The notes below the pieces were generated by a model. The model was not told the origin of the DNA, did no database searches, and worked only from the letters and a program-made list of their open reading frames with translations. Source: Flavobacteria bacterium MS024-2A (lineage in GTDB: Bacteria > Bacteroidota > Bacteroidia > Flavobacteriales > Flavobacteriaceae). Taken from it: a DNA stretch of 64,000 nucleotides. Each line of letters begins with the position of its first letter. Position 1 is the first letter of the stretch. A program made the translations under genes and the position numbers. The DNA lies in contig CAJJBB010000004.1 in NCBI GenBank assembly GCA_905182305.1, positions 2,501-66,500 of the forward strand. The letters run 5' to 3'. This document shows positions 1 through 64,000 of this stretch, in pieces.

Positions 1-615
<615 letters not shown>

Positions 616-731
616 ATTACTCTTTCTCTAAAAAATTGTAACTAAAAAAATTTACTATTACTTATTATTATATTTAATATTTGCTCGTATAAACCAACCT
701 CCTTATTAAATAAGAAAATTGATCAATACTT

Positions 732-760
732 CTTGTATCTTTTCAATATGTCAATGAACG
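732..760 (-). promoter_or_regulatory. boxA-like antitermination element in the 16S-23S spacer
   Basis: Read on the minus strand, CGTTCATTGACA (760 to 749) matches the E. coli rrn boxA TGCTCTTTAACA at 8 of 12 positions. AAAGATACAAG follows (742 to 732). The same two-part module, AACGTTCATTGA then AAAGATACAAG, occurs in the leader before 16S. In E. coli boxA is bound by NusB-NusE to prevent Rho termination on rRNA; that it does so here is inferred. nusB itself is at 7548-8492. Confidence 0.55.
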
Positions 761-851
761 TTTTCCTAATGATCAAACATAGCAAAAACCGAAAGCAATA
801 AATGTTTGGATAACAATTACTCTCAGTTTGTAGCTCTATTCTATAGAACAG

Positions 852-928
<77 letters not shown>

Positions 929-1024
929 AAAAAACTGTAAAACCTAAGTCATACAATCCCATTTAACGGAATCCCATCTCCTAGAATTTCCAGTCATTAT
1001 AAACCCTTTGCATTAAAAAAAAAG

Positions 1025-1098
1025 TAGTCTCGGGCAGACTCGAACTGCCGACCTCTACATTATCAGTGTAGCGCTCTAACCAGCTGAGCTACGAGACT
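1025..1098 (-). tRNA. tRNA-Ile (GAT)
   Basis: 74-nt cloverleaf on the minus strand. The acceptor stem AGTCTCG/CGAGACT is perfect. The anticodon loop TGATAAT gives anticodon GAT, and the T-loop GGTTCGA-type sequence is present as CAGTTCGAGTCTG. The discriminator is A, and CCA is not encoded. It lies between 16S and tRNA-Ala, the standard Ile-Ala spacer arrangement. Confidence 0.96.
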
Positions 1099-1191
1099 CT
1101 ACTTTAATAGGTTTACAATTATATAAAAAAAATGACAGCTGTGAATAGCTGTTTTGCCCTTGTCAAACTTTAAAAGTCATAACCTTCTCTA

Positions 1192-2722
<1,531 letters not shown>

Positions 2723-2788
2723 TGTTTCTTAATAAAATTAATGCTACAACTTCTAAAAAAATTAACTCGGTCAAAATGGTTCTATTCA

Positions 2789-2843
2789 CTTGTATCTTTC
2801 GATACGCGCTGTCATTCTTATATTATTTTTCTTTCAATGAACG
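2789..2843 (-). promoter_or_regulatory. rRNA leader: boxA-like element upstream of 16S
   Basis: On the minus strand AACGTTCATTGAAA (boxA-like) is followed about 30 nt later by AAAGATACAAG. This repeats the module in the 16S-23S spacer. Between the two lies AATGACAGC (2816 to 2808), which is exactly complementary to GCTGTCATT just downstream of 16S (1139 to 1131), a candidate processing stem for pre-16S rRNA. Confidence 0.5.
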
Positions 2844-2889
2844 TTCGCTTCTTCTAAAGTTCTAATACCCTTCAGCGTTTTAGCGAGTG

Positions 2890-2919
2890 CAAATATAGAA
2901 CCCTTTTGATTACCCACAA
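2890..2919 (-). promoter_or_regulatory. rRNA operon promoter
   Basis: On the minus strand TTG (2919-2917) is separated by exactly 19 nt from TATATTTG (2897-2890). This is a perfect match to the Bacteroidota housekeeping consensus TTG-N19-TAnnTTTG. Transcription would start near 2885, giving a leader of about 160 nt before 16S. Confidence 0.8.
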
Positions 2920-2926
2920 GGAGTTT

Positions 2927-3637
2927 TTAAATTTTATTTGTGCTTTTTTTAGTTTCTTTTGAGAGTGGTGTCTTGGGAGCTTTCCAGAGGGTGTATAAAG
3001 AATCTAAATTATAGGTGAGTGCTGTTGGGTCTAGCTCGATTAGACCATCTCCGTAGGCGCGCTGTAAAATATCTTCTATCAAAAAATCTTCATAATTAGC
3101 TTCCGGGGCGTAGGTATCCTTTAGGGAAAGCTTAAAAAAAGAGGCAGTTGTTTGATAAATGATAGCACGCCAACCATTTCTTAACTCTTTAACCAAGTCG
3201 TGAGTGGTAGCACCTGTCTGCCTGTGAACTAACTTAATGAGAATACGTCCCTGGGAACGCGATAATTTTCTTAGCTCAACTTCAAATTCATCGTAAATAA
3301 ATTTTTCTATTCTTTTAAGGTAAGTGCGTTTCCGTTTCTTTCCTTTAATATTAGTCAAGCGTTTGCTCAAAGTGTCCAGACGATCAGAAGCTAGCTTAGC
3401 ATAGGGATAAACTCTTAAGGTGCGATTTCTAAGAATTACATAGTCCCTAAGCTGATTCATGCTTTTAAAACGAAGGGGTTGAAAAAGGATTACTTCTTTT
3501 AATCTAATTCCGGAGTCCGTTATAGAATCCGTTTCAAACTTATACAAAAATTCTCCTTCAAAGTCAGAAGGTACTTCAATTTGCGCATTCGAAAGAAAAG
3601 CAATCAAAAACAATAAGTAGAAAAAAAAATTATTCAT
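2927..3637 (-). CDS. DUF4294 domain-containing protein
   Basis: A 236-residue protein of a Bacteroidota-specific family of unknown function. The ATG at 3637 is chosen over the longer frame to 3712 because it places a clean signal peptide (MNNFFFYLLFLIAFLSNAQ) at the N-terminus, so the product is exported to the periplasm or outer membrane. The family core follows: an RNRTLRVYPYAKLASDRLD-type segment (about residues 75-95), a Lys/Arg-rich stretch (KGKKRKRTYLKR), then LVHRQTGATTHDLV and NGWRAIIYQTTA. No catalytic motif is recognised. The gene ends about 8 bp before the -33 element of the rRNA promoter on the same strand, and no terminator is visible between them. Confidence 0.8.
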   Translation of the reverse strand: MNNFFFYLLFLIAFLSNAQIEVPSDFEGEFLYKFETDSITDSGIRLKEVILFQPLRFKSMNQLRDYVILRNRTLRVYPYAKLASDRLDTLSKRLTNIKGKKRKRTYLKRIEKFIYDEFEVELRKLSRSQGRILIKLVHRQTGATTHDLVKELRNGWRAIIYQTTASFFKLSLKDTYAPEANYEDFLIEDILQRAYGDGLIELDPTALTYNLDSLYTLWKAPKTPLSKETKKSTNKI

Positions 3638-3781
3638 TGAGCAACTGCTAATGATACCTTGATTAATTATTTCTGTGAAAAAACTGTTGTTTATTAAAAT
3701 CATAAAATGCAACAGCTTAATTTTATGAAATTCAAAAATACAAATATTTTAAAGGGAGGTCTTTTTATTTGGGAATATTCT

Positions 3782-3789
3782 TACTTTTG
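3782..3789 (+). promoter_or_regulatory. candidate -7 box for the M42 peptidase gene
   Basis: TACTTTTG fits TAnnTTTG and lies 28 bp before the ATG at 3817, but no TTG sits at the expected 19 nt upstream. It supports the ATG at 3817, because a start at 3769 would lie upstream of the promoter. Confidence 0.35.
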
Positions 3790-3816
3790 GTTTTCTTAAA
3801 TTTCAAATTTATAATT

Positions 3817-4896
3817 ATGAGTATTCTAGATAAAAAATCCCTTATATTTTTAGAAAATTATTTAAATAATGCAGCCCCAACAGGTTATGAAAGTGGAGGG
3901 CAAAAAATCTGGATGGAATATCTAAAGCCATATGTAGATGAATTTATAACCGATGTGTATGGTACTGCCGTTGGCGTTATCAATCCAGAGGCAAAATATA
4001 AAGTAGTCATAGAAGGACATTCTGATGAAATTTCTTGGTACGTAAACTACATTACCGACAAAGGTTTAATATATGTTATTCGTAACGGAGGAAGTGATCA
4101 TCAAATAGCTCCCTCTAAATGGGTTAACATCCATACAAAAAAAGGAATTATTGAAGGTGTTTTTGGATGGCCAGCAATTCATACCCGAAAAAACGGAAAA
4201 GAAGAAGTGCCCAAGTTAGATAATATCTTTATTGATATCGGCGCAAAAAATAAAAAAGAAGTAGAGAAAATGGGTGTTCATGTTGGCTGTGTGATAACCT
4301 ACCCTGATACTTTCAAAACTTTAAACAAAGATAAATTTGTTTGTCGCGCCATTGACAATCGTGCAGGTGGTTTTATGATTGCACAAGTTGCCCGTTTATT
4401 GTCTGAAAATAACATAAAATTACCTTTTGGGCTTTATATTACTAATTCTGTTCAAGAAGAAGTTGGACTTAGAGGTGCAGAGATGATTACTCAAACCATC
4501 AATCCTAACGTTGCTATAGTTACAGATGTTTGCCATGACACCTCTACCCCAATGATTAATCAAAAGGTAGAAGGTCAAACCGAAATAGGTAAAGGCCCAG
4601 TTATCTCATATGCACCGGCAGTTCAAAACAATCTAAGAGAACGTATTATAAAAACTGCTGAAACTAAAAAAATACCCTTTCAACGTCATGCGTCTTCTCG
4701 ATTCACAGGTACTGACACCGATGCCTTTGCATATAGTAATGGAGGGGTTGCTTCGGCTCTTATTTCATTACCTCTTCGTTACATGCACACAACCGTTGAG
4801 ATGGTGCACAGAGATGATGTGGAAAACGTAATCAAATTAATATACGAAACTGTACAAGCAATAAAAGAAGGAGAAACGTTTAGTTATTTCGATTAA
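3817..4896 (+). CDS. M42 family metallopeptidase (aminopeptidase)
   Basis: A 359-residue member of the M42 (glutamyl aminopeptidase/TET) family: cytosolic dinuclear metal aminopeptidases that trim N-terminal residues from peptides and usually form dodecamers. Metal-ligand motifs are in order: EGHSDE (His68), the CRAIDNRAGG bridging Asp, the NSVQEEVG catalytic Glu-Glu pair, VTDV (Asp), and LRYMHTTVE (C-terminal His). The ATG at 3817 (MSILDKK) is preferred to an upstream in-frame start at 3769 that would add a hydrophobic stretch unusual for this family. Stop codons of this gene and the convergent SDR gene lie 6 bp apart. Confidence 0.92.
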   Translation: MSILDKKSLIFLENYLNNAAPTGYESGGQKIWMEYLKPYVDEFITDVYGTAVGVINPEAKYKVVIEGHSDEISWYVNYITDKGLIYVIRNGGSDHQIAPSKWVNIHTKKGIIEGVFGWPAIHTRKNGKEEVPKLDNIFIDIGAKNKKEVEKMGVHVGCVITYPDTFKTLNKDKFVCRAIDNRAGGFMIAQVARLLSENNIKLPFGLYITNSVQEEVGLRGAEMITQTINPNVAIVTDVCHDTSTPMINQKVEGQTEIGKGPVISYAPAVQNNLRERIIKTAETKKIPFQRHASSRFTGTDTDAFAYSNGGVASALISLPLRYMHTTVEMVHRDDVENVIKLIYETVQAIKEGETFSYFD

Positions 4897-4902
4897 TTAA
4901 AC

Positions 4903-5580
4903 TCACCGAGGAAGTTCAGTTCCCGCTTCTAAATCCCAGAAAGAACCGGTTTTATAATCGCTTTCTAAGAAAGAGAAAATATTTTCAGCAGATTGCTCGG
5001 GTGTTAATCTTCCATTTATCATTGCTATCTCTGATATTTGAGTTTTTACATAGCCAGGATGTACTGCAACTACTTTTATAGATTCTGAAAGTCGATTTGC
5101 CAGGATCTTGGTATACATATTTAGTGCACTTTTTGACGTTCTATATCCAACGGAGTCGGAATCAATACATTTATCTATGGAGCCCATTTTTGAGGAAATC
5201 ATAATGACGCTACCCTTCTCTGCTATTTTAGCTAAAAAAGTTTCGGTAAACAAAACAACTCCTTTTACATTAACTTCAAAAGTTTCGTCAAAAGAAGTGA
5301 TTTGTAACGTTTTTTGATTTAAATCAGGACCAATCCCTGCATTATTTATAATAATATCAAGTTGATCAAAACGATCGGATATTTCCTGATATGCTTTTTT
5401 TACACTTTCAATATTAGTGACGTCCAATGCAATAGGGTAAAAATTCTCATGCTGAACATGCTCGATATACCCACTCCTACTTGAGCCTATGACAAGGTAA
5501 CCCCCGGAAAGCAATCTTTTAGCAACAGCTAAACCAATTCCTTTGCTAGGACCTGTAATTAAAACCTTTTTTTTAATCAT
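4903..5580 (-). CDS. SDR family NAD(P)-dependent oxidoreductase
   Basis: A 225-residue classical short-chain dehydrogenase/reductase with a Rossmann fold. The coenzyme motif TGPSKGIG is at residues 9-16 and NNAG at 79-82. The catalytic Ser is in the MISSK segment (about 130), and Tyr146/Lys150 form YRTSK. Length is slightly short, as in the minimal SDR types. The substrate cannot be told from sequence. It lies 53 bp downstream of pyrD on the same strand and could be cotranscribed. Confidence 0.88.
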   Translation of the reverse strand: MIKKKVLITGPSKGIGLAVAKRLLSGGYLVIGSSRSGYIEHVQHENFYPIALDVTNIESVKKAYQEISDRFDQLDIIINNAGIGPDLNQKTLQITSFDETFEVNVKGVVLFTETFLAKIAEKGSVIMISSKMGSIDKCIDSDSVGYRTSKSALNMYTKILANRLSESIKVVAVHPGYVKTQISEIAMINGRLTPEQSAENIFSFLESDYKTGSFWDLEAGTELPR

Positions 5581-5633
5581 TAGACTTTAATTTTTTAAAT
5601 AAACTGAAAAATTTATTTTTACAAGTAGATTTA

Positions 5634-6656
5634 CTAAATCACTTGCTCAAGAATGGCTTTATTAATCTTTTTAATCACTCCTGGTCCTTCGTAAACAAAA
5701 CCAGTATATAGTTGAATTAAAGAAGCTCCTGCATTAAGTTTATTTATTGCATCTTCTGAGGAATGAATCCCTCCTACACCGATAATAGGAAATGCATTAT
5801 TACTTTTTTCGTAAAGAAAACGAATAACTTCTGTACTTCGCTCTGCAACTGGCTTTCCACTGAGCCCACCCATTTCAGATCTGTTTGAAGAAATGAGTCC
5901 CTCTCTTGAAAGTGTAGTATTGCTTGCTATTACACCGTCTATTTTTACTGTAGTAACAATATCAATAATATCTAGCAATTGATCGTCTATCAAATCAGGA
6001 GCAATTTTCAGTAAAATTGGCTTTGGACTAGTTCTTTTCAGATTCAAATTTTTCAAAGTTTGCAATAAATGTTGAAGTGGCTCTTTGTCCTGTAAGGCTC
6101 TTAAATTCGGTGTATTGGGTGAACTCACATTTACTACAAAATAGTCAACATGGGGAAACAAAGCTTCAAAACATTGAACATAATCAGAAACCGCCTCGTC
6201 GTTGGGTGTGATTTTATTTTTACCAATATTTCCGCCGATGAGAACACCATTATTTTTTTTTAAACGTTCAATGGCCTCCACAACACCTTGATTATTAAAT
6301 CCCATACGATTAATTAAGCCATTATCTTCAGGCAGACGAAACAAACGCTTCTTAGGATTTCCTGGCTGGGGCTTAGGAGTTAATGTACCTATTTCAATAA
6401 ATCCAAATCCAAAATTGGAAAGTTCTTGATAGAGTTTAGCATCTTTATCAAAACCTGCTGCCAACCCAACTGGATTGGGAAATGTCAATCCAAATAGTTT
6501 TCGCTCTAAACGTTGATCTTTTAAATGATAAAGACCCCTAATCATACTACCCACTCCAGGAATCCGATGTATCACTTTAAGTAAATAAAAGACGGTATGA
6601 TGAACCCATTCTGGGTCAAAAAGAAAGAGTATTGGTTTTATTAAGAATTTATACAT
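5634..6656 (-). CDS. pyrD: quinone-dependent dihydroorotate dehydrogenase (class 2)
   Basis: A 340-residue FMN enzyme of de novo pyrimidine synthesis: it oxidises dihydroorotate to orotate and passes electrons to membrane quinone. The N-terminus ([20 protein letters not shown]) is the membrane-associating helix region of class 2 enzymes. [12 protein letters not shown] (61-72), GNIGKNK (143-148), [12 protein letters not shown] (175-186, with the catalytic Ser) and ASNTTLSR follow, with GGLSGKP and the C-terminal FMN-phosphate segment IGVGGIHS. The ATG at 6656 is 10 bp downstream of a strong hairpin plus T-tract, so transcription may be controlled by read-through. Confidence 0.96.
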
Positions 6657-6664
6657 CCTTTATC

Positions 6665-6692
6665 TAAAAAAAATTCCCGCCAATAGCGGGAT
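6665..6692 (-). terminator. intrinsic terminator between yajC and pyrD
   Basis: On the minus strand the stem TCCCGC / GCGGGA with a short loop is followed by eight T residues: ATCCCGCTATTGGCGGGA then TTTTTTTT. It would end the nusB-DUF1573-yajC transcript. Because pyrD begins only about 10 nt later with no obvious promoter in between, it may act as an attenuator rather than a full stop. Confidence 0.75.
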
Positions 6693-6701
6693 TAAAAGTT
6701 G

Positions 6702-6998
6702 TTATTTTTTTACAAGAGGAGCATTTAACTTTGAGCTCATTTCCAATGAAATAGCTGAACGTTCAATTTTAAGCTTTCCTGCCAATGTTTCAATGACACA
6801 AGTGTTATCCTTATCATTAAGTTCCACGATTTTAGCATGTAATCCACTTTTTGTGATTATACGATCACCTTTTTTCATGGCACTCATGAAATTCTTTTCC
6901 TTTTTTTGTTTACGCTGTCCTGGAAGTATTATAAAAAAGAAAAATACCACTAGCATTAACAATAAAAAAGGAAGTTGACTTGATAAGCCTTCTGACAT
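6702..6998 (-). CDS. yajC: preprotein translocase subunit YajC
   Basis: 98 residues, single-span membrane protein of the SecDF-YajC accessory complex of the Sec translocon. One hydrophobic helix (LPFLLLMLVVFFFFIILPGQ, about residues 9-28) is followed by the family hallmark RKQKKEKNFMSAMKKGDRI and the SH3-like domain with TKSGLHAKIVEL. The order nusB-DUF1573-yajC is the usual flavobacterial one; yajC is last before a terminator. The ATG at 6998 is the only suitable start. Confidence 0.95.
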   Translation of the reverse strand: MSEGLSSQLPFLLLMLVVFFFFIILPGQRKQKKEKNFMSAMKKGDRIITKSGLHAKIVELNDKDNTCVIETLAGKLKIERSAISLEMSSKLNAPLVKK

Positions 6999-7015
6999 AG
7001 TAATTGAATTAAAAT

Positions 7016-7504
7016 TTATTGACGTGCTTTAGCTTGTGCATCACGCTGTTGTTGCTTTACTGGATCTGGAGTAACGTTAGATTTTATCCTCAACATCTCC
7101 CTTCCAGAAGCTGTATTTGCGGAAAGTGTTACTGATTTTTGTTGTAATCCAGGCTTGTTACTTGAGTCAAAGCTAACCAATATTTTTCCTGAAGCTCCAG
7201 GAGCAATAGGAGTGTTTTTAGGATATTGTGGAACTGTACAGCCACAACTTCCACGAGCATCAACGATAATTAAATCCTCTTTACCAGTATTTGTAAAATT
7301 GAATTCTGTTGTTACTTTCTCTCCTTCATTGATAGTTCCAAAATCATGTTCTGTTTTGTCAAAAGTGATAATTGGCCCTGAAGCGTTCGAGCCAGGAGTA
7401 GGAGTAGTAGTTGTTGCGTTAGTTACTTTTTTTGCTGTACTGTCTTGGCATGCTGTAAAAGTAGTAGCAATTATTGTTAAACAAATGATTAAAATTTTTT
7501 TCAT
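7016..7504 (-). CDS. DUF1573 domain-containing lipoprotein
   Basis: 162 residues. The real start is the ATG at 7504 (MKKILIICLTIIATTFTAC), one codon inside a TTG-initiated frame. A lipoprotein signal with lipobox TFTAC places Cys19 as the lipidated residue. A low-complexity Thr/Pro linker follows, then one DUF1573 Ig-like (ASPM/SPD-2/Hydin-type) beta-sandwich with FDKTEHDFGTINEGEKV, FNFTNTGKEDLII, GSCGCTVP and a VSFDSSNKPG strand. Function is unknown; such domains are common in secreted Bacteroidota proteins. It lies between nusB and yajC, with gaps of 43 and 17 bp. Confidence 0.9.
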   Translation of the reverse strand: MKKILIICLTIIATTFTACQDSTAKKVTNATTTTPTPGSNASGPIITFDKTEHDFGTINEGEKVTTEFNFTNTGKEDLIIVDARGSCGCTVPQYPKNTPIAPGASGKILVSFDSSNKPGLQQKSVTLSANTASGREMLRIKSNVTPDPVKQQQRDAQAKARQ

Positions 7505-7547
7505 CAATATATAAATTAAGTGAATTCAAAAGTAATAAAAAAAGTTA

Positions 7548-8492
7548 TTATAACAAGCCTCTCCCTGTTTTGTTCAAACGATTTTCTTGACTAAATTCTT
7601 TTACTAATTTATCTAATACACCATTTACAAAATTATTGCTATTGGGAGTGGAATAATCTTTAGCAATCTCTAAATATTCATTAAGGGTTACTTTAGAAGG
7701 AATTAATGGGAAGTAAAGTAATTCAGCAATGGCTATTTTTAAAATAACATTATCAAGCTGCGCAATTCTATCTGTATCCCAGTTTGGTGTTTTCCCCAAA
7801 AGCTCTTTTTGTAATTTTTCATCATTTACAATTACTTTTTCTAAAAGGTGTATTCCGAAATCTGTATCCTCTTGGTTTTCACTTGGCTTGGGAAATATTA
7901 AACTTTGAGGTTTATTTACTTCTATGTTTTTTAACATTTTAAGTATGAAGGTGTTTACCATTGGTAAGTCATCAACCCATGTCAATCGCAGGTCTTCAAT
8001 ATGATCATATAGATAATTTGAAGTAGCGATATGATCTTTAAATATTTTTGAAACAAGTTTCAAATCATCTACTATCGTTATGTTTTCAAGAGCCATATAG
8101 GCTTCAAAAACAGTTGAAGAAGTAATGATTTCAAATAATTCTTTTAAGTATTTAAACTCTAAGTCCCAATTTATAAGTTTTTTATTATTTAAATGCTTTG
8201 ACAAACTTTCATGCTCCTTAATGAAAACAAGAACTTTATTTTGAGCGAATTTTTGAAGAATAATGAAGTGAGTTTCGTTTTGAATATTATGCTTTTGAAT
8301 GGTTTCCAACTGTTGCTCAGCATAAGCATGAAGGGATTTGATAAGACTAAGAAGAAGAAGATAAAGATTAAAGGTGTGTTCTATGCTTTCTTTAAAAAAC
8401 TTAACCTCATCATCAATTTTATGTTGTTTCCCAATATTAAAGGAATAAACAGACTGCATTACTTTAATGCGAATGTGGCGTCTTGTAAGCAT
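7548..8492 (-). CDS. nusB: transcription antitermination factor NusB
   Basis: 314 residues, about twice the length of E. coli NusB, as is typical for Bacteroidota. The N-terminus MLTRRHIRIKVMQSVYSF is the NusB-fold start. A long helical insertion precedes the C-terminal core (about 200-300) with the LDNVILKIAIAELLYFP, PSKVTLNEYLEIAKDYS and NFVNGVLDKL segments. NusB with NusE (S10) binds boxA RNA and keeps polymerase from terminating on rRNA; two boxA-like sites are present in the rRNA operon of this window. It is the first gene of a nusB-DUF1573-yajC transcription unit. Confidence 0.95.
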   Translation of the reverse strand: MLTRRHIRIKVMQSVYSFNIGKQHKIDDEVKFFKESIEHTFNLYLLLLSLIKSLHAYAEQQLETIQKHNIQNETHFIILQKFAQNKVLVFIKEHESLSKHLNNKKLINWDLEFKYLKELFEIITSSTVFEAYMALENITIVDDLKLVSKIFKDHIATSNYLYDHIEDLRLTWVDDLPMVNTFILKMLKNIEVNKPQSLIFPKPSENQEDTDFGIHLLEKVIVNDEKLQKELLGKTPNWDTDRIAQLDNVILKIAIAELLYFPLIPSKVTLNEYLEIAKDYSTPNSNNFVNGVLDKLVKEFSQENRLNKTGRGLL

Positions 8493-8575
8493 GTTTTAGA
8501 ACTTTAATGGGGACGAAAATAATCCAATAAAGTGGGAAAAGATATAATTATTCAATAAAAGTTTCAGGATTATAT

Positions 8576-8608
8576 TTGAATTTAACCCTTTCCATTTACT
8601 TATCTTTG
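8576..8608 (+). promoter_or_regulatory. candidate promoter of the ABC exporter gene
   Basis: TTG (8576-8578), 22 nt, then TATCTTTG (8601-8608), an exact TAnnTTTG. Spacing is a little long. The predicted start near 8614 would leave a leader of only about 6 nt before the ATG at 8620. Confidence 0.5.
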
Positions 8609-8619
8609 ATGAAGCAGTT

Positions 8620-10374
8620 ATGAAAGAACTTCAATATCTAAATAAATACTTTTTAAAATACCAAATAAAACTTCTTTTAGGGTTTTTAATTACCATTATA
8701 GCAAGGATTTTCTCTCTATTTGCACCTCGACTTATCGGAAACTCTTTGACGGCAGTTGAAAAATATTTGCAATCTCCTGCTGGAGATTTAGAAGCTATAA
8801 AAAAGGTTTTACTAATTAATATTCTCATCATTATTGGAGCTACTTTAATTTCTGGATTCCTTACATTCTTAATGCGACAAACTATTATAAATGTTTCTAG
8901 GTTTATAGAGTTTGATCTAAAAAATGAAATTTTTTGGCATTATCAAAAACTAACTCAACGATTTTATAAAAATAACAGAACGGGTGACCTCATGAATCGA
9001 ATAAGCGAAGACGTTGGGAAAGTAAGAATGTATGTTGGTCCTGCTTTTATGTATAGTGTAAATACAATTTCACTATTTATTATAGTAATTTCTTATATGA
9101 TAAGTATTGCGCCTGAACTGACTTTATATACTATGTTACCGCTTCCAATTTTATCTGTAACGATCTATAAACTGAGTCGAATTATTAATGAGAAGAGTAC
9201 ATTAGTTCAAGAAATACTTTCAAAAATGTCTTCTTTCGCTCAAGAAACATTTAGCGGAATTTCTGTAATTAAGTCTTACAACCTGCAGCATAAGATGAAT
9301 ACAAATTTTTCTGACTTAGCTTATGATAGTTTTGAAAAAAACATGGGTCTTGTAAAAGTTCAGGCTTGGTTTTTCCCACTTATGATTTTACTTATTGGGT
9401 GTTCAAACCTTATTGTCATATATGTTGGAGGAAATCAATACATAAATGGAAAAATTGAAATTGGGGTACTTGCAGAATTTATTATTTATGTAAATATGCT
9501 AACTTGGCCCGTTGCAGTAGTAGGATGGATTACTTCAATAGTTCAACAAGCAGAAGCATCTCAAAAAAGAATTAATGTTTTCTTAAAAGAAGAACCGGAA
9601 ATTGATGATGGTCCAGGAATAAATAAATCCATAAATGGGAATATTAAATTTAAAAATGTTTCATTAGTCTATCCTGAAACGAAGATTACTGCCTTAAGAA
9701 ATATCTCTCTTGAAATCCCTTCTGGAACTACTTTAGGGGTTATTGGAAATATTGGTTCAGGTAAAACTACTTTTTTAGATTTAATATCACGCCTTTATGA
9801 CCCCTCAGAAGGATCCATTGAAATTGATGGATTTAATATAAAAGACTATCGAATTGAAGAAATCAGAGGTTCATTGGCCTATGTTCCACAAAATGCATTT
9901 TTATTTTCTGAAAGTATTGAAGATAATATTCGTTTTGGATCAATAAATGCTAACAACCAAGAAATTCAAAAGGCGACAAAAAATGCAAAAGTTCACGATA
10001 ACATTATTGGTTTTAAAGAAGGATATAAAACTCTTTTAGGTGAGCGAGGAGTTACACTTTCTGGGGGTCAAATTCAGCGTGTTTCTATTGCACGGGGATT
10101 AATAAAAAAACCAAATATTTTACTTTTAGATGATTGTCTTTCTGCAGTTGATACTGATACAGAAGAAGAAATTTTAAAACATCTAAAAACAGCAACTAAA
10201 AATAAAACCACAATTATCGTAAGCCATCGTATTTCATCTGTAAAACACGCAGATCTAATAATTGTTTTCGAAAATGGACAAATCGTTCAAAAAGGTGGGC
10301 ACATTGATTTAATTAATGTTAAAGGTTACTATAAAGAATTATCTAAAAAACAACATTCAGATATACAGGAATAA
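8620..10374 (+). CDS. ABC transporter, fused permease and ATPase (MdlB/MsbA type)
   Basis: 584-residue half-transporter exporter; the substrate could be lipid or drug and cannot be told from sequence. The transmembrane domain (about 1-315) has six predicted helices and the coupling segment FYKNNRTGDLMNRISEDV. The nucleotide-binding domain (about 340-575) has Walker A GNIGSGKTT (377-385), Q-loop VPQNAFLFSESI, signature LSGGQIQR, Walker B ILLLDD followed by CLSAVD, and the switch His in IIVSHR. Walker B ends in Asp-Asp where most exporters have Asp-Glu; this variant is frequent in MdlB-like proteins but can slow hydrolysis. It is divergent from nusB. Confidence 0.93.
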   Translation: MKELQYLNKYFLKYQIKLLLGFLITIIARIFSLFAPRLIGNSLTAVEKYLQSPAGDLEAIKKVLLINILIIIGATLISGFLTFLMRQTIINVSRFIEFDLKNEIFWHYQKLTQRFYKNNRTGDLMNRISEDVGKVRMYVGPAFMYSVNTISLFIIVISYMISIAPELTLYTMLPLPILSVTIYKLSRIINEKSTLVQEILSKMSSFAQETFSGISVIKSYNLQHKMNTNFSDLAYDSFEKNMGLVKVQAWFFPLMILLIGCSNLIVIYVGGNQYINGKIEIGVLAEFIIYVNMLTWPVAVVGWITSIVQQAEASQKRINVFLKEEPEIDDGPGINKSINGNIKFKNVSLVYPETKITALRNISLEIPSGTTLGVIGNIGSGKTTFLDLISRLYDPSEGSIEIDGFNIKDYRIEEIRGSLAYVPQNAFLFSESIEDNIRFGSINANNQEIQKATKNAKVHDNIIGFKEGYKTLLGERGVTLSGGQIQRVSIARGLIKKPNILLLDDCLSAVDTDTEEEILKHLKTATKNKTTIIVSHRISSVKHADLIIVFENGQIVQKGGHIDLINVKGYYKELSKKQHSDIQE

Positions 10375-10616
10375 TAAGGTTTCTCAAAACTTTATTAAGC
10401 TATTTCACGAATCAATTAGATTTTTTCCTGCAAATAAGGTCCTAGATCCATCAGAAACTGCGTTCATAAAATTTTCTGTTCTAAAAAGGTATAATTCAAA
10501 ATACTTTAAATACAACACTTTTTTCTATAAAAAATAACTTTTTACTATAAAATACTTCTCTTTTATTTTTTCCTCTAAATAATTATTTCAACCTTTAATA
10601 ATTAAGAAACTTAATT

Positions 10617-13130
10617 ATGAAAAATCTCCTATCCCTTTTATTTCTATTATCAAGCGGAATTATATTTAGTCAGGTTACACTCGATTATTATTTAGATCAA
10701 ACACATCCCTACGATAATAAAATCCCAACACCTGTTGAATTATTAGGATATGAAGTAGGGACATGGCATGTTTCACATGATAAGTTAATAAACTATATGT
10801 ACAAACTTGCTGAAGCTTCTGATCGTATTAGCATTGAAACAAGAGGTAACACTTATGAGGGAAGACCAATTTTATTACTTACGATTACCAGTCCTGAAAA
10901 TCATAAAAATATAGAATCTATTCAAAAAGAACATCTTCAACTATCGGACCCTAATGGAAGTTCAGTTTCCATTGCAGCGAAACCCTTAATAGTATATCAA
11001 GGATTTTCAATTCATGGAAATGAACCAAGTGGTGCAAATGCTGGCCTTTTAGCAGCTTATCATCTGGCAGCAAGCCAAGCTCCAGAAACACTTCAAATGT
11101 TAAAAGATTTAGTAATACTCTTTGACCCTAGTTTTAACCCTGATGGACTTCAAAGATTTGCCTATTGGGCAAATACCAATAGAAATCAAAACTTAACAGC
11201 AGACTCAAATGACAGAGAATATAACGAAGTTTGGCCTGGAGGTCGAACTAATCACTATTGGTTTGACCTAAATCGAGATTGGCTTCCTGGACAATTACCA
11301 GAATCGCAAGCTCGCCTAAAAACATTTACCAAGTGGCTTCCAAATATCTTGACAGATCATCATGAAATGGGGACTAACTCAAGTTTCTTTTTTCAACCAG
11401 GACATCCTTCTCGTGTTAATCCATTGACTCCATTAATGAATCAGAAATTGACTGAAAAAATTAGTACATTCCACATTGAGGCTTTTGATAAAATAGGATC
11501 ATTATATTACTCTCAAGAAAATTTTGATGATTTTTATTACGGAAAAGGATCTACTTATCCAGATGTTAATGGAGGTATTGGGATTTTATTTGAACAAGCA
11601 AGTTCAAGAGGACATATTCAAGAAAGCGACAACGGGTTACTTACTTTTCCTTTTACTATTCGCAATCAACTAACTGCAGCATTTTCCACTTTAAAAGCAG
11701 CTAGTTCTATGCGCGTAGAGCTATTGAATTATTTTCAAGACTTCTATAAAACGTCCTTAATTGAAGCTAAAAAAAATAAGCAAAAAGCTATTATTTTTGG
11801 AAATCCTAAAGATCCAGCCACCACACATGAACTAGCTCGTGTTTTTAAACGTCATAACATCGTAATTCATCATCTAAAAAATAATGTGGTCAAAAAAGGA
11901 AAAAAATTCACTCCAGAAACAAGCTATATTATTCCTTTAGAACAAAAGAAAAATAAATTGATACGTGCTATGTTTAGTACTCAAACTAAATTTCAAGACA
12001 GTTTGTTTTATGACGTTTCTGCTTGGACACTCCCATATGCTTTTAATCTAGATTATGAGTATCAAAACAACACAGAAAATATTGGCAATGTTGTAAATGA
12101 TTTAAAAGCTCCCCTAGGAAAAGTAACTAATAAAGGTTCGTATGCATATGTGTTTGAAGCACATAATTACTATGTGCCTAAATTAATAAATAAATTACAA
12201 CAAAAAGATATTAGAATTAAAGTAGGTCTTACTCCTTTTACTTTAGAGGGGAATAACTATGATTATGGTACCTATATGATTCCTGTTAAAAATCAAGTTA
12301 TTGATGAAAATGAACTTTATACGATTTTACAAAAAGCTGCAGCAGAAACTCATGTGACTATTGTAGGAGCAAATACTGGTCACACTGAAGGAATTGATCT
12401 AGGGTCTGGTGATTTTTCAAAAGTTAAAATACCAGAAATTGCTCTTTTAGTAGGCGATGGAGTTCGCAGTTATGATGCAGGTGAGATATGGCATTTACTT
12501 GACACAAGACATGAGATTACAATCACTAAAATTGATGTCCGTAATTTAATGAGAGTTGATTTAAGTCAATACAGTCACTTTATTATTCCGGATTTTTCAG
12601 GTTCAGGATTAGATCCACATATTGATAAAATAAAAGAATTTGTAAATGAAGGAGGTACTATTATTGGTTATCGATACACCACAAAGTGGTTAAATAAAAA
12701 TGAGTTCATAACATTAGACTTTTTAGAAGAAAACATAATAGCAAAAAATATTAGTTTTGATAATAAAGATGCTTTTAGAGGTGCCCAAGTAACAGGTGGT
12801 GCAATTTTTAACACAAAGATTGATAGAAGTCATCCTATAAATTTTGGTTATCAAAACACAACATTACCCATCTTTAGAAATACCAATATTTTTATTAGAG
12901 CAGATGAAAATAGTTATAATAACCCAATCCAATACACGAATAATCCGTTGCTTAGTGGTTATATATCTGAAGAAAATTTAACATTATTAAAAAACACAGT
13001 CCCTTTTAAAGTAAACCGAATGGGCAAAGGAAGAGTAATCATATTAACTGATAACACTAACTTCAGAGCTTTTTGGTACGGCACCAATCGCATAATAACA
13101 AATGCACTTTACCTATCTGACAAAATGTAA
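10617..13130 (+). CDS. M14 family zinc carboxypeptidase, secreted
   Basis: 837 residues with an N-terminal signal peptide (MKNLLSLLFLLSSGIIFSQ). The peptidase M14 domain is at about 35-380: zinc ligands HGNE (His133, Glu136), FDPSFNPDGLQR, DLNRDW, the third His in the ILTDHHEMGT segment, and a late Glu in GILFEQASSR that is the candidate catalytic base. A long C-terminal region (about 400-837) of alpha/beta character includes a glutamine-amidotransferase-like stretch near VGDGVRSYDAGEIWHLLD. This layout is common in Bacteroidota M14 proteins that digest peptides outside the cytoplasm. No sorting domain is seen. The stop is 1 bp from the convergent csaA-like stop. Confidence 0.9.
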   Translation: MKNLLSLLFLLSSGIIFSQVTLDYYLDQTHPYDNKIPTPVELLGYEVGTWHVSHDKLINYMYKLAEASDRISIETRGNTYEGRPILLLTITSPENHKNIESIQKEHLQLSDPNGSSVSIAAKPLIVYQGFSIHGNEPSGANAGLLAAYHLAASQAPETLQMLKDLVILFDPSFNPDGLQRFAYWANTNRNQNLTADSNDREYNEVWPGGRTNHYWFDLNRDWLPGQLPESQARLKTFTKWLPNILTDHHEMGTNSSFFFQPGHPSRVNPLTPLMNQKLTEKISTFHIEAFDKIGSLYYSQENFDDFYYGKGSTYPDVNGGIGILFEQASSRGHIQESDNGLLTFPFTIRNQLTAAFSTLKAASSMRVELLNYFQDFYKTSLIEAKKNKQKAIIFGNPKDPATTHELARVFKRHNIVIHHLKNNVVKKGKKFTPETSYIIPLEQKKNKLIRAMFSTQTKFQDSLFYDVSAWTLPYAFNLDYEYQNNTENIGNVVNDLKAPLGKVTNKGSYAYVFEAHNYYVPKLINKLQQKDIRIKVGLTPFTLEGNNYDYGTYMIPVKNQVIDENELYTILQKAAAETHVTIVGANTGHTEGIDLGSGDFSKVKIPEIALLVGDGVRSYDAGEIWHLLDTRHEITITKIDVRNLMRVDLSQYSHFIIPDFSGSGLDPHIDKIKEFVNEGGTIIGYRYTTKWLNKNEFITLDFLEENIIAKNISFDNKDAFRGAQVTGGAIFNTKIDRSHPINFGYQNTTLPIFRNTNIFIRADENSYNNPIQYTNNPLLSGYISEENLTLLKNTVPFKVNRMGKGRVIILTDNTNFRAFWYGTNRIITNALYLSDKM

Positions 13131-13131
13131 C

Positions 13132-13458
13132 TTATAAAATTTGTTGTCCATTGGCCAATTTAGATTCAGGGGCCAATAGAATAACATCTTTTTCTTCTGT
13201 GGCTCCAAGAACCAAGCACTGACTTTCAAAATTTGCGATTTTTCTTGTTCCAACATTAACCACAGCTATTACTTGACGATCTAGAAGCTCTTCTAACGAA
13301 TAGCGTTTTGTAACTTGCGCTGATGATTGTAAAACACCCAAGGGCCCAAAATCTATTTTTAACCGAAAGGCTGGCTCTTTAGCCTCAGGGAAATCAATAG
13401 CAGAAATAATAGTCCCTACTCGTAAATCTATTTTTTCAAAAGTATTATAATCAATCAT
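13132..13458 (-). CDS. csaA: CsaA-like tRNA-binding protein
   Basis: 108 residues, a single OB-fold tRNA-binding domain of the kind found at the ends of MetRS and PheRS-beta. Conserved features are FEKIDLRVGTI (residues 7-17), the KIDFGPLG strand, QSSAQVT, and the RQVIAVVNVG / SQCLVLGA core. CsaA proteins act as homodimers and have been described as export-related chaperones; the physiological role here is not established. Start ATG at 13458 and length both match the family. Confidence 0.9.
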   Translation of the reverse strand: MIDYNTFEKIDLRVGTIISAIDFPEAKEPAFRLKIDFGPLGVLQSSAQVTKRYSLEELLDRQVIAVVNVGTRKIANFESQCLVLGATEEKDVILLAPESKLANGQQIL

Positions 13459-13512
13459 GAATCTATTTTGAATGGTATAAAAATACTACTTTTAATTTCA
13501 GATATATAAAAA

Positions 13513-14094
13513 ATGGCTCTTACAGAATCTTATATGCTTCCATTAGGAAGACTTGCTCCCGATTTTTCTCTTCTAAATGTGGTGACAGGAAAACAGTGTA
13601 CATTAGAGTCATTAAAAGGTTCAAAAGGTACCTTGATTATTTTTATGTGTAATCATTGTCCGTATGTTCTCCATTTAATAGATTCACTAGTTTCAAGTGC
13701 AGAATTATTAGAATCAAAAGGTATTAATACAATCGCTATATCAAGTAATAGTATACATTCTCATCCTCAAGATGGCCCCCAAGAAATGGTAGAATTATCA
13801 TTTAATAAAAAATTTTCATTCCCATATTTATATGATAAAACCCAAAAGATCGCTCATGCCTATAGGGCAGCATGTACTCCAGATTTTTATTTATTTGACG
13901 CAAGCTTGAAGCTAGTTTACAGAGGCCGGTATGACGCTTCAAGGCCCGGAAATAAAATCCCAATAACAGGTGAAAATTTACATAAAGCGGTTAAAATCAT
14001 GCATTTAAAAAAGCCTATGCTTGAAATGCAATATCCAAGTATAGGCTGTAACATAAAATGGCATCAAGGCAATAGCCCTGAAGATCATTTTTAG
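13513..14094 (+). CDS. thioredoxin-like (AhpC/TSA-type) protein
   Basis: 193-residue thioredoxin-fold protein without a signal peptide. APDFSLLNVVTGK (about 13-25) is the AhpC/TSA-like N-terminus. A redox motif CNHCPY lies at about residues 47-52, where peroxiredoxins have a single peroxidatic Cys. The cis-Pro region is ACTPDFYLFD. CNHCPY proteins form a known subfamily of cytosolic thioredoxin-like proteins of uncertain substrate. A further Cys near the C-terminus (SIGCNIKWH) is also typical. Its end overlaps the convergent PPIase gene by 4 bp. Confidence 0.88.
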   Translation: MALTESYMLPLGRLAPDFSLLNVVTGKQCTLESLKGSKGTLIIFMCNHCPYVLHLIDSLVSSAELLESKGINTIAISSNSIHSHPQDGPQEMVELSFNKKFSFPYLYDKTQKIAHAYRAACTPDFYLFDASLKLVYRGRYDASRPGNKIPITGENLHKAVKIMHLKKPMLEMQYPSIGCNIKWHQGNSPEDHF

Positions 14095-15017
14095 AATTTT
14101 ATAAGTTCTACTTCAAATATTAATGTAGCGTCTGCGGGAATAACACCACCAGCACCCTGTGCTCCATATCCTAAATGACTGGGAATTACAAAACGAGCAG
14201 CAGCACCTTTATTTAGTAATAAAATTCCTTCATCCCATCCTGGAATAACTTGTCCCTCACCTACTGAAAATTCTATCGGTTGGTCACGTTGATAAGATGA
14301 ATCAAAAACGGTTCCGTCGACTAATGTTCCCTTGTAATGAACAGAAACATTGGCTCCTTTTGGTGGATGTTCCCCTTCACCTTCTTTAGTAATGGTATAG
14401 TATAATCCACTTGCAGTTTTTTTCATCCCCTTTACTAAAGTAGACATTGCTTTATCTGCAGCATCAATAGTCGATTGCTTTCGTGTTTCACCACTAGAAT
14501 TAAATTTCTCAAATGCTTTTAGTGCATCCCATTCTTTTGCGGCTGCACCGTGGCGTTCAATAGTTACCGAATCAATGGTGTCTCCTTGAGCAATGTTATT
14601 AACAATATCCTGACCTTCAACTACATAGCCGAAAACCGTATGTTTTCCGTCTAACCAGTCTGTTTTATCGTGGGTAATAAAAAATTGACTTCCATTAGTC
14701 GCTGGACCAGAATTTGCCATAGAAAGCGTGCCTGGCTTGTTGTGTTTTAGATCTGGATGAAATTCATCATCAAATTGATATCCTGGACCACCCACACCAG
14801 AACCCTTCGGACATCCACCTTGAACCATAAAATCAGCTATAACACGATGAAATTTCATCCCATTATAATAGGGTTCACCAGCATCTTTATGATCATTTTT
14901 TAATGTTCCTTCTGCTAGGCTAACGAAGTTTCCAACCGTACCAGGAGTTTTATCGTAGGTTAGTTCAAGTAAAACTATACCTTTTGATGTTTCAAATTTT
15001 GCGTAAATACCTTCCAT
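14091..15017 (-). CDS. fused cyclophilin-FKBP peptidyl-prolyl isomerase
   Basis: 308 residues with two unrelated prolyl-isomerase domains in one chain. The cyclophilin domain is at about 1-165 (MKFHRVIADFMVQGG, GSQFFITH, LDGKHTVFG; the catalytic Arg lies in FHRV). The FKBP domain is at about 205-308 (VSVHYKGTLVDGTVFDSS, VIPGWDEGILLL, IPSHLGYGAQGAGG, LIFEVELIKF). No signal peptide, so a cytosolic folding catalyst. The ATG at 15017 is chosen; a TTG at 15038 would lie inside the -7 box. This fused form is common in Flavobacteriia. Confidence 0.93.
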   Translation of the reverse strand: MEGIYAKFETSKGIVLLELTYDKTPGTVGNFVSLAEGTLKNDHKDAGEPYYNGMKFHRVIADFMVQGGCPKGSGVGGPGYQFDDEFHPDLKHNKPGTLSMANSGPATNGSQFFITHDKTDWLDGKHTVFGYVVEGQDIVNNIAQGDTIDSVTIERHGAAAKEWDALKAFEKFNSSGETRKQSTIDAADKAMSTLVKGMKKTASGLYYTITKEGEGEHPPKGANVSVHYKGTLVDGTVFDSSYQRDQPIEFSVGEGQVIPGWDEGILLLNKGAAARFVIPSHLGYGAQGAGGVIPADATLIFEVELIKF

Positions 15018-15035
15018 AATAATTTTATTTGGTGG

Positions 15036-15043
15036 CAAAGATA
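15036..15043 (-). promoter_or_regulatory. candidate -7 box of the PPIase gene
   Basis: TATCTTTG on the minus strand, exact TAnnTTTG, 18 bp before the ATG at 15017. No TTG is found at the expected distance. It supports the ATG at 15017 as the start. Confidence 0.4.
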
Positions 15044-15082
15044 AGAATCCCCTTTAATCCGAATGGGTTAATCTAAAAAAGC

Positions 15083-17272
15083 TTAATTGGCAATCTCGCT
15101 CATAAATTTAAGTCGATACAATCGAAGGTCCTCTTCTTCATAATCTCCATCAAATTCATCATAGGCATCTTTAATAGAGTCTGATTCGGCCTCTATAAAG
15201 TAGTCATATAGTTCTTCTTGCTGATCTTCGTCAAGAAGTTCTTCAAAACAATAATCTATATAAAGACGAGTTCCAGCAAAAACTATGGTTTCCATCTCTG
15301 TTAAAAGTTTTCCCATGTCCATTCGTTTAGCTGAAGCAATATCTTGTAATGGTAATTTCCTGTCAATACTTTGAATCAAAAATAATTTAAGTGCAGAATT
15401 AATTCCAGTACTCTTAACTACTAAATCGTCTGGTCGAAGAATTTGATTTTCTTCAACATATAATTTTATGAGTGATAAAAACTTATAGCCATAACGCTTT
15501 GCTTTACCCTCTCCTACTCCATTAATATTAATTAACTCTTCTTGGGTGATAGGATATTTTAAACACATATCCTCTAAAGAATATTCTTGAAAAACAGCAT
15601 ATGGGGGAACTTCGCTTTCACCTGCCACCTGTTTTCTAAGCCCTACAAGTATATTCATTAATGTTTTATCAAGTATTCCGCGTGATTTATTCTGAATAAT
15701 GTTTGCAGCTGAAATATCATCGAATTTATGATCTTCACTCATTAAAAATGAAGTTGGATTAGAAAGATATTCTCTTCCCCGTAAAGTGATTTTTAACAAA
15801 CCATAGGTTTCTATTTCTTTTGTCAAAAAACCAGAAACTAATGCTTGGCGAATTAAGGCCATCCAAAAATAAGAATCTTTTGAAACTCCGCTTCCAAAAA
15901 AGGAAGCTTCATGTGTTTTATGCGACTGAATAAGTGCATTTTTTTCACCTAAAAGAGATTTAACCACTTCTTTAGACTTGTATTTTTCTTTTGTGGCCCT
16001 TACAACTGATAATAAAAGTTCAAGTTCTTTTTGTGCCTCGATTTTCTTTTTAGGATAACGCATGTTGTCGTCCATATCTCCTCCATCACCTGTCGCATTA
16101 TCAAAAGCTTCTCCGAAGTAATGCAGGATAAATCGACGACGAGAAATAGAAGTCTCAGCATAGGCAACCATATCACTCAAAAGAGCCATCCCAATTTCCT
16201 GTTCAGCTAATGGCTTTCCGGACATGAACTTTTCTAATTTTTCAATGTCTTTATAAGCATAAAAGGCTAGGCAATGTCCCTCTCCTCCGTCACGCCCTGC
16301 GCGTCCAGTTTCCTGGTAATAACTTTCAATACTCTTCGGAATATCATGATGAATCACAAAACGAACATCAGGCTTATCAATTCCCATACCAAAAGCAATA
16401 GTCGCTACAATTACATCACAATCATCATTTAAAAAATTATCTTGATTATTAATTCTTGTTTTAGGATCTAAGCCAGCATGATAAGGAAGTGCTTTAATAC
16501 CATTTACCTGAAGGGTTTGTGAAAGTTCAGTAACACGTTTTCTTGACAAACAATATACAATACCAGATTTATTTGCATTTTGTTTGATGAACTTAATGAT
16601 ATCAGAATCTACTTGATTTGTTTTAGTTCGTATTTCATAATAAAGGTTTGGACGGTTAAAAGAAGCTTTAAAAACAGTAGCGCCTGAAATTTTCAGGTTT
16701 TTCATAATATCCTCTTGAACCTTAGGAGTTGCTGTAGCCGTTAGGGCAATTACAGGGATTTCTTGCTCAAATTGTTCCAATATAACTCTTAAATTCCTGT
16801 ATTCGGGTCTAAAATCATGACCCCATTCTGAGATACAGTGAGCTTCATCTACTGCCAAAAAAGAAATTTTTACAGATTTAAAAAAAGCAATATTTTCTTT
16901 TTTAGCTAATGATTCTGGGGCAACATATAATAATTTAGTTACACCATTTATAATATCTGACTTGACTTGTTCAACTGCTGTTTTAGTTAAAGATGAATTG
17001 AGGACATGAGCAATTCCATTTTCTGAAGAAATACCACGAATAGCATCTACTTGATTTTTCATTAATGCAATGAGTGGTGAAACAACAATTGACGTTCCTT
17101 CTTGCATGAGTGCGGGCAATTGATAACATAAAGACTTACCCCCACCTGTGGGCATAATAACAAAACTATTCTCTTTATTAAGTACTTTAGTAATAACCTT
17201 TTCTTGTAGCCCTTTGAATGAAGAAAAGCCAAAATATTTTTTCAAAGCCTTCTTTAGATCATCTGAATTCAT
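15083..17272 (-). CDS. recQ: ATP-dependent DNA helicase RecQ
   Basis: 729 residues. RecA-like domain 1 has Walker A MPTGGGKSLCYQLPA (about 40-54), DEAH in VDEAHCISEWGHDFRPEY, and the aromatic-rich loop. Domain 2 has VYCLSRKR, YHAGL, ATIAFGMGIDKPDVR and YYQETGRAGRDG. A winged-helix RQC region and an HRDC domain (about 520-600) follow, then an acidic C-terminal tail. RecQ unwinds recombination intermediates and stalled forks (3'-5'). Unusually, the zinc-binding segment keeps the RRRFILHYFGE frame but has Ser or other residues where E. coli RecQ has its four cysteines. It is divergent from tatC. Confidence 0.95.
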   Translation of the reverse strand: MNSDDLKKALKKYFGFSSFKGLQEKVITKVLNKENSFVIMPTGGGKSLCYQLPALMQEGTSIVVSPLIALMKNQVDAIRGISSENGIAHVLNSSLTKTAVEQVKSDIINGVTKLLYVAPESLAKKENIAFFKSVKISFLAVDEAHCISEWGHDFRPEYRNLRVILEQFEQEIPVIALTATATPKVQEDIMKNLKISGATVFKASFNRPNLYYEIRTKTNQVDSDIIKFIKQNANKSGIVYCLSRKRVTELSQTLQVNGIKALPYHAGLDPKTRINNQDNFLNDDCDVIVATIAFGMGIDKPDVRFVIHHDIPKSIESYYQETGRAGRDGGEGHCLAFYAYKDIEKLEKFMSGKPLAEQEIGMALLSDMVAYAETSISRRRFILHYFGEAFDNATGDGGDMDDNMRYPKKKIEAQKELELLLSVVRATKEKYKSKEVVKSLLGEKNALIQSHKTHEASFFGSGVSKDSYFWMALIRQALVSGFLTKEIETYGLLKITLRGREYLSNPTSFLMSEDHKFDDISAANIIQNKSRGILDKTLMNILVGLRKQVAGESEVPPYAVFQEYSLEDMCLKYPITQEELININGVGEGKAKRYGYKFLSLIKLYVEENQILRPDDLVVKSTGINSALKLFLIQSIDRKLPLQDIASAKRMDMGKLLTEMETIVFAGTRLYIDYCFEELLDEDQQEELYDYFIEAESDSIKDAYDEFDGDYEEEDLRLYRLKFMSEIAN

Positions 17273-17423
17273 TAATGTATTAATGGTTTAAATTTAAATT
17301 CTAATAAGTATTCTAAGTTAACTCTTTTTATTATCGTCTACAAATTCTTTAACAACATCTGCTTCTTTAAATTTAAAAAAAACCAAAATCAAGTTTTCTC
17401 ATTTCAAATCGATTGTTTTTTGA

Positions 17424-17431
17424 TATTTTTG
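17424..17431 (+). promoter_or_regulatory. candidate -7 box of the tatC operon
   Basis: TATTTTTG, exact TAnnTTTG, 36 bp upstream of the tatC ATG. The -33 position reads TTTC rather than TTTG. Confidence 0.4.
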
Positions 17432-17467
17432 TATTTATAAATTTCACACTAGGTATTAAATATAAGT

Positions 17468-18292
17468 ATGAGCGCAACCACGCCACGAGATGAAATGTCT
17501 TTTTTGGATCACTTAGAAGAATTACGTTGGCATTTAATTCGTTCTGTCTTGGCTATTGTTATTATTGCATCAATAGCTTTTGTTTTCAAAGATTTTATAT
17601 TTGATGTACTTCTATTTGGCCCTAAAAAGAAAAGCTTTATTACTTATCGCTGGTTTTGCTCGCTTTCGCAAACACTTGGACAAGGTAGCAGCTTTTGCCT
17701 TGAAGAACTACCATTTAGAATTCAAAGTAGAACCGTTGCAGGACAGTTTTCTGCCCACCTCTGGACCTCAGTTCTTGCAGGATTCATTATTTCATTTCCT
17801 TATATAATATATGAATTCTGGAAATTTGTTAGTCCTGGACTATATGAAAAAGAACGGAAAAATGCACGTGGTTTTATATTCATAGCTTCTCTTCTATTTT
17901 TTATAGGAGTTCTTTTTGGATATTATATAGTTACGCCACTTTCTATTAATTTTTTAGGAAACTATTCTGTGAGCAGTGAAATTTTTAATGATTTTGATTT
18001 GAGTAGTTATATTGGTTTACTTCGAGCATCTGTTCTAGCTTCTGGAATCATTTTTGAATTACCCATCATAATTTACTTTTTAACCCGCGTTGGAATTGTA
18101 TCCCCAGATTTTCTTAAGAAGAATAGAAAGATTTCATTAGTAGTTGTTTTAAGTCTTTCTGCAATAATTACACCTCCAGACGTGGTAAGCCAGATAATTG
18201 TTAGTATTCCAATACTTATTTTATATGAAGTAAGTATTGTTATTGCAAAAATAGTCACTCGAAATCAAGATAAAGCTCTAACTAATGTCTAA
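17468..18292 (+). CDS. tatC: twin-arginine translocase subunit TatC
   Basis: 274-residue inner-membrane protein with six predicted helices, core of the Tat system that exports folded proteins. MSFLDHLEELRWHLIRS (residues 10-26) is the hallmark first helix with the signal-peptide-binding acidic residues. The extended first periplasmic loop (about 52-95) is typical of Bacteroidota. FPYIIYEFWKFVSPGLYEKER, a conserved Phe-Pro segment, and ITPPDVVSQ in the last loop follow. It is the first gene of tatC-CMD-lptB, overlapping the next gene by 8 bp. Confidence 0.95.
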   Translation: MSATTPRDEMSFLDHLEELRWHLIRSVLAIVIIASIAFVFKDFIFDVLLFGPKKKSFITYRWFCSLSQTLGQGSSFCLEELPFRIQSRTVAGQFSAHLWTSVLAGFIISFPYIIYEFWKFVSPGLYEKERKNARGFIFIASLLFFIGVLFGYYIVTPLSINFLGNYSVSSEIFNDFDLSSYIGLLRASVLASGIIFELPIIIYFLTRVGIVSPDFLKKNRKISLVVVLSLSAIITPPDVVSQIIVSIPILILYEVSIVIAKIVTRNQDKALTNV

Positions 18293-18635
18293 TCCTATTT
18301 CTGAATTTAACGACTATAGAAGTCGGATGAATAAACAATTACTGGAAGGTGGTTCAAACACATTAAAACGGATTTTTAGCCTTGATAAACAAGCTTTTCA
18401 AGAAGGTGCATTGGATGTAGCTACAAAAGAATTACTCGGCTTAGTTGCCTCAACGGTTTTAAGGTGTGATGATTGTGTTAAATATCATCTTGAAAAATGT
18501 TATCAGGAGAAACTTAGCAAAAAGGTGATTATGGAAGCACTTGAAATTGCTACCTTAGTGGGAGGAACAATTGTTATACCGCATCTAAGGAGAGCATACG
18601 AATACTGGGAAACTCTTGAATCAACTAAGAAATAG
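18285..18635 (+). CDS. carboxymuconolactone decarboxylase (AhpD-like) family protein
   Basis: 116 residues, all-helical CMD fold. The motif RCDDCVKYHLEKC (about 63-75) carries the Cys-x-x-Cys and following His of AhpD-type proteins, which are thiol-dependent peroxidase partners; this points to redox chemistry rather than true carboxymuconolactone decarboxylation. LVASTV and an ALEIATLVGGT segment complete the family pattern. It overlaps tatC by 8 bp and precedes lptB by 6 bp, so translation is probably coupled. Confidence 0.9.
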   Translation: MSNPISEFNDYRSRMNKQLLEGGSNTLKRIFSLDKQAFQEGALDVATKELLGLVASTVLRCDDCVKYHLEKCYQEKLSKKVIMEALEIATLVGGTIVIPHLRRAYEYWETLESTKK

Positions 18636-18641
18636 AAGAAA

Positions 18642-19382
18642 ATGAAACTTACAGCTACCAATATTGAAAAATCCTACAAAGGACGTAAGGTTGTAAAAGG
18701 GATTTCTGTAGAAGTTTCTCAGGGAGAAATTGTAGGGTTACTTGGCCCAAATGGTGCTGGTAAAACCACCTCATTTTATATGATTGTTGGATTAATTAAA
18801 CCTAACAATGGAGCTATTTTTCTTGATGATAAAGAAATAACAAAATCTCCAATGTATCAGCGTGCTCAACAAGGCATCGGATATCTTGCTCAAGAAGCAT
18901 CTGTATTCAGAAAGCTAAGTGTTGAGGATAATATTTTGAGTGTTTTACAAATGACAGATTTATCTAAAAACGCTCAAAAAGAAAAAATGGAATCGTTATT
19001 AGATGAATTCAGCTTAAACCATATTCGAAAAAATAGAGGAGATTTACTCTCTGGAGGAGAACGACGACGTACGGAAATTGCTCGTGCGCTTGCAACCGAC
19101 CCTAAATTCGTTTTACTTGATGAGCCTTTTGCTGGTGTTGATCCAGTTGCAGTAGAAGATATTCAACGTATCGTAGCACATCTTAAAAAGAAAAATATTG
19201 GTATATTAATTACTGATCACAACGTGCAAGAAACTTTAGCCATTACCGATAAAACATACTTAATGTTTGAAGGAAGTATTCTTAAGGCGGGAACCCCAGA
19301 TGAATTGGCTTCAGATGAAATGGTTCGCAAAGTATATCTTGGACAAAATTTTGAACTTCGTAAAAAGAAATTATCTTTTTAA
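18642..19382 (+). CDS. lptB: LPS export ABC transporter ATP-binding protein LptB
   Basis: 246 residues. Walker A LLGPNGAGKTTSFYMIVGL, Q-loop YLAQEASVFRKLSVEDNI, signature LLSGGERRRTEIARAL, Walker B FVLLDEPFAGVDPVAVEDI, H-loop ITDHNVQETLAITD. The GERRR variant after LSGG and the VFRKLSVEDN string are diagnostic of LptB rather than of other small ABC ATPases. It powers LPS extraction by LptFG at the inner membrane. It is the third gene of the tatC-CMD-lptB unit; the LptF/G, A and C genes are not in the window. Confidence 0.96.
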   Translation: MKLTATNIEKSYKGRKVVKGISVEVSQGEIVGLLGPNGAGKTTSFYMIVGLIKPNNGAIFLDDKEITKSPMYQRAQQGIGYLAQEASVFRKLSVEDNILSVLQMTDLSKNAQKEKMESLLDEFSLNHIRKNRGDLLSGGERRRTEIARALATDPKFVLLDEPFAGVDPVAVEDIQRIVAHLKKKNIGILITDHNVQETLAITDKTYLMFEGSILKAGTPDELASDEMVRKVYLGQNFELRKKKLSF

Positions 19383-19555
19383 AATTAGTTTTTAATTAGA
19401 ATATCTAACTCTGCTTATAATTTAACAAACTCTCAAATATTTATAATTATTTTAAAAAAACTTACTCTCCACGAGATTTTATTTCTTTTTGGGATATTAA
19501 CATATAATATCAGTCAGTATTTAATTTTCATATATTTTAACAAAATTAAAAACTT

Positions 19556-20004
19556 CATAATCAAGAACCAATCGATTTTTCTCATTGGTTTGTAATTATA
19601 GGTGTTTTATTTCTCATTCCCCAAATATGAAATTTTCCCAAAAGCAAATTCAATTATATAAGTTCTCCATCCTTAATACTTGGAATAGGCTTAATAATTT
19701 GAATGTGTGTACTTGATTTTGATTTTGGAGTTTAAAAGATCCAGAATTTAAAAGTCAAGTCGCTAAACATTTAATCAATACAACAGAAATATGGACTCCA
19801 TTTATGAAGATTAGTGGTAAAATTTTCACTTTTGGATTACTGACTTCTAGTTTTAATTATTTGAAAAATTCAAAATTAGGAGTATCATTAATTATCCTAG
19901 GGGTATTAGTTGTTTATCTTCCGTGGAGGTAGGGTAATATATCTGGTTATTTATTAATTACTGTAGGATTTTACTTCAATTTCATTAATTCGCAAAAACC
20001 GTAA
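19556..20004 (+). pseudogene. decayed membrane-protein gene
   Basis: This fills most of the 700-bp gap between lptB and pssA. One frame gives PIDFSHWFVIIGVLFLIPQI, a TGA stop, then NYISSPSLILGIGLII, another TGA, and CVLDFDFGV. A one-base shift then opens a 69-codon stretch (19723-19929) including DPEFKSQVAKHLINTTEIW and hydrophobic helices LTSSFNYL and GVSLIILGVLVVYLPW, a TAG, and a last helix to a TAA at 20002. The succession of hydrophobic helices and protein-like composition across three stops and one frameshift points to a degraded small integral membrane protein. The family is not recognised. The flanks (19383-19555, 20005-20089) show nothing. Confidence 0.6.
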
Positions 20005-20089
20005 AAAGGTTGTTTAAAAATAAAATATTCTTCAGCAAAACCGAGGGTAGAAAGAATAACTATATGGTCGTATGAATCACGTGATAATC

Positions 20090-20836
20090 TTAATCAAAAC
20101 TATTTTTTAAAACATTTAAAAATAAATATATCACTATCATTACAGGAACTGCCACCCATTGTAAAAAATAAAAAGTGGGTACAGACAATAAGATAAGTAA
20201 CAATTGAAACCCATAATCTCGAAGTTCAAAAGATTGAATTTTAAAAGAAAATAAAGGCAATCTGATATTCATTAGGATTGCTGATAAAATTGAAATAAAA
20301 ACTAAGGCAGGATATGTAGAGAGAAAAGGTTTGAAGAATGCAAATAAAGGATGTGCCATTAATAACGGTAATGCGACTATAAAAAGTGCATTTGCAGGAG
20401 CTGGAAGGCCTTTAAACTCATAGAGTTGTTCTATGTCAATATTAAATTTTGACAATCGTATTGCAGCGCCCAGAGAAATCAAAAAACCAACTAGAGCAAA
20501 GGGAGCAAATGAGAAAGTAAACTCATTTTGAAAAATGAAAAAATTATAACTTTCTTCTCTGATTCCAATTTCTAGAAACAACTGATACATTACAACACCT
20601 GGCACAACACCACTAGTAATTAAGTCTGCCATAGAGTCAAACTGAAGTCCAAATTTACTCTCAGCATTTAATAATCGAGCAAAAAAACCATCAAATAAAT
20701 CAAAAAAAGTGCCCAGAAGCACTAAAAGAAAAGCCGCCTCAAATAAATTCTTGAAAGCAAGGCTCGCTGCAAAACATCCACAAAGAAAATTTAAAGCCGT
20801 AAAAAGGTTAGGAATGTTTCGTTTAATTAGCTGCAC
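20090..20836 (-). CDS. pssA: CDP-diacylglycerol--serine O-phosphatidyltransferase
   Basis: 248-residue inner-membrane enzyme that makes phosphatidylserine, precursor of phosphatidylethanolamine. The CDP-alcohol phosphotransferase motif D-G-x2-A-R-x8-G-x3-D-x3-D is complete from DGFFARLL to FDSMAD (about residues 47-70). NIPNLFTALNFLCGC is the family N-terminus; multiple hydrophobic helices follow. The start is a GTG at 20836: no in-frame ATG lies upstream or in the first 60 codons. It is divergent from lnt with about 69 bp between them. Confidence 0.95.
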   Translation of the reverse strand: MQLIKRNIPNLFTALNFLCGCFAASLAFKNLFEAAFLLVLLGTFFDLFDGFFARLLNAESKFGLQFDSMADLITSGVVPGVVMYQLFLEIGIREESYNFFIFQNEFTFSFAPFALVGFLISLGAAIRLSKFNIDIEQLYEFKGLPAPANALFIVALPLLMAHPLFAFFKPFLSTYPALVFISILSAILMNIRLPLFSFKIQSFELRDYGFQLLLILLSVPTFYFLQWVAVPVMIVIYLFLNVLKNSFD

Positions 20837-20905
20837 TAATAAATATTTATAATTTTTGACAAGATAGTAATTGCTATAGCTTCAAAAAAATTTAAATTCG
20901 TGGAA

Positions 20906-22522
20906 ATGTCTAAAACAATTATACACTTTTTATTAGCAATTCTGTCAGCTTTGCTACTTTCAGCAGCTTGGCCAATAAATGGTTTTACCTTTATCATTTT
21001 TGGAGCCCTAATTCCTTTATTATTTTTAGAGAACTCAATTCGACTAAGCGACTTTAAAAGAAGAGGATTACTAGTATTTGGTTATAGCTACCTTACATTC
21101 CTACTATGGAATCTGCTAATTACTTGGTGGTTAATTAATTCCTCGCTTATCGGGATGCTTTTTGCAAATATCTGTAACAGCTTTTTTTATGCTATTATAT
21201 TTACTTGCTTTTCATGGGCAAAAACAAGACTACCTAATCGAAGTGCTTATTTGTTTTTAATTGCCTTGTGGCTTGCCTTTGAAAAACTTCACTTAAGCTG
21301 GGATTTTTCATGGACATGGCTAAACCTTGGAAATGTGTTTTCAGAAAATATTTATTGGATTCAATGGTATGAGTATACAGGCGTTTTTGGTGGTTCATTA
21401 TGGGTTTTGGTTATTAATGTTTGGCTCTTTCATGTTTTTAAAAATCATAATACTATTCTTGGATACAAACCGCTAGCAAGAAAAATGATCGCCCCATTAA
21501 TATTTATTGCGCTTCCTATTACGTTTTCACTTTATTTATACGAAAAGGTAGAAGAGGGATCTGAAGACATAAAAGTTTTATTACTTCAACCTAATATAGA
21601 CCCTTATAATACAAAGTATTCATTAACAAATTCAAGTTTTATTGACCTATGGAAAAAACAAGTACAGCCATTTTATTCTGACAGCCTTGACTACATTCTT
21701 TCACCAGAAACTTATTTTGCAGAGGGATATGGTGAAGAGTTTCGTGAGTTTAATGGATCAAAATTACATGAGGAACTTCAACAAGAATTGGCTAAAATTC
21801 CATTGACACAATATATTACAGGGATTCAGTTCTACGATTTATATTCGCAAGAAAAAGCACCTTCACTCACTGCTAACCTAATAAGAAAAGGTCTTTGGGC
21901 TGATTATTATAATAGTGCTTTAGCTGAACAAAGTAATGAAATATTTCAAATATATCATAAGTCAAAATTAGTAGTAGGCGTTGAAAACATGCCATTTAAA
22001 TCAGTTCTAAAGCCCTTGTTAGGTGATGTATTACTTGATTTTGGCGGTACCGTTGCCAGTAGAGTCACTCAAAAAAAACGAGATGTTTTCTCACATACCA
22101 ATTCTAAATTAAAGGCTGCACCTATCATTTGTTGGGAATCAATATTTGGAGAATTTGTGACGGGTTATGTTAATGAGGGAGCTACCTTTTTAGCAGTAAT
22201 CTCAAATGATGCTTGGTGGGGAGAAACTCCGGGACATAAACAATTATTAAGTTATACAAGATTAAGAGCCATTGAAACCAGACGTGATATTGCTCGAAGT
22301 GCAAATACTGGAATTTCAAGTATTATTAATGCAAAAGGTGAAATTATAAACCAAACTTCTTATAATACCAAAACCGCTTTAATTGGAAAGCTCAGTAGTA
22401 GAAGCAACCTCACTTTTTATGTACGTTTTGGAGACATAATTGCACGATGGTCTGTCTTTGTTGCAGGATTATTTTTTCTACTTGCCCTAAGTCGTAGGAT
22501 TGATCCTAATAAAATTCACTAA
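20906..22522 (+). CDS. lnt: apolipoprotein N-acyltransferase
   Basis: 538 residues; adds the third acyl chain to the lipoprotein N-terminal Cys in the inner membrane. Six or so N-terminal helices (1-195) are followed by a periplasmic nitrilase domain with its triad: Glu in LSPETYF, Lys in IYHKSKLVVGVENMPF, and Cys in ICWESIFGEFV. One C-terminal helix ends the protein. ISNDAWWG and RLRAIETRRDIARSANTG are strong Lnt signatures. The ATG at 20906 is preferred to the GTG at 20900, six bases earlier. Confidence 0.94.
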   Translation: MSKTIIHFLLAILSALLLSAAWPINGFTFIIFGALIPLLFLENSIRLSDFKRRGLLVFGYSYLTFLLWNLLITWWLINSSLIGMLFANICNSFFYAIIFTCFSWAKTRLPNRSAYLFLIALWLAFEKLHLSWDFSWTWLNLGNVFSENIYWIQWYEYTGVFGGSLWVLVINVWLFHVFKNHNTILGYKPLARKMIAPLIFIALPITFSLYLYEKVEEGSEDIKVLLLQPNIDPYNTKYSLTNSSFIDLWKKQVQPFYSDSLDYILSPETYFAEGYGEEFREFNGSKLHEELQQELAKIPLTQYITGIQFYDLYSQEKAPSLTANLIRKGLWADYYNSALAEQSNEIFQIYHKSKLVVGVENMPFKSVLKPLLGDVLLDFGGTVASRVTQKKRDVFSHTNSKLKAAPIICWESIFGEFVTGYVNEGATFLAVISNDAWWGETPGHKQLLSYTRLRAIETRRDIARSANTGISSIINAKGEIINQTSYNTKTALIGKLSSRSNLTFYVRFGDIIARWSVFVAGLFFLLALSRRIDPNKIH

Positions 22523-22620
22523 ATATAATTCACAAGGACAGGAATATTGATTATGAATTATAATATTTATCTTTATACAAATGAGTACTATAGGACTAAA
22601 TTCAGACATGAAAAGCTATT

Positions 22621-23178
22621 ATGAAAACCAATAAAGTCTACACCAAAACAGGTGATAGTGGTGTTACCAGTTTAATTTCAGGAAAAAGAGTTCCGAAACA
22701 TGATATTCGGATAAAAGCTTATGGAACTATTGATGAATTAATAGCCTGGTTAGGTCTAATAAGAGATATAACTACAACAACAGATATAAAAGCTACTCTT
22801 TTGGAAATTCAGAAGCAATTAATGACTATCGCAGCTGAATTATCAATTGAATCTAAAAAAAAAATACCAAAAAATTTAATTCCAATTCAACCTAATGCTG
22901 TGAAGTATATTGAAAATAAAATTGACATTCTAACTGCTAAATTACCACCCTTAAAAAATTTTGTGATTCCAGGAGGTCATGTTTTAATTTCTTACGCTCA
23001 CCTTACACGATGTGTTTGTAGAAGAGCTGAAAGATATGTTACAGAGCTTGATGAAGAAGTTTCAGTTTCATCAACAATTATAGCCTATATGAATCGTCTT
23101 TCAGATTATTTTTTTACACTTTCAAGAACCTTTGCTCTTGAATTAGACGTAGAAGAAATTAAATGGAGTGGAAACTAA
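22621..23178 (+). CDS. cob(I)yrinic acid a,c-diamide adenosyltransferase (PduO type)
   Basis: 185 residues, PduO/MMAB-type ATP:cob(I)alamin adenosyltransferase that makes adenosylcobalamin. The N-terminal ATP-binding segment VYTKTGDSGVTSL (6-18) and RIKAYGTIDELIAWLGL (36-52) are both present. The C-terminal helices CRRAERYVTEL and MNRLSDYFFTLSR match the family active site. Cytosolic trimer in known cases. No cobalamin-synthesis genes are nearby, so salvage of corrinoids is a reasonable inference. Confidence 0.94.
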   Translation: MKTNKVYTKTGDSGVTSLISGKRVPKHDIRIKAYGTIDELIAWLGLIRDITTTTDIKATLLEIQKQLMTIAAELSIESKKKIPKNLIPIQPNAVKYIENKIDILTAKLPPLKNFVIPGGHVLISYAHLTRCVCRRAERYVTELDEEVSVSSTIIAYMNRLSDYFFTLSRTFALELDVEEIKWSGN

Positions 23179-23191
23179 ATTCTTAATTTAC

Positions 23192-23221
23192 TTGTATAGT
23201 TTTTATAAAAATCTATTTTTG
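23192..23221 (+). promoter_or_regulatory. promoter of the DUF2795 gene
   Basis: TTG (23192-23194), exactly 19 nt, then TATTTTTG (23214-23221): a perfect Bacteroidota promoter. The predicted start is near 23227, 12 nt before the ATG. Confidence 0.75.
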
Positions 23222-23238
23222 CAAAAAACAAGAGAACT

Positions 23239-23460
23239 ATGTATTGGACTTTGGAACTTGCTTCATACCTTAGTGACGCCCCGTGGCCCGCTTCAAAAGA
23301 TGAATTAATTGATTTTTGTATTCGAACAGGAGCACCTTTGGAAGTAGTCGAAAACCTTCAATCTATGGAGGATGAGGAGGATGTTTATGAATCAATAGAA
23401 GAGATTTGGCCAGATTTCCCTACTGAAGAGGACTATTTATGGAATGAGGACGAATATTAA
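23239..23460 (+). CDS. DUF2795 domain-containing protein
   Basis: 73-residue, strongly acidic protein; WTLELASYLSDAPWPASKDEL (short segments thereof) is the DUF2795 N-terminus seen throughout Flavobacteriia. The second half is rich in Glu/Asp (EDEEDVYESIEEIW, EEDYLWNEDEY). The function is unknown. It has its own promoter and its own terminator, so it is a monocistronic unit just before secA. Confidence 0.88.
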   Translation: MYWTLELASYLSDAPWPASKDELIDFCIRTGAPLEVVENLQSMEDEEDVYESIEEIWPDFPTEEDYLWNEDEY

Positions 23461-23479
23461 TTCATTCTTTAACGAATTT

Positions 23480-23508
23480 AAAAAGTCTCTTAATGAGGCT
23501 TTTTTTTT
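23480..23508 (+). terminator. intrinsic terminator after the DUF2795 gene
   Basis: Hairpin AAAAAGTCTC, loop TTAAT, GAGGCTTTTT, with one G-T pair, ending in nine T residues. It separates the small gene from secA. Confidence 0.75.
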
Positions 23509-23511
23509 AGT

Positions 23512-23519
23512 TACTTTTG
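23512..23519 (+). promoter_or_regulatory. candidate -7 box of secA
   Basis: TACTTTTG, exact TAnnTTTG, 34 bp before the secA ATG and directly after the preceding terminator. No TTG is seen at the -33 distance. Confidence 0.4.
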
Positions 23520-23553
23520 AAAATATAATTAATGACAATACCGCTAGAAGTAT

Positions 23554-26500
23554 ATGAATATTTTAAATAGCATCTTAAAAACATTTGTAGGAGACAAGAC
23601 TAAAAAAGATTTAAGTCAAATCACTCCATTGATTTCAGAAATAAATAGCCATCAAAAAAATCTTGAAACTCTCTCTCATGACGAGCTTCGTCAAAAAACA
23701 ATAATCTTCAAAGAAGAAATTGCTAAAGAAAGAAAAGATTTTGATTTGACCATATTGAAATTATTAGAAGAGGTTAAACTAACTGGTGATATCGAGTTAA
23801 AAGAAAGTCTTTACCAGCAAATTGATTCACAAGAAGAAGAAGCCCAAAACGCTGTAGAAGAAGTACTCAATAAAATACTCCCTGAAGCTTTTGCTGTAGT
23901 AAAAGAAACTGCGCGTCGGTTTGTTGAAAACACAAGCATTGAAGTAACGGCCTCTGAATATGACCGAGAGTTGTCACAACAAAAAGAATACATTGATCTT
24001 AAAGGTGATAAAGCCTTTTGGGCAAATTCTTGGGATGCAGCTGGAAAACCCATTACTTGGGACATGATTCATTATGATGTCCAACTTATTGGAGGAATTG
24101 TTTTACATAAAGGTAAAATAGCTGAAATGCAAACAGGTGAAGGAAAAACATTGGTGGCTACCTTACCCGTGTATTTGAATGCACTTACTGGAAAAGGAGT
24201 GCATCTGGTAACAGTAAATGATTATCTCGCAAAAAGAGATAGTGCTTGGATGGCACCACTTTTCCAGTTCCATGGAATGAGTCTAGACTGTATTGATTAT
24301 CATGCACCAAATAGCCCAGAACGTCGTAAAGCATATCAAGCTGATATTACCTATGGAACAAATAATGAATTTGGCTTTGATTACCTTAGAGATAATATGG
24401 CAAATACTGCTGAAGATTTAGTTCAGCGGAAACATAATTATGCCATTGTAGATGAAGTGGATTCTGTTTTGGTTGATGATGCACGAACCCCTTTAATTAT
24501 CTCTGGACCAACACCTGAAGGAGATCGGCATGAATTTGATATCTTAAAATCAAACGTAGGTAATCTTGTTTCAAAACAACGAAGTTTATTAACAAGTGTT
24601 TTAGCAGAAGCTAAAGTGAAAATAAAAGAAGGTAACACGGAAGAGGGTGCAATACTCTTATACCGAGTTTTCAGAGGGTTACCAAAAAATAAAGCCTTAA
24701 TAAAGTTTTTAAGTGAGGAAGGAATTAAGCAACTACTTCAAAAAACAGAAAATCACTACATGCAAGACAACAATAGGGAAATGCCCAAAGTTGATGTAGC
24801 GTTATATTTTGTTATTGATGAAAAAAACAATCAGATTGATTTAACTGAAAAGGGAATAGAAGTACTTTCTGAAGAAAATGAAGATAAAAACTTTTTTGTG
24901 CTACCAGATATTGGAGGAGAAATAGTTAAAATTGAAAAACAAGATCTCGAAGCTAAAAAAGAAGCTTCTTTAAAAGAAACACTATTTAAAGATTTTGATA
25001 TTAAAGGTGAACGAATTCATAGCATGAACCAGTTGCTCAAAGCATATACTCTTTTTGAGAAAGATGTAGAATATGTAGTTATGGAAAATAAGGTTAAAAT
25101 TGTTGATGAGCAAACGGGTCGAATAATGGAAGGCAGACGTTATTCTGATGGCCTTCATCAAGCAATTGAAGCCAAAGAAAATGTAAAAATTGAAGCGGCA
25201 ACACAAACCTACGCTACCATTACACTTCAAAACTACTTTAGAATGTACCAGAAGCTTTCTGGAATGACAGGAACTGCTGTTACTGAAGCTGGAGAATTTT
25301 GGGAAATCTATGAATTGGATGTTATTGAAATTCCAACAAACAGACTTATAGTTCGAGAGGATGATGATGATCTGATTTATAAAACTAAACGTGAAAAGTA
25401 TAATGCTGTTATTGAAAAAGTAACGGAACTATCTCTAGAAGGTAGACCTATATTAATTGGAACAACTTCTGTTGAAATTTCAGAATTACTCAGTAAAATG
25501 TTAAGTATTCGAAAGGTGAAACATAATGTTTTGAATGCAAAAATGCACAAAAAAGAAGCTGATATTGTTGCGGAAGCTGGAAATCCAGGAATTGTAACTA
25601 TTGCCACCAATATGGCTGGAAGAGGAACAGATATTAAGCTTTCTCAGATTGTAAAAGATGCAGGTGGTTTAGCAATTATAGGAACAGAGCGTCATGATTC
25701 ACGTCGAGTTGACAGACAACTTCGCGGAAGATCTGGCCGTCAAGGAGATCCAGGAAGTTCACAATTTTACGTATCACTCGAAGACAACTTAATGAGACTA
25801 TTTGGATCTGAACGAGTAGCTAAAGTTATGGATAGAATGGGGCTGGAAGAAGGTGAAGTAATCCAACATTCTATGATGACAAAATCAATTGAACGTGCTC
25901 AGAAAAAAGTTGAGGAAAATAACTTTGGTATTCGAAAACGTCTTTTAGAATATGATGATGTTATGAGTGCTCAAAGAGAAGTTATTTATAAAAGAAGAAA
26001 ACACGCATTACAAGGATCTCGCTTGAAATTAGATGTTCTCAATATGTTATTTGATACTTGTGAAGAAATTGTCTTAAACTACAAGGCTACAAGTGATTAT
26101 AAAAACTTTGAGTTTGAAATAATTAGTAATTTTTCAATGACAGCTCCTATTTCAGAAGAACAATTTTCTGAGACTTCTGAAGACTCATTAATTACAAAAC
26201 TTTACGAAGCACTTCTACTGCACTATCAAGAAAAAACAGAGTTAAACGCACAAATGGCATTTCCTGTTATTAAAGAAGTCTATGAGCGACCAGCTAATAA
26301 ATTTGAACGAATAGTTGTTCCCTTCACTGACGGAGTTAAGTCACTGAATGTTGTTACTAACCTTAAAGAAGCTTATGAAAGTAAAGGTAAACATCTTATT
26401 GAGGACTTTGAACGAAATATTACTCTCGCATTAATTGATGATGCTTGGAAAGTACATTTACGAAAAATGGATGAATTAAAACAGTCTGTACAACTAGCAG

Positions 26501-26916
26501 TTCATGAACAAAAAGATCCTCTATTGATTTATAAATTTGAGGCTTTCGAATTATTTAAATCAATGCTAGCTAACTTAAATAAAGAGATTTTATCATTCTT
26601 AATCAAAGGAGGACTTCCAAACCAAAGTCCTGCTAGTATTCAAGAAGCAAAACGTGCGAAACTGAATAAAAATTTTAACACGTCTAAAGATGAAGTTTTA
26701 AATACAGAAGAATTAGCTCAACGCAACAGATCGGTTGGGGCTGGAGTAAGTCAAACAGGAAAAAAAATAATTGAAACCATAATTAGAGAGCAACCTAAAA
26801 TTGGAAGAAATGAAAAGGTAACCATTAAAAATATTACTACGGGAGAAACTAAATCTGTTAAATTTAAACAAGCAGAGCCTCTATTAAAACTAGGTAAGTG
26901 GGTAATTAGTTCTTAA
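23554..26916 (+). CDS. secA: preprotein translocase ATPase SecA
   Basis: 1120 residues, the long Bacteroidota form. Motor motifs are present: the Walker A GEGKT stretch in EMQTGEGKTLVATLPVYLNA, DEVD in AIVDEVDSVLVDDARTPL, FGFDYLRDNM, YVTDEQTGR-like IVDEQTGRIMEGRRYSDGLHQ, LSGMTGTA, ATNMAGRGTDI, and RQLRGRSGRQGDPGSS. An insertion of roughly 120 residues in the preprotein-binding region (about 335-450) accounts for the extra length. The C-terminus ends in LGKWVISS without the zinc-binding CxCxSG tail, so SecB-type binding is not expected. It drives Sec export at the inner membrane. Confidence 0.97.
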   Translation: MNILNSILKTFVGDKTKKDLSQITPLISEINSHQKNLETLSHDELRQKTIIFKEEIAKERKDFDLTILKLLEEVKLTGDIELKESLYQQIDSQEEEAQNAVEEVLNKILPEAFAVVKETARRFVENTSIEVTASEYDRELSQQKEYIDLKGDKAFWANSWDAAGKPITWDMIHYDVQLIGGIVLHKGKIAEMQTGEGKTLVATLPVYLNALTGKGVHLVTVNDYLAKRDSAWMAPLFQFHGMSLDCIDYHAPNSPERRKAYQADITYGTNNEFGFDYLRDNMANTAEDLVQRKHNYAIVDEVDSVLVDDARTPLIISGPTPEGDRHEFDILKSNVGNLVSKQRSLLTSVLAEAKVKIKEGNTEEGAILLYRVFRGLPKNKALIKFLSEEGIKQLLQKTENHYMQDNNREMPKVDVALYFVIDEKNNQIDLTEKGIEVLSEENEDKNFFVLPDIGGEIVKIEKQDLEAKKEASLKETLFKDFDIKGERIHSMNQLLKAYTLFEKDVEYVVMENKVKIVDEQTGRIMEGRRYSDGLHQAIEAKENVKIEAATQTYATITLQNYFRMYQKLSGMTGTAVTEAGEFWEIYELDVIEIPTNRLIVREDDDDLIYKTKREKYNAVIEKVTELSLEGRPILIGTTSVEISELLSKMLSIRKVKHNVLNAKMHKKEADIVAEAGNPGIVTIATNMAGRGTDIKLSQIVKDAGGLAIIGTERHDSRRVDRQLRGRSGRQGDPGSSQFYVSLEDNLMRLFGSERVAKVMDRMGLEEGEVIQHSMMTKSIERAQKKVEENNFGIRKRLLEYDDVMSAQREVIYKRRKHALQGSRLKLDVLNMLFDTCEEIVLNYKATSDYKNFEFEIISNFSMTAPISEEQFSETSEDSLITKLYEALLLHYQEKTELNAQMAFPVIKEVYERPANKFERIVVPFTDGVKSLNVVTNLKEAYESKGKHLIEDFERNITLALIDDAWKVHLRKMDELKQSVQLAVHEQKDPLLIYKFEAFELFKSMLANLNKEILSFLIKGGLPNQSPASIQEAKRAKLNKNFNTSKDEVLNTEELAQRNRSVGAGVSQTGKKIIETIIREQPKIGRNEKVTIKNITTGETKSVKFKQAEPLLKLGKWVISS

Positions 26917-26944
26917 TTTCTTATTTTTAAAGAAATTAAGAACT
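26908..26944. repeat. 15-bp perfect inverted repeat abutting a start codon
   Basis: AGTTCTTAATTTCTT (26908-26922), a 7-nt loop, then AAGAAATTAAGAACT (26930-26944). The left arm contains the secA stop codon (26914-26916), and the right arm ends immediately before the ATG at 26945. There is no T-tract after it on the plus strand, so it is not a classical terminator. It could stabilise the secA 3' end or occlude initiation of the next gene. Confidence 0.8.
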
Positions 26945-28198
26945 ATGGAGGCGTATGCTGCTGTTTTATTATGGGTAATACCAATGTTTTTTATGCTTTT
27001 AGTCATAGAAGTGTTATATGGTCATTTTACAAAAAAACAAACCTACACTTTTATGGACACCATCGCCAGTTTAAGCTCTGGAATATCAATGGTTATTAAA
27101 GATGCTTTAGGTCTAGCTTTAGTATTAGTTTCATATCCCTTCATGCTAAAGAATATTGGTCTTTGGGAGCAAGAAAGTACATTGATCTTATTTATTACTG
27201 CATTTATATGTATTGATTTTGCTCAATATTGGATCCACCGACTAGCTCATAAAATAAATATTTTTTGGAACAAACATATGATTCATCATAGTAGCGAGGA
27301 ATTCAATCTTGCTTGTGCGCTAAGACAAAGTATTTCAAATATTGTAGCCTTTAATGCCCTCTTTTTGATTCCAGCAGCATTAATAGGGATCCCTTCAGAT
27401 ATAATTATGGTATTGACACCACTTCACTTATTTGCTCAATTTTGGTATCACACTCGTCATATTGGAAAATTAGGTTTACTTGAATATATTTTGGTAACCC
27501 CTTCACAACACAGAGTTCACCATGCAATTAACCCAATATATATTGATAAAAATTTGTCTGCTATTTTTTGCGTTTGGGATCGAATATTTGGTACTTTTCA
27601 AGAGGAGTTAGAAGAAGTCCCTCCAATATACGGGACTCTAAAACCATCCAATAGTTGGAATCCAATTATAATAAATTATCAACATTTATGGGGTATTACA
27701 AAAGATGCTTGGTATTCACAAAAATGGAAAGATAAGTTTAAAATATGGTTCATGCCGACAGGATGGAGGCCAGAAGATGTGGAAAATAAATTCCCAATTA
27801 CTCCTCGCCCAGTTGACAATTCGTTAAAATATAGCCCTTTTTATACTTCACAATGGAAGTTTATAGCTGTCTTTCATTTTATCTCTCATGTAATAATGTT
27901 GTTATTTTTCTTGACAAATTTTGAGATCTTAGAATTTTCTTTTCGCCTAAGCTTCGGAGGTGTTTTACTATTTTCTATTTTTGGTTTTACATCCTTAATG
28001 GATTTTTACAAATGGGCACCTAACTTTGAAATAATCAGAGGATCTCTTGGAGTTGTGTTTTTTCTAATTCCTTATCATCAATTTCTAAAACAGGAATATC
28101 CATTAATTACTGTCTATTTTGTTTTCTATTTTTTTATTACAATTGGGATAGGGTTTTGGTCAAAAACAAAAAAACTGAATCGAAAATTAGCAATATAA
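26945..28198 (+). CDS. sterol desaturase / fatty-acid hydroxylase family protein
   Basis: 417-residue integral membrane di-iron protein. The N-terminal half has several helices and the histidine clusters HRLAHK, HMIHHSS, HTRHIG and QHRVHHAIN, i.e. the HX3-4H / HXXHH pattern of the FA_hydroxylase superfamily. The C-terminal third adds about four more hydrophobic helices not needed for the catalytic domain. Substrate is unknown; a membrane lipid is likely. The ATG is fixed by the inverted repeat that ends one base before it. It is followed after 1 bp by a glycosyltransferase. Confidence 0.9.
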   Translation: MEAYAAVLLWVIPMFFMLLVIEVLYGHFTKKQTYTFMDTIASLSSGISMVIKDALGLALVLVSYPFMLKNIGLWEQESTLILFITAFICIDFAQYWIHRLAHKINIFWNKHMIHHSSEEFNLACALRQSISNIVAFNALFLIPAALIGIPSDIIMVLTPLHLFAQFWYHTRHIGKLGLLEYILVTPSQHRVHHAINPIYIDKNLSAIFCVWDRIFGTFQEELEEVPPIYGTLKPSNSWNPIIINYQHLWGITKDAWYSQKWKDKFKIWFMPTGWRPEDVENKFPITPRPVDNSLKYSPFYTSQWKFIAVFHFISHVIMLLFFLTNFEILEFSFRLSFGGVLLFSIFGFTSLMDFYKWAPNFEIIRGSLGVVFFLIPYHQFLKQEYPLITVYFVFYFFITIGIGFWSKTKKLNRKLAI

Positions 28199-28199
28199 A

Positions 28200-29336
28200 A
28201 TGTCTAATAAGACTTTAGACTACCTCATCATAGGCCCTGCATACCCTTATAGAGGTGGGATTTCCGACACACAACATGAACTTGCAAAAGCACTACAAGA
28301 ACAAGGTAAAACAGTTAAATTAATAACCTTTACAACCTTATACCCTGAGTTTTTGTTTCCAGGAAGCAGTCCGTTATCTCTCGCAAAAGCCCCAAAGGCA
28401 ATTATTATAAAACAATACATCCATGCCTACTTGCCTTTTGGATGGAAAAAAGTTGCAAAAAAAATCAATGAACTAAATCCTACAACTGTTGTTTTTAGAT
28501 ACTACACGCCCTTTCTAGCTCCTGTTTATGGAGTGATTGCCAAAAATATTAATTCACTTATAAAAAAAATTGCGCTTGTTGACAACTGGATTCCCCATGA
28601 AACAAAAATTTGGGACTCTTTTTTAAATATATATTTTGGAAAACAAATGGATGGCTTTACTACTCTTTCAGATAATGTAGCTAGACAAGTAAAGAAGGAT
28701 AGTTTAAAACCAGTTTGGACGGGATTTCATCCAATTTCTAGCTCACTTTCTGATCCAATTAACAAATCGTTAGCAAGAAAAAGAATTTCTGTGTCAGAGA
28801 AAACTAAAGTTGTATTATTTTTTGGGTTAATCAGAAAATATAAAGGACTAGAGCTTATAATCAAAGCATTTAATGAAACTCCTCTAAATAATAATAACAT
28901 CGTTTTATATATAGCAGGGGAATGTTATGAAAACCCAAAAAAGTATATTGATCTCGTTACTCATTTAGGGATAAGTGATCGTATTATTTTTGACTTAACC
29001 TTTAAAAATTCTAAGGAAATTGCATTAATTTTCTCAGCTTCAGATATCGTTGCACAAACTTATCATACCGCGACTCAAAGTGGTGTAACTCCTCTTGCTT
29101 ATTTTTATCAAAAACCAATATTGGTTTCTAATATCAAAGGACTTAGGACTCCTATTGAAAATGATAAAACAGGCGAATGGACCTCTAAAGAGCCCAAGGA
29201 AATAGCAGCAAACATAAAAAATATGTTGGAAGATAATAATTATATGAGGTATCAAAAAAATTTGATAAAAGTGAAAAATGACTATTTATGGAGCTCTTTT
29301 GCGAAAAAATGGGATACTTTTATTAAAACAATATAG
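28200..29336 (+). CDS. glycosyltransferase family 4 protein
   Basis: 378 residues, GT-B fold, no signal peptide. The N-terminal domain has GPAYPYRGGISDTQHELAKA (residues 12-31), the acceptor-side Gly-rich loop of GT4 enzymes. The C-terminal domain has VLFFGLIRKYKGLELIIKAF and the AGECYE strand, then SDIVAQTYHTATQSGVTPLAYF, where an E-x7-E-like donor-binding motif would lie, in degenerate form. It is translationally coupled to the preceding hydroxylase gene. Donor and acceptor are unknown. Confidence 0.87.
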   Translation: MSNKTLDYLIIGPAYPYRGGISDTQHELAKALQEQGKTVKLITFTTLYPEFLFPGSSPLSLAKAPKAIIIKQYIHAYLPFGWKKVAKKINELNPTTVVFRYYTPFLAPVYGVIAKNINSLIKKIALVDNWIPHETKIWDSFLNIYFGKQMDGFTTLSDNVARQVKKDSLKPVWTGFHPISSSLSDPINKSLARKRISVSEKTKVVLFFGLIRKYKGLELIIKAFNETPLNNNNIVLYIAGECYENPKKYIDLVTHLGISDRIIFDLTFKNSKEIALIFSASDIVAQTYHTATQSGVTPLAYFYQKPILVSNIKGLRTPIENDKTGEWTSKEPKEIAANIKNMLEDNNYMRYQKNLIKVKNDYLWSSFAKKWDTFIKTI

Positions 29337-29402
29337 AGCTCAAATGACAATCGTGTTTTAAAATAATTCCTTTTTAAAGCAACTTGTATTTTCTTTAAAA
29401 CT

Positions 29403-31568
29403 ATGTTAAAAAATCTCATCAAGCTCTTGTTTTTTTGTTGCCTACCGTTACATCTTTTAGGACAAATAAACTTGGAAAATTACCGCCTGTCAATTAAAAA
29501 GACACAGGAGTCTATCAAAATAGACGGAATTCTGGATGAAACTACCTGGAAAGATGCTGAAATAGCTAAAGATTTTTTTATGATAACACCTGTAGATTCA
29601 GGGAAGGCAACACAATTATCAGAAGCTCGTGTTAGTTTTGATGAGGAAAACTTATATATCGCAATCATTTTTTTCAATACTAGTATCCAAGGAGATTATG
29701 TTATTGAGTCGCTAAAAAGAGATTTTTCTTTTGGTAAAAATGACAACTTCTTAGTAGCTATAGATCCTTTCAATAATCAAAATACTGGCTTTGCTTTTGG
29801 ACTGAATACTTATGGTGCTCAATGGGATGGGACAATGTATAATGGACGAAATGTAGATTTAAATTGGGATACTAAATGGTATTCTGAAGTGAAGTTTGAT
29901 AAAAAAAAGTGGGTATGTGAAATTGCTATACCATTTAAGTCCATTCGTTATGACAAAGCAATTACAGAGTGGGGAATCAACTTTAGTCGGCTTGATTTAA
30001 AAGCCAGTGAAAAATCAAGCTGGGCACCTGTGCCAAGACAATTTCCCTCTGTAACCCTAGCATATGCAGGCGCTCTCATATGGGATACACCACCGCCAAA
30101 ACAAGGAAATAACATTTCTTTAATCCCATTTTTTTCAAATAATCTAGAAAGCGTAAACAGGGGAACATCAAATAATAAAATTAAAATTGGAGGCGATTTA
30201 AAATATAGCCTTAATTCATCATTAAATTTAGACGCCACTATAAATCCAGATTTTTCTCAAGCTGAAGTAGACCAACAGGTAACAAACCTAGATAGATTTG
30301 AATTATTTTTTCCTGAAAGAAGGCAGTTTTTTTTAGAAAATGGAGATTTATTTTCAAACTTTGGATACAAAACTATCCGTCCATTTTTTTCTAGAAGAAT
30401 TGGTTTGGGTGTTCCAATTCAAGCTGGAATTAGGCTGAGTGGAAACATTGACAAAAATTGGCGTATTGGACTTATGGACATTCAAACACGTAGCGATGAA
30501 ATTTTAAACACAGCCGCAGAAAATTTTGGGGTTGTTTCCTTGCAGCGAAAAGTATTTGATCGTTCTAATGTGAGTCTAATCTTTATTAACAAACAAGACG
30601 TTAAGCTCAATGAAAATCAAATAAATCAGTCTCAGTATAATCGAAATATTGGTTTAGAGTATAATTACTTTTCTGCTGACAACCTCTGGAACAGCAAACT
30701 AATGTTCTTAAAATCATTAAGTCCAATAAAAACAAAACAAGGTGAAGTATTTGCTTCTCACATTGAATATCAATCTACTCGTTGGAAATGGAAATTACAA
30801 CAAGAATATATAACAGGAAATTATAGTGCTGAAGTAGGTTTTATACCTCGCAATAACTACATCAAAATTCAAGCAACTGCTGGACATTTAACCTATACTA
30901 AAAAAAATACATCACTTTTATCTCACGGGCCAAGCATTGGAAGAACTTATTATTTTGATACGGATTTTAATAAAAAAGATCAAACCGAACAATTTGACTA
31001 TTTATTTAACTTTAAAAATAGAAGTAGATTTTCAGTTGGAATGAGAAGACAGTGTATAGAACTCCTATCTGACTTTGATCCACTACGAACAAATATTTCA
31101 TCCTTATTTGCAGGATCAACACATCAATGGAACAGTTATAAGGTTAAGTATATTTCAAAACCTCAAAACCGCTTTACCTATTCAACAGAAGTTCTAACAG
31201 GGGGGTATTATGAAAAAGGAAAGCGAACTGCTTTTCTTGGTGAATTTGGGTATCGCTTTCAGCCAATACTTGAACTTAATTCAGTTATAAATTACAATCA
31301 AATTGAATTACCCGCTCCATGGAATGAAAATTCATTTTGGTTATTAGGACTAAAAGCAAACTTGACATTTACAAATAAAATCTTCTTTTCAAATCTATTT
31401 CAATATAATGAACAACTTGGATTATGGAATTTTAATTCACGCTTTCAATGGCGCTATAAGCCAGCTTCTGACATATTTTTAGTTTTTAATAGCAATGAAA
31501 TAATTGTACCAAAAGTTTCTAGGGGCTGGAGCCTAACCTTAAAAGTTAATTATTGGCTAAATCTTTAA
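29403..31568 (+). CDS. DUF5916 / CBM9-like outer-membrane protein
   Basis: 721 residues with signal peptide (MLKNLIKLLFFCCLPLHLLGQ). Residues about 35-235 form a carbohydrate-binding-family-9-like domain (IKIDGILDETTWKDAE, FDEENLYIAIIF, WGINFSRLD). The remainder is DUF5916, with LNLDATINPDFSQAEVDQQ and LFFPERRQFFLENGDLF as signatures and many alternating strands ending in an aromatic, consistent with an outer-membrane beta-barrel ending ...NYWLNL. The role of the family is unknown, although it is often near peptidase or glycan genes. Confidence 0.88.
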   Translation: MLKNLIKLLFFCCLPLHLLGQINLENYRLSIKKTQESIKIDGILDETTWKDAEIAKDFFMITPVDSGKATQLSEARVSFDEENLYIAIIFFNTSIQGDYVIESLKRDFSFGKNDNFLVAIDPFNNQNTGFAFGLNTYGAQWDGTMYNGRNVDLNWDTKWYSEVKFDKKKWVCEIAIPFKSIRYDKAITEWGINFSRLDLKASEKSSWAPVPRQFPSVTLAYAGALIWDTPPPKQGNNISLIPFFSNNLESVNRGTSNNKIKIGGDLKYSLNSSLNLDATINPDFSQAEVDQQVTNLDRFELFFPERRQFFLENGDLFSNFGYKTIRPFFSRRIGLGVPIQAGIRLSGNIDKNWRIGLMDIQTRSDEILNTAAENFGVVSLQRKVFDRSNVSLIFINKQDVKLNENQINQSQYNRNIGLEYNYFSADNLWNSKLMFLKSLSPIKTKQGEVFASHIEYQSTRWKWKLQQEYITGNYSAEVGFIPRNNYIKIQATAGHLTYTKKNTSLLSHGPSIGRTYYFDTDFNKKDQTEQFDYLFNFKNRSRFSVGMRRQCIELLSDFDPLRTNISSLFAGSTHQWNSYKVKYISKPQNRFTYSTEVLTGGYYEKGKRTAFLGEFGYRFQPILELNSVINYNQIELPAPWNENSFWLLGLKANLTFTNKIFFSNLFQYNEQLGLWNFNSRFQWRYKPASDIFLVFNSNEIIVPKVSRGWSLTLKVNYWLNL

Positions 31569-31571
31569 ATA

Positions 31572-32183
31572 ATGAATAAAAAAAAACATTGGGAAACTGT
31601 TTACAATACTAAAACACCCCAAGAAGTTAGTTGGACACAAAAATATCCCAAAACTTCAATAGAATTTATTAAATCATTAAAAATTGATTCTTCTAAACCT
31701 ATAATCGATGTTGGTGGGGGAGATAGTCATTTAGTAGATGTTCTAATAAAAGAAGGATTTACAGATATTACTGTTTTGGATATTTCAGAAAAAGCACTTC
31801 TTTGTGCCCAAGAGCGCTTAGGAGAAAACGCCAAAAAAGTTAGCTGGATTGTTTGTGACATATTAGACTTTAAACCCAATAGAAATTATTCTATTTGGCA
31901 TGATAGAGCGGCGTTTCATTTTCTAACAGAAGCCTCACAAATAGAGAATTATACTGAAAAAATAAATCGCTATGTTTCGGAAGGATTAGTGATTGGAACA
32001 TTTTCAGAAAATGGTCCATTAAAATGTAGTGGATTAAATATCTCCCAATATGATTTCGATAAACTTAAAGCTAATTTTAAAAAAAAATTTAAAATAATTG
32101 AAGAGAAAGAAGAAGTTCATATTACTCCTTTTGATACTACGCAAAATTTTATATTTATGTCCTTTAGAAAAAAAACTGACTAA
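31572..32183 (+). CDS. class I SAM-dependent methyltransferase
   Basis: 203 residues, cytosolic. The N-terminal HWETVYNTKTPQEVSW is typical of the small methyltransferases related to thiopurine or tellurite-resistance types. The SAM-binding motif I is IIDVGGGDSHLVD (about 45-57). LDISEKAL follows as motif II acidic residue region, and WHDRAAFHFL as the post-core motif. Only 3 bp separate it from the preceding gene, so it ends a four-gene run. The substrate cannot be told. Confidence 0.88.
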   Translation: MNKKKHWETVYNTKTPQEVSWTQKYPKTSIEFIKSLKIDSSKPIIDVGGGDSHLVDVLIKEGFTDITVLDISEKALLCAQERLGENAKKVSWIVCDILDFKPNRNYSIWHDRAAFHFLTEASQIENYTEKINRYVSEGLVIGTFSENGPLKCSGLNISQYDFDKLKANFKKKFKIIEEKEEVHITPFDTTQNFIFMSFRKKTD

Positions 32184-32304
32184 TTATTTTAACCTTTTCG
32201 ATTTCACTTATAATAATACAAGACTAAAATTTATGTCCTTTTTTTTAAATGAAATTAATCCGCTATAAATACTCTGATCCAGGATGTTAATTCTTATTTT
32301 AATA

Positions 32305-33900
32305 CTAGAGTAAATATTCCGTAGAAACAAAATTTGAGCTATCTGAATTCAGTAAACTCTCTAAAATTTCCTTGTTATAAGGAGTGTCTTTAGAAGCTAA
32401 AAAAGTACGAATAGAAAAAGAGCGTAAGGCATCATAAACACTTAATGTACTTACGGCAGAATTCTTCCGACCAGTAAATGGATACACATCAGGTCCGCGT
32501 TGACAGGCAGAGTTCAAATTTACTCGACATACCAAATTTGCTAATGTATCTATTAATGGTCCAATTTTCCTTACATCTCTTCCAAATAAACTTACTTGTT
32601 GACCATAATCAGAAGCGGCCATAGCATCTAAAGGTTCATCAATTTCTTTGTAAGAAATAATTGGCACTACTGGACCAAATTGTTCTTCGTGGTATAAGTT
32701 CATAGATTCGTCCACGGGATATAAAACTGCTGGAAAACAATAATTATCAGATAAATCACCTCCACGTTTATTTAATATTTTCGCACCTTTTGAAACTGCA
32801 TCATCTATTAACTCTTGAATATACTTTGGTTTAGTTGGTTCAGGAAGGGGAGTTAAAAAAGTATCTTCCCAAGGCATTCCGAATTTTAGCGCATCAACAG
32901 CCACTGCAAAACGACGATTAAATTCATCTACAATGGATTCGTGGACATATAGAACTTTTAAAGCGGTACAACGTTGTCCATTATAGGACAATGTTCCCGA
33001 AATACATTCTTTTATAGTATGGTCTAAATCAGCATCTGGAAGAATAATTCCTGGATTTTTAGCTTCAAGACCTAAAACCAAACGAAGTCGATTTTTGTTT
33101 GGATGTAGATCTTGTAAAGAAACAGCTGACGAACTATGACCAATAAGAGCTAAGACATCAATTTTACCAGTTTCCATGATAGGAGATGCGATTTTACGAC
33201 CTCTCCCGAATAAAATATTCACTACCCCTGGAGGAAAACTTTCTTGAAAAGCCCTAAGTAAGGGAGCAATAAGAAGTACCCCATGCTTTGCTGGTTTAAA
33301 AATAGCAGTATTCCCCATTATAATAGCAGGAATAAGCAAACAAAAAGTTTCATTTAAAGGATAATTATAGGGACCTAAACACAAAACAACGCCCAGGGGA
33401 CCTCTCCTTATATGCGCATACACATCTCCTTGTTTATCAAATTTAGCACCTTTACGATCTAGATTTTTATAAGCTTCAATAGTATCAATTATGTAGTCTA
33501 CTGTTCTGTCAAACTCTTTGTAAGAGTCTGATTTATTTTTACATATTTCCCACATTAAAAGTTTTACAACTTCCTCACGGTGTTCTTTCATTTTTTCAAC
33601 AAAAGTTTCCATATGCTTTAAACGATCTCCTACCTTCATTGTAGGCCATAAGCCTTGACCCCTTTGAAATGCCATTTCCGCAGCCTCTAAGGCCTCTAAT
33701 GCTGGTGGTGTTTCCATATCAGGAATAGACCCTAATAATGTCGGAACTAGCTCACCTGAAGAATCTTTAGTCTTAATGGTTGAATAAACATTTGAAGTTG
33801 CGCCTTTCCATGTTTTTAAATGACCATTTACAAGATATTGATCACACGCATAAGGCTTAATTTGAAATTCTTTAGGAATTTCATTTATCATTACTTTCAT
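32305..33900 (-). CDS. gapN: NADP-dependent glyceraldehyde-3-phosphate dehydrogenase
   Basis: 531-residue aldehyde dehydrogenase superfamily member of the non-phosphorylating GapN type: it oxidises glyceraldehyde-3-phosphate directly to 3-phosphoglycerate with NADP+. [19 protein letters not shown] and [11 protein letters not shown] form the cofactor site. ALIGHSS is the glycine-turn region, [12 protein letters not shown] carries the general base Glu, and [17 protein letters not shown] the catalytic Cys. [13 protein letters not shown] is the C-terminal signature. It follows ilvA by 14 bp as the last gene of the ilv operon, where it could supply NADPH for ketol-acid reductoisomerase (inference). 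Confidence 0.9.
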
Positions 33901-33914
33901 TTTTTTTATTTTTT

Positions 33915-35168
33915 TTAGATTAAAAACTCAAATAAGCTTTGTTTGTTATTCAAATAATCAAATTTGAAGTTATTACTTTTCATACTATCAACCAAACGCT
34001 GATAATCTGTAACCATTAAAACCTCAATTCCCACTAGTGCTGTTGTATTGGGACGAAAACTCTTTTTTGAAAATTCAAAATATGTAATATCATCATTTGG
34101 CCCTAAAATTTTAGAAACAAATTGTTTTAATGAACCAGCACGTTGAGGAAATTGAACTAAAAAATAGTGTTTCAAATTTGCATATAAAAGTGCTCGTTCT
34201 TTAATTTCTGGCATTCTTAAAATATCATTATTTCCACCACACAATAGAACTCCAATTGATGCACCTCTAACCTCTTCTCCTAAAAAATCAAGAGCTGATA
34301 TTGCTAATGCACCGGCTGGTTCAGCTACAATTCCTTCTATGTTATATAAATCCAAAATACTCTGACAAATTTTGCCTTCGGGAACAGTTATGATTTTATC
34401 CAGGCTATCCTTACAAATAGCATAAGGTAGATCACCTACCTTTTTTACGGCTGCTCCATCAACAAAAGGATCTATTTCATTAAGTGCAACACACTCACCT
34501 CTATCCAAAGCAAATTTCATTGAAGAAGCTCCTTCAGGCTCAACTCCTATAATTTTAGTGGAGGGCGACAATTCTTTAAAAACAGTGATAATTCCCGAAA
34601 TTAATCCCCCACCACCAATAGGTACAATTATATAATCGAAAATTCCTTTATGTTGCGCTAACATTTCTAAAGCAATTGTAGCTTGTCCTTCTATTACCTT
34701 TAAATCATTAAAAGAATGAATTAAAATTTTATTATTCTCATGCGCTATTTTAATTGCTACTTTTTGACAGGCATCATACGTATCACCTGTTAATTCAATT
34801 CTTACAAAAGAACCACCAAACATAGCTACCTGTGCTATTTTTTGATGAGGAGTTGTTGCGGGCATGTATACTACACCATATATCTTTAGCTGTTTACAGG
34901 CTAGAGCAAATCCTTGCGCGTGGTTTCCAGCACTAGCACATACAATACCTTTTTCACATTCATCATTTGTAAGTGAAGCAATTTTATTAAAGGCACCTCT
35001 AATTTTAAAAGAACGGATTTGTTGTAAATCTTCACGCTTTAAAAGCACTGAAGCACGCACCAATTCGGATAGACGCTCGTTCAACTCTAAAGGAGTTTTT
35101 TTACAAACCTTATTTAATGTTTGTGCAGCATTATACACTCCCTCTAAAGAAGGCATTACTCTTTCCAT
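33915..35168 (-). CDS. ilvA: threonine ammonia-lyase (threonine deaminase)
   Basis: 417 residues. A PLP-dependent catalytic domain (1-325) has the Schiff-base Lys in [13 protein letters not shown] (SFKIRGA), [10 protein letters not shown], and the phosphate-binding loop [11 protein letters not shown]. One C-terminal ACT-like regulatory domain (about 335-417) indicates allosteric control by isoleucine. It converts threonine to 2-oxobutanoate, first step of isoleucine synthesis. Its ATG overlaps the ilvC stop (TAATG), so translation is coupled. Confidence 0.95.
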
Positions 35169-36640
35169 TAAACAATTTTCTTCATCGCAACCATAGATGC
35201 TCGGAGTTCATATCCAATCATCTCCACTGGATGGTAACGAATAATTTCATTGATGTCTATTAATTTTTTATTATCAACACCAAGGTCTGTTGTTGATATG
35301 CCAGCTCCAATAACTGATTTCTTAATACCTTTCATAAATTTAGTAAGCATTGGTTTTGCTGCATGGTCAAAAAGATAACAACCATATTCTGCTGTATCAG
35401 AAATAATCCGGTTCATTTCAAATAATTTTTTACGTGCAATTGTATTGGCTATTAATGGAGTTTCATGCAGAGATTCGTAATAAGCAGACTCTTCTTTGAT
35501 ACCAGCAGCAACCATAGTGTCAAAGGCCAATTCTACTCCAGCACGAACAAACGCAACCATTAAAATTCCGTGGTCAAAAAATTCTTGGTCGGTAATTTCT
35601 TGGTCAGTGATCACTGTTTTTTCGAAAGCTGTTTCTCCTGTTACAGCTCTCCATGACAAAAGATTTTTATCGTCATTCGCCCAGTCTTCCATCATTGTTT
35701 TTGAAAAGTGTCCAGACATAATATCATCCATATGCTTTTGAAATAATGGAGTCAAAATTTCCTTAAGTTGTTCTGATAATTCAAATGCTTTAATTTTGGC
35801 AGGATTTGACAAACGATCCATCATATTTGTTATACCACCGTGCTTTAAAGCTTCTGTAATGGTTTCCCATCCGTATTGAATAAGTTTGGCAGCATAACTT
35901 GCCTCTATCCCCTCTTCAACCATCTTATCAAAACTTAAAATTGATCCAGTTTGAAGAACACCACAGAGGATTGTTTGTTCACCCATTAGATCAGATTTAA
36001 CTTCGGCTACAAAAGATGATTCTAAAACACCTGCACGATGACCTCCGGTTGCAAAAGCATAAGCTTTTGCTTGTGCAAGTCCATTTTCTTGAGGATCATT
36101 TTCAGGATGAACTGCTATAAGTGTTGGTACTCCAAAACCACGTTTATATTCTTCTCTAACTTCTGAACCGGGACATTTGGGAGCTACCATAATTACAGTA
36201 AGATCTTCTCTAATTTTCGTTCCTTCTTCAACTATATTAAATCCATGAGAATAAGAAAGTGTTGCTCCTTTTTTCATTAAAGGCATTACAGCTTTCACAA
36301 CAGGAGTATGGTTTTTGTCAGGTGTTAAATTAATTACAACGTCTGCAGCAGGAATTAAAACATCATAGGTTCCTACATCAAAATTATTAGAAACAGCATT
36401 TTGATACGAAGCCCTTTTTTGTTTTATAGCTTCCTCACGAAGTGCATAAGAAATATTCAAACCTGAATCACGCATGTTTAATCCTTGATTTAAACCTTGA
36501 GCTCCACAGCCAACGATTACAATTTTTTTTCCTGCTAAAACCTTGATTCCATCTTCAAATTCTGAGGCATCCATGAAACGGCATTGTCCTAATTGATGAA
36601 GTTGATTACGTAATGATAATTGATTGAAGTAATTTGACAT
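35168..36640 (-). CDS. ilvC: ketol-acid reductoisomerase (class II)
   Basis: 490 residues, the long E. coli-type class II enzyme with a duplicated C-terminal knotted domain. The Rossmann motif [19 protein letters not shown] (about 39-57) is followed by a YALREE beta-2 end, suggesting NADPH preference. [19 protein letters not shown] and [11 protein letters not shown] contain the Mg2+-binding Asp/Glu residues. It catalyses the second common step of isoleucine and valine synthesis. It sits 8 bp after ilvN. Confidence 0.96.
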
Positions 36641-36648
36641 AATTTTTA

Positions 36649-37179
36649 TTAATTATTATTTTTAAAGGTATTTAATATCTCTGAAATGCCCATTTTTTCT
36701 TTAGTTACTGAAATTCGTCCTGAACGAACAAACTGTAACAAACCAAAAGGTGATAAATCTTTTCGTAACTGTTCTGTTTCTTCTCTAAATCCTGTTTTTT
36801 CAATAACAAAAAATTCAGGTGATACAGTGACTATTTTTGCATGACTTGCTTTAATAATGTTTTGAATTTGACGTTCTTCAAAAAGAAAACTAGATTTAAC
36901 TTTGTAAAGCGCATTTTCTTGAAAAATAGTTTCCTCATCGGTATGATAATATGCTTTAATAACATCTATTTGTTTTTCAATTTGCTGAACTATTTTATGA
37001 ACTTTATCGGGTGTGATATTGATAACAATTACAAACCGAAAAACATTGGGTATTTCAGATTCTGACGTTGAAAAACTTTCTAAGTTTATGTGACGCTTTA
37101 AAAAAATGGCAGAAATACGATTAAGCAAGCCAATATTGTTTTCAGAATACACTGATATGGTATAGGTCTTTTTCTCCAT
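36649..37179 (-). CDS. ilvN: acetolactate synthase small (regulatory) subunit
   Basis: 176 residues. An N-terminal ACT domain has [24 protein letters not shown] (seen in pieces; the feedback-binding GLLNRI at about 17-22). [13 protein letters not shown] and RFVIVINI complete the fold. A second ALS_ss_C-type domain occupies about 90-160. It mediates valine feedback on IlvB. It starts 2 bp after the ilvB stop codon. Confidence 0.93.
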
Positions 37180-37181
37180 GG

Positions 37182-38915
37182 TTATTCTAATCTAATATCT
37201 GATACACTTGCTCCAGTTGGAATCATTGGAAAAACATTATTTTCTTTTTCAACACATATTTCTAAAAAAAAAGGCTTGTCAGAGGCAATCATCCTTCCAA
37301 CTGCTTGGTCTAAATCTTCACGTTTTTCAACACGTTCTGCTTCTATATGATATCCTTTTGCTATAGTCACAAAATCTGGATTTGTCATTTCTGTAGAAGC
37401 ATATCGTTTGTCAAAAAACAATTGCTGCCATTGACGAACCATCCCAAGGAAATCATTATTCAAAATCACGATTTTTACCGCAACTTGTTGTTGAAAAATA
37501 GTTCCTAATTCTTGAATGGTCATTTGATAGCCTCCATCACCGATCACTGCAACTACCTCTCTAATAGGAGCTCCCATTTTAGCACCAATGGCCGCTGGAA
37601 GCGCGAAACCCATAGTTCCTAATCCTCCTGAAGTAACATTACTTTTTGATTGATTAAATTTTGCATAGCGACAAGCTACCATTTGATGTTGCCCTACGTC
37701 GGTTACAATAACAGCATCGCCTTTAGTGTATTTATTAATCATCGCAATACTCTCACCCATCGTAATCCCTGGTTTTATAGGAAATAAATCTCCTTTAATC
37801 ACCTTTTCATTTTCAATAACATCTAATGCATCAAAACGTTTTAACCATTTCGTGAAGGTGTTTTTAGAAATTCTTTTTGTCAGTGCGTTTAAACTGGTTT
37901 TACAATTAGTTATTAGTGCTACATCAGCCTTTACATTTTTATTTACTTCAGCAGGATCTAATTCTAAGTGAAGGACTTTAGCTTGTTTAGCATAGGTGTT
38001 TAGATCACCCGTAACTCGGTCATCAAAACGCATACCTATGGCAATTAACAAATCACATTCGTTAGTTAATAAATTAGGCGCATAGTTTCCGTGCATTCCA
38101 ACCATACCTCGATTTAAAGGGTGATCGGTAGGAAGGGCTGAGAGACCTAAAATAGTCCAGGCTGCTGGAATACCAGATTTTTCAACAAATGCTTTAAATT
38201 CTTCTTCTGCTTGACCTAAAATCACACCCTGTCCCCAAACAATAAATGGCTTTTTAGCCTCATTGATGAGCTGAAGAGCCTCCTCTAAATGATTAGAATT
38301 TAATGGTGGATTGGGCCAATAACTACGAATCCCTGTACATTTGACATAATTGAAATCAAACATTTCAAACTGAGCATCTTTTGTTATGTCAATTAAAACA
38401 GGTCCTGGTCTTCCAGAACGTGCTATATAGAATGCTTTGGCCATGATTTCGGGAATCTCACTTGCCTTAGTGATTTGATAATTCCATTTTGTAACTGGTG
38501 TAGAAATTCCAATAATGTCTGTTTCTTGAAAAGCATCTGATCCTAGTAAATGAGAAGCTACCTGACCAGTTATACAAACCATAGGAGTTGAATCAATTTG
38601 TGCATCTGCTATTCCTGTTACCAAATTAGTTGCACCAGGACCAGAAGTAGCAAGAGCCACCCCTACTTTACCTGAAGTACGGGCAAAACCTTGTGCAGCA
38701 TGAGTTGCTCCTTGTTCGTGACGCGTTAGCACATGGTGTAATTGATCTTTATACTTATATAATTCATCATAAATAGGCATGATTGCCCCTCCAGGATATC
38801 CGTAAACTAAATTAGCATCTTCTGCTAATAAACAACGAATAACTGCTTCTGCTCCAGAAATAGTAATAGAATCATTTGGAGACTTTTGGTTCTTTTGATT
38901 TTTGTGGTTTTTCAT
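37182..38915 (-). CDS. ilvB: acetolactate synthase large (catalytic) subunit
   Basis: 577-residue ThDP- and FAD-dependent enzyme that condenses pyruvate with pyruvate or 2-oxobutanoate. VYGYPGGAIMPIYDELY (about 39-55) and TRHEQGATHAAQGFAR contain the catalytic Glu. ATSGPGATNLVTGIADA, the FAD domain with GMVGMHGNYAPN, and the ThDP motif GDGGYQMTIQELGT ... NNDFLGMVRQWQ complete the family pattern. Start ATG at 38915 lies 2 bp after the ilvD stop, consistent with one transcript. Confidence 0.96.
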   Translation of the reverse strand: MKNHKNQKNQKSPNDSITISGAEAVIRCLLAEDANLVYGYPGGAIMPIYDELYKYKDQLHHVLTRHEQGATHAAQGFARTSGKVGVALATSGPGATNLVTGIADAQIDSTPMVCITGQVASHLLGSDAFQETDIIGISTPVTKWNYQITKASEIPEIMAKAFYIARSGRPGPVLIDITKDAQFEMFDFNYVKCTGIRSYWPNPPLNSNHLEEALQLINEAKKPFIVWGQGVILGQAEEEFKAFVEKSGIPAAWTILGLSALPTDHPLNRGMVGMHGNYAPNLLTNECDLLIAIGMRFDDRVTGDLNTYAKQAKVLHLELDPAEVNKNVKADVALITNCKTSLNALTKRISKNTFTKWLKRFDALDVIENEKVIKGDLFPIKPGITMGESIAMINKYTKGDAVIVTDVGQHQMVACRYAKFNQSKSNVTSGGLGTMGFALPAAIGAKMGAPIREVVAVIGDGGYQMTIQELGTIFQQQVAVKIVILNNDFLGMVRQWQQLFFDKRYASTEMTNPDFVTIAKGYHIEAERVEKREDLDQAVGRMIASDKPFFLEICVEKENNVFPMIPTGASVSDIRLE

Positions 38916-38917
38916 AA

Positions 38918-40594
38918 CTATTCAGAGTCAGTAACACATCCTTGAGAGGCTGTTTTTACACTTTTAATATATTTAAATAATACCCCTTGTTTAAATTTAT
39001 AAGGTGGTTTTACCCAAGCTTCTTTTCGCTTAAAAAGTTCAGTATCGCTTAAACCAACACTTAAAATATTTTTCTCTGCATCAATGGTAATTATATCACC
39101 ATTCTGCAGTAGACCAATCGCACCTCCTTCTTGAGCCTCAGGGACAATGTGACCGACAACAAAACCATGAGTTCCTCCAGAGAAACGACCATCAGTAATT
39201 AAGGCAACATTCTTGCCTAAACCTGCACCCATAATAGCAGCGGTAGGCTTTAACATCTCGGGCATTCCAGGACCTCCTTTTGGACCTTCGTAACGAATAA
39301 CTACTACGTCACCGGATTTTACTTTGCCATCTCTAATACCATCATTTGCAGCATATTCTCCATCAAAAACACGCGCAGGTCCTTTAAAAAGAAGTCCTTC
39401 TTTACCTGTTATTTTAGCTACAGAACCACCCGTAGCAAGATTTCCTTTTAAAATTCGAATATGACCTGTTTCCTTTATTGGTTGTTCTACAGGTCTGATT
39501 ACTTTTTGATTTTCTAACAAACCAGGGACAGAAGCTAAATTTTCGGCTAAAGTTTTACCGGTTACCGTCATACAGTCACCATGTAACATTCCTTGTTCCA
39601 ACATATACTTCATAACTGCAGGAACTCCTCCTACAGCATGTAAATCTTTCATTAAGTATTTTCCACTTGGCTTTAAATCCGCTAAGAAAGGTGTAGTATC
39701 ACTAATTCGTTGGAAATCGTCAATGGTTAAATCAATTTCAGCTGCTTTAGCAATTGCTAAAAAATGAAGTACTGCATTTGTTGATCCTCCTAAAACAGCA
39801 ATTAAACGCAATGCATTTTCTAATGCTTTTTTTGTAACAATATCCAGTGGCTTAAGATCAAGTTCTAATAAGTTTTTAATGTGAGTACCAAGCACTAAAC
39901 ATTCTTCTTTTTTGTCTTTACTTACTGCAGGATTAGAAGCGTTATATGGAAGTGCCATTCCGCAAGCCTCTATAGCAGAAGCCATAGTGTTTGCTGTATA
40001 CATCCCTCCACAGGCCCCTGCGCCTGGACATGCATTTTTAATAACGTTTTTATATTCTTTCTCGTCAATTTTTCCTGCAACTTTTTCTCCCCAAGCTTCA
40101 AAAGCTGAAACAACATCTAACTCTTTGTTATTATGACAACCAGCTGCAATAGTGCCTCCATAAACAAGGATAGAAGGTCGGTTTAATCGAAGCATTGCCA
40201 TAAGTGCACCTGGCATGTTCTTGTCACATCCAACAACGGTAACTAAACCGTCATAAGACATTGCTTGGACTACTGTCTCTATAGAATCGGCAATTATATC
40301 TCTCGAAGGAAGTGAAAATCGCATTCCAGGAGTTCCCATAGAAATACCATCACTTACCCCGATGGTGTTGAATACTAAACCGACAATTGATTGCGAATTA
40401 ATCCCAACTTTAATATCTTGTGAAAGATCATTTAAATGCATGTTACAAGGATTTCCTTCATAACCAGTAGAAGCGATACCCACAAGAGGTTTTTTAAAAT
40501 CATCATCTGTCAATCCAATAGCATGAAGCATAGCTTGTGCTGCAGGTTGAGTCGAATCTTGAGTAACTAATTTACTGTATTTATTTAAAGTCAT
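38918..40594 (-). CDS. ilvD: dihydroxy-acid dehydratase
   Basis: 558 residues starting at the ATG at 40594 ([16 protein letters not shown]), preferred over an in-frame GTG at 40612. Iron-sulfur cysteines lie in [16 protein letters not shown] and [17 protein letters not shown]. The C-terminal active-site string is [15 protein letters not shown]. It forms the 2-oxo acids of isoleucine and valine synthesis. First gene of ilvD-B-N-C-A-gapN. A weak promoter, TTG-N16-TATATTCG (one mismatch in the -7 box), ends about 18 bp upstream. No leader peptide rich in Ile, Leu or Val codons was found there. Confidence 0.96.
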
Positions 40595-40786
40595 TAATTG
40601 AAAAATATTCACGAATATAATACATGTTTAGAATTCAATTTAGTTTGTTTAAAATTACACTCCTATACCCAACCTTTATAAATACCTATTAAAGTACTGA
40701 TAATCAACTACTTTGTTATTATATTTTAAGACATTCAATCACTTAAAAAATGGAGCTTTGTTTTTTAGTAACTTTACATAAAAAAA

Positions 40787-42178
40787 TTGAAAAATAGTGG
40801 GCGTTCATTTATTTTAAAAGTTCAAAAGGACCATCGTATTTTTTTTAAACAACATAAAACAGATGGTGTAAAAAAAAGAATTCAATACCTCAAGAAGTTA
40901 AAGAAATTACTTGACAAAAAAGAAGCAAGCATCATGGATGCATTGTTTTTAGATTTAAGAAAACCTGCTTTTGAATCTTATACTAGTGAGGTTTTGATGG
41001 TTCAAAAAGAATTATCACTGTTAATAAAAAACATTAAAGATTGGGCGGCTCCAAAACGAGTTTCTGGAAGTCTTTTAAGTTTTCCTTCACAAGATTTTAT
41101 TATTTCAGAACCCTACGGAACTGTCTTACTAATTTCCCCTTGGAATTATCCTTTCCAACTAGCTATGATTCCATTTATTGGAGCAATTGCTGCGGGTAAT
41201 ACAGCAGTTTTAAAACCTTCAGAATCCGCACCCCATACGGCTCAAATTATAGAAAAAATATTAATGGAGGTTTTTCCTGAAAATTGGGTAAAAGTAATTC
41301 AAGGGGATGTTACCGTAGGTGAAGCTTTATTAAAATATCAATGGGATTATATATTTTATACTGGAAGCACTCATGTAGGTAGAATTGTAGCAAAAGCTGC
41401 TGCAGAATTTTTAACTCCAACAACTCTAGAATTAGGTGGCAAGAGTCCGTGTGTAGTTGATGGAACTACGCCTATTCAAAAAACAGCACGGAGAATTATT
41501 TGGGGTAAATTTCTTAATTGTGGACAAACATGTATTGCTCCAGATTATATATTAGTTAAAAAAGATCACAAAGATGATTTAATTAAGGCGTTGATTCAAG
41601 AAATAGAAAAAGCCTTTGGTCCTGATGCAAAAAAATCTGATGATTACGGACGTCTAATTCACAATAAACATTTTGACAAATTAAAAAAAGATTTACACAA
41701 CGAAAATATTTTATTTGGCGGGAACATGGATAGAGAAAGTCTTTATTTTGAACCCACACTTGTAAACGAACCTGCGATGGATAGCCGTCTAATTGAAGAT
41801 GAGATTTTTGGCCCAATCCTTCCTGTATTATCCTATCAAACAGAAGAAGACCTTGATCTTGTTTTAAGCAAACTTAAAAATCCTTTAGCCTTTTATATTT
41901 TTAGTTCATCTAAAAAATTTATAAATAATTTAATTAAAAAGTATTCTTTTGGAGGTGGAGTTGTTAATGATACTGTAATTCATTTCTCCAATACAAACTT
42001 ACCTTTTGGAGGTATTGGAACAAGTGGAAATGGATCATATCATGGGAAATATAGCTTTGATATTTTTACACATGCAAAACCACTTGTTAAACGTCCCTTT
42101 TGGTTTGATTTACCTCAACGCTATGCCCCTTACCCTAAATCATTAAAATTTCTAAAATTTCTATTGAAAAAATTATAA
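40787..42178 (+). CDS. aldehyde dehydrogenase, class 3 type
   Basis: 463 residues; oxidises aldehydes with NAD(P)+. Class-3-like length and N-terminal RIQYLKKLKKLL. ISPWNYPFQLAMIP and NTAVLKPSE are the cofactor region. FYTGSTHVGRIV is the glycine turn, LELGGKSPCVV carries the general base Glu, and LNCGQTCIAPDYIL the catalytic Cys. EIFGPILPV and PFGGIGTSGNGSYHGKYSFD are class 3 signatures. The start is a TTG at 40787: an in-frame TAA lies 18 bp upstream and the next in-frame ATG is about 48 codons in, inside conserved sequence. It is divergent from ilvD. Confidence 0.92.
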   Translation: MKNSGRSFILKVQKDHRIFFKQHKTDGVKKRIQYLKKLKKLLDKKEASIMDALFLDLRKPAFESYTSEVLMVQKELSLLIKNIKDWAAPKRVSGSLLSFPSQDFIISEPYGTVLLISPWNYPFQLAMIPFIGAIAAGNTAVLKPSESAPHTAQIIEKILMEVFPENWVKVIQGDVTVGEALLKYQWDYIFYTGSTHVGRIVAKAAAEFLTPTTLELGGKSPCVVDGTTPIQKTARRIIWGKFLNCGQTCIAPDYILVKKDHKDDLIKALIQEIEKAFGPDAKKSDDYGRLIHNKHFDKLKKDLHNENILFGGNMDRESLYFEPTLVNEPAMDSRLIEDEIFGPILPVLSYQTEEDLDLVLSKLKNPLAFYIFSSSKKFINNLIKKYSFGGGVVNDTVIHFSNTNLPFGGIGTSGNGSYHGKYSFDIFTHAKPLVKRPFWFDLPQRYAPYPKSLKFLKFLLKKL

Positions 42179-42180
42179 GT

Positions 42181-42909
42181 ATGAAAGAAAAAACATTTTC
42201 TGAGGCAATCGCTCATAGAAGGTCTGTGAGGGTTTATGATGCAAAGCAACCTATTGACTCAGAAGTAGTAAGACAATGTATTAAACACGCTACATTAGCA
42301 CCCACCAGTAGCAACTTACAACTTTGGGAATTCTACCATATTACGTCTGAAGATCAGAAAAAAGCAATTGCAGCTACCTGTTTTAACCAACCAGCTGCAA
42401 AAACAGCACTTCAACTTGTAATCCCTGTTGTTCGCAGAGATTTATGGCCTGAACGTGTTGAGGCTAACATTGAATTCATTAAAAAAGGGTTTAGTAAAAA
42501 CAATATCGTTGACTCAAAAACCCAAGAAAGAGCCTTAAGTTATTATCAAAAAATAATTCCCAAGCTTTATCGTGGTGGAAGTCAGATTCAAGGATTTTTA
42601 AATAAATTTGGAACAGCATTCTTTAGAAACAACAAAACTTCTTACAGGGAAGTTAGCGCCTCAGACCTCAGGGTTGTTGGACATAAAAGCGTTGCTTTGG
42701 CCTCACAAAATTTCATGATGAGTATGGCGGCCCAAGGATATGATACCTGCCCAATGGAAGGTTTTGATTCGAAGAAATTAAAAAAAATACTAAACCTACC
42801 TAAGACTGCCGAAATTAGTATGGTCATTGGTTGTGGAATTAGAATGCCTGAGGGAATTTACGGAGATCGTTTCCGTATCCCTTTTAAAGAAGTTTACTTT
42901 GAAAGATAG
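42181..42909 (+). CDS. nitroreductase family protein
   Basis: 242 residues, FMN-dependent oxidoreductase fold. The N-terminal AIAHRRSVRVYD (9-20) is the FMN-phosphate-binding segment, followed by LAPTSSNLQLWEFYHI (about 39-54). VALASQNFMMSMAAQGYDTCPMEGF is the dimer/FMN region (given in pieces), and GCGIRMPEGIYG ends the core. Physiological substrate unknown. It begins 2 bp after the aldehyde dehydrogenase stop, so the two are cotranscribed. Its end is 10 bp from the convergent dsbD-like gene. Confidence 0.88.
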   Translation: MKEKTFSEAIAHRRSVRVYDAKQPIDSEVVRQCIKHATLAPTSSNLQLWEFYHITSEDQKKAIAATCFNQPAAKTALQLVIPVVRRDLWPERVEANIEFIKKGFSKNNIVDSKTQERALSYYQKIIPKLYRGGSQIQGFLNKFGTAFFRNNKTSYREVSASDLRVVGHKSVALASQNFMMSMAAQGYDTCPMEGFDSKKLKKILNLPKTAEISMVIGCGIRMPEGIYGDRFRIPFKEVYFER

Positions 42910-42919
42910 CTTTTAAATG

Positions 42920-44893
42920 CTAAAAAGTAAGGTATTTAGCTTTGGGAGGTTCCTTTTTACTATTCTTTAATCCCTTTTTTAACCAAGCTTTAAAAGTTGG
43001 GATATCAGTATACTGAATAGCACTATTAAGTATTTTACCATCTGACATCATCTGAACATAATAAGGCTGAGAAGCCGTTTTAAAATTTATTGCCTGAAAT
43101 GTAGCCCACTTCTTTCCTACTGTGTTAATTACCTTAATACGGCCATCTGGATATTGATAATTGAATTGCGCATCTTTAGAAAGTTCTTTACCATCATCTA
43201 CATAAAGAGAAATGATTATGTAATTTTCATTTAACAAAGAAAATATCTCAGAATCTGACCATACATTTTCTTCCATTTTCCGACAATTAACACACGCCCA
43301 GCCAGTAAAATCTAATAGAATAGGTTTATTTGTTGCTTTGGCCATTGCAATACCAGTTGAATAATCTTTATAACAGTCTAAACCTAAAGGGCAGTCTGAC
43401 TCTTTTGAAGATATACTATAAAATTCAGGAGGTGGAAATCCACTTAAAATTTTGAATTCATTTTCATCTGAAAATAATCCATACACTAGAAAAGATGTAA
43501 AAAGAAAACTGAGAGTTGCAACTATTATCCTAAGAATACTCAGTTTTTGTTTAACGTCATGCTTAAAACTAATCACACCAAAAAGATAAAGGGTTAATAG
43601 CAAAGAAATGAAGGCCCAAATTGCAATAAAAACTTCACGTTTCAACAAATCCCAATGAGCAACTAGATCAGCATTTGAAAGGAATTTTAATGCAAGTGCT
43701 AATTCTAAAAAACCTAAAAAAACCTTAAAAGTAGTCATCCATCCTCCAGATTTTGGTAATGCATTTAATGCATTGGGGAATAATGCAAAAAGCCCAAAAG
43801 GAAAGCCTAAAGCAACACCAAAACCTAACATTCCCGCACTAAGCTGTATAGCTCCTCCGTCAGCAGTTAATGAACCTGCTAACAAGGTTCCTAAAATTGG
43901 TCCTGTACAGGAAAAAGAAACAATCGCTAAGGTAAGTGCCATGAAAAAAATACCAATACCACCCTTAAAAGAAGTGCCTTGATCTGTTTTGTTTCCCCAT
44001 TTTGAGGGAAGTGTCAATTCATAAAATCCAAAAAAGGAAAATGCGAAAAATACAAACACTCCAAAAAAGATCAAATTTAGGGTTACATTTGTAGCTAGTG
44101 TGTTTAAAATTTCAGGATTTAAAGAGTCAATAAAATGAAAAGGAAGACTTAACAAACCATAAATTAACACAATAAAAAAAGCATACAACAAAGCATTATA
44201 AACTCCATTAGAGCGGCTATTAGCTTGTTTTAAGAAAAAAGATACTGTGAGTGGTATCATCGGAAAAACACAAGGTGTTAATAGTGCAAGCAAACCAGCG
44301 ATAAACCCTAATAAGAAAATATTTGACAAAGAATTGGTGATTTCTTCTGAAAGTGTACTTTCTAATAAGTCCGTATTCAATAATTCAAGCTTTAACTCAG
44401 AGGAGAGACGTTGACTTGTCTGATCAGTTACTAGTGTGTTAGCAACATCATTTCCGTCTAATGAAAATCTAAAGATTTCAGATCTAAAAATACAGAGTTT
44501 ATCATCGCAGGCTTGGTAATTAACCTCTACAGATATTGTCGATAAAGAAGAATCTGATATAAATAATTCTTGCTGAAAAGTGGCCCGATCATTAAAATAG
44601 GTCAGATCCATTTCAAATACATTATCATATTCTGTAACTGAAGTACTTTCTTCAACTTTACCAATTCTCTCATATCCGCTAGGATTAAAAACAAATTCAG
44701 TAGGTAAGGCACCATCTTTACTTGAAAATTGAGAATATAAATGCCACTTTGGAGCAATACTGGCTTCGAAAAAAAGTATGATGCGGTTATCTTCAGTTTT
44801 TTCTATGTAAGTTTCCCAAACTACGGGCTCTGAATCAAGCTGAGCTTGAACAAAAATAGTTCCCAATAAAAACATTACCCACTTCATTTTCAT
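42920..44893 (-). CDS. DsbD-like thiol:disulfide interchange protein
   Basis: 657 residues. Signal peptide, then an N-terminal DsbD-alpha-like domain (about 20-150) with a CDDKLC motif. A central region of eight or so helices has GLLALLTPCVFPMIPL and SCTGPILGTLL, holding the two membrane cysteines. A C-terminal thioredoxin domain has WACVNCRKMEENVW (active CVNC). It carries electrons from cytosolic thioredoxin across the membrane to periplasmic thiols. Possible starts lie at 44899 and 44893; the second gives an ATGA overlap with the tilS stop and is preferred. Confidence 0.92.
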   Translation of the reverse strand: MKMKWVMFLLGTIFVQAQLDSEPVVWETYIEKTEDNRIILFFEASIAPKWHLYSQFSSKDGALPTEFVFNPSGYERIGKVEESTSVTEYDNVFEMDLTYFNDRATFQQELFISDSSLSTISVEVNYQACDDKLCIFRSEIFRFSLDGNDVANTLVTDQTSQRLSSELKLELLNTDLLESTLSEEITNSLSNIFLLGFIAGLLALLTPCVFPMIPLTVSFFLKQANSRSNGVYNALLYAFFIVLIYGLLSLPFHFIDSLNPEILNTLATNVTLNLIFFGVFVFFAFSFFGFYELTLPSKWGNKTDQGTSFKGGIGIFFMALTLAIVSFSCTGPILGTLLAGSLTADGGAIQLSAGMLGFGVALGFPFGLFALFPNALNALPKSGGWMTTFKVFLGFLELALALKFLSNADLVAHWDLLKREVFIAIWAFISLLLTLYLFGVISFKHDVKQKLSILRIIVATLSFLFTSFLVYGLFSDENEFKILSGFPPPEFYSISSKESDCPLGLDCYKDYSTGIAMAKATNKPILLDFTGWACVNCRKMEENVWSDSEIFSLLNENYIIISLYVDDGKELSKDAQFNYQYPDGRIKVINTVGKKWATFQAINFKTASQPYYVQMMSDGKILNSAIQYTDIPTFKAWLKKGLKNSKKEPPKAKYLTF

Positions 44894-46167
44894 AAACATG
44901 ATATTAATATGGTTTTTTTAGTTTTTTTATCTGCTGCAAAACGTTGGTCGCATCTTTTACCAACTACCCAAACAATTTGATCACCTGAACATAAAAGCCA
45001 CTGTTCTTCCTTTTCCAAAAGAGAATATTTTTCATCTTTAAAGAACTTACTAAGAAGCTTTTTACCAGACATTCCTGTCGGATAAAAGTAATCTCCTTTG
45101 ATTGATTTACGAATTAAAAGAGGCTTTTTTAACAATTTGTAATCTAGTGCTGCTTCATTTGACTTCCAAGAAAAAGAAACCGTATTAATAAACTTCCATG
45201 ATAAATTAATGGGCACCGTGATCTTAGAACTTTTTAAATCAATTTTAAAAGAGTCTTTTATTTTGATGGGGATTTCTGTCAATATTAAAACTGATCGATC
45301 ACGCAACAGTCGATTGGTCTTGGATATTAATATTTTTCCGCTATCAGCATTTAATAGCTTTATAACCTCCAAAGCTTCAAAACCTAGAGGAGAAAACCAG
45401 TGATGAATACAAAATGAAGATTGAGGAATTTTTTTTAATCCAGCTATCGATATACTTACATAATCGGTTTGCTGAATGAAAGTCGATTGCTTTAGAGTAT
45501 CCAACGAATTATGAATAAAAGAATTGGCTTCAGTTAAATGTCTCAGAGTAGTTTTGAAATTGTCTAGTGCCTTTGGCTGGATTTTTATTAAAGGGTCTAA
45601 AACAAGATGTCGAATGCTATTACGTAAATAATCGTTTGTCTCATTTGATCGATCTTCACGCCATTTAATATCATGCTTTTCCGCATAAATAACTAAGGAA
45701 TTTTTAGACACTTGAAGCAAAGGTCGATACAATTTGTTATTTTCTTGAATCCCTAAAAGACCTGAAATACCAGTACCTCTAGTAGTATTTATAAAAAAAG
45801 TTTCGAGTTGATCATTTAGATGATGTGCTGTTATTAAAGCTTCAAAATTATATATTGCCAATAAACAATTAAACCACTCATACCTTAATTCTCTAGCTGC
45901 CAATTGGGTGCTCTTTTTATGGAACTCCATGTAGGCTTTAGTAGAAAAAATATTTGAAAAAAAAGGGATACTGTGTTTTTGACACCATTTTTCAACAAAA
46001 AAGAAATCGTCGTCACTTTCAGATCCTCTCAATTGAAAATTACAATGTGCTACACTAAAATCAACTGAAGCTTCAAGTAATAAATTTGCTAACACACTAC
46101 TATCCAAGCCACCACTGTGAGCAAGTAAAAATCGCTTTCCAGTAAGAGCAGTGAGGTTAATATTCAA
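44890..46167 (-). CDS. tilS: tRNA(Ile)-lysidine synthetase
   Basis: 425 residues. The PP-loop ATP motif LAHSGGLDSSVL (about 15-26) is followed by HCNFQLRGSESDDD and ALITAHHLNDQLETFF. The C-terminal TilS domains include KSIKGDYFYPTGMSGKKLLSKFF. It converts the wobble C of tRNA-Ile(CAT) to lysidine, so that AUA is read as isoleucine; essential in most bacteria. The start is a TTG at 46167: a TAA lies two codons upstream and no in-frame ATG occurs before the PP-loop. A TATCTTTG box 22 bp upstream supports it. Confidence 0.94.
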   Translation of the reverse strand: MNINLTALTGKRFLLAHSGGLDSSVLANLLLEASVDFSVAHCNFQLRGSESDDDFFFVEKWCQKHSIPFFSNIFSTKAYMEFHKKSTQLAARELRYEWFNCLLAIYNFEALITAHHLNDQLETFFINTTRGTGISGLLGIQENNKLYRPLLQVSKNSLVIYAEKHDIKWREDRSNETNDYLRNSIRHLVLDPLIKIQPKALDNFKTTLRHLTEANSFIHNSLDTLKQSTFIQQTDYVSISIAGLKKIPQSSFCIHHWFSPLGFEALEVIKLLNADSGKILISKTNRLLRDRSVLILTEIPIKIKDSFKIDLKSSKITVPINLSWKFINTVSFSWKSNEAALDYKLLKKPLLIRKSIKGDYFYPTGMSGKKLLSKFFKDEKYSLLEKEEQWLLCSGDQIVWVVGKRCDQRFAADKKTKKTILISCL

Positions 46168-46188
46168 TTGTTATAGTTTTATAAACCA

Positions 46189-46196
46189 CAAAGATA
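46189..46196 (-). promoter_or_regulatory. candidate -7 box of tilS-dsbD
   Basis: TATCTTTG on the minus strand, exact TAnnTTTG. The only TTG upstream is at 13 nt rather than 19. Transcription would start about 16 nt before the TTG codon at 46167. Confidence 0.45.
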
Positions 46197-46252
46197 AACA
46201 TTCGTCATCCAATAATATAGATCTTAATAATATGTACTAATAAATATATTTT

Positions 46253-46282
46253 TTGATATCTAATAAAAATTAGTGATATTTG
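46253..46282 (+). promoter_or_regulatory. promoter of the arginine operon
   Basis: TTG (46253-46255), exactly 19 nt, then GATATTTG (46275-46282), one mismatch from TAnnTTTG. Transcription would begin near 46288, leaving a 160-nt leader before the first structural gene. Confidence 0.6.
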
Positions 46283-46289
46283 CAATGTT

Positions 46290-46367
46290 ATGTTCAAAAC
46301 AACACTTTTATATAATTTTCCAGGCACTTCATCACTTCCGTTGCGCCCGATGTTTCGTCGCCCCTAG
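46290..46367 (+). CDS. putative Arg-codon leader peptide, 25 aa
   Basis: The second ATG after the predicted start opens a 25-codon frame whose peptide ends LPLRPMFRRP before a TAG at 46365. Three Arg codons (46344-46346, 46356-46358, 46359-46361) fall in the last seven sense codons and overlap the hairpin region that follows. A start at 46285 in another frame gives a 44-codon ORF with HFRCARCFVAPRG, also containing Arg; which is translated cannot be settled from sequence. The position before arginine-synthesis genes suggests a regulatory peptide (inference). Confidence 0.45.
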   Translation: MFKTTLLYNFPGTSSLPLRPMFRRP

Positions 46368-46417
46368 GGGTGTAGCTTATTTATGGAGTACGGTGTGCCC
46401 TTCTCTCTTCTCGTACT
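46321..46417 (+). promoter_or_regulatory. GC-rich structured leader of the arginine operon (candidate attenuator)
   Basis: A stretch of clearly higher GC than the surrounding DNA. Three structures can be drawn: a local hairpin CGCCCC-TA-GGGGTG (46360-46372); an alternative stem GTTGCGCCC (46340-46348) with GGGTGTAGC (46368-46376), using three G-T pairs and excluding the first; and AGTACG / CGTACT (46387-46392 with 46412-46417) around a 19-nt pyrimidine-rich loop. No T-tract terminator is visible, so control could be at translation or by Rho. About 25 AT-rich bases separate it from the first gene. Confidence 0.5.
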
Positions 46418-46447
46418 AAACAAATTTCTTATCTATTAATACACAAA

Positions 46448-47053
46448 ATGAAAATATTACGCGCTACTGCGGAACACATTTCTTATGCTAAAAATATCAG
46501 TGCATGCATTGATGATTCTGCAAAAAACAGAGGCACTGGAATCGCCAGACGTACTCCTGAATATATTGCTACAAAAATTAAAAATGGCAATGCAGTTATA
46601 GCGATTGAAAATAATTCATTTGCTGGTTTTTGTTACATAGAGGTTTGGGGGCATGGAAAATATGTAGCTCATTCCGGATTAATTGTTACTCCTAAGCAAC
46701 GCGGAAAAGGTCTTGCTAAAAAAATTAAAAGAGAAGTATTTAAACTTTCTTTAAAAAAATATCCGAAGGCTAAAATTTTTGGAATCACCACAGGTATGCC
46801 TGTTATGAAAATAAATTATGAACTAGGTTATAAACCAGTTCACTTTTCAGAACTTACAGATGATCCTGAATTTTGGAAAGGCTGTCAAACTTGTAAAAAT
46901 TATGATATTTTAACCAGGACAGAACGCCAAATGTGTTTATGTACTGGGATGTTATTTGACCCAAAAAAAGAAATAAAAAATATACTTATTAATAAAAAAA
47001 TAGTGCAAAGAATTAAAACAGCAATTTCACTAAAAAATAAAAATGATAAATAA
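46448..47053 (+). CDS. GNAT family N-acetyltransferase, first gene of the arginine operon
   Basis: 201 residues. GNAT core about 1-135: the V-shaped acyl-CoA site is VTPKQRGKGLAKKIKRE (80-96), followed by AKIFGITTGMPVM and NYELGYKPV. A C-terminal tail carries Cys146, Cys149, Cys163 and Cys165 (CQTC ... CLC), a possible metal site. The operon has every other step of arginine synthesis but no ArgA or ArgJ, so this protein is the natural candidate for N-acylglutamate (acetyl or succinyl) synthase. That role is inferred from position. Overlaps argG by 11 bp. Confidence 0.85.
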   Translation: MKILRATAEHISYAKNISACIDDSAKNRGTGIARRTPEYIATKIKNGNAVIAIENNSFAGFCYIEVWGHGKYVAHSGLIVTPKQRGKGLAKKIKREVFKLSLKKYPKAKIFGITTGMPVMKINYELGYKPVHFSELTDDPEFWKGCQTCKNYDILTRTERQMCLCTGMLFDPKKEIKNILINKKIVQRIKTAISLKNKNDK

Positions 47054-48236
47054 ATCTAAATTGGTTTTGGCCTATAGTGGAGGATTAGATACTTCATATT
47101 CACTTCAAAAACTTTCTCAAGATGATTTTGAAGTTCATGCTGTCAGTATTAATACCGGTGGTTTTTCTCAAAATGAAATTGAAATCATTCAAGAAAAGGC
47201 ATATCAAATGGGTGCACATTTGTACAAAAATATTGATGCTTTAGATTCTTTTTATAACAAAATTGTAAAATTCCTTATTTACGGTAATGTTTTACGAAAC
47301 AATAATTACCCCCTTTCCGTTAGTGCAGAACGAATTATTCAGGCTATAGAAGTTATTAATTATGCCAAAAAAATTGGAGCAAAGTATATTGCTCATGGCA
47401 GCACGGGCGCAGGAAATGATCAGGTACGTTTTGATATGATTTTTCAAGTATTAGCCCCTGAAATAAAAATCATCACCTTAATTAGAGATCTCCAACTATC
47501 TAGAGAAGATGAAATAAAATATTTAAAAACTCAAGGTATTAATCTCCCTTGGGAAAAAGCAAAATATTCTATAAATCAAGGTTTATGGGGAACAAGTGTC
47601 GGTGGAGCAGAAACTCTTACCTCCAATTCTCCATTACCAGAGGCAGCTTACCCAAGTCAGCTTAAAACAGAAACTCCCGAATTTTTAACTCTTAGTTTTA
47701 AAAAAGGAGAACTCATCAAGTTGAACAAAAAATTAGGGTCTCCAGTGGAATTAATTCAAAAACTTCAAGAGCATGCAAAAAAATTTGCTATTGGAAGAGA
47801 TATTCATGTTGGCGATACCATAATAGGAATAAAAGGAAGAGTAGGTTTTGAAGCCGCTGCTTCTATAATTATTATTAAGGCACACCACCTTTTAGAAAAA
47901 CACACTTTAACAAAATGGCAACTATATCAAAAAGAACAATTAGCCAATTTCTATGGAATGCAACTACATGAAGGACATTATTTAGATCCTGTAATGCGAG
48001 ACATGGAGGCATTTATGGAAAGTAGTCAAAAACAAGTAAGTGGAACCGTTTCTATTAAGCTTCACCCTTATCGCTTTGAGCTTCTTGGTATTTCGTCTCC
48101 AAATGATCTGATGCAAGCAGAGTTTGGAAGCTATGGAGAAATGAACAAAGGATGGACTTCAGATGAAGTAAAAGGATTTATTAAGCTCACTGCTAATGCC
48201 ACAAAAATATATCAAAATATCAATAAAAAATTATGA
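47043..48236 (+). CDS. argG: argininosuccinate synthase
   Basis: 397 residues. The ATP pyrophosphatase P-loop LAYSGGLDTSYSL (9-21) is followed by the citrulline/aspartate-binding HGSTGAGNDQVRFD stretch. It joins citrulline and aspartate with ATP to give argininosuccinate. In this pathway free citrulline arises only after the ArgE' deacylation step. The start is nested in the 3' end of the GNAT gene and the stop overlaps argC by 4 bp (ATGA), so translation is coupled. Confidence 0.95.
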   Translation: MINKSKLVLAYSGGLDTSYSLQKLSQDDFEVHAVSINTGGFSQNEIEIIQEKAYQMGAHLYKNIDALDSFYNKIVKFLIYGNVLRNNNYPLSVSAERIIQAIEVINYAKKIGAKYIAHGSTGAGNDQVRFDMIFQVLAPEIKIITLIRDLQLSREDEIKYLKTQGINLPWEKAKYSINQGLWGTSVGGAETLTSNSPLPEAAYPSQLKTETPEFLTLSFKKGELIKLNKKLGSPVELIQKLQEHAKKFAIGRDIHVGDTIIGIKGRVGFEAAASIIIIKAHHLLEKHTLTKWQLYQKEQLANFYGMQLHEGHYLDPVMRDMEAFMESSQKQVSGTVSIKLHPYRFELLGISSPNDLMQAEFGSYGEMNKGWTSDEVKGFIKLTANATKIYQNINKKL

Positions 48237-49204
48237 AAAATGTAGGAATTATTGGAGGTTCAGGCTACACGGGAGGTGAACTCATTCGTTTAGTCCTTCA
48301 ACATCCAGCATTAAAATTGTCTTTTGTTTACAGCACTACAAGGTCTGGGAAATCACTAAATTCAGTTCACCAAGATCTTTTAGGAACTGTATCACTAGAC
48401 TTTACAGATTCTATTGAATCAGATATTGATATTTTATATTTATGCTTAGGGCATGGTAATTCAAAAACTTTTTTAAAAGAACATTCTTTTTCTGATAAAA
48501 CCATTATTATCGATTTAGGAAATGATTTTAGACTAGAAGCTGACCAAGCTTTTGAAGGGAGGAATTTTGTGTATGGTCTTCCTGAACTTCAAAAAGAAAA
48601 GATTGAAAATTCAAAGTCTATTGCTAATCCAGGATGTTTTGCTACTGCAATTCAACTAGCACTCTTACCCTTGGCAAACCAAAATTTAATAAATGGTCCT
48701 GTTCACATTAATGCTACCACTGGTAGTACAGGAGCTGGAGTTGGACTAAGTACTACCAATCACTTTAGCTGGAGAAATAATAATTTATCCTGGTACAAGC
48801 CCTTTACACATCAACATTTAGGAGAAATTCATCAGAGTTTAGAGCAGTTAGATTCTCCAAGTGAAATTTATTTAATTCCACAGCGCGGAGATTTTACTCG
48901 CGGTATTTTTACAACTCTTTATACTTCTTTTGAGGGTAGTTTAGAAGAGGCTAAAAAATACTATCACACATTTTATGCGTTTCACCCTTTTACGCAAATT
49001 TCAGATCAAGAGGTTAGTTTAAAATCAGTTATTAATACAAATTATTGTTTTATTCATTTGCATAAATACCAAAACAAACTTTTAATAACCAGTGTAATTG
49101 ATAACCTGGTAAAAGGTGCTTCCGGACAAGCCATTCAAAATACAAACCTCATTATGGGCTGGGAGGAAAATCTAGGCCTTAATCTAAAAGCCTCCATTTT
49201 TTAA
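48233..49204 (+). CDS. argC: N-acetyl-gamma-glutamyl-phosphate reductase
   Basis: 323 residues. The NADP-binding GIIGGSGYTGGELIRLVLQHP is at the N-terminus (residues 4-24, read in pieces). YGLPEL precedes the catalytic Cys in ANPGCFATAIQLALLPL (about 132-148). Substrate-contacting His is in HQHLGEIHQ. It reduces the acylglutamyl phosphate made by ArgB to the semialdehyde. ATGA overlap with argG. Confidence 0.95.
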   Translation: MKNVGIIGGSGYTGGELIRLVLQHPALKLSFVYSTTRSGKSLNSVHQDLLGTVSLDFTDSIESDIDILYLCLGHGNSKTFLKEHSFSDKTIIIDLGNDFRLEADQAFEGRNFVYGLPELQKEKIENSKSIANPGCFATAIQLALLPLANQNLINGPVHINATTGSTGAGVGLSTTNHFSWRNNNLSWYKPFTHQHLGEIHQSLEQLDSPSEIYLIPQRGDFTRGIFTTLYTSFEGSLEEAKKYYHTFYAFHPFTQISDQEVSLKSVINTNYCFIHLHKYQNKLLITSVIDNLVKGASGQAIQNTNLIMGWEENLGLNLKASIF

Positions 49205-49214
49205 AAAATTTAAT

Positions 49215-50009
49215 ATGAAAATAGCAATTATAGGTACTGGAAATTTGGGTTTAAGTATAGCCAAAGGGTTGGTTATTAATAACACCTACACTACTTTATA
49301 TCTAACCAAAAGAAATCTAGATACACTTTCCAATTGGAAAGAATATAAAAATGTAACTCTGACTAAAGATAATTCAAAAGCTTTATCAAACGCAGACATC
49401 ATAATCTTTGCCGTTCAACCCAGTCAGTTTGATGCTATTTTAAATGAAATAAAACCAATCCTTAACGATAAACACGTATTAATTTCCACTATTACAGGTT
49501 ATACAATTGGTCGAATGGAGACCCAGATAGGCAATCAATATCCAATCATAAGAGCAATGCCTAATACTGCAATTTCTGTAGGTAAATCAATGACCTGTCT
49601 CTGTAATAATGTTGTAGGTAAAAAAAGCTTACCCATCGCCGAGGCTATTTTTAACGGCTTAGGCACCACGTTGACTATAGACGAAAATCATATGCAGGCA
49701 GCAACAGTTTTGTGCGCCAGTGGTATTGCGTTTTGGATGCGATTGATTAGAGCAACAACCCAAGGTGGAGTTCAGTTAGGGTTTGATGCAGATGTTGCTT
49801 TACAGATGTCAATGCAAACTGCCATGGGAGCTGCTAGTCTATTAATTGAAACGGGGACACACCCTGAGGAAGAAATTGACCGTGTAACCACTCCCAGAGG
49901 TTGTACCATTACCGGCCTAAATGAAATGGAGCATCAAGGATTAAGCTCATCGCTTATTAAAGGTTTAAATGCCTCATTTGATAAAATTAATGAAATAGCC
50001 AAGCAATAA
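49215..50009 (+). CDS. proC: pyrroline-5-carboxylate reductase
   Basis: 264 residues. The Rossmann N-terminus is IAIIGTGNLGLSIAKGL (3-19). VQPSQFDAIL and RAMPNTAISVGKSMT are the conserved central motifs, and the C-terminal signature is ETGTHPEEEIDRVTTPRGCTITGLNEMEH. It makes proline from pyrroline-5-carboxylate. Its placement among arginine genes ties proline and ornithine/glutamate metabolism together and is a regular feature of flavobacterial arginine clusters. Confidence 0.93.
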   Translation: MKIAIIGTGNLGLSIAKGLVINNTYTTLYLTKRNLDTLSNWKEYKNVTLTKDNSKALSNADIIIFAVQPSQFDAILNEIKPILNDKHVLISTITGYTIGRMETQIGNQYPIIRAMPNTAISVGKSMTCLCNNVVGKKSLPIAEAIFNGLGTTLTIDENHMQAATVLCASGIAFWMRLIRATTQGGVQLGFDADVALQMSMQTAMGAASLLIETGTHPEEEIDRVTTPRGCTITGLNEMEHQGLSSSLIKGLNASFDKINEIAKQ

Positions 50010-50010
50010 C

Positions 50011-51156
50011 ATGAAACTATTCGAGGTTTATCCGTTATATGATGTTACCCCTGTTCGTGCAAAAGATGTATTTGTATATGATGAACATAATAAAGAATAC
50101 CTTGATCTCTATGGAGGCCATGCAGTTATTTCAATTGGACATTCCCATCCTCATTATGTAGAGAGAATAAAACAGCAATTAATGCAAATTGGATTTTATT
50201 CAAATGCCATTCAAAACCCCTTGCAACAAAAGTTGGCAGATGCTATCGGAGAACAATCGTGTCTACATGACTACAAACTGTTTTTATGCAGTACTGGAGC
50301 TGAGGCTATTGAAAATGCTTTAAAACTTGCTTCATTTCACACCAATCGAAAAAAAGTAATTGCTTTCCATAATGCCTTTCATGGAAGAACCTCAGCAGCA
50401 GTAGCCGTTTCAGATAACCCTGGAATAAATGCACCTCTTAATAAACAACAAGAAGTTACCTTTTTACCATTTAATGACGAAAAAGCACTTCATCAAGCAT
50501 TAGCTTCAAAAGAGTATTGTGCTGTTATTTTTGAGGGAATTCAAGGAGTTGGGGGACTGGACCAACCTTCTGAAGAATTCGTTTTTACCATGGAACGTTT
50601 ATGTAAAAAATTTGGTAGTTGTCTAATTGCAGACGAAGTCCAAGCTGGTTTTGGAAGAACGGGTACTTTTTTCTCCTACCAGAAGTACAATATTAGTCCG
50701 CACATTATTACAATGGCTAAAGGAATGGGAAATGGTTTTCCAATTGGAGGTATCCTGGTAGGTCCAAATATTAAGGCCAAATATGGAATGTTAGGAACTA
50801 CCTTTGGAGGAAACCATCTTGCATGTAGTGCATCTTTAGCAGTTTTAGAAGTTTTAGAAGAAGAAAGATTGCAAGAAAAAGCAGTTGTTTTAGAAAATTA
50901 TTTCAGAACAAAAGCTAAAGGGCTACCGCATCTTTTAAAAATAAAAGGAAGAGGTTTAATGCTTGGTTTAGAATTTGATTTTGAAGTAGCAGCGCTCAGA
51001 AAAGAACTTATTTATAACCACAAAATTTTCACAGGGGGAAGTAGTAATAAAAAACTTATTAGAATTTTACCACCTTTGACCATAAAAGAGAAACATTTTG
51101 ATACCTTTTTTGATGCTTTAATAATTGCTTTAAAAAATAAAGACATCAACTATTAA
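50011..51156 (+). CDS. argD: N-acylornithine aminotransferase
   Basis: 381 residues, fold-type I class III PLP aminotransferase. LDLYGGHAVISIGHSHP at the N-terminus, CSTGAEAIENALKLA (phosphate site), FHGRTSAAVAVS, ADEVQAGFGRTG, and the Schiff-base Lys in TMAKGMGNGFPIGG. TFGGNHLACSASLAVL completes the site. It transaminates acylglutamate semialdehyde to acylornithine. Whether it takes acetyl or succinyl substrates cannot be told. 1 bp after proC. Confidence 0.93.
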   Translation: MKLFEVYPLYDVTPVRAKDVFVYDEHNKEYLDLYGGHAVISIGHSHPHYVERIKQQLMQIGFYSNAIQNPLQQKLADAIGEQSCLHDYKLFLCSTGAEAIENALKLASFHTNRKKVIAFHNAFHGRTSAAVAVSDNPGINAPLNKQQEVTFLPFNDEKALHQALASKEYCAVIFEGIQGVGGLDQPSEEFVFTMERLCKKFGSCLIADEVQAGFGRTGTFFSYQKYNISPHIITMAKGMGNGFPIGGILVGPNIKAKYGMLGTTFGGNHLACSASLAVLEVLEEERLQEKAVVLENYFRTKAKGLPHLLKIKGRGLMLGLEFDFEVAALRKELIYNHKIFTGGSSNKKLIRILPPLTIKEKHFDTFFDALIIALKNKDINY

Positions 51157-51165
51157 TCACTATCT

Positions 51166-52113
51166 ATGAGACAATTTTTAACATTAAAGGACCTCCCAAA
51201 TTTAGATGATGCTGTTACAGAATCAATAGAATTAAAAAAAAATCCTTTTCAATTTGAGACTCTTGGAAAAAAGAAAACACTCGGTATGTTGTTTTTTAAT
51301 CCGAGTTTACGTACCCGCTTAAGTACTCAAAAAGCAGCACAACATCTTGGAATACATAATATGATTATGAATTTTTCAAACGAAGCCTGGGCACTAGAAT
51401 TTGAAGATGGAACCCAAATGAATGGATTACGTTCTGAGCACATAAGAGAAGCTGCTGCTGTAGTTTCTCAATATTGTGATATCGTTGCTATAAGAGCTTT
51501 TGCATCTCTAAATGATAAAGAAAGTGATGAAGCAGAAAAAGTATTACAAAATTTTGCTAAGTACGCAAGTATTCCTGTAGTAAATATGGAAAGTGCAACT
51601 GCCCATCCTTTACAAGCTTTAGCAGATGCCATTACAATTAAAGAACATCAAAGTAAAAAAAGACCCAAGATTGTTTTGACTTGGGCACCTCATCCAAAAG
51701 CACTGCCCCATGCAGTCGGAAATTCATTTATTAGAATGACACAACAATTGGATGCTGATTTTGTTATTGCTCAACCCGAAGGTTATGAATTAAATCCAGC
51801 AATTACCAAAAAAACTCCCTTGATTTTCAACCAAGAAGAAGCTTTAAATGATGCAGACTTTGTTTATGCAAAAAACTGGTCTTCTTATTCAGATTATGGG
51901 AAAATATTACGAACCGATCCTCAATGGATGGTAACTAGTGAAAAGATGAAAAAAACAAATAATGCAAAATTCATGCATTGTTTACCAATTCGAAGAAATA
52001 TTGTTGTTTCTGATGATGTACTTGACAGCCCAAATTCATTGGTGATTGAACAAGCAAATAATAGAACCTTTGCTACTCAAGTAGTTTTGAAGAAAATTTT
52101 AGAAAATGGATAA
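51166..52113 (+). CDS. argF': N-acylornithine carbamoyltransferase (AOTCase/SOTCase family)
   Basis: 315 residues. The carbamoyl-phosphate motif is FNPSLRTRLSTQKAA (44-58), not the STRTR of ordinary ornithine transcarbamylase. TAHPLQALADA (HPLQ), WAPHPKALPHAVGNSF and FMHCLPIRRNIVV match the acetyl-/succinyl-ornithine enzymes. The reported specificity switch is Pro90 in the Bacteroides fragilis succinyl enzyme and Glu92 in the Xanthomonas acetyl enzyme. Here the aligned residue, in NGLRSEHIREA, is Ser90 (codon 51433-51435). The acyl group used is therefore open. Overlaps argB by 8 bp. Confidence 0.92.
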   Translation: MRQFLTLKDLPNLDDAVTESIELKKNPFQFETLGKKKTLGMLFFNPSLRTRLSTQKAAQHLGIHNMIMNFSNEAWALEFEDGTQMNGLRSEHIREAAAVVSQYCDIVAIRAFASLNDKESDEAEKVLQNFAKYASIPVVNMESATAHPLQALADAITIKEHQSKKRPKIVLTWAPHPKALPHAVGNSFIRMTQQLDADFVIAQPEGYELNPAITKKTPLIFNQEEALNDADFVYAKNWSSYSDYGKILRTDPQWMVTSEKMKKTNNAKFMHCLPIRRNIVVSDDVLDSPNSLVIEQANNRTFATQVVLKKILENG

Positions 52114-52879
52114 GCTACAGGTAGTTAAAGTAGGAGGTAATGTTATTGAAAATCGTGAATCACTCAATGAATTTTTATTTGATTTTACTAAAATTAGAGG
52201 AGCTAAAATTTTAGTTCATGGCGGCGGAAAAGAAGCTACACAAATGGCACAAAAGCTCAATATTCCAGTTCAAATTATAGAAGGAAGACGTGTAACAGAT
52301 AAGGCAAATTTAGAAATCATTAGCATGTTGTATGCAGGGAAATTAAACAAAACCATTGTTGCTCTATTACAAGCATATAATTGTGATTCCTTGGGACTTA
52401 CGGGTGCAGATGGTAATAGTGTAGTGGCAGAAAAACGATCCTCAAAACCTATTGACTTTGGCTTTGTAGGAGATGTTATTTCTGTGAATTCAGCTCTATT
52501 TAATTTATTATTAAATCAAAAGATAACTCCTGTGTGTTGTGCTATTACTCATGACAAGAATGGTCAATTACTAAACACCAATGCGGACACCATAGCTTCC
52601 GAAATTGCCTCATCAATGTCAGCATATTATGAAGTAACCTTAAGTTATTGTTTTGAAAAAAAAGGAGTACTCAAAAAACTAATGGATGAAGATTCGGTCA
52701 TTCCATCAATCAATTCAAGTCAATACGAACATTTAAAAAAAGAAGGGATTATAAATGAAGGAATGCTACCCAAAATAAAAAATTGCTTTGAAGCTTTGAA
52801 AAAAGGAGTTACTAAGGTGCGAATTGGTAATTCAAAAATGATTACAGAATCTATTGCATATACTCAAATTAAATTATAA
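52106..52879 (+). CDS. argB: N-acylglutamate kinase
   Basis: 257 residues, amino-acid kinase fold. VVKVGGNVIENRESL (6-20) and LVHGGGKEATQMAQKL (about 36-51) bind ATP and substrate. GLTGADGN and NTNADTIASEIA are the further family motifs. It phosphorylates N-acylglutamate in the second pathway step. It lacks the N-terminal extension of arginine-inhibited hexameric kinases, so feedback may act elsewhere. Its TAA overlaps the argE' ATG by one base. Confidence 0.93.
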   Translation: MDKLQVVKVGGNVIENRESLNEFLFDFTKIRGAKILVHGGGKEATQMAQKLNIPVQIIEGRRVTDKANLEIISMLYAGKLNKTIVALLQAYNCDSLGLTGADGNSVVAEKRSSKPIDFGFVGDVISVNSALFNLLLNQKITPVCCAITHDKNGQLLNTNADTIASEIASSMSAYYEVTLSYCFEKKGVLKKLMDEDSVIPSINSSQYEHLKKEGIINEGMLPKIKNCFEALKKGVTKVRIGNSKMITESIAYTQIKL

Positions 52880-53928
52880 TGATTACTCAAAAGGCCATAT
52901 CCCTACTGCAAGATTTAATTCAAATTGAGTCCTTTTCTCAATCAGAGAATAAAACTGCTGATCGAATTGAAACATGGTTTAACGAATATAATATTCCCTT
53001 CTCAAGACAACATAACAACATTTGGTCTACTAATAAAAATTTTAATTCCGAATTACCGACCCTTTTGTTGAATTCACATCATGACACCGTGAGGCCGAAC
53101 AATGGCTATACTCGAGATCCGTTTTCAGCCGATATTATTGAAGGTAAATTATATGGACTGGGGAGTAATGATGCTGGAGGAGCTTTGGTTTCTCTAATTG
53201 CATTATTCACTCATTATTATGCCCATCCTAATCCCAAATATAATTTGCTGATGGCGGCTACTGCAGAAGAAGAGATTGCAGGTGAAAAAAGTTTGAGAGG
53301 ATTATTACAAGACCTACCTAAAATAGATTTAGCTATTATCGGGGAACCAACTTTAATGGATTTAGCAATAGCAGAAAAAGGATTGGTTGTCTTTGAAGTA
53401 ATCATCAAGGGCACCCCTAGTCATGCTGCCCATCCCAACTCAGATAATCCTTTATTAAAAATTCCAGAAGTGATTCAAGCAATCAATTCAATTAAATTTG
53501 ATAAAGTTTCGCCTATTTTAGGACCCGTTAAAGTGACACTGACTCAAATTGATGGGGGAAGTCAACACAATGTAGTTCCATCCCAAGTAAAATTAGTCAT
53601 TGATGTTAGAGTAAATGAATGCTACAGCAATAGTGAAATTGAACAATATATAAAAGCTGTACTTCCATGTGAAGTTAATGCACGTTCATTAAGATTAAAA
53701 AGTTCTTCAATCGATATAAATCATTCTCTAATTCAAGCAGGAATTTCTTTGGGAAAAAAAACATATGGATCACCAACTCTATCAGATCAAGCAGCCTTAG
53801 AATGTCCCTCATTAAAATTAGGCCCCGGTGATTCAACACGTTCCCACTCTGCAGATGAATATATTTATATTAAAGAAATTGAAGATGGCATTACCTTTTA
53901 TATTGAATTATTAAAAAACTTTTTATAA
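52879..53928 (+). CDS. argE': M20 family N-acylcitrulline/acylornithine deacylase
   Basis: 349 residues, M20 metallopeptidase. Zinc motifs: LLNSHHDTVRP (His and catalytic Asp), GLGSNDAGGALVS (bridging Asp), ATAEEEIAGEKS (Glu-Glu), IIGEPT (Glu). A dimerisation domain (about 165-265) and a late His region (GDSTRSHSADEY) follow. In this pathway type the deacylase acts after carbamoylation and releases free citrulline from N-acylcitrulline; the gene order, directly following argB in an AOTCase/SOTCase operon, supports that over classic acetylornithine deacetylase. Confidence 0.88.
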   Translation: MITQKAISLLQDLIQIESFSQSENKTADRIETWFNEYNIPFSRQHNNIWSTNKNFNSELPTLLLNSHHDTVRPNNGYTRDPFSADIIEGKLYGLGSNDAGGALVSLIALFTHYYAHPNPKYNLLMAATAEEEIAGEKSLRGLLQDLPKIDLAIIGEPTLMDLAIAEKGLVVFEVIIKGTPSHAAHPNSDNPLLKIPEVIQAINSIKFDKVSPILGPVKVTLTQIDGGSQHNVVPSQVKLVIDVRVNECYSNSEIEQYIKAVLPCEVNARSLRLKSSSIDINHSLIQAGISLGKKTYGSPTLSDQAALECPSLKLGPGDSTRSHSADEYIYIKEIEDGITFYIELLKNFL

Positions 53929-53929
53929 T

Positions 53930-55210
53930 ATGAAACTCTGGCAAAAAGGGGCTGTAGCCCATGAAAAAGTTGATAAATTTACTGTAGGAAAAGATCGTGA
54001 ATACGATATAGTTTTGGCACAATACGATTGTCAAGCTTCTATAGCTCACGCTAAAATGTTAGCTAAAATTGGATTAATAAGTATCCCAGAATCTGAACAA
54101 TTATGCAAGGTATTAGAGGAGTTAAAAATAGCTGCAGAAACAGGGAATTTCACAATTGAAGATGAATTTGAGGATATGCATTCTAAAATAGAGCATGTAC
54201 TAACTAAAAAACTTGGAGATTTAGGGAAGAAAATTCATACCGCACGTTCTCGAAATGATCAAGTGCTAGTTGCTATGCACCTATACTTAAAAAAAGAATT
54301 GGGAGAAATTAAAACCCAAGTCATTGCATTGTTTGATCTTTTACTTGAATTAGCTGAAAAATATCAAAATAACTTACTCCCAGGTTATACCCATTTACAA
54401 GTTGCCATGCCATCATCTGTGGGAATGTGGTTATCTGCCTATGCCGAAAATCTGATTGATGATTTATATTTTTGGGAAGCTGCCTATAAAATTGCAGATC
54501 AAAATCCTTTAGGAAGTGCTGCAGGTTATGGAAGCGCTTTCCCAATTGACCGTGAATTAACGACAGAATTGTTAGGGTTTGATCAATTAAAAATTAATTC
54601 ACTAGCCGCACAAATGAGTCGTGGAAAATTGGAAAAAAGTACCTCTATCGCATTCTCAAGTATTGGCAATAGCTTAGCAAAATTAAGTATGGATATTTGC
54701 CTGTACATGGGACAAGATTTTAACTTCATCTCCTTTCCTAAAAATTTAACTACAGGCTCTAGTATTATGCCACACAAAAAAAACCCTGATTTGTTTGAAC
54801 TAGTAAGAGGAAAATGCAATAATCTTCAAGCTCTTCCCAACCAATTAGCTTTACTAACCTCTAACTTACCTAGTGGTTATCATAGAGATTTACAATTAGC
54901 TAAAGGACCTGTTATCGGTGCGGTACAAGAATTGAAAGCCTGCATGGACATACTATTGTTTAGTTTGCCCCAACTTGAGGTAACCCAAAATATTACCGAC
55001 CAGAAAAAATATGATTACCTCTTTAGTGTGGATACTCTTAACACAGAAGTTATTGCTGGAAAACCATTCCGAGATGCTTATCGTGAATTGGGTCACACTA
55101 TTGAAAAAGGAGATTTCCTTCCTAATAGAACCATTAATCACTCCCACTTGGGAAGTATTGGTAACCTAGGACTGGAAAAAATTCGTCAAAAAATGGAACG
55201 AATAAAATAA
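53930..55210 (+). CDS. argH: argininosuccinate lyase
   Basis: 426 residues, fumarase/aspartase superfamily. DEFEDMHSKIEHVL and HTARSRNDQVLVAMHLY (about 104-120), PGYTHLQVAMP, and the signature loop GSSIMPHKKNPD carrying the catalytic Ser. It splits argininosuccinate to arginine and fumarate, the last pathway step. Its ATG is 1 bp after the argE' stop and it closes the operon. The stop is 85 bp from the convergent lpdA stop, and no terminator is recognisable there. Confidence 0.95.
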   Translation: MKLWQKGAVAHEKVDKFTVGKDREYDIVLAQYDCQASIAHAKMLAKIGLISIPESEQLCKVLEELKIAAETGNFTIEDEFEDMHSKIEHVLTKKLGDLGKKIHTARSRNDQVLVAMHLYLKKELGEIKTQVIALFDLLLELAEKYQNNLLPGYTHLQVAMPSSVGMWLSAYAENLIDDLYFWEAAYKIADQNPLGSAAGYGSAFPIDRELTTELLGFDQLKINSLAAQMSRGKLEKSTSIAFSSIGNSLAKLSMDICLYMGQDFNFISFPKNLTTGSSIMPHKKNPDLFELVRGKCNNLQALPNQLALLTSNLPSGYHRDLQLAKGPVIGAVQELKACMDILLFSLPQLEVTQNITDQKKYDYLFSVDTLNTEVIAGKPFRDAYRELGHTIEKGDFLPNRTINHSHLGSIGNLGLEKIRQKMERIK

Positions 55211-55295
55211 AAGTTGAATTAATAGATTTTCCTTTTAATCCTATATTTAGTCAAAAAAATAACCTTAAATCAATTACTACTAAGGAAATAGTTAC

Positions 55296-56696
55296 TTAGA
55301 TGTGCAATGCGCGATCTTCAGTAGCAGCTAGAGCTGCCTCTTTTATAGCTTCTGCATAAGTTGGATGCGAATGACTCATCCTAGCAATGTCTTCAGCAGA
55401 TGCTCTAAATTCCATAGCAGTTACCGCCTCAGCGATTAAATCTGCTGCACGTGCACCTATAATATGAACACCCAAGACTTCATCGGTTTGAGTATCTGCA
55501 AGGATTTTCACAAAACCGTCGGTATCCATACTGGCTCGGGCTCGCCCTAAAGCTCTCATAGGAAATTGTCCAGTTTTGTATGAAATACCTGCCTCTTTAA
55601 GCTGCTCTTCTGTTTTTCCTACAGAAGCTACTTCAGGCCATGTATAAATTACATTAGGCACGAGATTATAGTCTATATGTGGCTTTTGTCCTGACAAAAG
55701 TTCCGCAACCATTACACCTTCTTCTTCCGCTTTGTGTGCAAGCATTGGACCTCTTACCACATCACCTATTGCATAAATATTAGTTGCAGTTGTTTGTAAA
55801 TGATCATCAACAGTCACTTGGCCTTTTTCGTTTAATTGAATCCCTGCTGCTTCAGTATTTAAACCGGCAGTATAGGGTTTACGACCTACAGAAACCAGAC
55901 AATAATCACCTTCAAAGTGAACCTCTAACCCTTTTTTGTCTTTTGCAGTTACCTTAACTACATCGCCTTTTCGACTAACTTTATTTACACCATGAGAAAG
56001 GAAAAACTTTACTCCTTGTTTTTTCATGACTTTCATTAGTTCTTTAGACAAACCTGCATCCATTATGGGTGTAATTCTATCTGCATATTCAATGACAGAA
56101 ACCCTGGCGCCTAAACGACAATATACTTGTCCTAATTCAAGTCCAATAACACCACCACCAATAATCACTAAATGTTTTGGTATTTCTTTAAGCTTTAATG
56201 CTTCTGTAGAGGTAATTACCCTTTCTTTATCTAAAGAAATAAAGGGAAGGGTTCCCGGCTTAGAGCCAGTGGCTATAATACTATTTTTAGCCTCAATGAT
56301 TTGGGTATCTTTACCTTCAATTTTTATATGGGTTGCATCAATATAACTTCCCAAGCCTTCGATAATATGAATATTATTTTTATTCATCAAATAATCGATT
56401 CCTTTAGTTGTTTGTTCTACAACTGAAGCTTTACGATCAATCATTTGTTTAAAATTGATTTTAATTTCACCTTCTATTTCAATCCCGTGTTCTGCAAAAT
56501 GTTTTTGGGCATCTTCATAATGATGAGAGGAATCTAAAAGAGATTTTGAAGGAATACATCCAACATTTAAACATGTTCCCCCAAGTGTGCTATATTTTTC
56601 CACAAGCGCTGTTTTCATTCCTAATTGTGCACAGCGTATTGCTGCTACATAACCTCCAGGTCCAGAACCAATAATTGCTACATCATAAACACTCAT
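55296..56696 (-). CDS. lpdA: dihydrolipoyl dehydrogenase (E3)
   Basis: 466-residue FAD flavoprotein; reoxidises dihydrolipoyl groups of 2-oxo acid dehydrogenase and glycine-cleavage complexes with NAD+. IIGSGPGGYVAAIRCAQLG (8-26) binds FAD. The redox disulfide is in GGTCLNVGCIPSK (about 39-51). VIGGGVIGLELG is the NAD-binding fold, and the active-site His-Glu pair is in HSHPTYAEAIKEA near the C-terminus. It is monocistronic, with no complex partners adjacent, and its promoter region contains a palindrome. Confidence 0.96.
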   Translation of the reverse strand: MSVYDVAIIGSGPGGYVAAIRCAQLGMKTALVEKYSTLGGTCLNVGCIPSKSLLDSSHHYEDAQKHFAEHGIEIEGEIKINFKQMIDRKASVVEQTTKGIDYLMNKNNIHIIEGLGSYIDATHIKIEGKDTQIIEAKNSIIATGSKPGTLPFISLDKERVITSTEALKLKEIPKHLVIIGGGVIGLELGQVYCRLGARVSVIEYADRITPIMDAGLSKELMKVMKKQGVKFFLSHGVNKVSRKGDVVKVTAKDKKGLEVHFEGDYCLVSVGRKPYTAGLNTEAAGIQLNEKGQVTVDDHLQTTATNIYAIGDVVRGPMLAHKAEEEGVMVAELLSGQKPHIDYNLVPNVIYTWPEVASVGKTEEQLKEAGISYKTGQFPMRALGRARASMDTDGFVKILADTQTDEVLGVHIIGARAADLIAEAVTAMEFRASAEDIARMSHSHPTYAEAIKEAALAATEDRALHI

Positions 56697-56718
56697 AATC
56701 TAATTCTTTAATTAATTT

Positions 56719-56743
56719 CAAAAGTACAAATGTTTCTTTGTAC
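56719..56743 (-). promoter_or_regulatory. lpdA -7 box overlapped by a palindrome
   Basis: On the minus strand TACTTTTG (56726-56719) is an exact TAnnTTTG, 23 bp before the lpdA ATG. GTACAAA-N6-TTTGTAC (56724-56743), a perfect 7-bp inverted repeat, overlaps it by three bases and covers the upstream side. A repressor dimer could bind there; this is inferred from symmetry alone. Confidence 0.4.
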
Positions 56744-56784
56744 ACCATAATAGCAGAAGAATGGATTTTTATTTTTTTTATTAC

Positions 56785-57000
56785 TTAAAAAGTCCTTGAT
56801 GATTTAATTCTCGAACTCTTTTCACCAAAACCTAATAGAAACTTATAATCCAAAGAAATTATACACCCCCTAAAAATGAATCCTAAAACTCTCAAACTAG
56901 ACCATCGTCCATTATTTAACTCATGATTTTTGGTAATCAGTTTATAAAATCTAAAGTTAATGTCGCATAATACTCCACCATCTGTAGAGTTTTGGGCCAA
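56785..57000 (-). pseudogene. possible 3' gene remnant, 71 codons
   Basis: An open frame from a TTG directly after an in-frame TAA, overlapping the 3' end of the PAP2 gene by 44 bp in another frame and ending at a TAA. The last 50 residues look like real protein (FYKLITKNHELNNG, SSLRVLGFIFRGCIISLDYK, FLLGFGEKSSRIKSSRTF), with a mix of polar and hydrophobic segments unlike the lysine/asparagine noise of AT-rich junk frames. No ATG or family is recognised. It may be the tail of a lost gene. The rest of the 260-bp gap between lpdA and the PAP2 gene shows nothing but the lpdA promoter. Confidence 0.3.
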
Positions 57001-57889
57001 TTAAAAACATTAATATTGCTAAGATATAACCCGCTATCATATCTACAAAATAATGGTATCTTAAATAGAGTGTTGAAATAAATAAAGAAATAGCAAAAGG
57101 CAGAAACAACAACCCAAAAGATCTTTTATACTTAAATGCAAACAATAGAATCAAAAGGATGATTCCATTGTGTAAACTTGGAAAACAATCCCTACGTGTA
57201 AAAGCAGAGATTTGATAATCCATTATAAAAGAAATTTGATCGGAAACGGAACTTCCTGTTAAGGATGTTTCAAATAAATGTGACAAGGTGAATTTTGGTC
57301 CAACTGCAGGGAAAATCACATAACCAATATAACCAATATAAAATGTGAGAATTATAGAAACTGTTGTTTCGCGAAAAGCAGTCATGTCGCCTTTAGCATA
57401 CAACATAAAAGGAAAAAAGAGAACATATATTAAAAACATTCCATATGAAAAATACATAAAGTCTGTCAAATTGGGTGTAATGAATTGCTCAAGATATAAA
57501 GCGGGTTGTATACCTAAGATATATTCATCCCATGCGATTAAATAAGCATCAACATCATTAGGATTAACCAAATGAACCATATCATGCATGTTTGTATAAA
57601 TAGATATGCAAAAAGCAAAAGGAAGGGTTTCTCGAAGAAAATTAAGCAGTACACTAATCCAACGTCCAATTCTAGAATCTTGAAGCGAATTTAAATCTTT
57701 CAACTTGATGATCACTAAAAACAAAAAAAACACAACTAATGTAATAAGAAATCGATCAATATTTGAGGCTCTAAAGCCTTCTTTATCATTAAAGATAATT
57801 AGAAAAAATAGCATTGGAATCAGTAAAACCAAAGCCATGAACTCTTCTAAACGAAGTCTAAAAATAGATTTTATAATTTTATTTTTCAC
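56957..57889 (-). CDS. PAP2 family phosphatase, membrane
   Basis: 310 residues with about six helices. Phosphatase motif pieces: the CFPSLHNGIILLIL stretch (Ser-Leu-His active site) and the distal YLRYHYFVDMIAGYILA (His and Asp). The first motif is weak, in KFTLSHLF or nearby. The arrangement is that of the Aur1/Ipt1-like branch of PAP2 proteins, which transfer or hydrolyse lipid phosphate head groups. Start GTG at 57889; an in-frame ATG at 57838 is the alternative and would trim 17 residues. A diacylglycerol kinase gene is divergent next door. Confidence 0.82.
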   Translation of the reverse strand: MKNKIIKSIFRLRLEEFMALVLLIPMLFFLIIFNDKEGFRASNIDRFLITLVVFFLFLVIIKLKDLNSLQDSRIGRWISVLLNFLRETLPFAFCISIYTNMHDMVHLVNPNDVDAYLIAWDEYILGIQPALYLEQFITPNLTDFMYFSYGMFLIYVLFFPFMLYAKGDMTAFRETTVSIILTFYIGYIGYVIFPAVGPKFTLSHLFETSLTGSSVSDQISFIMDYQISAFTRRDCFPSLHNGIILLILLFAFKYKRSFGLLFLPFAISLFISTLYLRYHYFVDMIAGYILAILMFLIGPKLYRWWSIMRH

Positions 57890-58043
57890 TTCTAATAATC
57901 GAATTTACAAATTAAGCTATAAATTAAATGATATCTCATAATGATAAAATTTGATTGATCTAATAAACCAAATCTATTTTCATAATAATTTACTGTGGTA
58001 TTTGTCTTTTTAAATAATTTTCATCAGATCTTTTAAATAAATT

Positions 58044-58406
58044 ATGAGTAAACCAAAATATTCGTTCATCAAAAATACTAAATACGCACTATCAGGGTTA
58101 AAAGATATGATTCTAACAGAGAAATCCTTTAGGATAGAACTTGTCCTGTTTTTAATTTTAAATTTTATTGTTTTTGTTTTGCCTTTTAAATTTAACTATA
58201 AAATCATACTATCACTATCTCTTTTCATACCTCTATTTTCAGAAATTATCAATAGTGCAATTGAAAGAGTAGTAGATTTATATACTGCTGAATACTACTG
58301 CCACCTCCAAAAAGCTAAAGATATTGGGGCGTTTTTGGTTTTCTTAAGTTTTGTGGTTACAATATTTATATGGACTGTTATTATATCTATTAATTTAAAT
58401 AGCTAA
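58044..58406 (+). CDS. dgkA: diacylglycerol kinase (DgkA type)
   Basis: 120-residue integral membrane protein with three helices. The DgkA active-site string is SEIINSAIERVVDLY (Glu, Asn, Glu at the catalytic positions; about residues 71-85), followed by AKDIGAFLVFLS. It recycles diacylglycerol to phosphatidic acid; some members phosphorylate undecaprenol instead, which sequence alone does not resolve. The ATG at 58044 gives the normal family length. Confidence 0.9.
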   Translation: MSKPKYSFIKNTKYALSGLKDMILTEKSFRIELVLFLILNFIVFVLPFKFNYKIILSLSLFIPLFSEIINSAIERVVDLYTAEYYCHLQKAKDIGAFLVFLSFVVTIFIWTVIISINLNS

Positions 58407-58445
58407 TACTAAAAACTTCATGAAAGTTTGCTTAATAAAATTATT

Positions 58446-58577
58446 ATGGCTATTTTTTCAGGAGAAGTAAAATTAAAAGACATTCAATTTGAATTTGGTT
58501 TTGCAGTTAGTGAATTAATTATTTTAATGTATTTAGTTTTTATTCATACGGGGTTTGTTAGTTTTCGGATATTATGA
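58446..58577 (+). CDS. doubtful small membrane ORF, 43 aa
   Basis: ATG at 58446 to TGA at 58575. It begins MAIFSGEVKLKDIQFEFGF and has one hydrophobic segment (LIILMYLVFIHTGF). It lies 39 bp downstream of dgkA on the same strand, in the 199-bp gap before the convergent OmpA-family gene. No SD or family was recognised. It could be a genuine small protein, a remnant or chance. Confidence 0.2.
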   Translation: MAIFSGEVKLKDIQFEFGFAVSELIILMYLVFIHTGFVSFRIL

Positions 58578-58605
58578 AAAAAGATATGTTAGAGAATCAG
58601 GGTAA

Positions 58606-60498
58606 TTAATTTAAAGTAACCTCAAATATTGATTTTCGATTTAAAGCATGTTCTTGTTCCTCTATTTTACAGCAATCACAATCTTTTAATATCCATGATT
58701 TAATATTTTGCTTATTTAATCTTAGAACGTATTGATTCGCCTCATTTAATGTTTCAAAGTCGGAAATCACTAATCTAAATAACTTTTTAGACGTTTCCTT
58801 TATTTTAGTTTTTATTCCGCTTTTTAAAAACTCATCTTTTAAACGTTGTATATTTCTGATATTTTTAAAACTTCCCACTATAACTTTATATGATAGATTT
58901 TTATTTTCATCTTTTTGAATCTCTCCTATTCCAATACCAGTAATTCTATAAGGGTCAGTAATTCTATCCTTTATATATTTTAATATACTTTCCGTTCTAC
59001 TTATTGATAGTTTTGTATTGTAAGATTTACTTCCTCTGCAATCTGTTGAAGAAATTACATTTACTTTAATTTTAGAATCTTTATTCATCGCATTTACAAT
59101 TTCGTCAAGTCGATCATTATATTTATCAATAATATTGAACTTATTCAAATTATAAAATATTGGCCTAAAAATATATTCAGTTCTTTTATCTAAGATGGGA
59201 GATATGATTGCCCATTCTTTTTGTGAATCCCCAAATGAATCCGATAAACGATATGAAAATGAATCTTTAACCGATTCTTTTAAAAAACTTTTGTAAAGAA
59301 AGCTACCGTTTTTGTTTAATAATAAATATCCTCTCTTTGTGCTATCACTAAGAGTTACTTTTTTATTAAATAATTGAGAGATAGGATCCGAAGAAAGCAT
59401 TTTTTTTTCATCGTTATTTAGAACTCCATTAGTACTAACTATTAGTGTATCTGATGGGGAGAAATCATAGTTATCTTTTACCGTTAACAATTCTGATTTA
59501 TACTCAAAAGTATATAGGTCATCACTGCCAACACCTCCTGACCTATTAGAACTCAAAATTCCAATATTATTTTTAAGAATTCCGAAAGAAAAATCGTCTC
59601 CATCAGAATTAAAAGGTGATTGAAGCTTGGATACACTCCAACGATTTGCGAATTTATTAACAGCCATAAAAATATCTAAGCCATTTTCATCATCATTAGA
59701 ATCATTAGAATCATTAGAATAAAACAAAACCCCTTTTTGTGACGTATAAGGAAAAACTTCATTAAATTCTGTATTAATATCTGGACCAAGATTTACTATT
59801 TCAAGACTATCATTAACTTTAGAAAGTGGGATATAATAAAGGTCCATGCCGCCATATCCACCTGGTCGATCACTTGAAAAATATAGTCTTTGTTCCTCAA
59901 TATTTAATGATGGATGCATCGTACTATAGCCCTTCATATTAATGTCTAAGGGTATTGGAAATCCTTTAAGTTCTTCATCATAATCAGCTCGATAAAGATC
60001 AACCTGAACTTTATTATTTTCATCAATGACTCCACTACTTCTAGACAAATACAATTCAATTAGCCCGGGATGAACAGAGATTGGTCCTTCTTGAAAAATT
60101 GAATTTATCTTTGTTTCAATAACTTTCCCTTCCAAAATATCAAGGCTTGACATATCTAATTTTCCGCGAAATATATTATATATCTCGTTCTCTGAAATTA
60201 CTTTGTTTTTTATTTTTTTTGTCCAATTATCTATTTGTTTTGCCAAATAAAAAACCATTGTCTGGTCAGTTATGTGGCCTTGCTCGTCAAACAAGGGAAC
60301 CAAATAACCTCCAAACTCAGTTCCCGGAGTATTAATGCTCACATTATGAAATTTATAGTTTAAAAGAGGATCTGACGAACTCTTGGTTTGATCTAATTCT
60401 GAATGACTAATGGGTAAGCGACTTGCTTTTTCAATATATTCATCGGCAAGCTTTGGGTTTAGATCCAATAATTGTGAAATGAAATAATAATCTTCCAC
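58606..60498 (-). CDS. OmpA-family protein, main part (PD40, Big_9-like, OmpA, SPOR); frameshifted
   Basis: 630 codons from a GTG with no signal peptide; the missing N-terminus is the adjacent small ORF at 60501-60773. PD40 beta-propeller repeats (about 190-335: RLYFSSDRPGGYGGMDLYY, GVLFYSND, GILSSNRSGGVGSDDLYTF). A cadherin-like Big_9 domain (340-423: KDNYDFSPSDTL, NGVLNND, NGSFLYK, DSFSYRLSD). OmpA peptidoglycan-binding domain (443-530: STDCRGSKSYNTKLSISR). SPOR domain (535-605: YKVIVGSFKN). Such proteins sit in the outer membrane or periplasm next to SprF in T9SS/gliding operons. Last gene of its operon. Confidence 0.85.
   Translation of the reverse strand: MEDYYFISQLLDLNPKLADEYIEKASRLPISHSELDQTKSSSDPLLNYKFHNVSINTPGTEFGGYLVPLFDEQGHITDQTMVFYLAKQIDNWTKKIKNKVISENEIYNIFRGKLDMSSLDILEGKVIETKINSIFQEGPISVHPGLIELYLSRSSGVIDENNKVQVDLYRADYDEELKGFPIPLDINMKGYSTMHPSLNIEEQRLYFSSDRPGGYGGMDLYYIPLSKVNDSLEIVNLGPDINTEFNEVFPYTSQKGVLFYSNDSNDSNDDENGLDIFMAVNKFANRWSVSKLQSPFNSDGDDFSFGILKNNIGILSSNRSGGVGSDDLYTFEYKSELLTVKDNYDFSPSDTLIVSTNGVLNNDEKKMLSSDPISQLFNKKVTLSDSTKRGYLLLNKNGSFLYKSFLKESVKDSFSYRLSDSFGDSQKEWAIISPILDKRTEYIFRPIFYNLNKFNIIDKYNDRLDEIVNAMNKDSKIKVNVISSTDCRGSKSYNTKLSISRTESILKYIKDRITDPYRITGIGIGEIQKDENKNLSYKVIVGSFKNIRNIQRLKDEFLKSGIKTKIKETSKKLFRLVISDFETLNEANQYVLRLNKQNIKSWILKDCDCCKIEEQEHALNRKSIFEVTLN
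59692..59718. repeat. 3 x 9-bp tandem repeat inside the OmpA-family gene
   Basis: ATCATTAGA is repeated three times without a mismatch and encodes the NDSNDSNDD stretch. A 9-bp unit keeps the reading frame if copy number changes. Confidence 0.85.
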
Positions 60499-60500
60499 AT

Positions 60501-60773
60501 CTACTTTAATTTTTTCATTATTTTTTTGATGTTTTTTAGAGCTAGATGTTTATTTCCCGATTTAAAGTATGCTTTCGATAAATTTTTAGTTGCTATTGAT
60601 GGGAGTTTTTGGTTAACTGACTCATAGGCATTTATTGCCTTTTTGAATTCATTGTTTATATAGTAATATGATCCCCATTCAATATTTTTACTATTGGATT
60701 TGCTCAAACTTTCTTTTTGGGCAAAACATTTTAGACTGAAAACTATAAAAGTAAATAAGATTAATTTTTTCAT
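60501..60773 (-). CDS. OmpA-family protein, N-terminal part (signal peptide, TPR); cut off by a frameshift
   Basis: 90 codons: signal peptide MKKLILFTFIVFSLKCFAQ, then one to two TPR-like helices (SYYYINNEFKKAINAYESV, SKAYFKSGNKHLALKNIKK), ending KLK then TAG. The main part starts 2 bp later in another frame. Adding one A to the seven-A run (60521-60527) would join the frames as KNIKKNNEKIKVDVEDYYF, restoring one protein of about 725 residues with the usual TPR-PD40-OmpA order. The ORF therefore looks like the head of a broken or slippage-regulated gene, or a sequencing error. Confidence 0.7.
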   Translation of the reverse strand: MKKLILFTFIVFSLKCFAQKESLSKSNSKNIEWGSYYYINNEFKKAINAYESVNQKLPSIATKNLSKAYFKSGNKHLALKNIKKIMKKLK

Positions 60774-61724
60774 TTAAAAAATTCTAGGTGAGCGTAATAT
60801 TCCCAATACTCTTGGCGAAAAATCAAAGCGTAAAAGTAATTCATGAGAACTCGAATTATTTATTCCTAAGTTAATGGCATTTCCATATGCATACCCAATA
60901 CTTATATTTTTATTTAAATTAATTCCAGCTAAAAAACTGATGCTTCCGTCAAGAATTTGGTCCTGTGGCACAAAGGAAGCTTTGCTTTTAAACTGAGGTC
61001 CAAACCAATATGAATTATTAAGAAATAAAAGTAGGCTGATGTCGTATGCTAAAACTGTTCCACTTGTCTTTTTTAATAAAAGACTTGGTTTCAATTGGAC
61101 ATTGTCTCTCAAAGAGATTAATCCCCCCCCCATAAAATAAAAATGCCTTTTCACAAAATTCAATTCATCTTCAATCATTTTAGGAATAGAAAAACCAAAA
61201 TAAAATTTTGGGCTGTAATAATAAAGTCCAAAACCTATATTTGGAATGAACTCATTATTTGAATTAGAATTAAAAGAAGGGTCATTTCGATCAAAATATC
61301 TTAATGACGGAGTATCTAATAAAAAATTTTGTGCGCCTAATTTTAATCCTAAACTTAGCCAATTTTGATTACCAGAAAATTTTAAGTGATATGAAAAATC
61401 TAAACTTGTCTCAGTATTAGTTAAAGGACCGATCACATCAGCTTGAGCACTAACACCAATCCCTAAATTTCTCTTTCCGATTGGTGAGTTAAAAGAAATA
61501 CTTTGTGATATAGGAGCACCTTCAAAACCTGTCCATTGTGATCGACTGAGTGAAGTGATATTAGAAACATTTTTAGAACCTGAATAAGCCGGATTTAATA
61601 TTTGATGACCAAACATATATTGATTAAAATTATTCTCTTGTTGACAATAAATAGTTCCGCCTACTACATTTAGAATTAAAAATGTAACATAAAATTTGAT
61701 ATTTTTATAATCTCTATATATCAT
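60774..61724 (-). CDS. PorP/SprF family type IX secretion membrane protein
   Basis: 316 residues, outer-membrane beta-barrel of the Bacteroidota PorP_SprF family. Signal sequence, then the hallmark FNQYMFGHQILNPAYSGS, SLSRSQWTGFEGAP, and SPIGKRNLGIGVSAQAD. Strands alternate to a final aromatic, RSPRIF. SprF-like proteins help a partner surface protein with a type B C-terminal signal across the outer membrane; the partner is the gene directly upstream. Start ATG overlaps its stop (ATGA), and the stop abuts the OmpA-family ATG. Confidence 0.93.
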   Translation of the reverse strand: MIYRDYKNIKFYVTFLILNVVGGTIYCQQENNFNQYMFGHQILNPAYSGSKNVSNITSLSRSQWTGFEGAPISQSISFNSPIGKRNLGIGVSAQADVIGPLTNTETSLDFSYHLKFSGNQNWLSLGLKLGAQNFLLDTPSLRYFDRNDPSFNSNSNNEFIPNIGFGLYYYSPKFYFGFSIPKMIEDELNFVKRHFYFMGGGLISLRDNVQLKPSLLLKKTSGTVLAYDISLLLFLNNSYWFGPQFKSKASFVPQDQILDGSISFLAGINLNKNISIGYAYGNAINLGINNSSSHELLLRFDFSPRVLGILRSPRIF

Positions 61725-64000
61725 CTTTTTAAATATATAAATCCTTTTTTGTAAGTTTCTCCTCCATCTATCTCTAAAATATAGAAATATACTCCCGAAG
61801 GTAATCCATTATTTTCACTTGAATTGCTACCAATATTCGACTCGCCTGTCCAGCTATTATCATAATTTTCATTTTGATAAACCATTTGCTCCCATCGATT
61901 GAAGATTCTTAAAGTTACTTGAGTAAAGCTTTCAATTCCATAAATGATAAATTCATCATTTTTATTGTCACCATTAGGAGAAAAAGCATTGGGAATGATT
62001 AACTCGTTAGTATCAATAATTGTTTGGTTGCTGTAAAAATTTTGCTCAGAACAATTGAAATTAGTGTCAAATATTTTTAGCCTAAAGCGATCTCCTTTAT
62101 TAAAAATATCAATAGAAAGAATTGACAATGCAGAAGTCTTTGTTCCAAAATAGTCAACCCCATCATCAAGATCAAACCAAGCATTGTCTATTTGAATTTG
62201 CCATTGAAGTTCCCAGTTAGGTTCTATATCCGTTGCCTCAATAACAAGATCTTCTCCTAAAACAAAATTAATTTGACTCGGTAATAATACAGTCGCATTT
62301 GTTAATTCAAAAATCTCTAAAAAATCAAAAATATTGTTTTCGTTATTATCCATAGGATCGGTGTATCCGCCATGATTTATAACTTGCCCCTGTTCATCTA
62401 CCACTGAAGAATCAATCCCTAAAATACCATCATCATTGGTGTCTGAAAAACCAGCCTCTATAAGATCCCAACAACCATCATTATCTGAATCCAGATCCAA
62501 TGAATTTATAATTCCGTCTCCATCAAAGTCAGATTCACTCTCAATAATATCAAGTATCCCATCATTATCATCATCAACATCACATATATTCCCAATACCA
62601 TCAAAATCTGAATCTAATTGATTTGGATTTATTAACGAAATACAATTATCGCAGAGATCTCCAATTCCATCAGTGTCTCTATCTAATTGATTTACATTTG
62701 AAATAGTAGGACAGTTGTCTATATCCTTTGGAACTCCGTCTGAATCAGAATCTGGGGAGATAACCAAATTATTTGAAAAATACTCTATTTGATAATTTAA
62801 ACCCGATAAGCCATTTGGAATTATAGTATAATTACCCAGATTAATTGCTCCTTGACTAGTTCCTGAATAATCTAAAACTCCACTTAAGACAGCACTTGTT
62901 TCTCCGTTTTTGAAACCTTCGTAAGTCACTCCATTACCTCCAGCAAAAGGTATTCCATCAAATATTTTTACTAATGAATTTGCAGTAACACTTAATGGGG
63001 CTCTAGTGATTTCTCCGTTTGTGCCAATGTATCCTGATCCTTCATCTATATAGTAATTATTATTATCTAAACCTGTTAATTCAAAATCAGTAACAGTAAA
63101 TAAAATCAGTTTGCCAACATTTTTTTGATTGAAGGTTCCCCAACCTTGAATTAATAGGATATCGTCTGCCTCTTTATTAAGACTATTTAATATGACTTCA
63201 CCAAAATTTGGCGTGCCATCATACTCTTTTATTATTCCATCAGATCCCAACAAAAGACGTTTCTTCAAGACCGTTAAGTTACCTACAACAGTAATGTTAT
63301 TACTGAAATTATCAGAAGTTTCAGTTATATCTTTAGCTTCTATTTCATAATTCCCTACCGCCAAGATATTAGAACTCGAAAACTGAGGTGAAATGGCCCC
63401 AAGAGAAAAAATTGCCGCTCCAGATAAAGCATCAGTATAAGTATAAACTTTTCCGGATTTTAAAGGTGGATTTAAAGTAACGTATTGATTCGTAATACTA
63501 CTATAATATTGACCACTAATAATATTAAAATTAGACGAGTCGTTGCCATATATAATCGTTTGATTATCAATTTTAATTAAAAGCTCATCAGCAGGCACAA
63601 TTTCATAATCTCCATTCTGATATGAAATACTGTAATTATTCGCACTTAATCCTGATGGAACAAGAACGTCTGAATATTTACCAACCAATTCCACACTGCT
63701 ATTGCTTCTACTTATATTTAAAGTACCATTAATTGCACTCCCATTATCACCTCCTTCAAAGCCAGAAAAACTTACACCGTTAAATCCTGCAGGGTCAGAT
63801 TGAAAAATAAGTTTTGCATCATCATTTGCTGTAACAACAATCGCTTTTTTACTTATACTACCACTCCCATTTGTCCAAATAAGATTATAATTTGGAGCAT
63901 TTGCTCCTGATATCACAACAGTACCGACTAGAATATTTCTGGGTCCTACAATTGAGTTATCATAAACTGGAGAACCCACAACAGAAACAATATCGGCGCC
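61721..64000 (-). CDS. giant surface protein with MBG repeats, TSP3 repeats and gliding-type C-terminal domain (5' end outside window)
   Basis: 760 codons visible; the frame is open to the right edge, so the true start is beyond it. At least three MBG-type repeats (about the first 420 residues; e.g. PLSVTANSLVKIFDG, NGVTYEGFKNGE, LSGLNYQIEYFSNNLVIS). Then calcium-binding thrombospondin type 3 repeats (DSDSDGVPKDIDNCP, DRDTDGIGDLCDNC, DSDFDGIGNICD). The final about 90 residues are the CHU_C/gliding-motility-associated sorting domain (PNAFSPNGDNKNDEF, VTLRIFNRWEQMVYQ, GVYFYILEI, KKGFIYLKR), a type B T9SS signal. Probably a SprB-like or adhesin surface protein secreted with the downstream SprF-like partner. 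Confidence 0.92.
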   Translation of the reverse strand, partial: GADIVSVVGSPVYDNSIVGPRNILVGTVVISGANAPNYNLIWTNGSGSISKKAIVVTANDDAKLIFQSDPAGFNGVSFSGFEGGDNGSAINGTLNISRSNSSVELVGKYSDVLVPSGLSANNYSISYQNGDYEIVPADELLIKIDNQTIIYGNDSSNFNIISGQYYSSITNQYVTLNPPLKSGKVYTYTDALSGAAIFSLGAISPQFSSSNILAVGNYEIEAKDITETSDNFSNNITVVGNLTVLKKRLLLGSDGIIKEYDGTPNFGEVILNSLNKEADDILLIQGWGTFNQKNVGKLILFTVTDFELTGLDNNNYYIDEGSGYIGTNGEITRAPLSVTANSLVKIFDGIPFAGGNGVTYEGFKNGETSAVLSGVLDYSGTSQGAINLGNYTIIPNGLSGLNYQIEYFSNNLVISPDSDSDGVPKDIDNCPTISNVNQLDRDTDGIGDLCDNCISLINPNQLDSDFDGIGNICDVDDDNDGILDIIESESDFDGDGIINSLDLDSDNDGCWDLIEAGFSDTNDDGILGIDSSVVDEQGQVINHGGYTDPMDNNENNIFDFLEIFELTNATVLLPSQINFVLGEDLVIEATDIEPNWELQWQIQIDNAWFDLDDGVDYFGTKTSALSILSIDIFNKGDRFRLKIFDTNFNCSEQNFYSNQTIIDTNELIIPNAFSPNGDNKNDEFIIYGIESFTQVTLRIFNRWEQMVYQNENYDNSWTGESNIGSNSSENNGLPSGVYFYILEIDGGETYKKGFIYLKR

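Follow-up and report, generated by a model that had tools for sequence, protein, structure and literature searches.

The locus analyzed here raises the question of how arginine synthesis is controlled in Flavobacteriales, and whether the leader of the arginine operon senses arginine through the codons of a leader peptide, as a first-pass annotation had proposed. It lies in a window of 64,000 nt (the whole stretch of DNA that was analyzed; G000:C4:2501-66500), taken from a genome assembly of 1.86 Mb. ArgR (PF01316) was not found in this assembly, which is 86.5% complete, and occurred in one of the 395 genomes of the order; the search was positive in nine of 14 control genomes, a Bacteroides among them. 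The operon itself (46448-55210, plus strand) has the full arginine gene content that had been assigned to it: a GNAT-family acetyltransferase (46448-47053) is followed at 47043-55210 by argG, argC, proC, argD, the gene for N-acetylornithine carbamoyltransferase, argB, argE/dapE, and argH. The closest solved relative of the GNAT protein is PA4794 (E 3.2e-5), and its position in the operon suggests that it is the N-acetylglutamate synthase. The leader stretch at 46321-46417 is indeed GC-rich for this genome, with 53.6% G+C vs. 33.5% in the window as a whole. Folding of the window's leader alone was no better than that of shuffled sequences (z +1.20 and -0.29). Since a one-sequence fold shows nothing beyond shuffles, the case made below rests on comparison.

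The promoter that had been noted before the leader is present, but it is better read as one of the Bacteroidota type, with TTTG at 46252-46255 and, 19 nt further on, the -7 box GATATTTG at 46275-46282 (both on the plus strand). TTTG corresponds to the -33 consensus of Bacteroidota promoters, and the -7 box matches five of the six fixed positions of the consensus TAnnTTTG. In F. psychrophilum, a box of this type is described at -12 to -5 (PMC9723704), from which transcription is predicted to start at 46287 on the plus strand. This is upstream of 46367, the side on which the first-pass annotation had taken a start to be compatible with an attenuator. A -7-like box (at least five of six positions) was found 3-9 nt upstream of the leader ATG in 87% of 155 loci, compared with 13% of 554 other ATGs, where up to two ATGs were tried per leader and one per control ATG. 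The commonest distances from box to ATG were 7 nt (52 loci) and 4 nt (48 loci; n = 144, the frame and ATG with the best box being chosen per locus), and a box at -12 to -5 would put these ATGs at +4 or +1. The leader frames are thus predicted to be near-leaderless, their ATG coinciding with the predicted 5′ end or lying only a few bases from it; in F. psychrophilum, leaderless messages are reported to account for 5.5% of mRNAs with mapped starts (PMC9723704). With transcription starting at 46287, the ATG at 46285 falls outside the transcript. The 44-codon frame that begins there, and that had been put forward as a competitor, gains no support: its ATG precedes the predicted start and has an equivalent in two of 22 genus loci, and the frame stays open for at least 38 codons in nine of the 22.

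The leader ORF itself runs from the ATG at 46290 to the TAG at 46365-46367 (46290-46367, plus strand). Its 25 codons encode MFKTTLLYNFPGTSSLPLRPMFRRP, ending in LRPMFRRP, and include, as had been described, three Arg codons before the stop, namely CGC at 46344-46346 (codon -7 counted from the stop) and the pair CGT (46356) and CGC (46359) at 46356-46361 (codons -3 and -2). The stop codon is located in the loop of a short stem, CGCCC/GGGTG (stem 1; 46359-46372, plus strand), the 5′ arm of which encodes the last Arg and part of the Pro. The same holds for 137 of the 171 distinct elements that we compared, and among these 137 the arginines are conserved, as the first-pass annotation had required: Arg occupies codon -2 in 100%, -3 in 95%, -4 in 53%, -7 in 42%, and -8 in 37%. 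In neither of the alternative frames does Arg exceed 9%, apart from 86% at codon -1 of the +1 frame, a position that lies over the fixed sequence of stem 1. The leader frame is open over 25 codons in 133 of the 137, vs. 29 and 42 in the other frames, and 155 of the 171 elements have an ATG frame in which at least three of the last 14 codons are Arg, vs. 9.0 expected from dinucleotide shuffles. CGY (CGC or CGT) makes up 535 of the 572 Arg codons in these last 14 positions; in 17 genes of the window, CGY accounts for 65 and AGA for 82 of 204 Arg codons. Codon -2, which is bound by stem 1, is always CGC; codon -3 is CGT in 103 cases and CGC in 26, so that the third base changes there without a change of amino acid. 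Judged by its sequence, the clustering of Arg codons in the leader frame is that of a putative ribosome-mediated attenuator.

How far the element extends was assessed at two levels. DNA matches to the leader were obtained in 26 of 100 relatives searched; 23 were among the 38 genomes of the window's genus, itself included, and the remaining three were short and in loci without GNAT. A covariance model, R1, built from 44 of the first 55 elements, matched 189 of 299 Flavobacteriaceae genomes, spread over 156 of 236 genera, in a search whose filters were able to lose weak matches. When 395 genomes of the phylum were searched, R1 gave 25 matches, 16 of them in the family at E 3e-11 or better; the nine outside the family (E 7.6e-4 to 0.0094) were taken as chance. 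Second matches in six genomes were weak (E 6.5e-4 to 4.2e-3), no arg gene was seen when the frames near them were read by eye, and an element at other operons was rejected. All 126 strong loci that were fetched, including the window's, precede arg genes. A homolog of the GNAT protein is present in 124, and the other two have, by eye, a frame of ~195 residues followed by an ArgG-like beginning. The ATG of GNAT lies 47-104 nt downstream of the hairpin-2 loop (see below) in the 116 loci measured. The first operon protein was found in 195 of 395 genomes of the order, and the motif was present by regular expression in 69 of 80 named-record loci, carriers including Zobellia barbeyronii, Maribacter algarum, Robiginitalea sediminis, and Gillisia lutea. 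The set of 171 was drawn from 236 upstream regions, 177 of which passed the regular expression before identical elements were removed; excluded prior to the counts were L023 (too short), L024-L028 (no GNAT), and L029 with six other repeat genome copies. Selection by regular expression means that the set cannot show elements that do not have the loop motif, and L232 and L241, both R1 matches, escaped it. ATG frames meeting the same threshold of three Arg among the last 14 codons were also found in 11 of 56 upstream regions of the GNAT protein that have no R1 element, vs. 2.0 expected.

Several other arrangements were observed before the operon. Genus g49 of the Flavobacteriaceae, tentatively taken to be Flavobacterium, is absent from the 25 phylum matches, and at least 19 of its genomes are among the misses listed. 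In 28 g49 loci (L056, L058, L060, L064, L065, L067-L075, L077-L089, and L094), a different near-leaderless frame, MNKISLHITSLSRTNSP..TSPEVRML-stop, with variants, occurs about 250-270 nt before GNAT; the leader also contains repeats of CGGA and the hairpin ACTTC-TCCC-GAAGT, in which L056 shows a compensatory change. In other families of the order (L108, L109, L115, and L117), Arg-rich frames ending in RRLRA, EPNR, RRRLRA, and RRRPVRV precede GNAT in other RNA contexts. Several genomes of family f5 and some of g49 (L099-L104, L095, and L097) have no Arg leader and show, by eye, AAAGATA/ATCTTT-like repeats near the promoter, possibly the operator of some regulator. In family f16 (e.g., G086 and G183), the GNAT match lies within an open frame of ~600 residues, which suggests that the first gene of the operon is fused to another gene there.

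Another feature of the element is that it is often doubled. A second Arg frame, with at least three Arg in its last 12 codons, ends 120-215 nt before hairpin 2 in 67 of the 171 elements, vs. 1.5 expected from shuffling of that stretch. These upstream frames differ in sequence (e.g., RNRRRF-stop), and 206 of 299 Arg codons in 72 frames with at least two Arg are CGC. An alignment of the 67 upstream leaders gave no consensus structure. The stretch ACGTAATTTTAATTTTT recurs before the second leader frame in tandem loci such as L120, L121, and L141.

The covariance test on Flavobacteriaceae leaders that had been recommended came out in favor of a conserved RNA structure, made up of stem 1 and of hairpin 2 (site 46385-46406, plus strand), which has a weak outer stem GGAG/CUCU, an inner GG/CC, and a pentaloop YGNGY. 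Of the cells in the 44 training sequences, 92.8% pair, and seven of 13 pairs change on both sides; none of 500 shuffles reached four of the five measures, and 37 reached the fifth. For 100 sequences outside training, from the 126 loci fetched, 97.3% pair, eight of 13 pairs show double changes, and no shuffle out of 500 was as high on any of the five measures, slid versions being lower throughout, in an alignment that was fitted to R1 and is therefore biased towards structure, and with the reservation that kinship alone can beat shuffles. The covariation score was reached by none of 500 shuffles in either set, and RNAalifold recovered both hairpins unprompted on both. Most of the change falls in hairpin 2, where double changes were seen at six of eight pairs in the training sequences and at seven of eight in the others. 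Stem 1 is nearly invariant, with a double change from C-G to A-U in two of 44 training and two of 100 other sequences; because it varies so little, its covariation rests on few sequences. No Rfam family, Flavo-1 (RF01705) and Bacteroid-trp (RF01692) included, matched the window's region (E up to 5) or six other loci (E up to 0.5).

Keeping these results in mind, we consider it very probable that the element acts in cis as a ribosome-mediated attenuator of the arg operon, with charged tRNA-Arg as the signal that it senses. The leader peptide, conserved arginines, and covarying hairpins of the arginine attenuator as first proposed are thus retained; its GGGTG switch, its third hairpin, and its 44-codon frame gained no comparative support. 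When arginine is plentiful, the ribosome would clear the Arg codons, terminate, and leave, whereupon stem 1 and hairpin 2 would fold and jointly reduce expression of the operon. With Arg-tRNA scarce, the ribosome would wait on the RR codons and cover the 5′ arm of stem 1, and with stem 1 blocked the operon would be expressed. The sign, on when arginine is short, is that expected from the function of the operon. We take stem 1 to be the gate, which would fold once the ribosome has left and so lower expression. By a simple mask calculation over the 137 loop-stop elements, a ribosome with its A site at codon -2 to -4 lowered stem 1 from 0.81 to 0.0, and in the same state hairpin 2 stayed, going from 0.55 to 0.64-0.65; a ribosome at codon -8 permitted stem 1 (0.95). 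The RR codons are thus placed such that a ribosome waiting on them would keep stem 1 from closing. With the ribosome at the stop codon, stem 1 was abolished too (0.0), and for this reason the attenuation model needs quick release.

What the folded pair of stem 1 and hairpin 2 does is the least certain part of the model. By a simple criterion, a fold below -8 kcal/mol with five T directly behind it, a hairpin with a T-run was found in three of the 171 elements. The absence of a T-tract that had been remarked on in the window is thus general, 168 of 171 being without an intrinsic terminator, and by this criterion hairpin 2 was ruled out as one. Likewise, there was no support for pairing that would mask the last 20 nt ahead of the GNAT ATG when pairing was compared with that of exchanged segments in the 171 elements (the swap test, described below). 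Since there is neither a T-tract nor any sign of pairing with the stretch before the GNAT ATG, the output step would most likely be premature termination that needs no intrinsic terminator (by Rho or pausing), followed by RNA decay as the next candidate.

The prominence of hairpin 2 leads to the alternative that survives best, namely that the structured RNA binds a protein or arginine through hairpin 2 and that the frame merely helps to expose the hairpin. In its favor, the loop hardly changes across elements whose stems differ: with GGYGNGYCC as consensus, it is filled by GGTGAGTCC in 114 of the 171 elements, by GGTGTGTCC in 26, and by others in 31, and the loop mostly begins 27-30 nt after the stop in the stem-1 loop. 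Pairing of the loop AGGUGAGUCC with the 3′ end of 16S rRNA, in the form that we take this end to have, was considered and rejected, as 57 of the 171 loops differ from GGTGAGTCC. That ribosome masks hardly change hairpin 2 also fits a binding role. Against it, one frame retains the Arg run through third-position exchange of CGT and CGC, and the run is repeated in a second frame within a different RNA context. Furthermore, the window itself is not predicted to form hairpin 2, whose inner pairs reach 0.01 in every computed state, with and without a ribosome. Throughout the window's genus, a short outer stem is combined with mismatches beside the inner GG/CC, and the last outer pair of the window is G-U; the isolated hairpin-2 segment of the window folds otherwise (-4.3 kcal/mol, with a mean of -7.1 kcal/mol over the 171 elements). 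In three of five states, the window's transcript is instead predicted to form the hairpin AGTACG/CGTACT (46385-46417). This third hairpin of the first-pass annotation is present in the window but is private to it, occurring in one of 171 elements, the window's own; as it is absent from all others, we prefer the comparison over the window's own fold. Binding through hairpin 2 is, on balance, rather unlikely as a rival to the attenuator, and it overlaps with it, in that a bound factor could be the attenuator's output.

In this regard, it is conceivable that the element represents a new mode of attenuation, in which a ribosome-gated stem with the stop in its loop is combined with a sequence-specific hairpin (GG-YGNGY-CC) in a leaderless or near-leaderless, often doubled leader that takes the place of ArgR in most of the family. 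The hairpin would recruit a factor or pause RNA polymerase, making a terminator and a competing hairpin unnecessary. We put this forward tentatively and hold it to be possible rather than probable, the more so because the window's own sequence is not predicted to fold into hairpin 2.

A more conventional alternative, and a special form of the attenuator model, is classical attenuation by mutually exclusive hairpins that share GGGTG. Both stems can be drawn in the window, as had been claimed, and the minimum-energy fold of the window's leader pairs GUUGCGCCC with GGGUGUAGC, using GGGTG, but their mutual exclusion found no comparative support. In a swap test covering 20 segment pairs in the 171 elements, native pairing was compared with that obtained when segments were exchanged between species. 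The positive controls responded, with p 0.01 for stem 1 and p 1.6e-29 for hairpin 2, whose arms are complementary within species far beyond swapped pairs. Neither the leader nor the Arg stretch paired more strongly with the 3′ arm of stem 1 natively than after swapping (p 0.09 and 0.35), in a test that is weak or blind at invariant positions, and GGGTG almost never varies. For the 3′ arm of stem 1 with the hairpin-2 loop, native and swapped pairing differed by -0.03 kcal/mol, with the native pairing stronger in 30%, and pairing of either stem with that loop was unsupported in the 171 elements. Five of the 18 segment pairs other than the two controls had p < 0.05, but the native pairing was weaker, or more often weaker, each time. 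A scan of mutual information placed its ten top pairs in hairpin-2 columns and stem 1 at rank 13, and no new helix stood out. We regard a GGGTG switch as unlikely.

The constancy of the peptide's end brings up a third alternative, arginine-dependent nascent-peptide arrest, in which a peptide ending in RRP-stop would stall the ribosome at high arginine; the fungal arginine attenuator peptide and TnaC are precedents for arrest of this kind. RRP is indeed the triplet of the stem-1 frame in 153 of the 171 elements (PRP in nine, RRT in five, and four others once each), and a Pro codon precedes the stop in 136 of the 137 loop-stop elements. However, the Pro codon doubles as part of stem 1, RRT replaces RRP in the five elements just mentioned, and 34 of the 171 frames read through stem 1 and beyond its loop (the window's genus, for instance, has RRPVGV-stop). 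Ahead of the Arg run, the peptide varies from genus to genus while the Arg/Pro end is constant, and many of the upstream tandem leaders end otherwise, e.g., in RRRF. Arrest by the peptide is, in light of these exceptions, very unlikely. Four leader peptides that were searched matched no leader family in Pfam or NCBIfam, DUF2618 (PF10940) included, and a Pfam match of one of them to GldM (E 0.084) was taken as chance. Finally, a GC-rich patch with a random frame would explain the unremarkable fold of the single genome, but chance is refuted, to practical certainty, by the family-wide matches, the enrichment of Arg over shuffles, and the covariation.

Leader-peptide attenuation is already known, as are arginine-sensing leaders for other genes (speF and rbf). 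Strong clues for such attenuation before amino-acid operons were reported in F. psychrophilum, with hisG and pheA among the 5′ elements conserved in other genera; in the main text of that paper, the leader section names no arginine operon, and the single mention of arginine concerns cyanophycin (PMC9723704). A his leader was also observed in the window's genome (L361; G000:C6, minus strand, 1208-1261 and on), upstream of hisG. Its frame, MKLMNIHHHYLEVSNES, has 17 residues with HHH and starts 5 nt downstream of a TACATTTG box; a TAATGATG stretch further on is complementary to its His codons, and hisG is preceded by a terminator-like hairpin and T-run, so that it is predicted to be a classical attenuator in the same genome. 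Among the papers listed in a search of the open-access literature, with most subscription journals, preprints, and supplements outside its scope, there was no arginine-operon leader peptide in Bacteroidota. As far as that literature shows, arginine sensing in Bacteroidota, the RNA family, the lack of a terminator, the stop within the loop, and the tandem form are new.

In an order with ArgR in one of 395 genomes, the leader may explain how arginine synthesis is controlled. A covariance model is now available for an RNA of 156 of 236 sampled genera that is missing from Rfam, and the role of the nearly fixed loop of hairpin 2 becomes directly testable. These bacteria are said not to depend on Shine-Dalgarno sequences (PMC9723704); the element would be a case of leader-peptide control in them, with frames that begin at or near the predicted 5′ end.

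Compared with attenuators of the trp/his type, the arg leader is alike in having codons for its own amino acid just before RNA hairpins. It differs in that arginine is sensed, in that a second Arg frame is present in 67 of 171 elements, and in that a hairpin with a T-run occurs in only three of 171, with no supported alternative hairpin. Bacteroid-trp RNA (RF01692) is described as another cis-regulatory RNA of Bacteroidetes (PMC2864571), but the arg leader does not match it. The GUCCY-hairpin, listed without an Rfam accession, is also described from Bacteroidetes (PMC2864571), and GUCC occurs in the hairpin-2 loop of most loci; by this description hairpin 2 is set apart, since the base after GUCC is a purine in 147 of 171 elements and not Y. 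As in trpL of S. meliloti, a Trp attenuator of another phylum whose frame is reported to start at the 5′ end of the transcript (PMC7298713), the frame of the arg leader is predicted to begin at or near that end. The orf34/speF leader of Salmonella is closer in what it senses: it is described as having two consecutive Arg codons that serve in arginine sensing and, likewise, no intrinsic terminator, with Rho and RNA decay involved there; unlike the leader studied here, which precedes arginine biosynthesis genes, it controls ornithine decarboxylase (PMC6386406). In S. aureus, rbfL is likewise reported to be a leader peptide that senses arginine through Arg codons, but it does so with AGA/AGG, blocks the rbf start site under limitation, and serves another gene in another phylum (PMC13009471), whereas the leader of the Flavobacteriaceae uses CGY.
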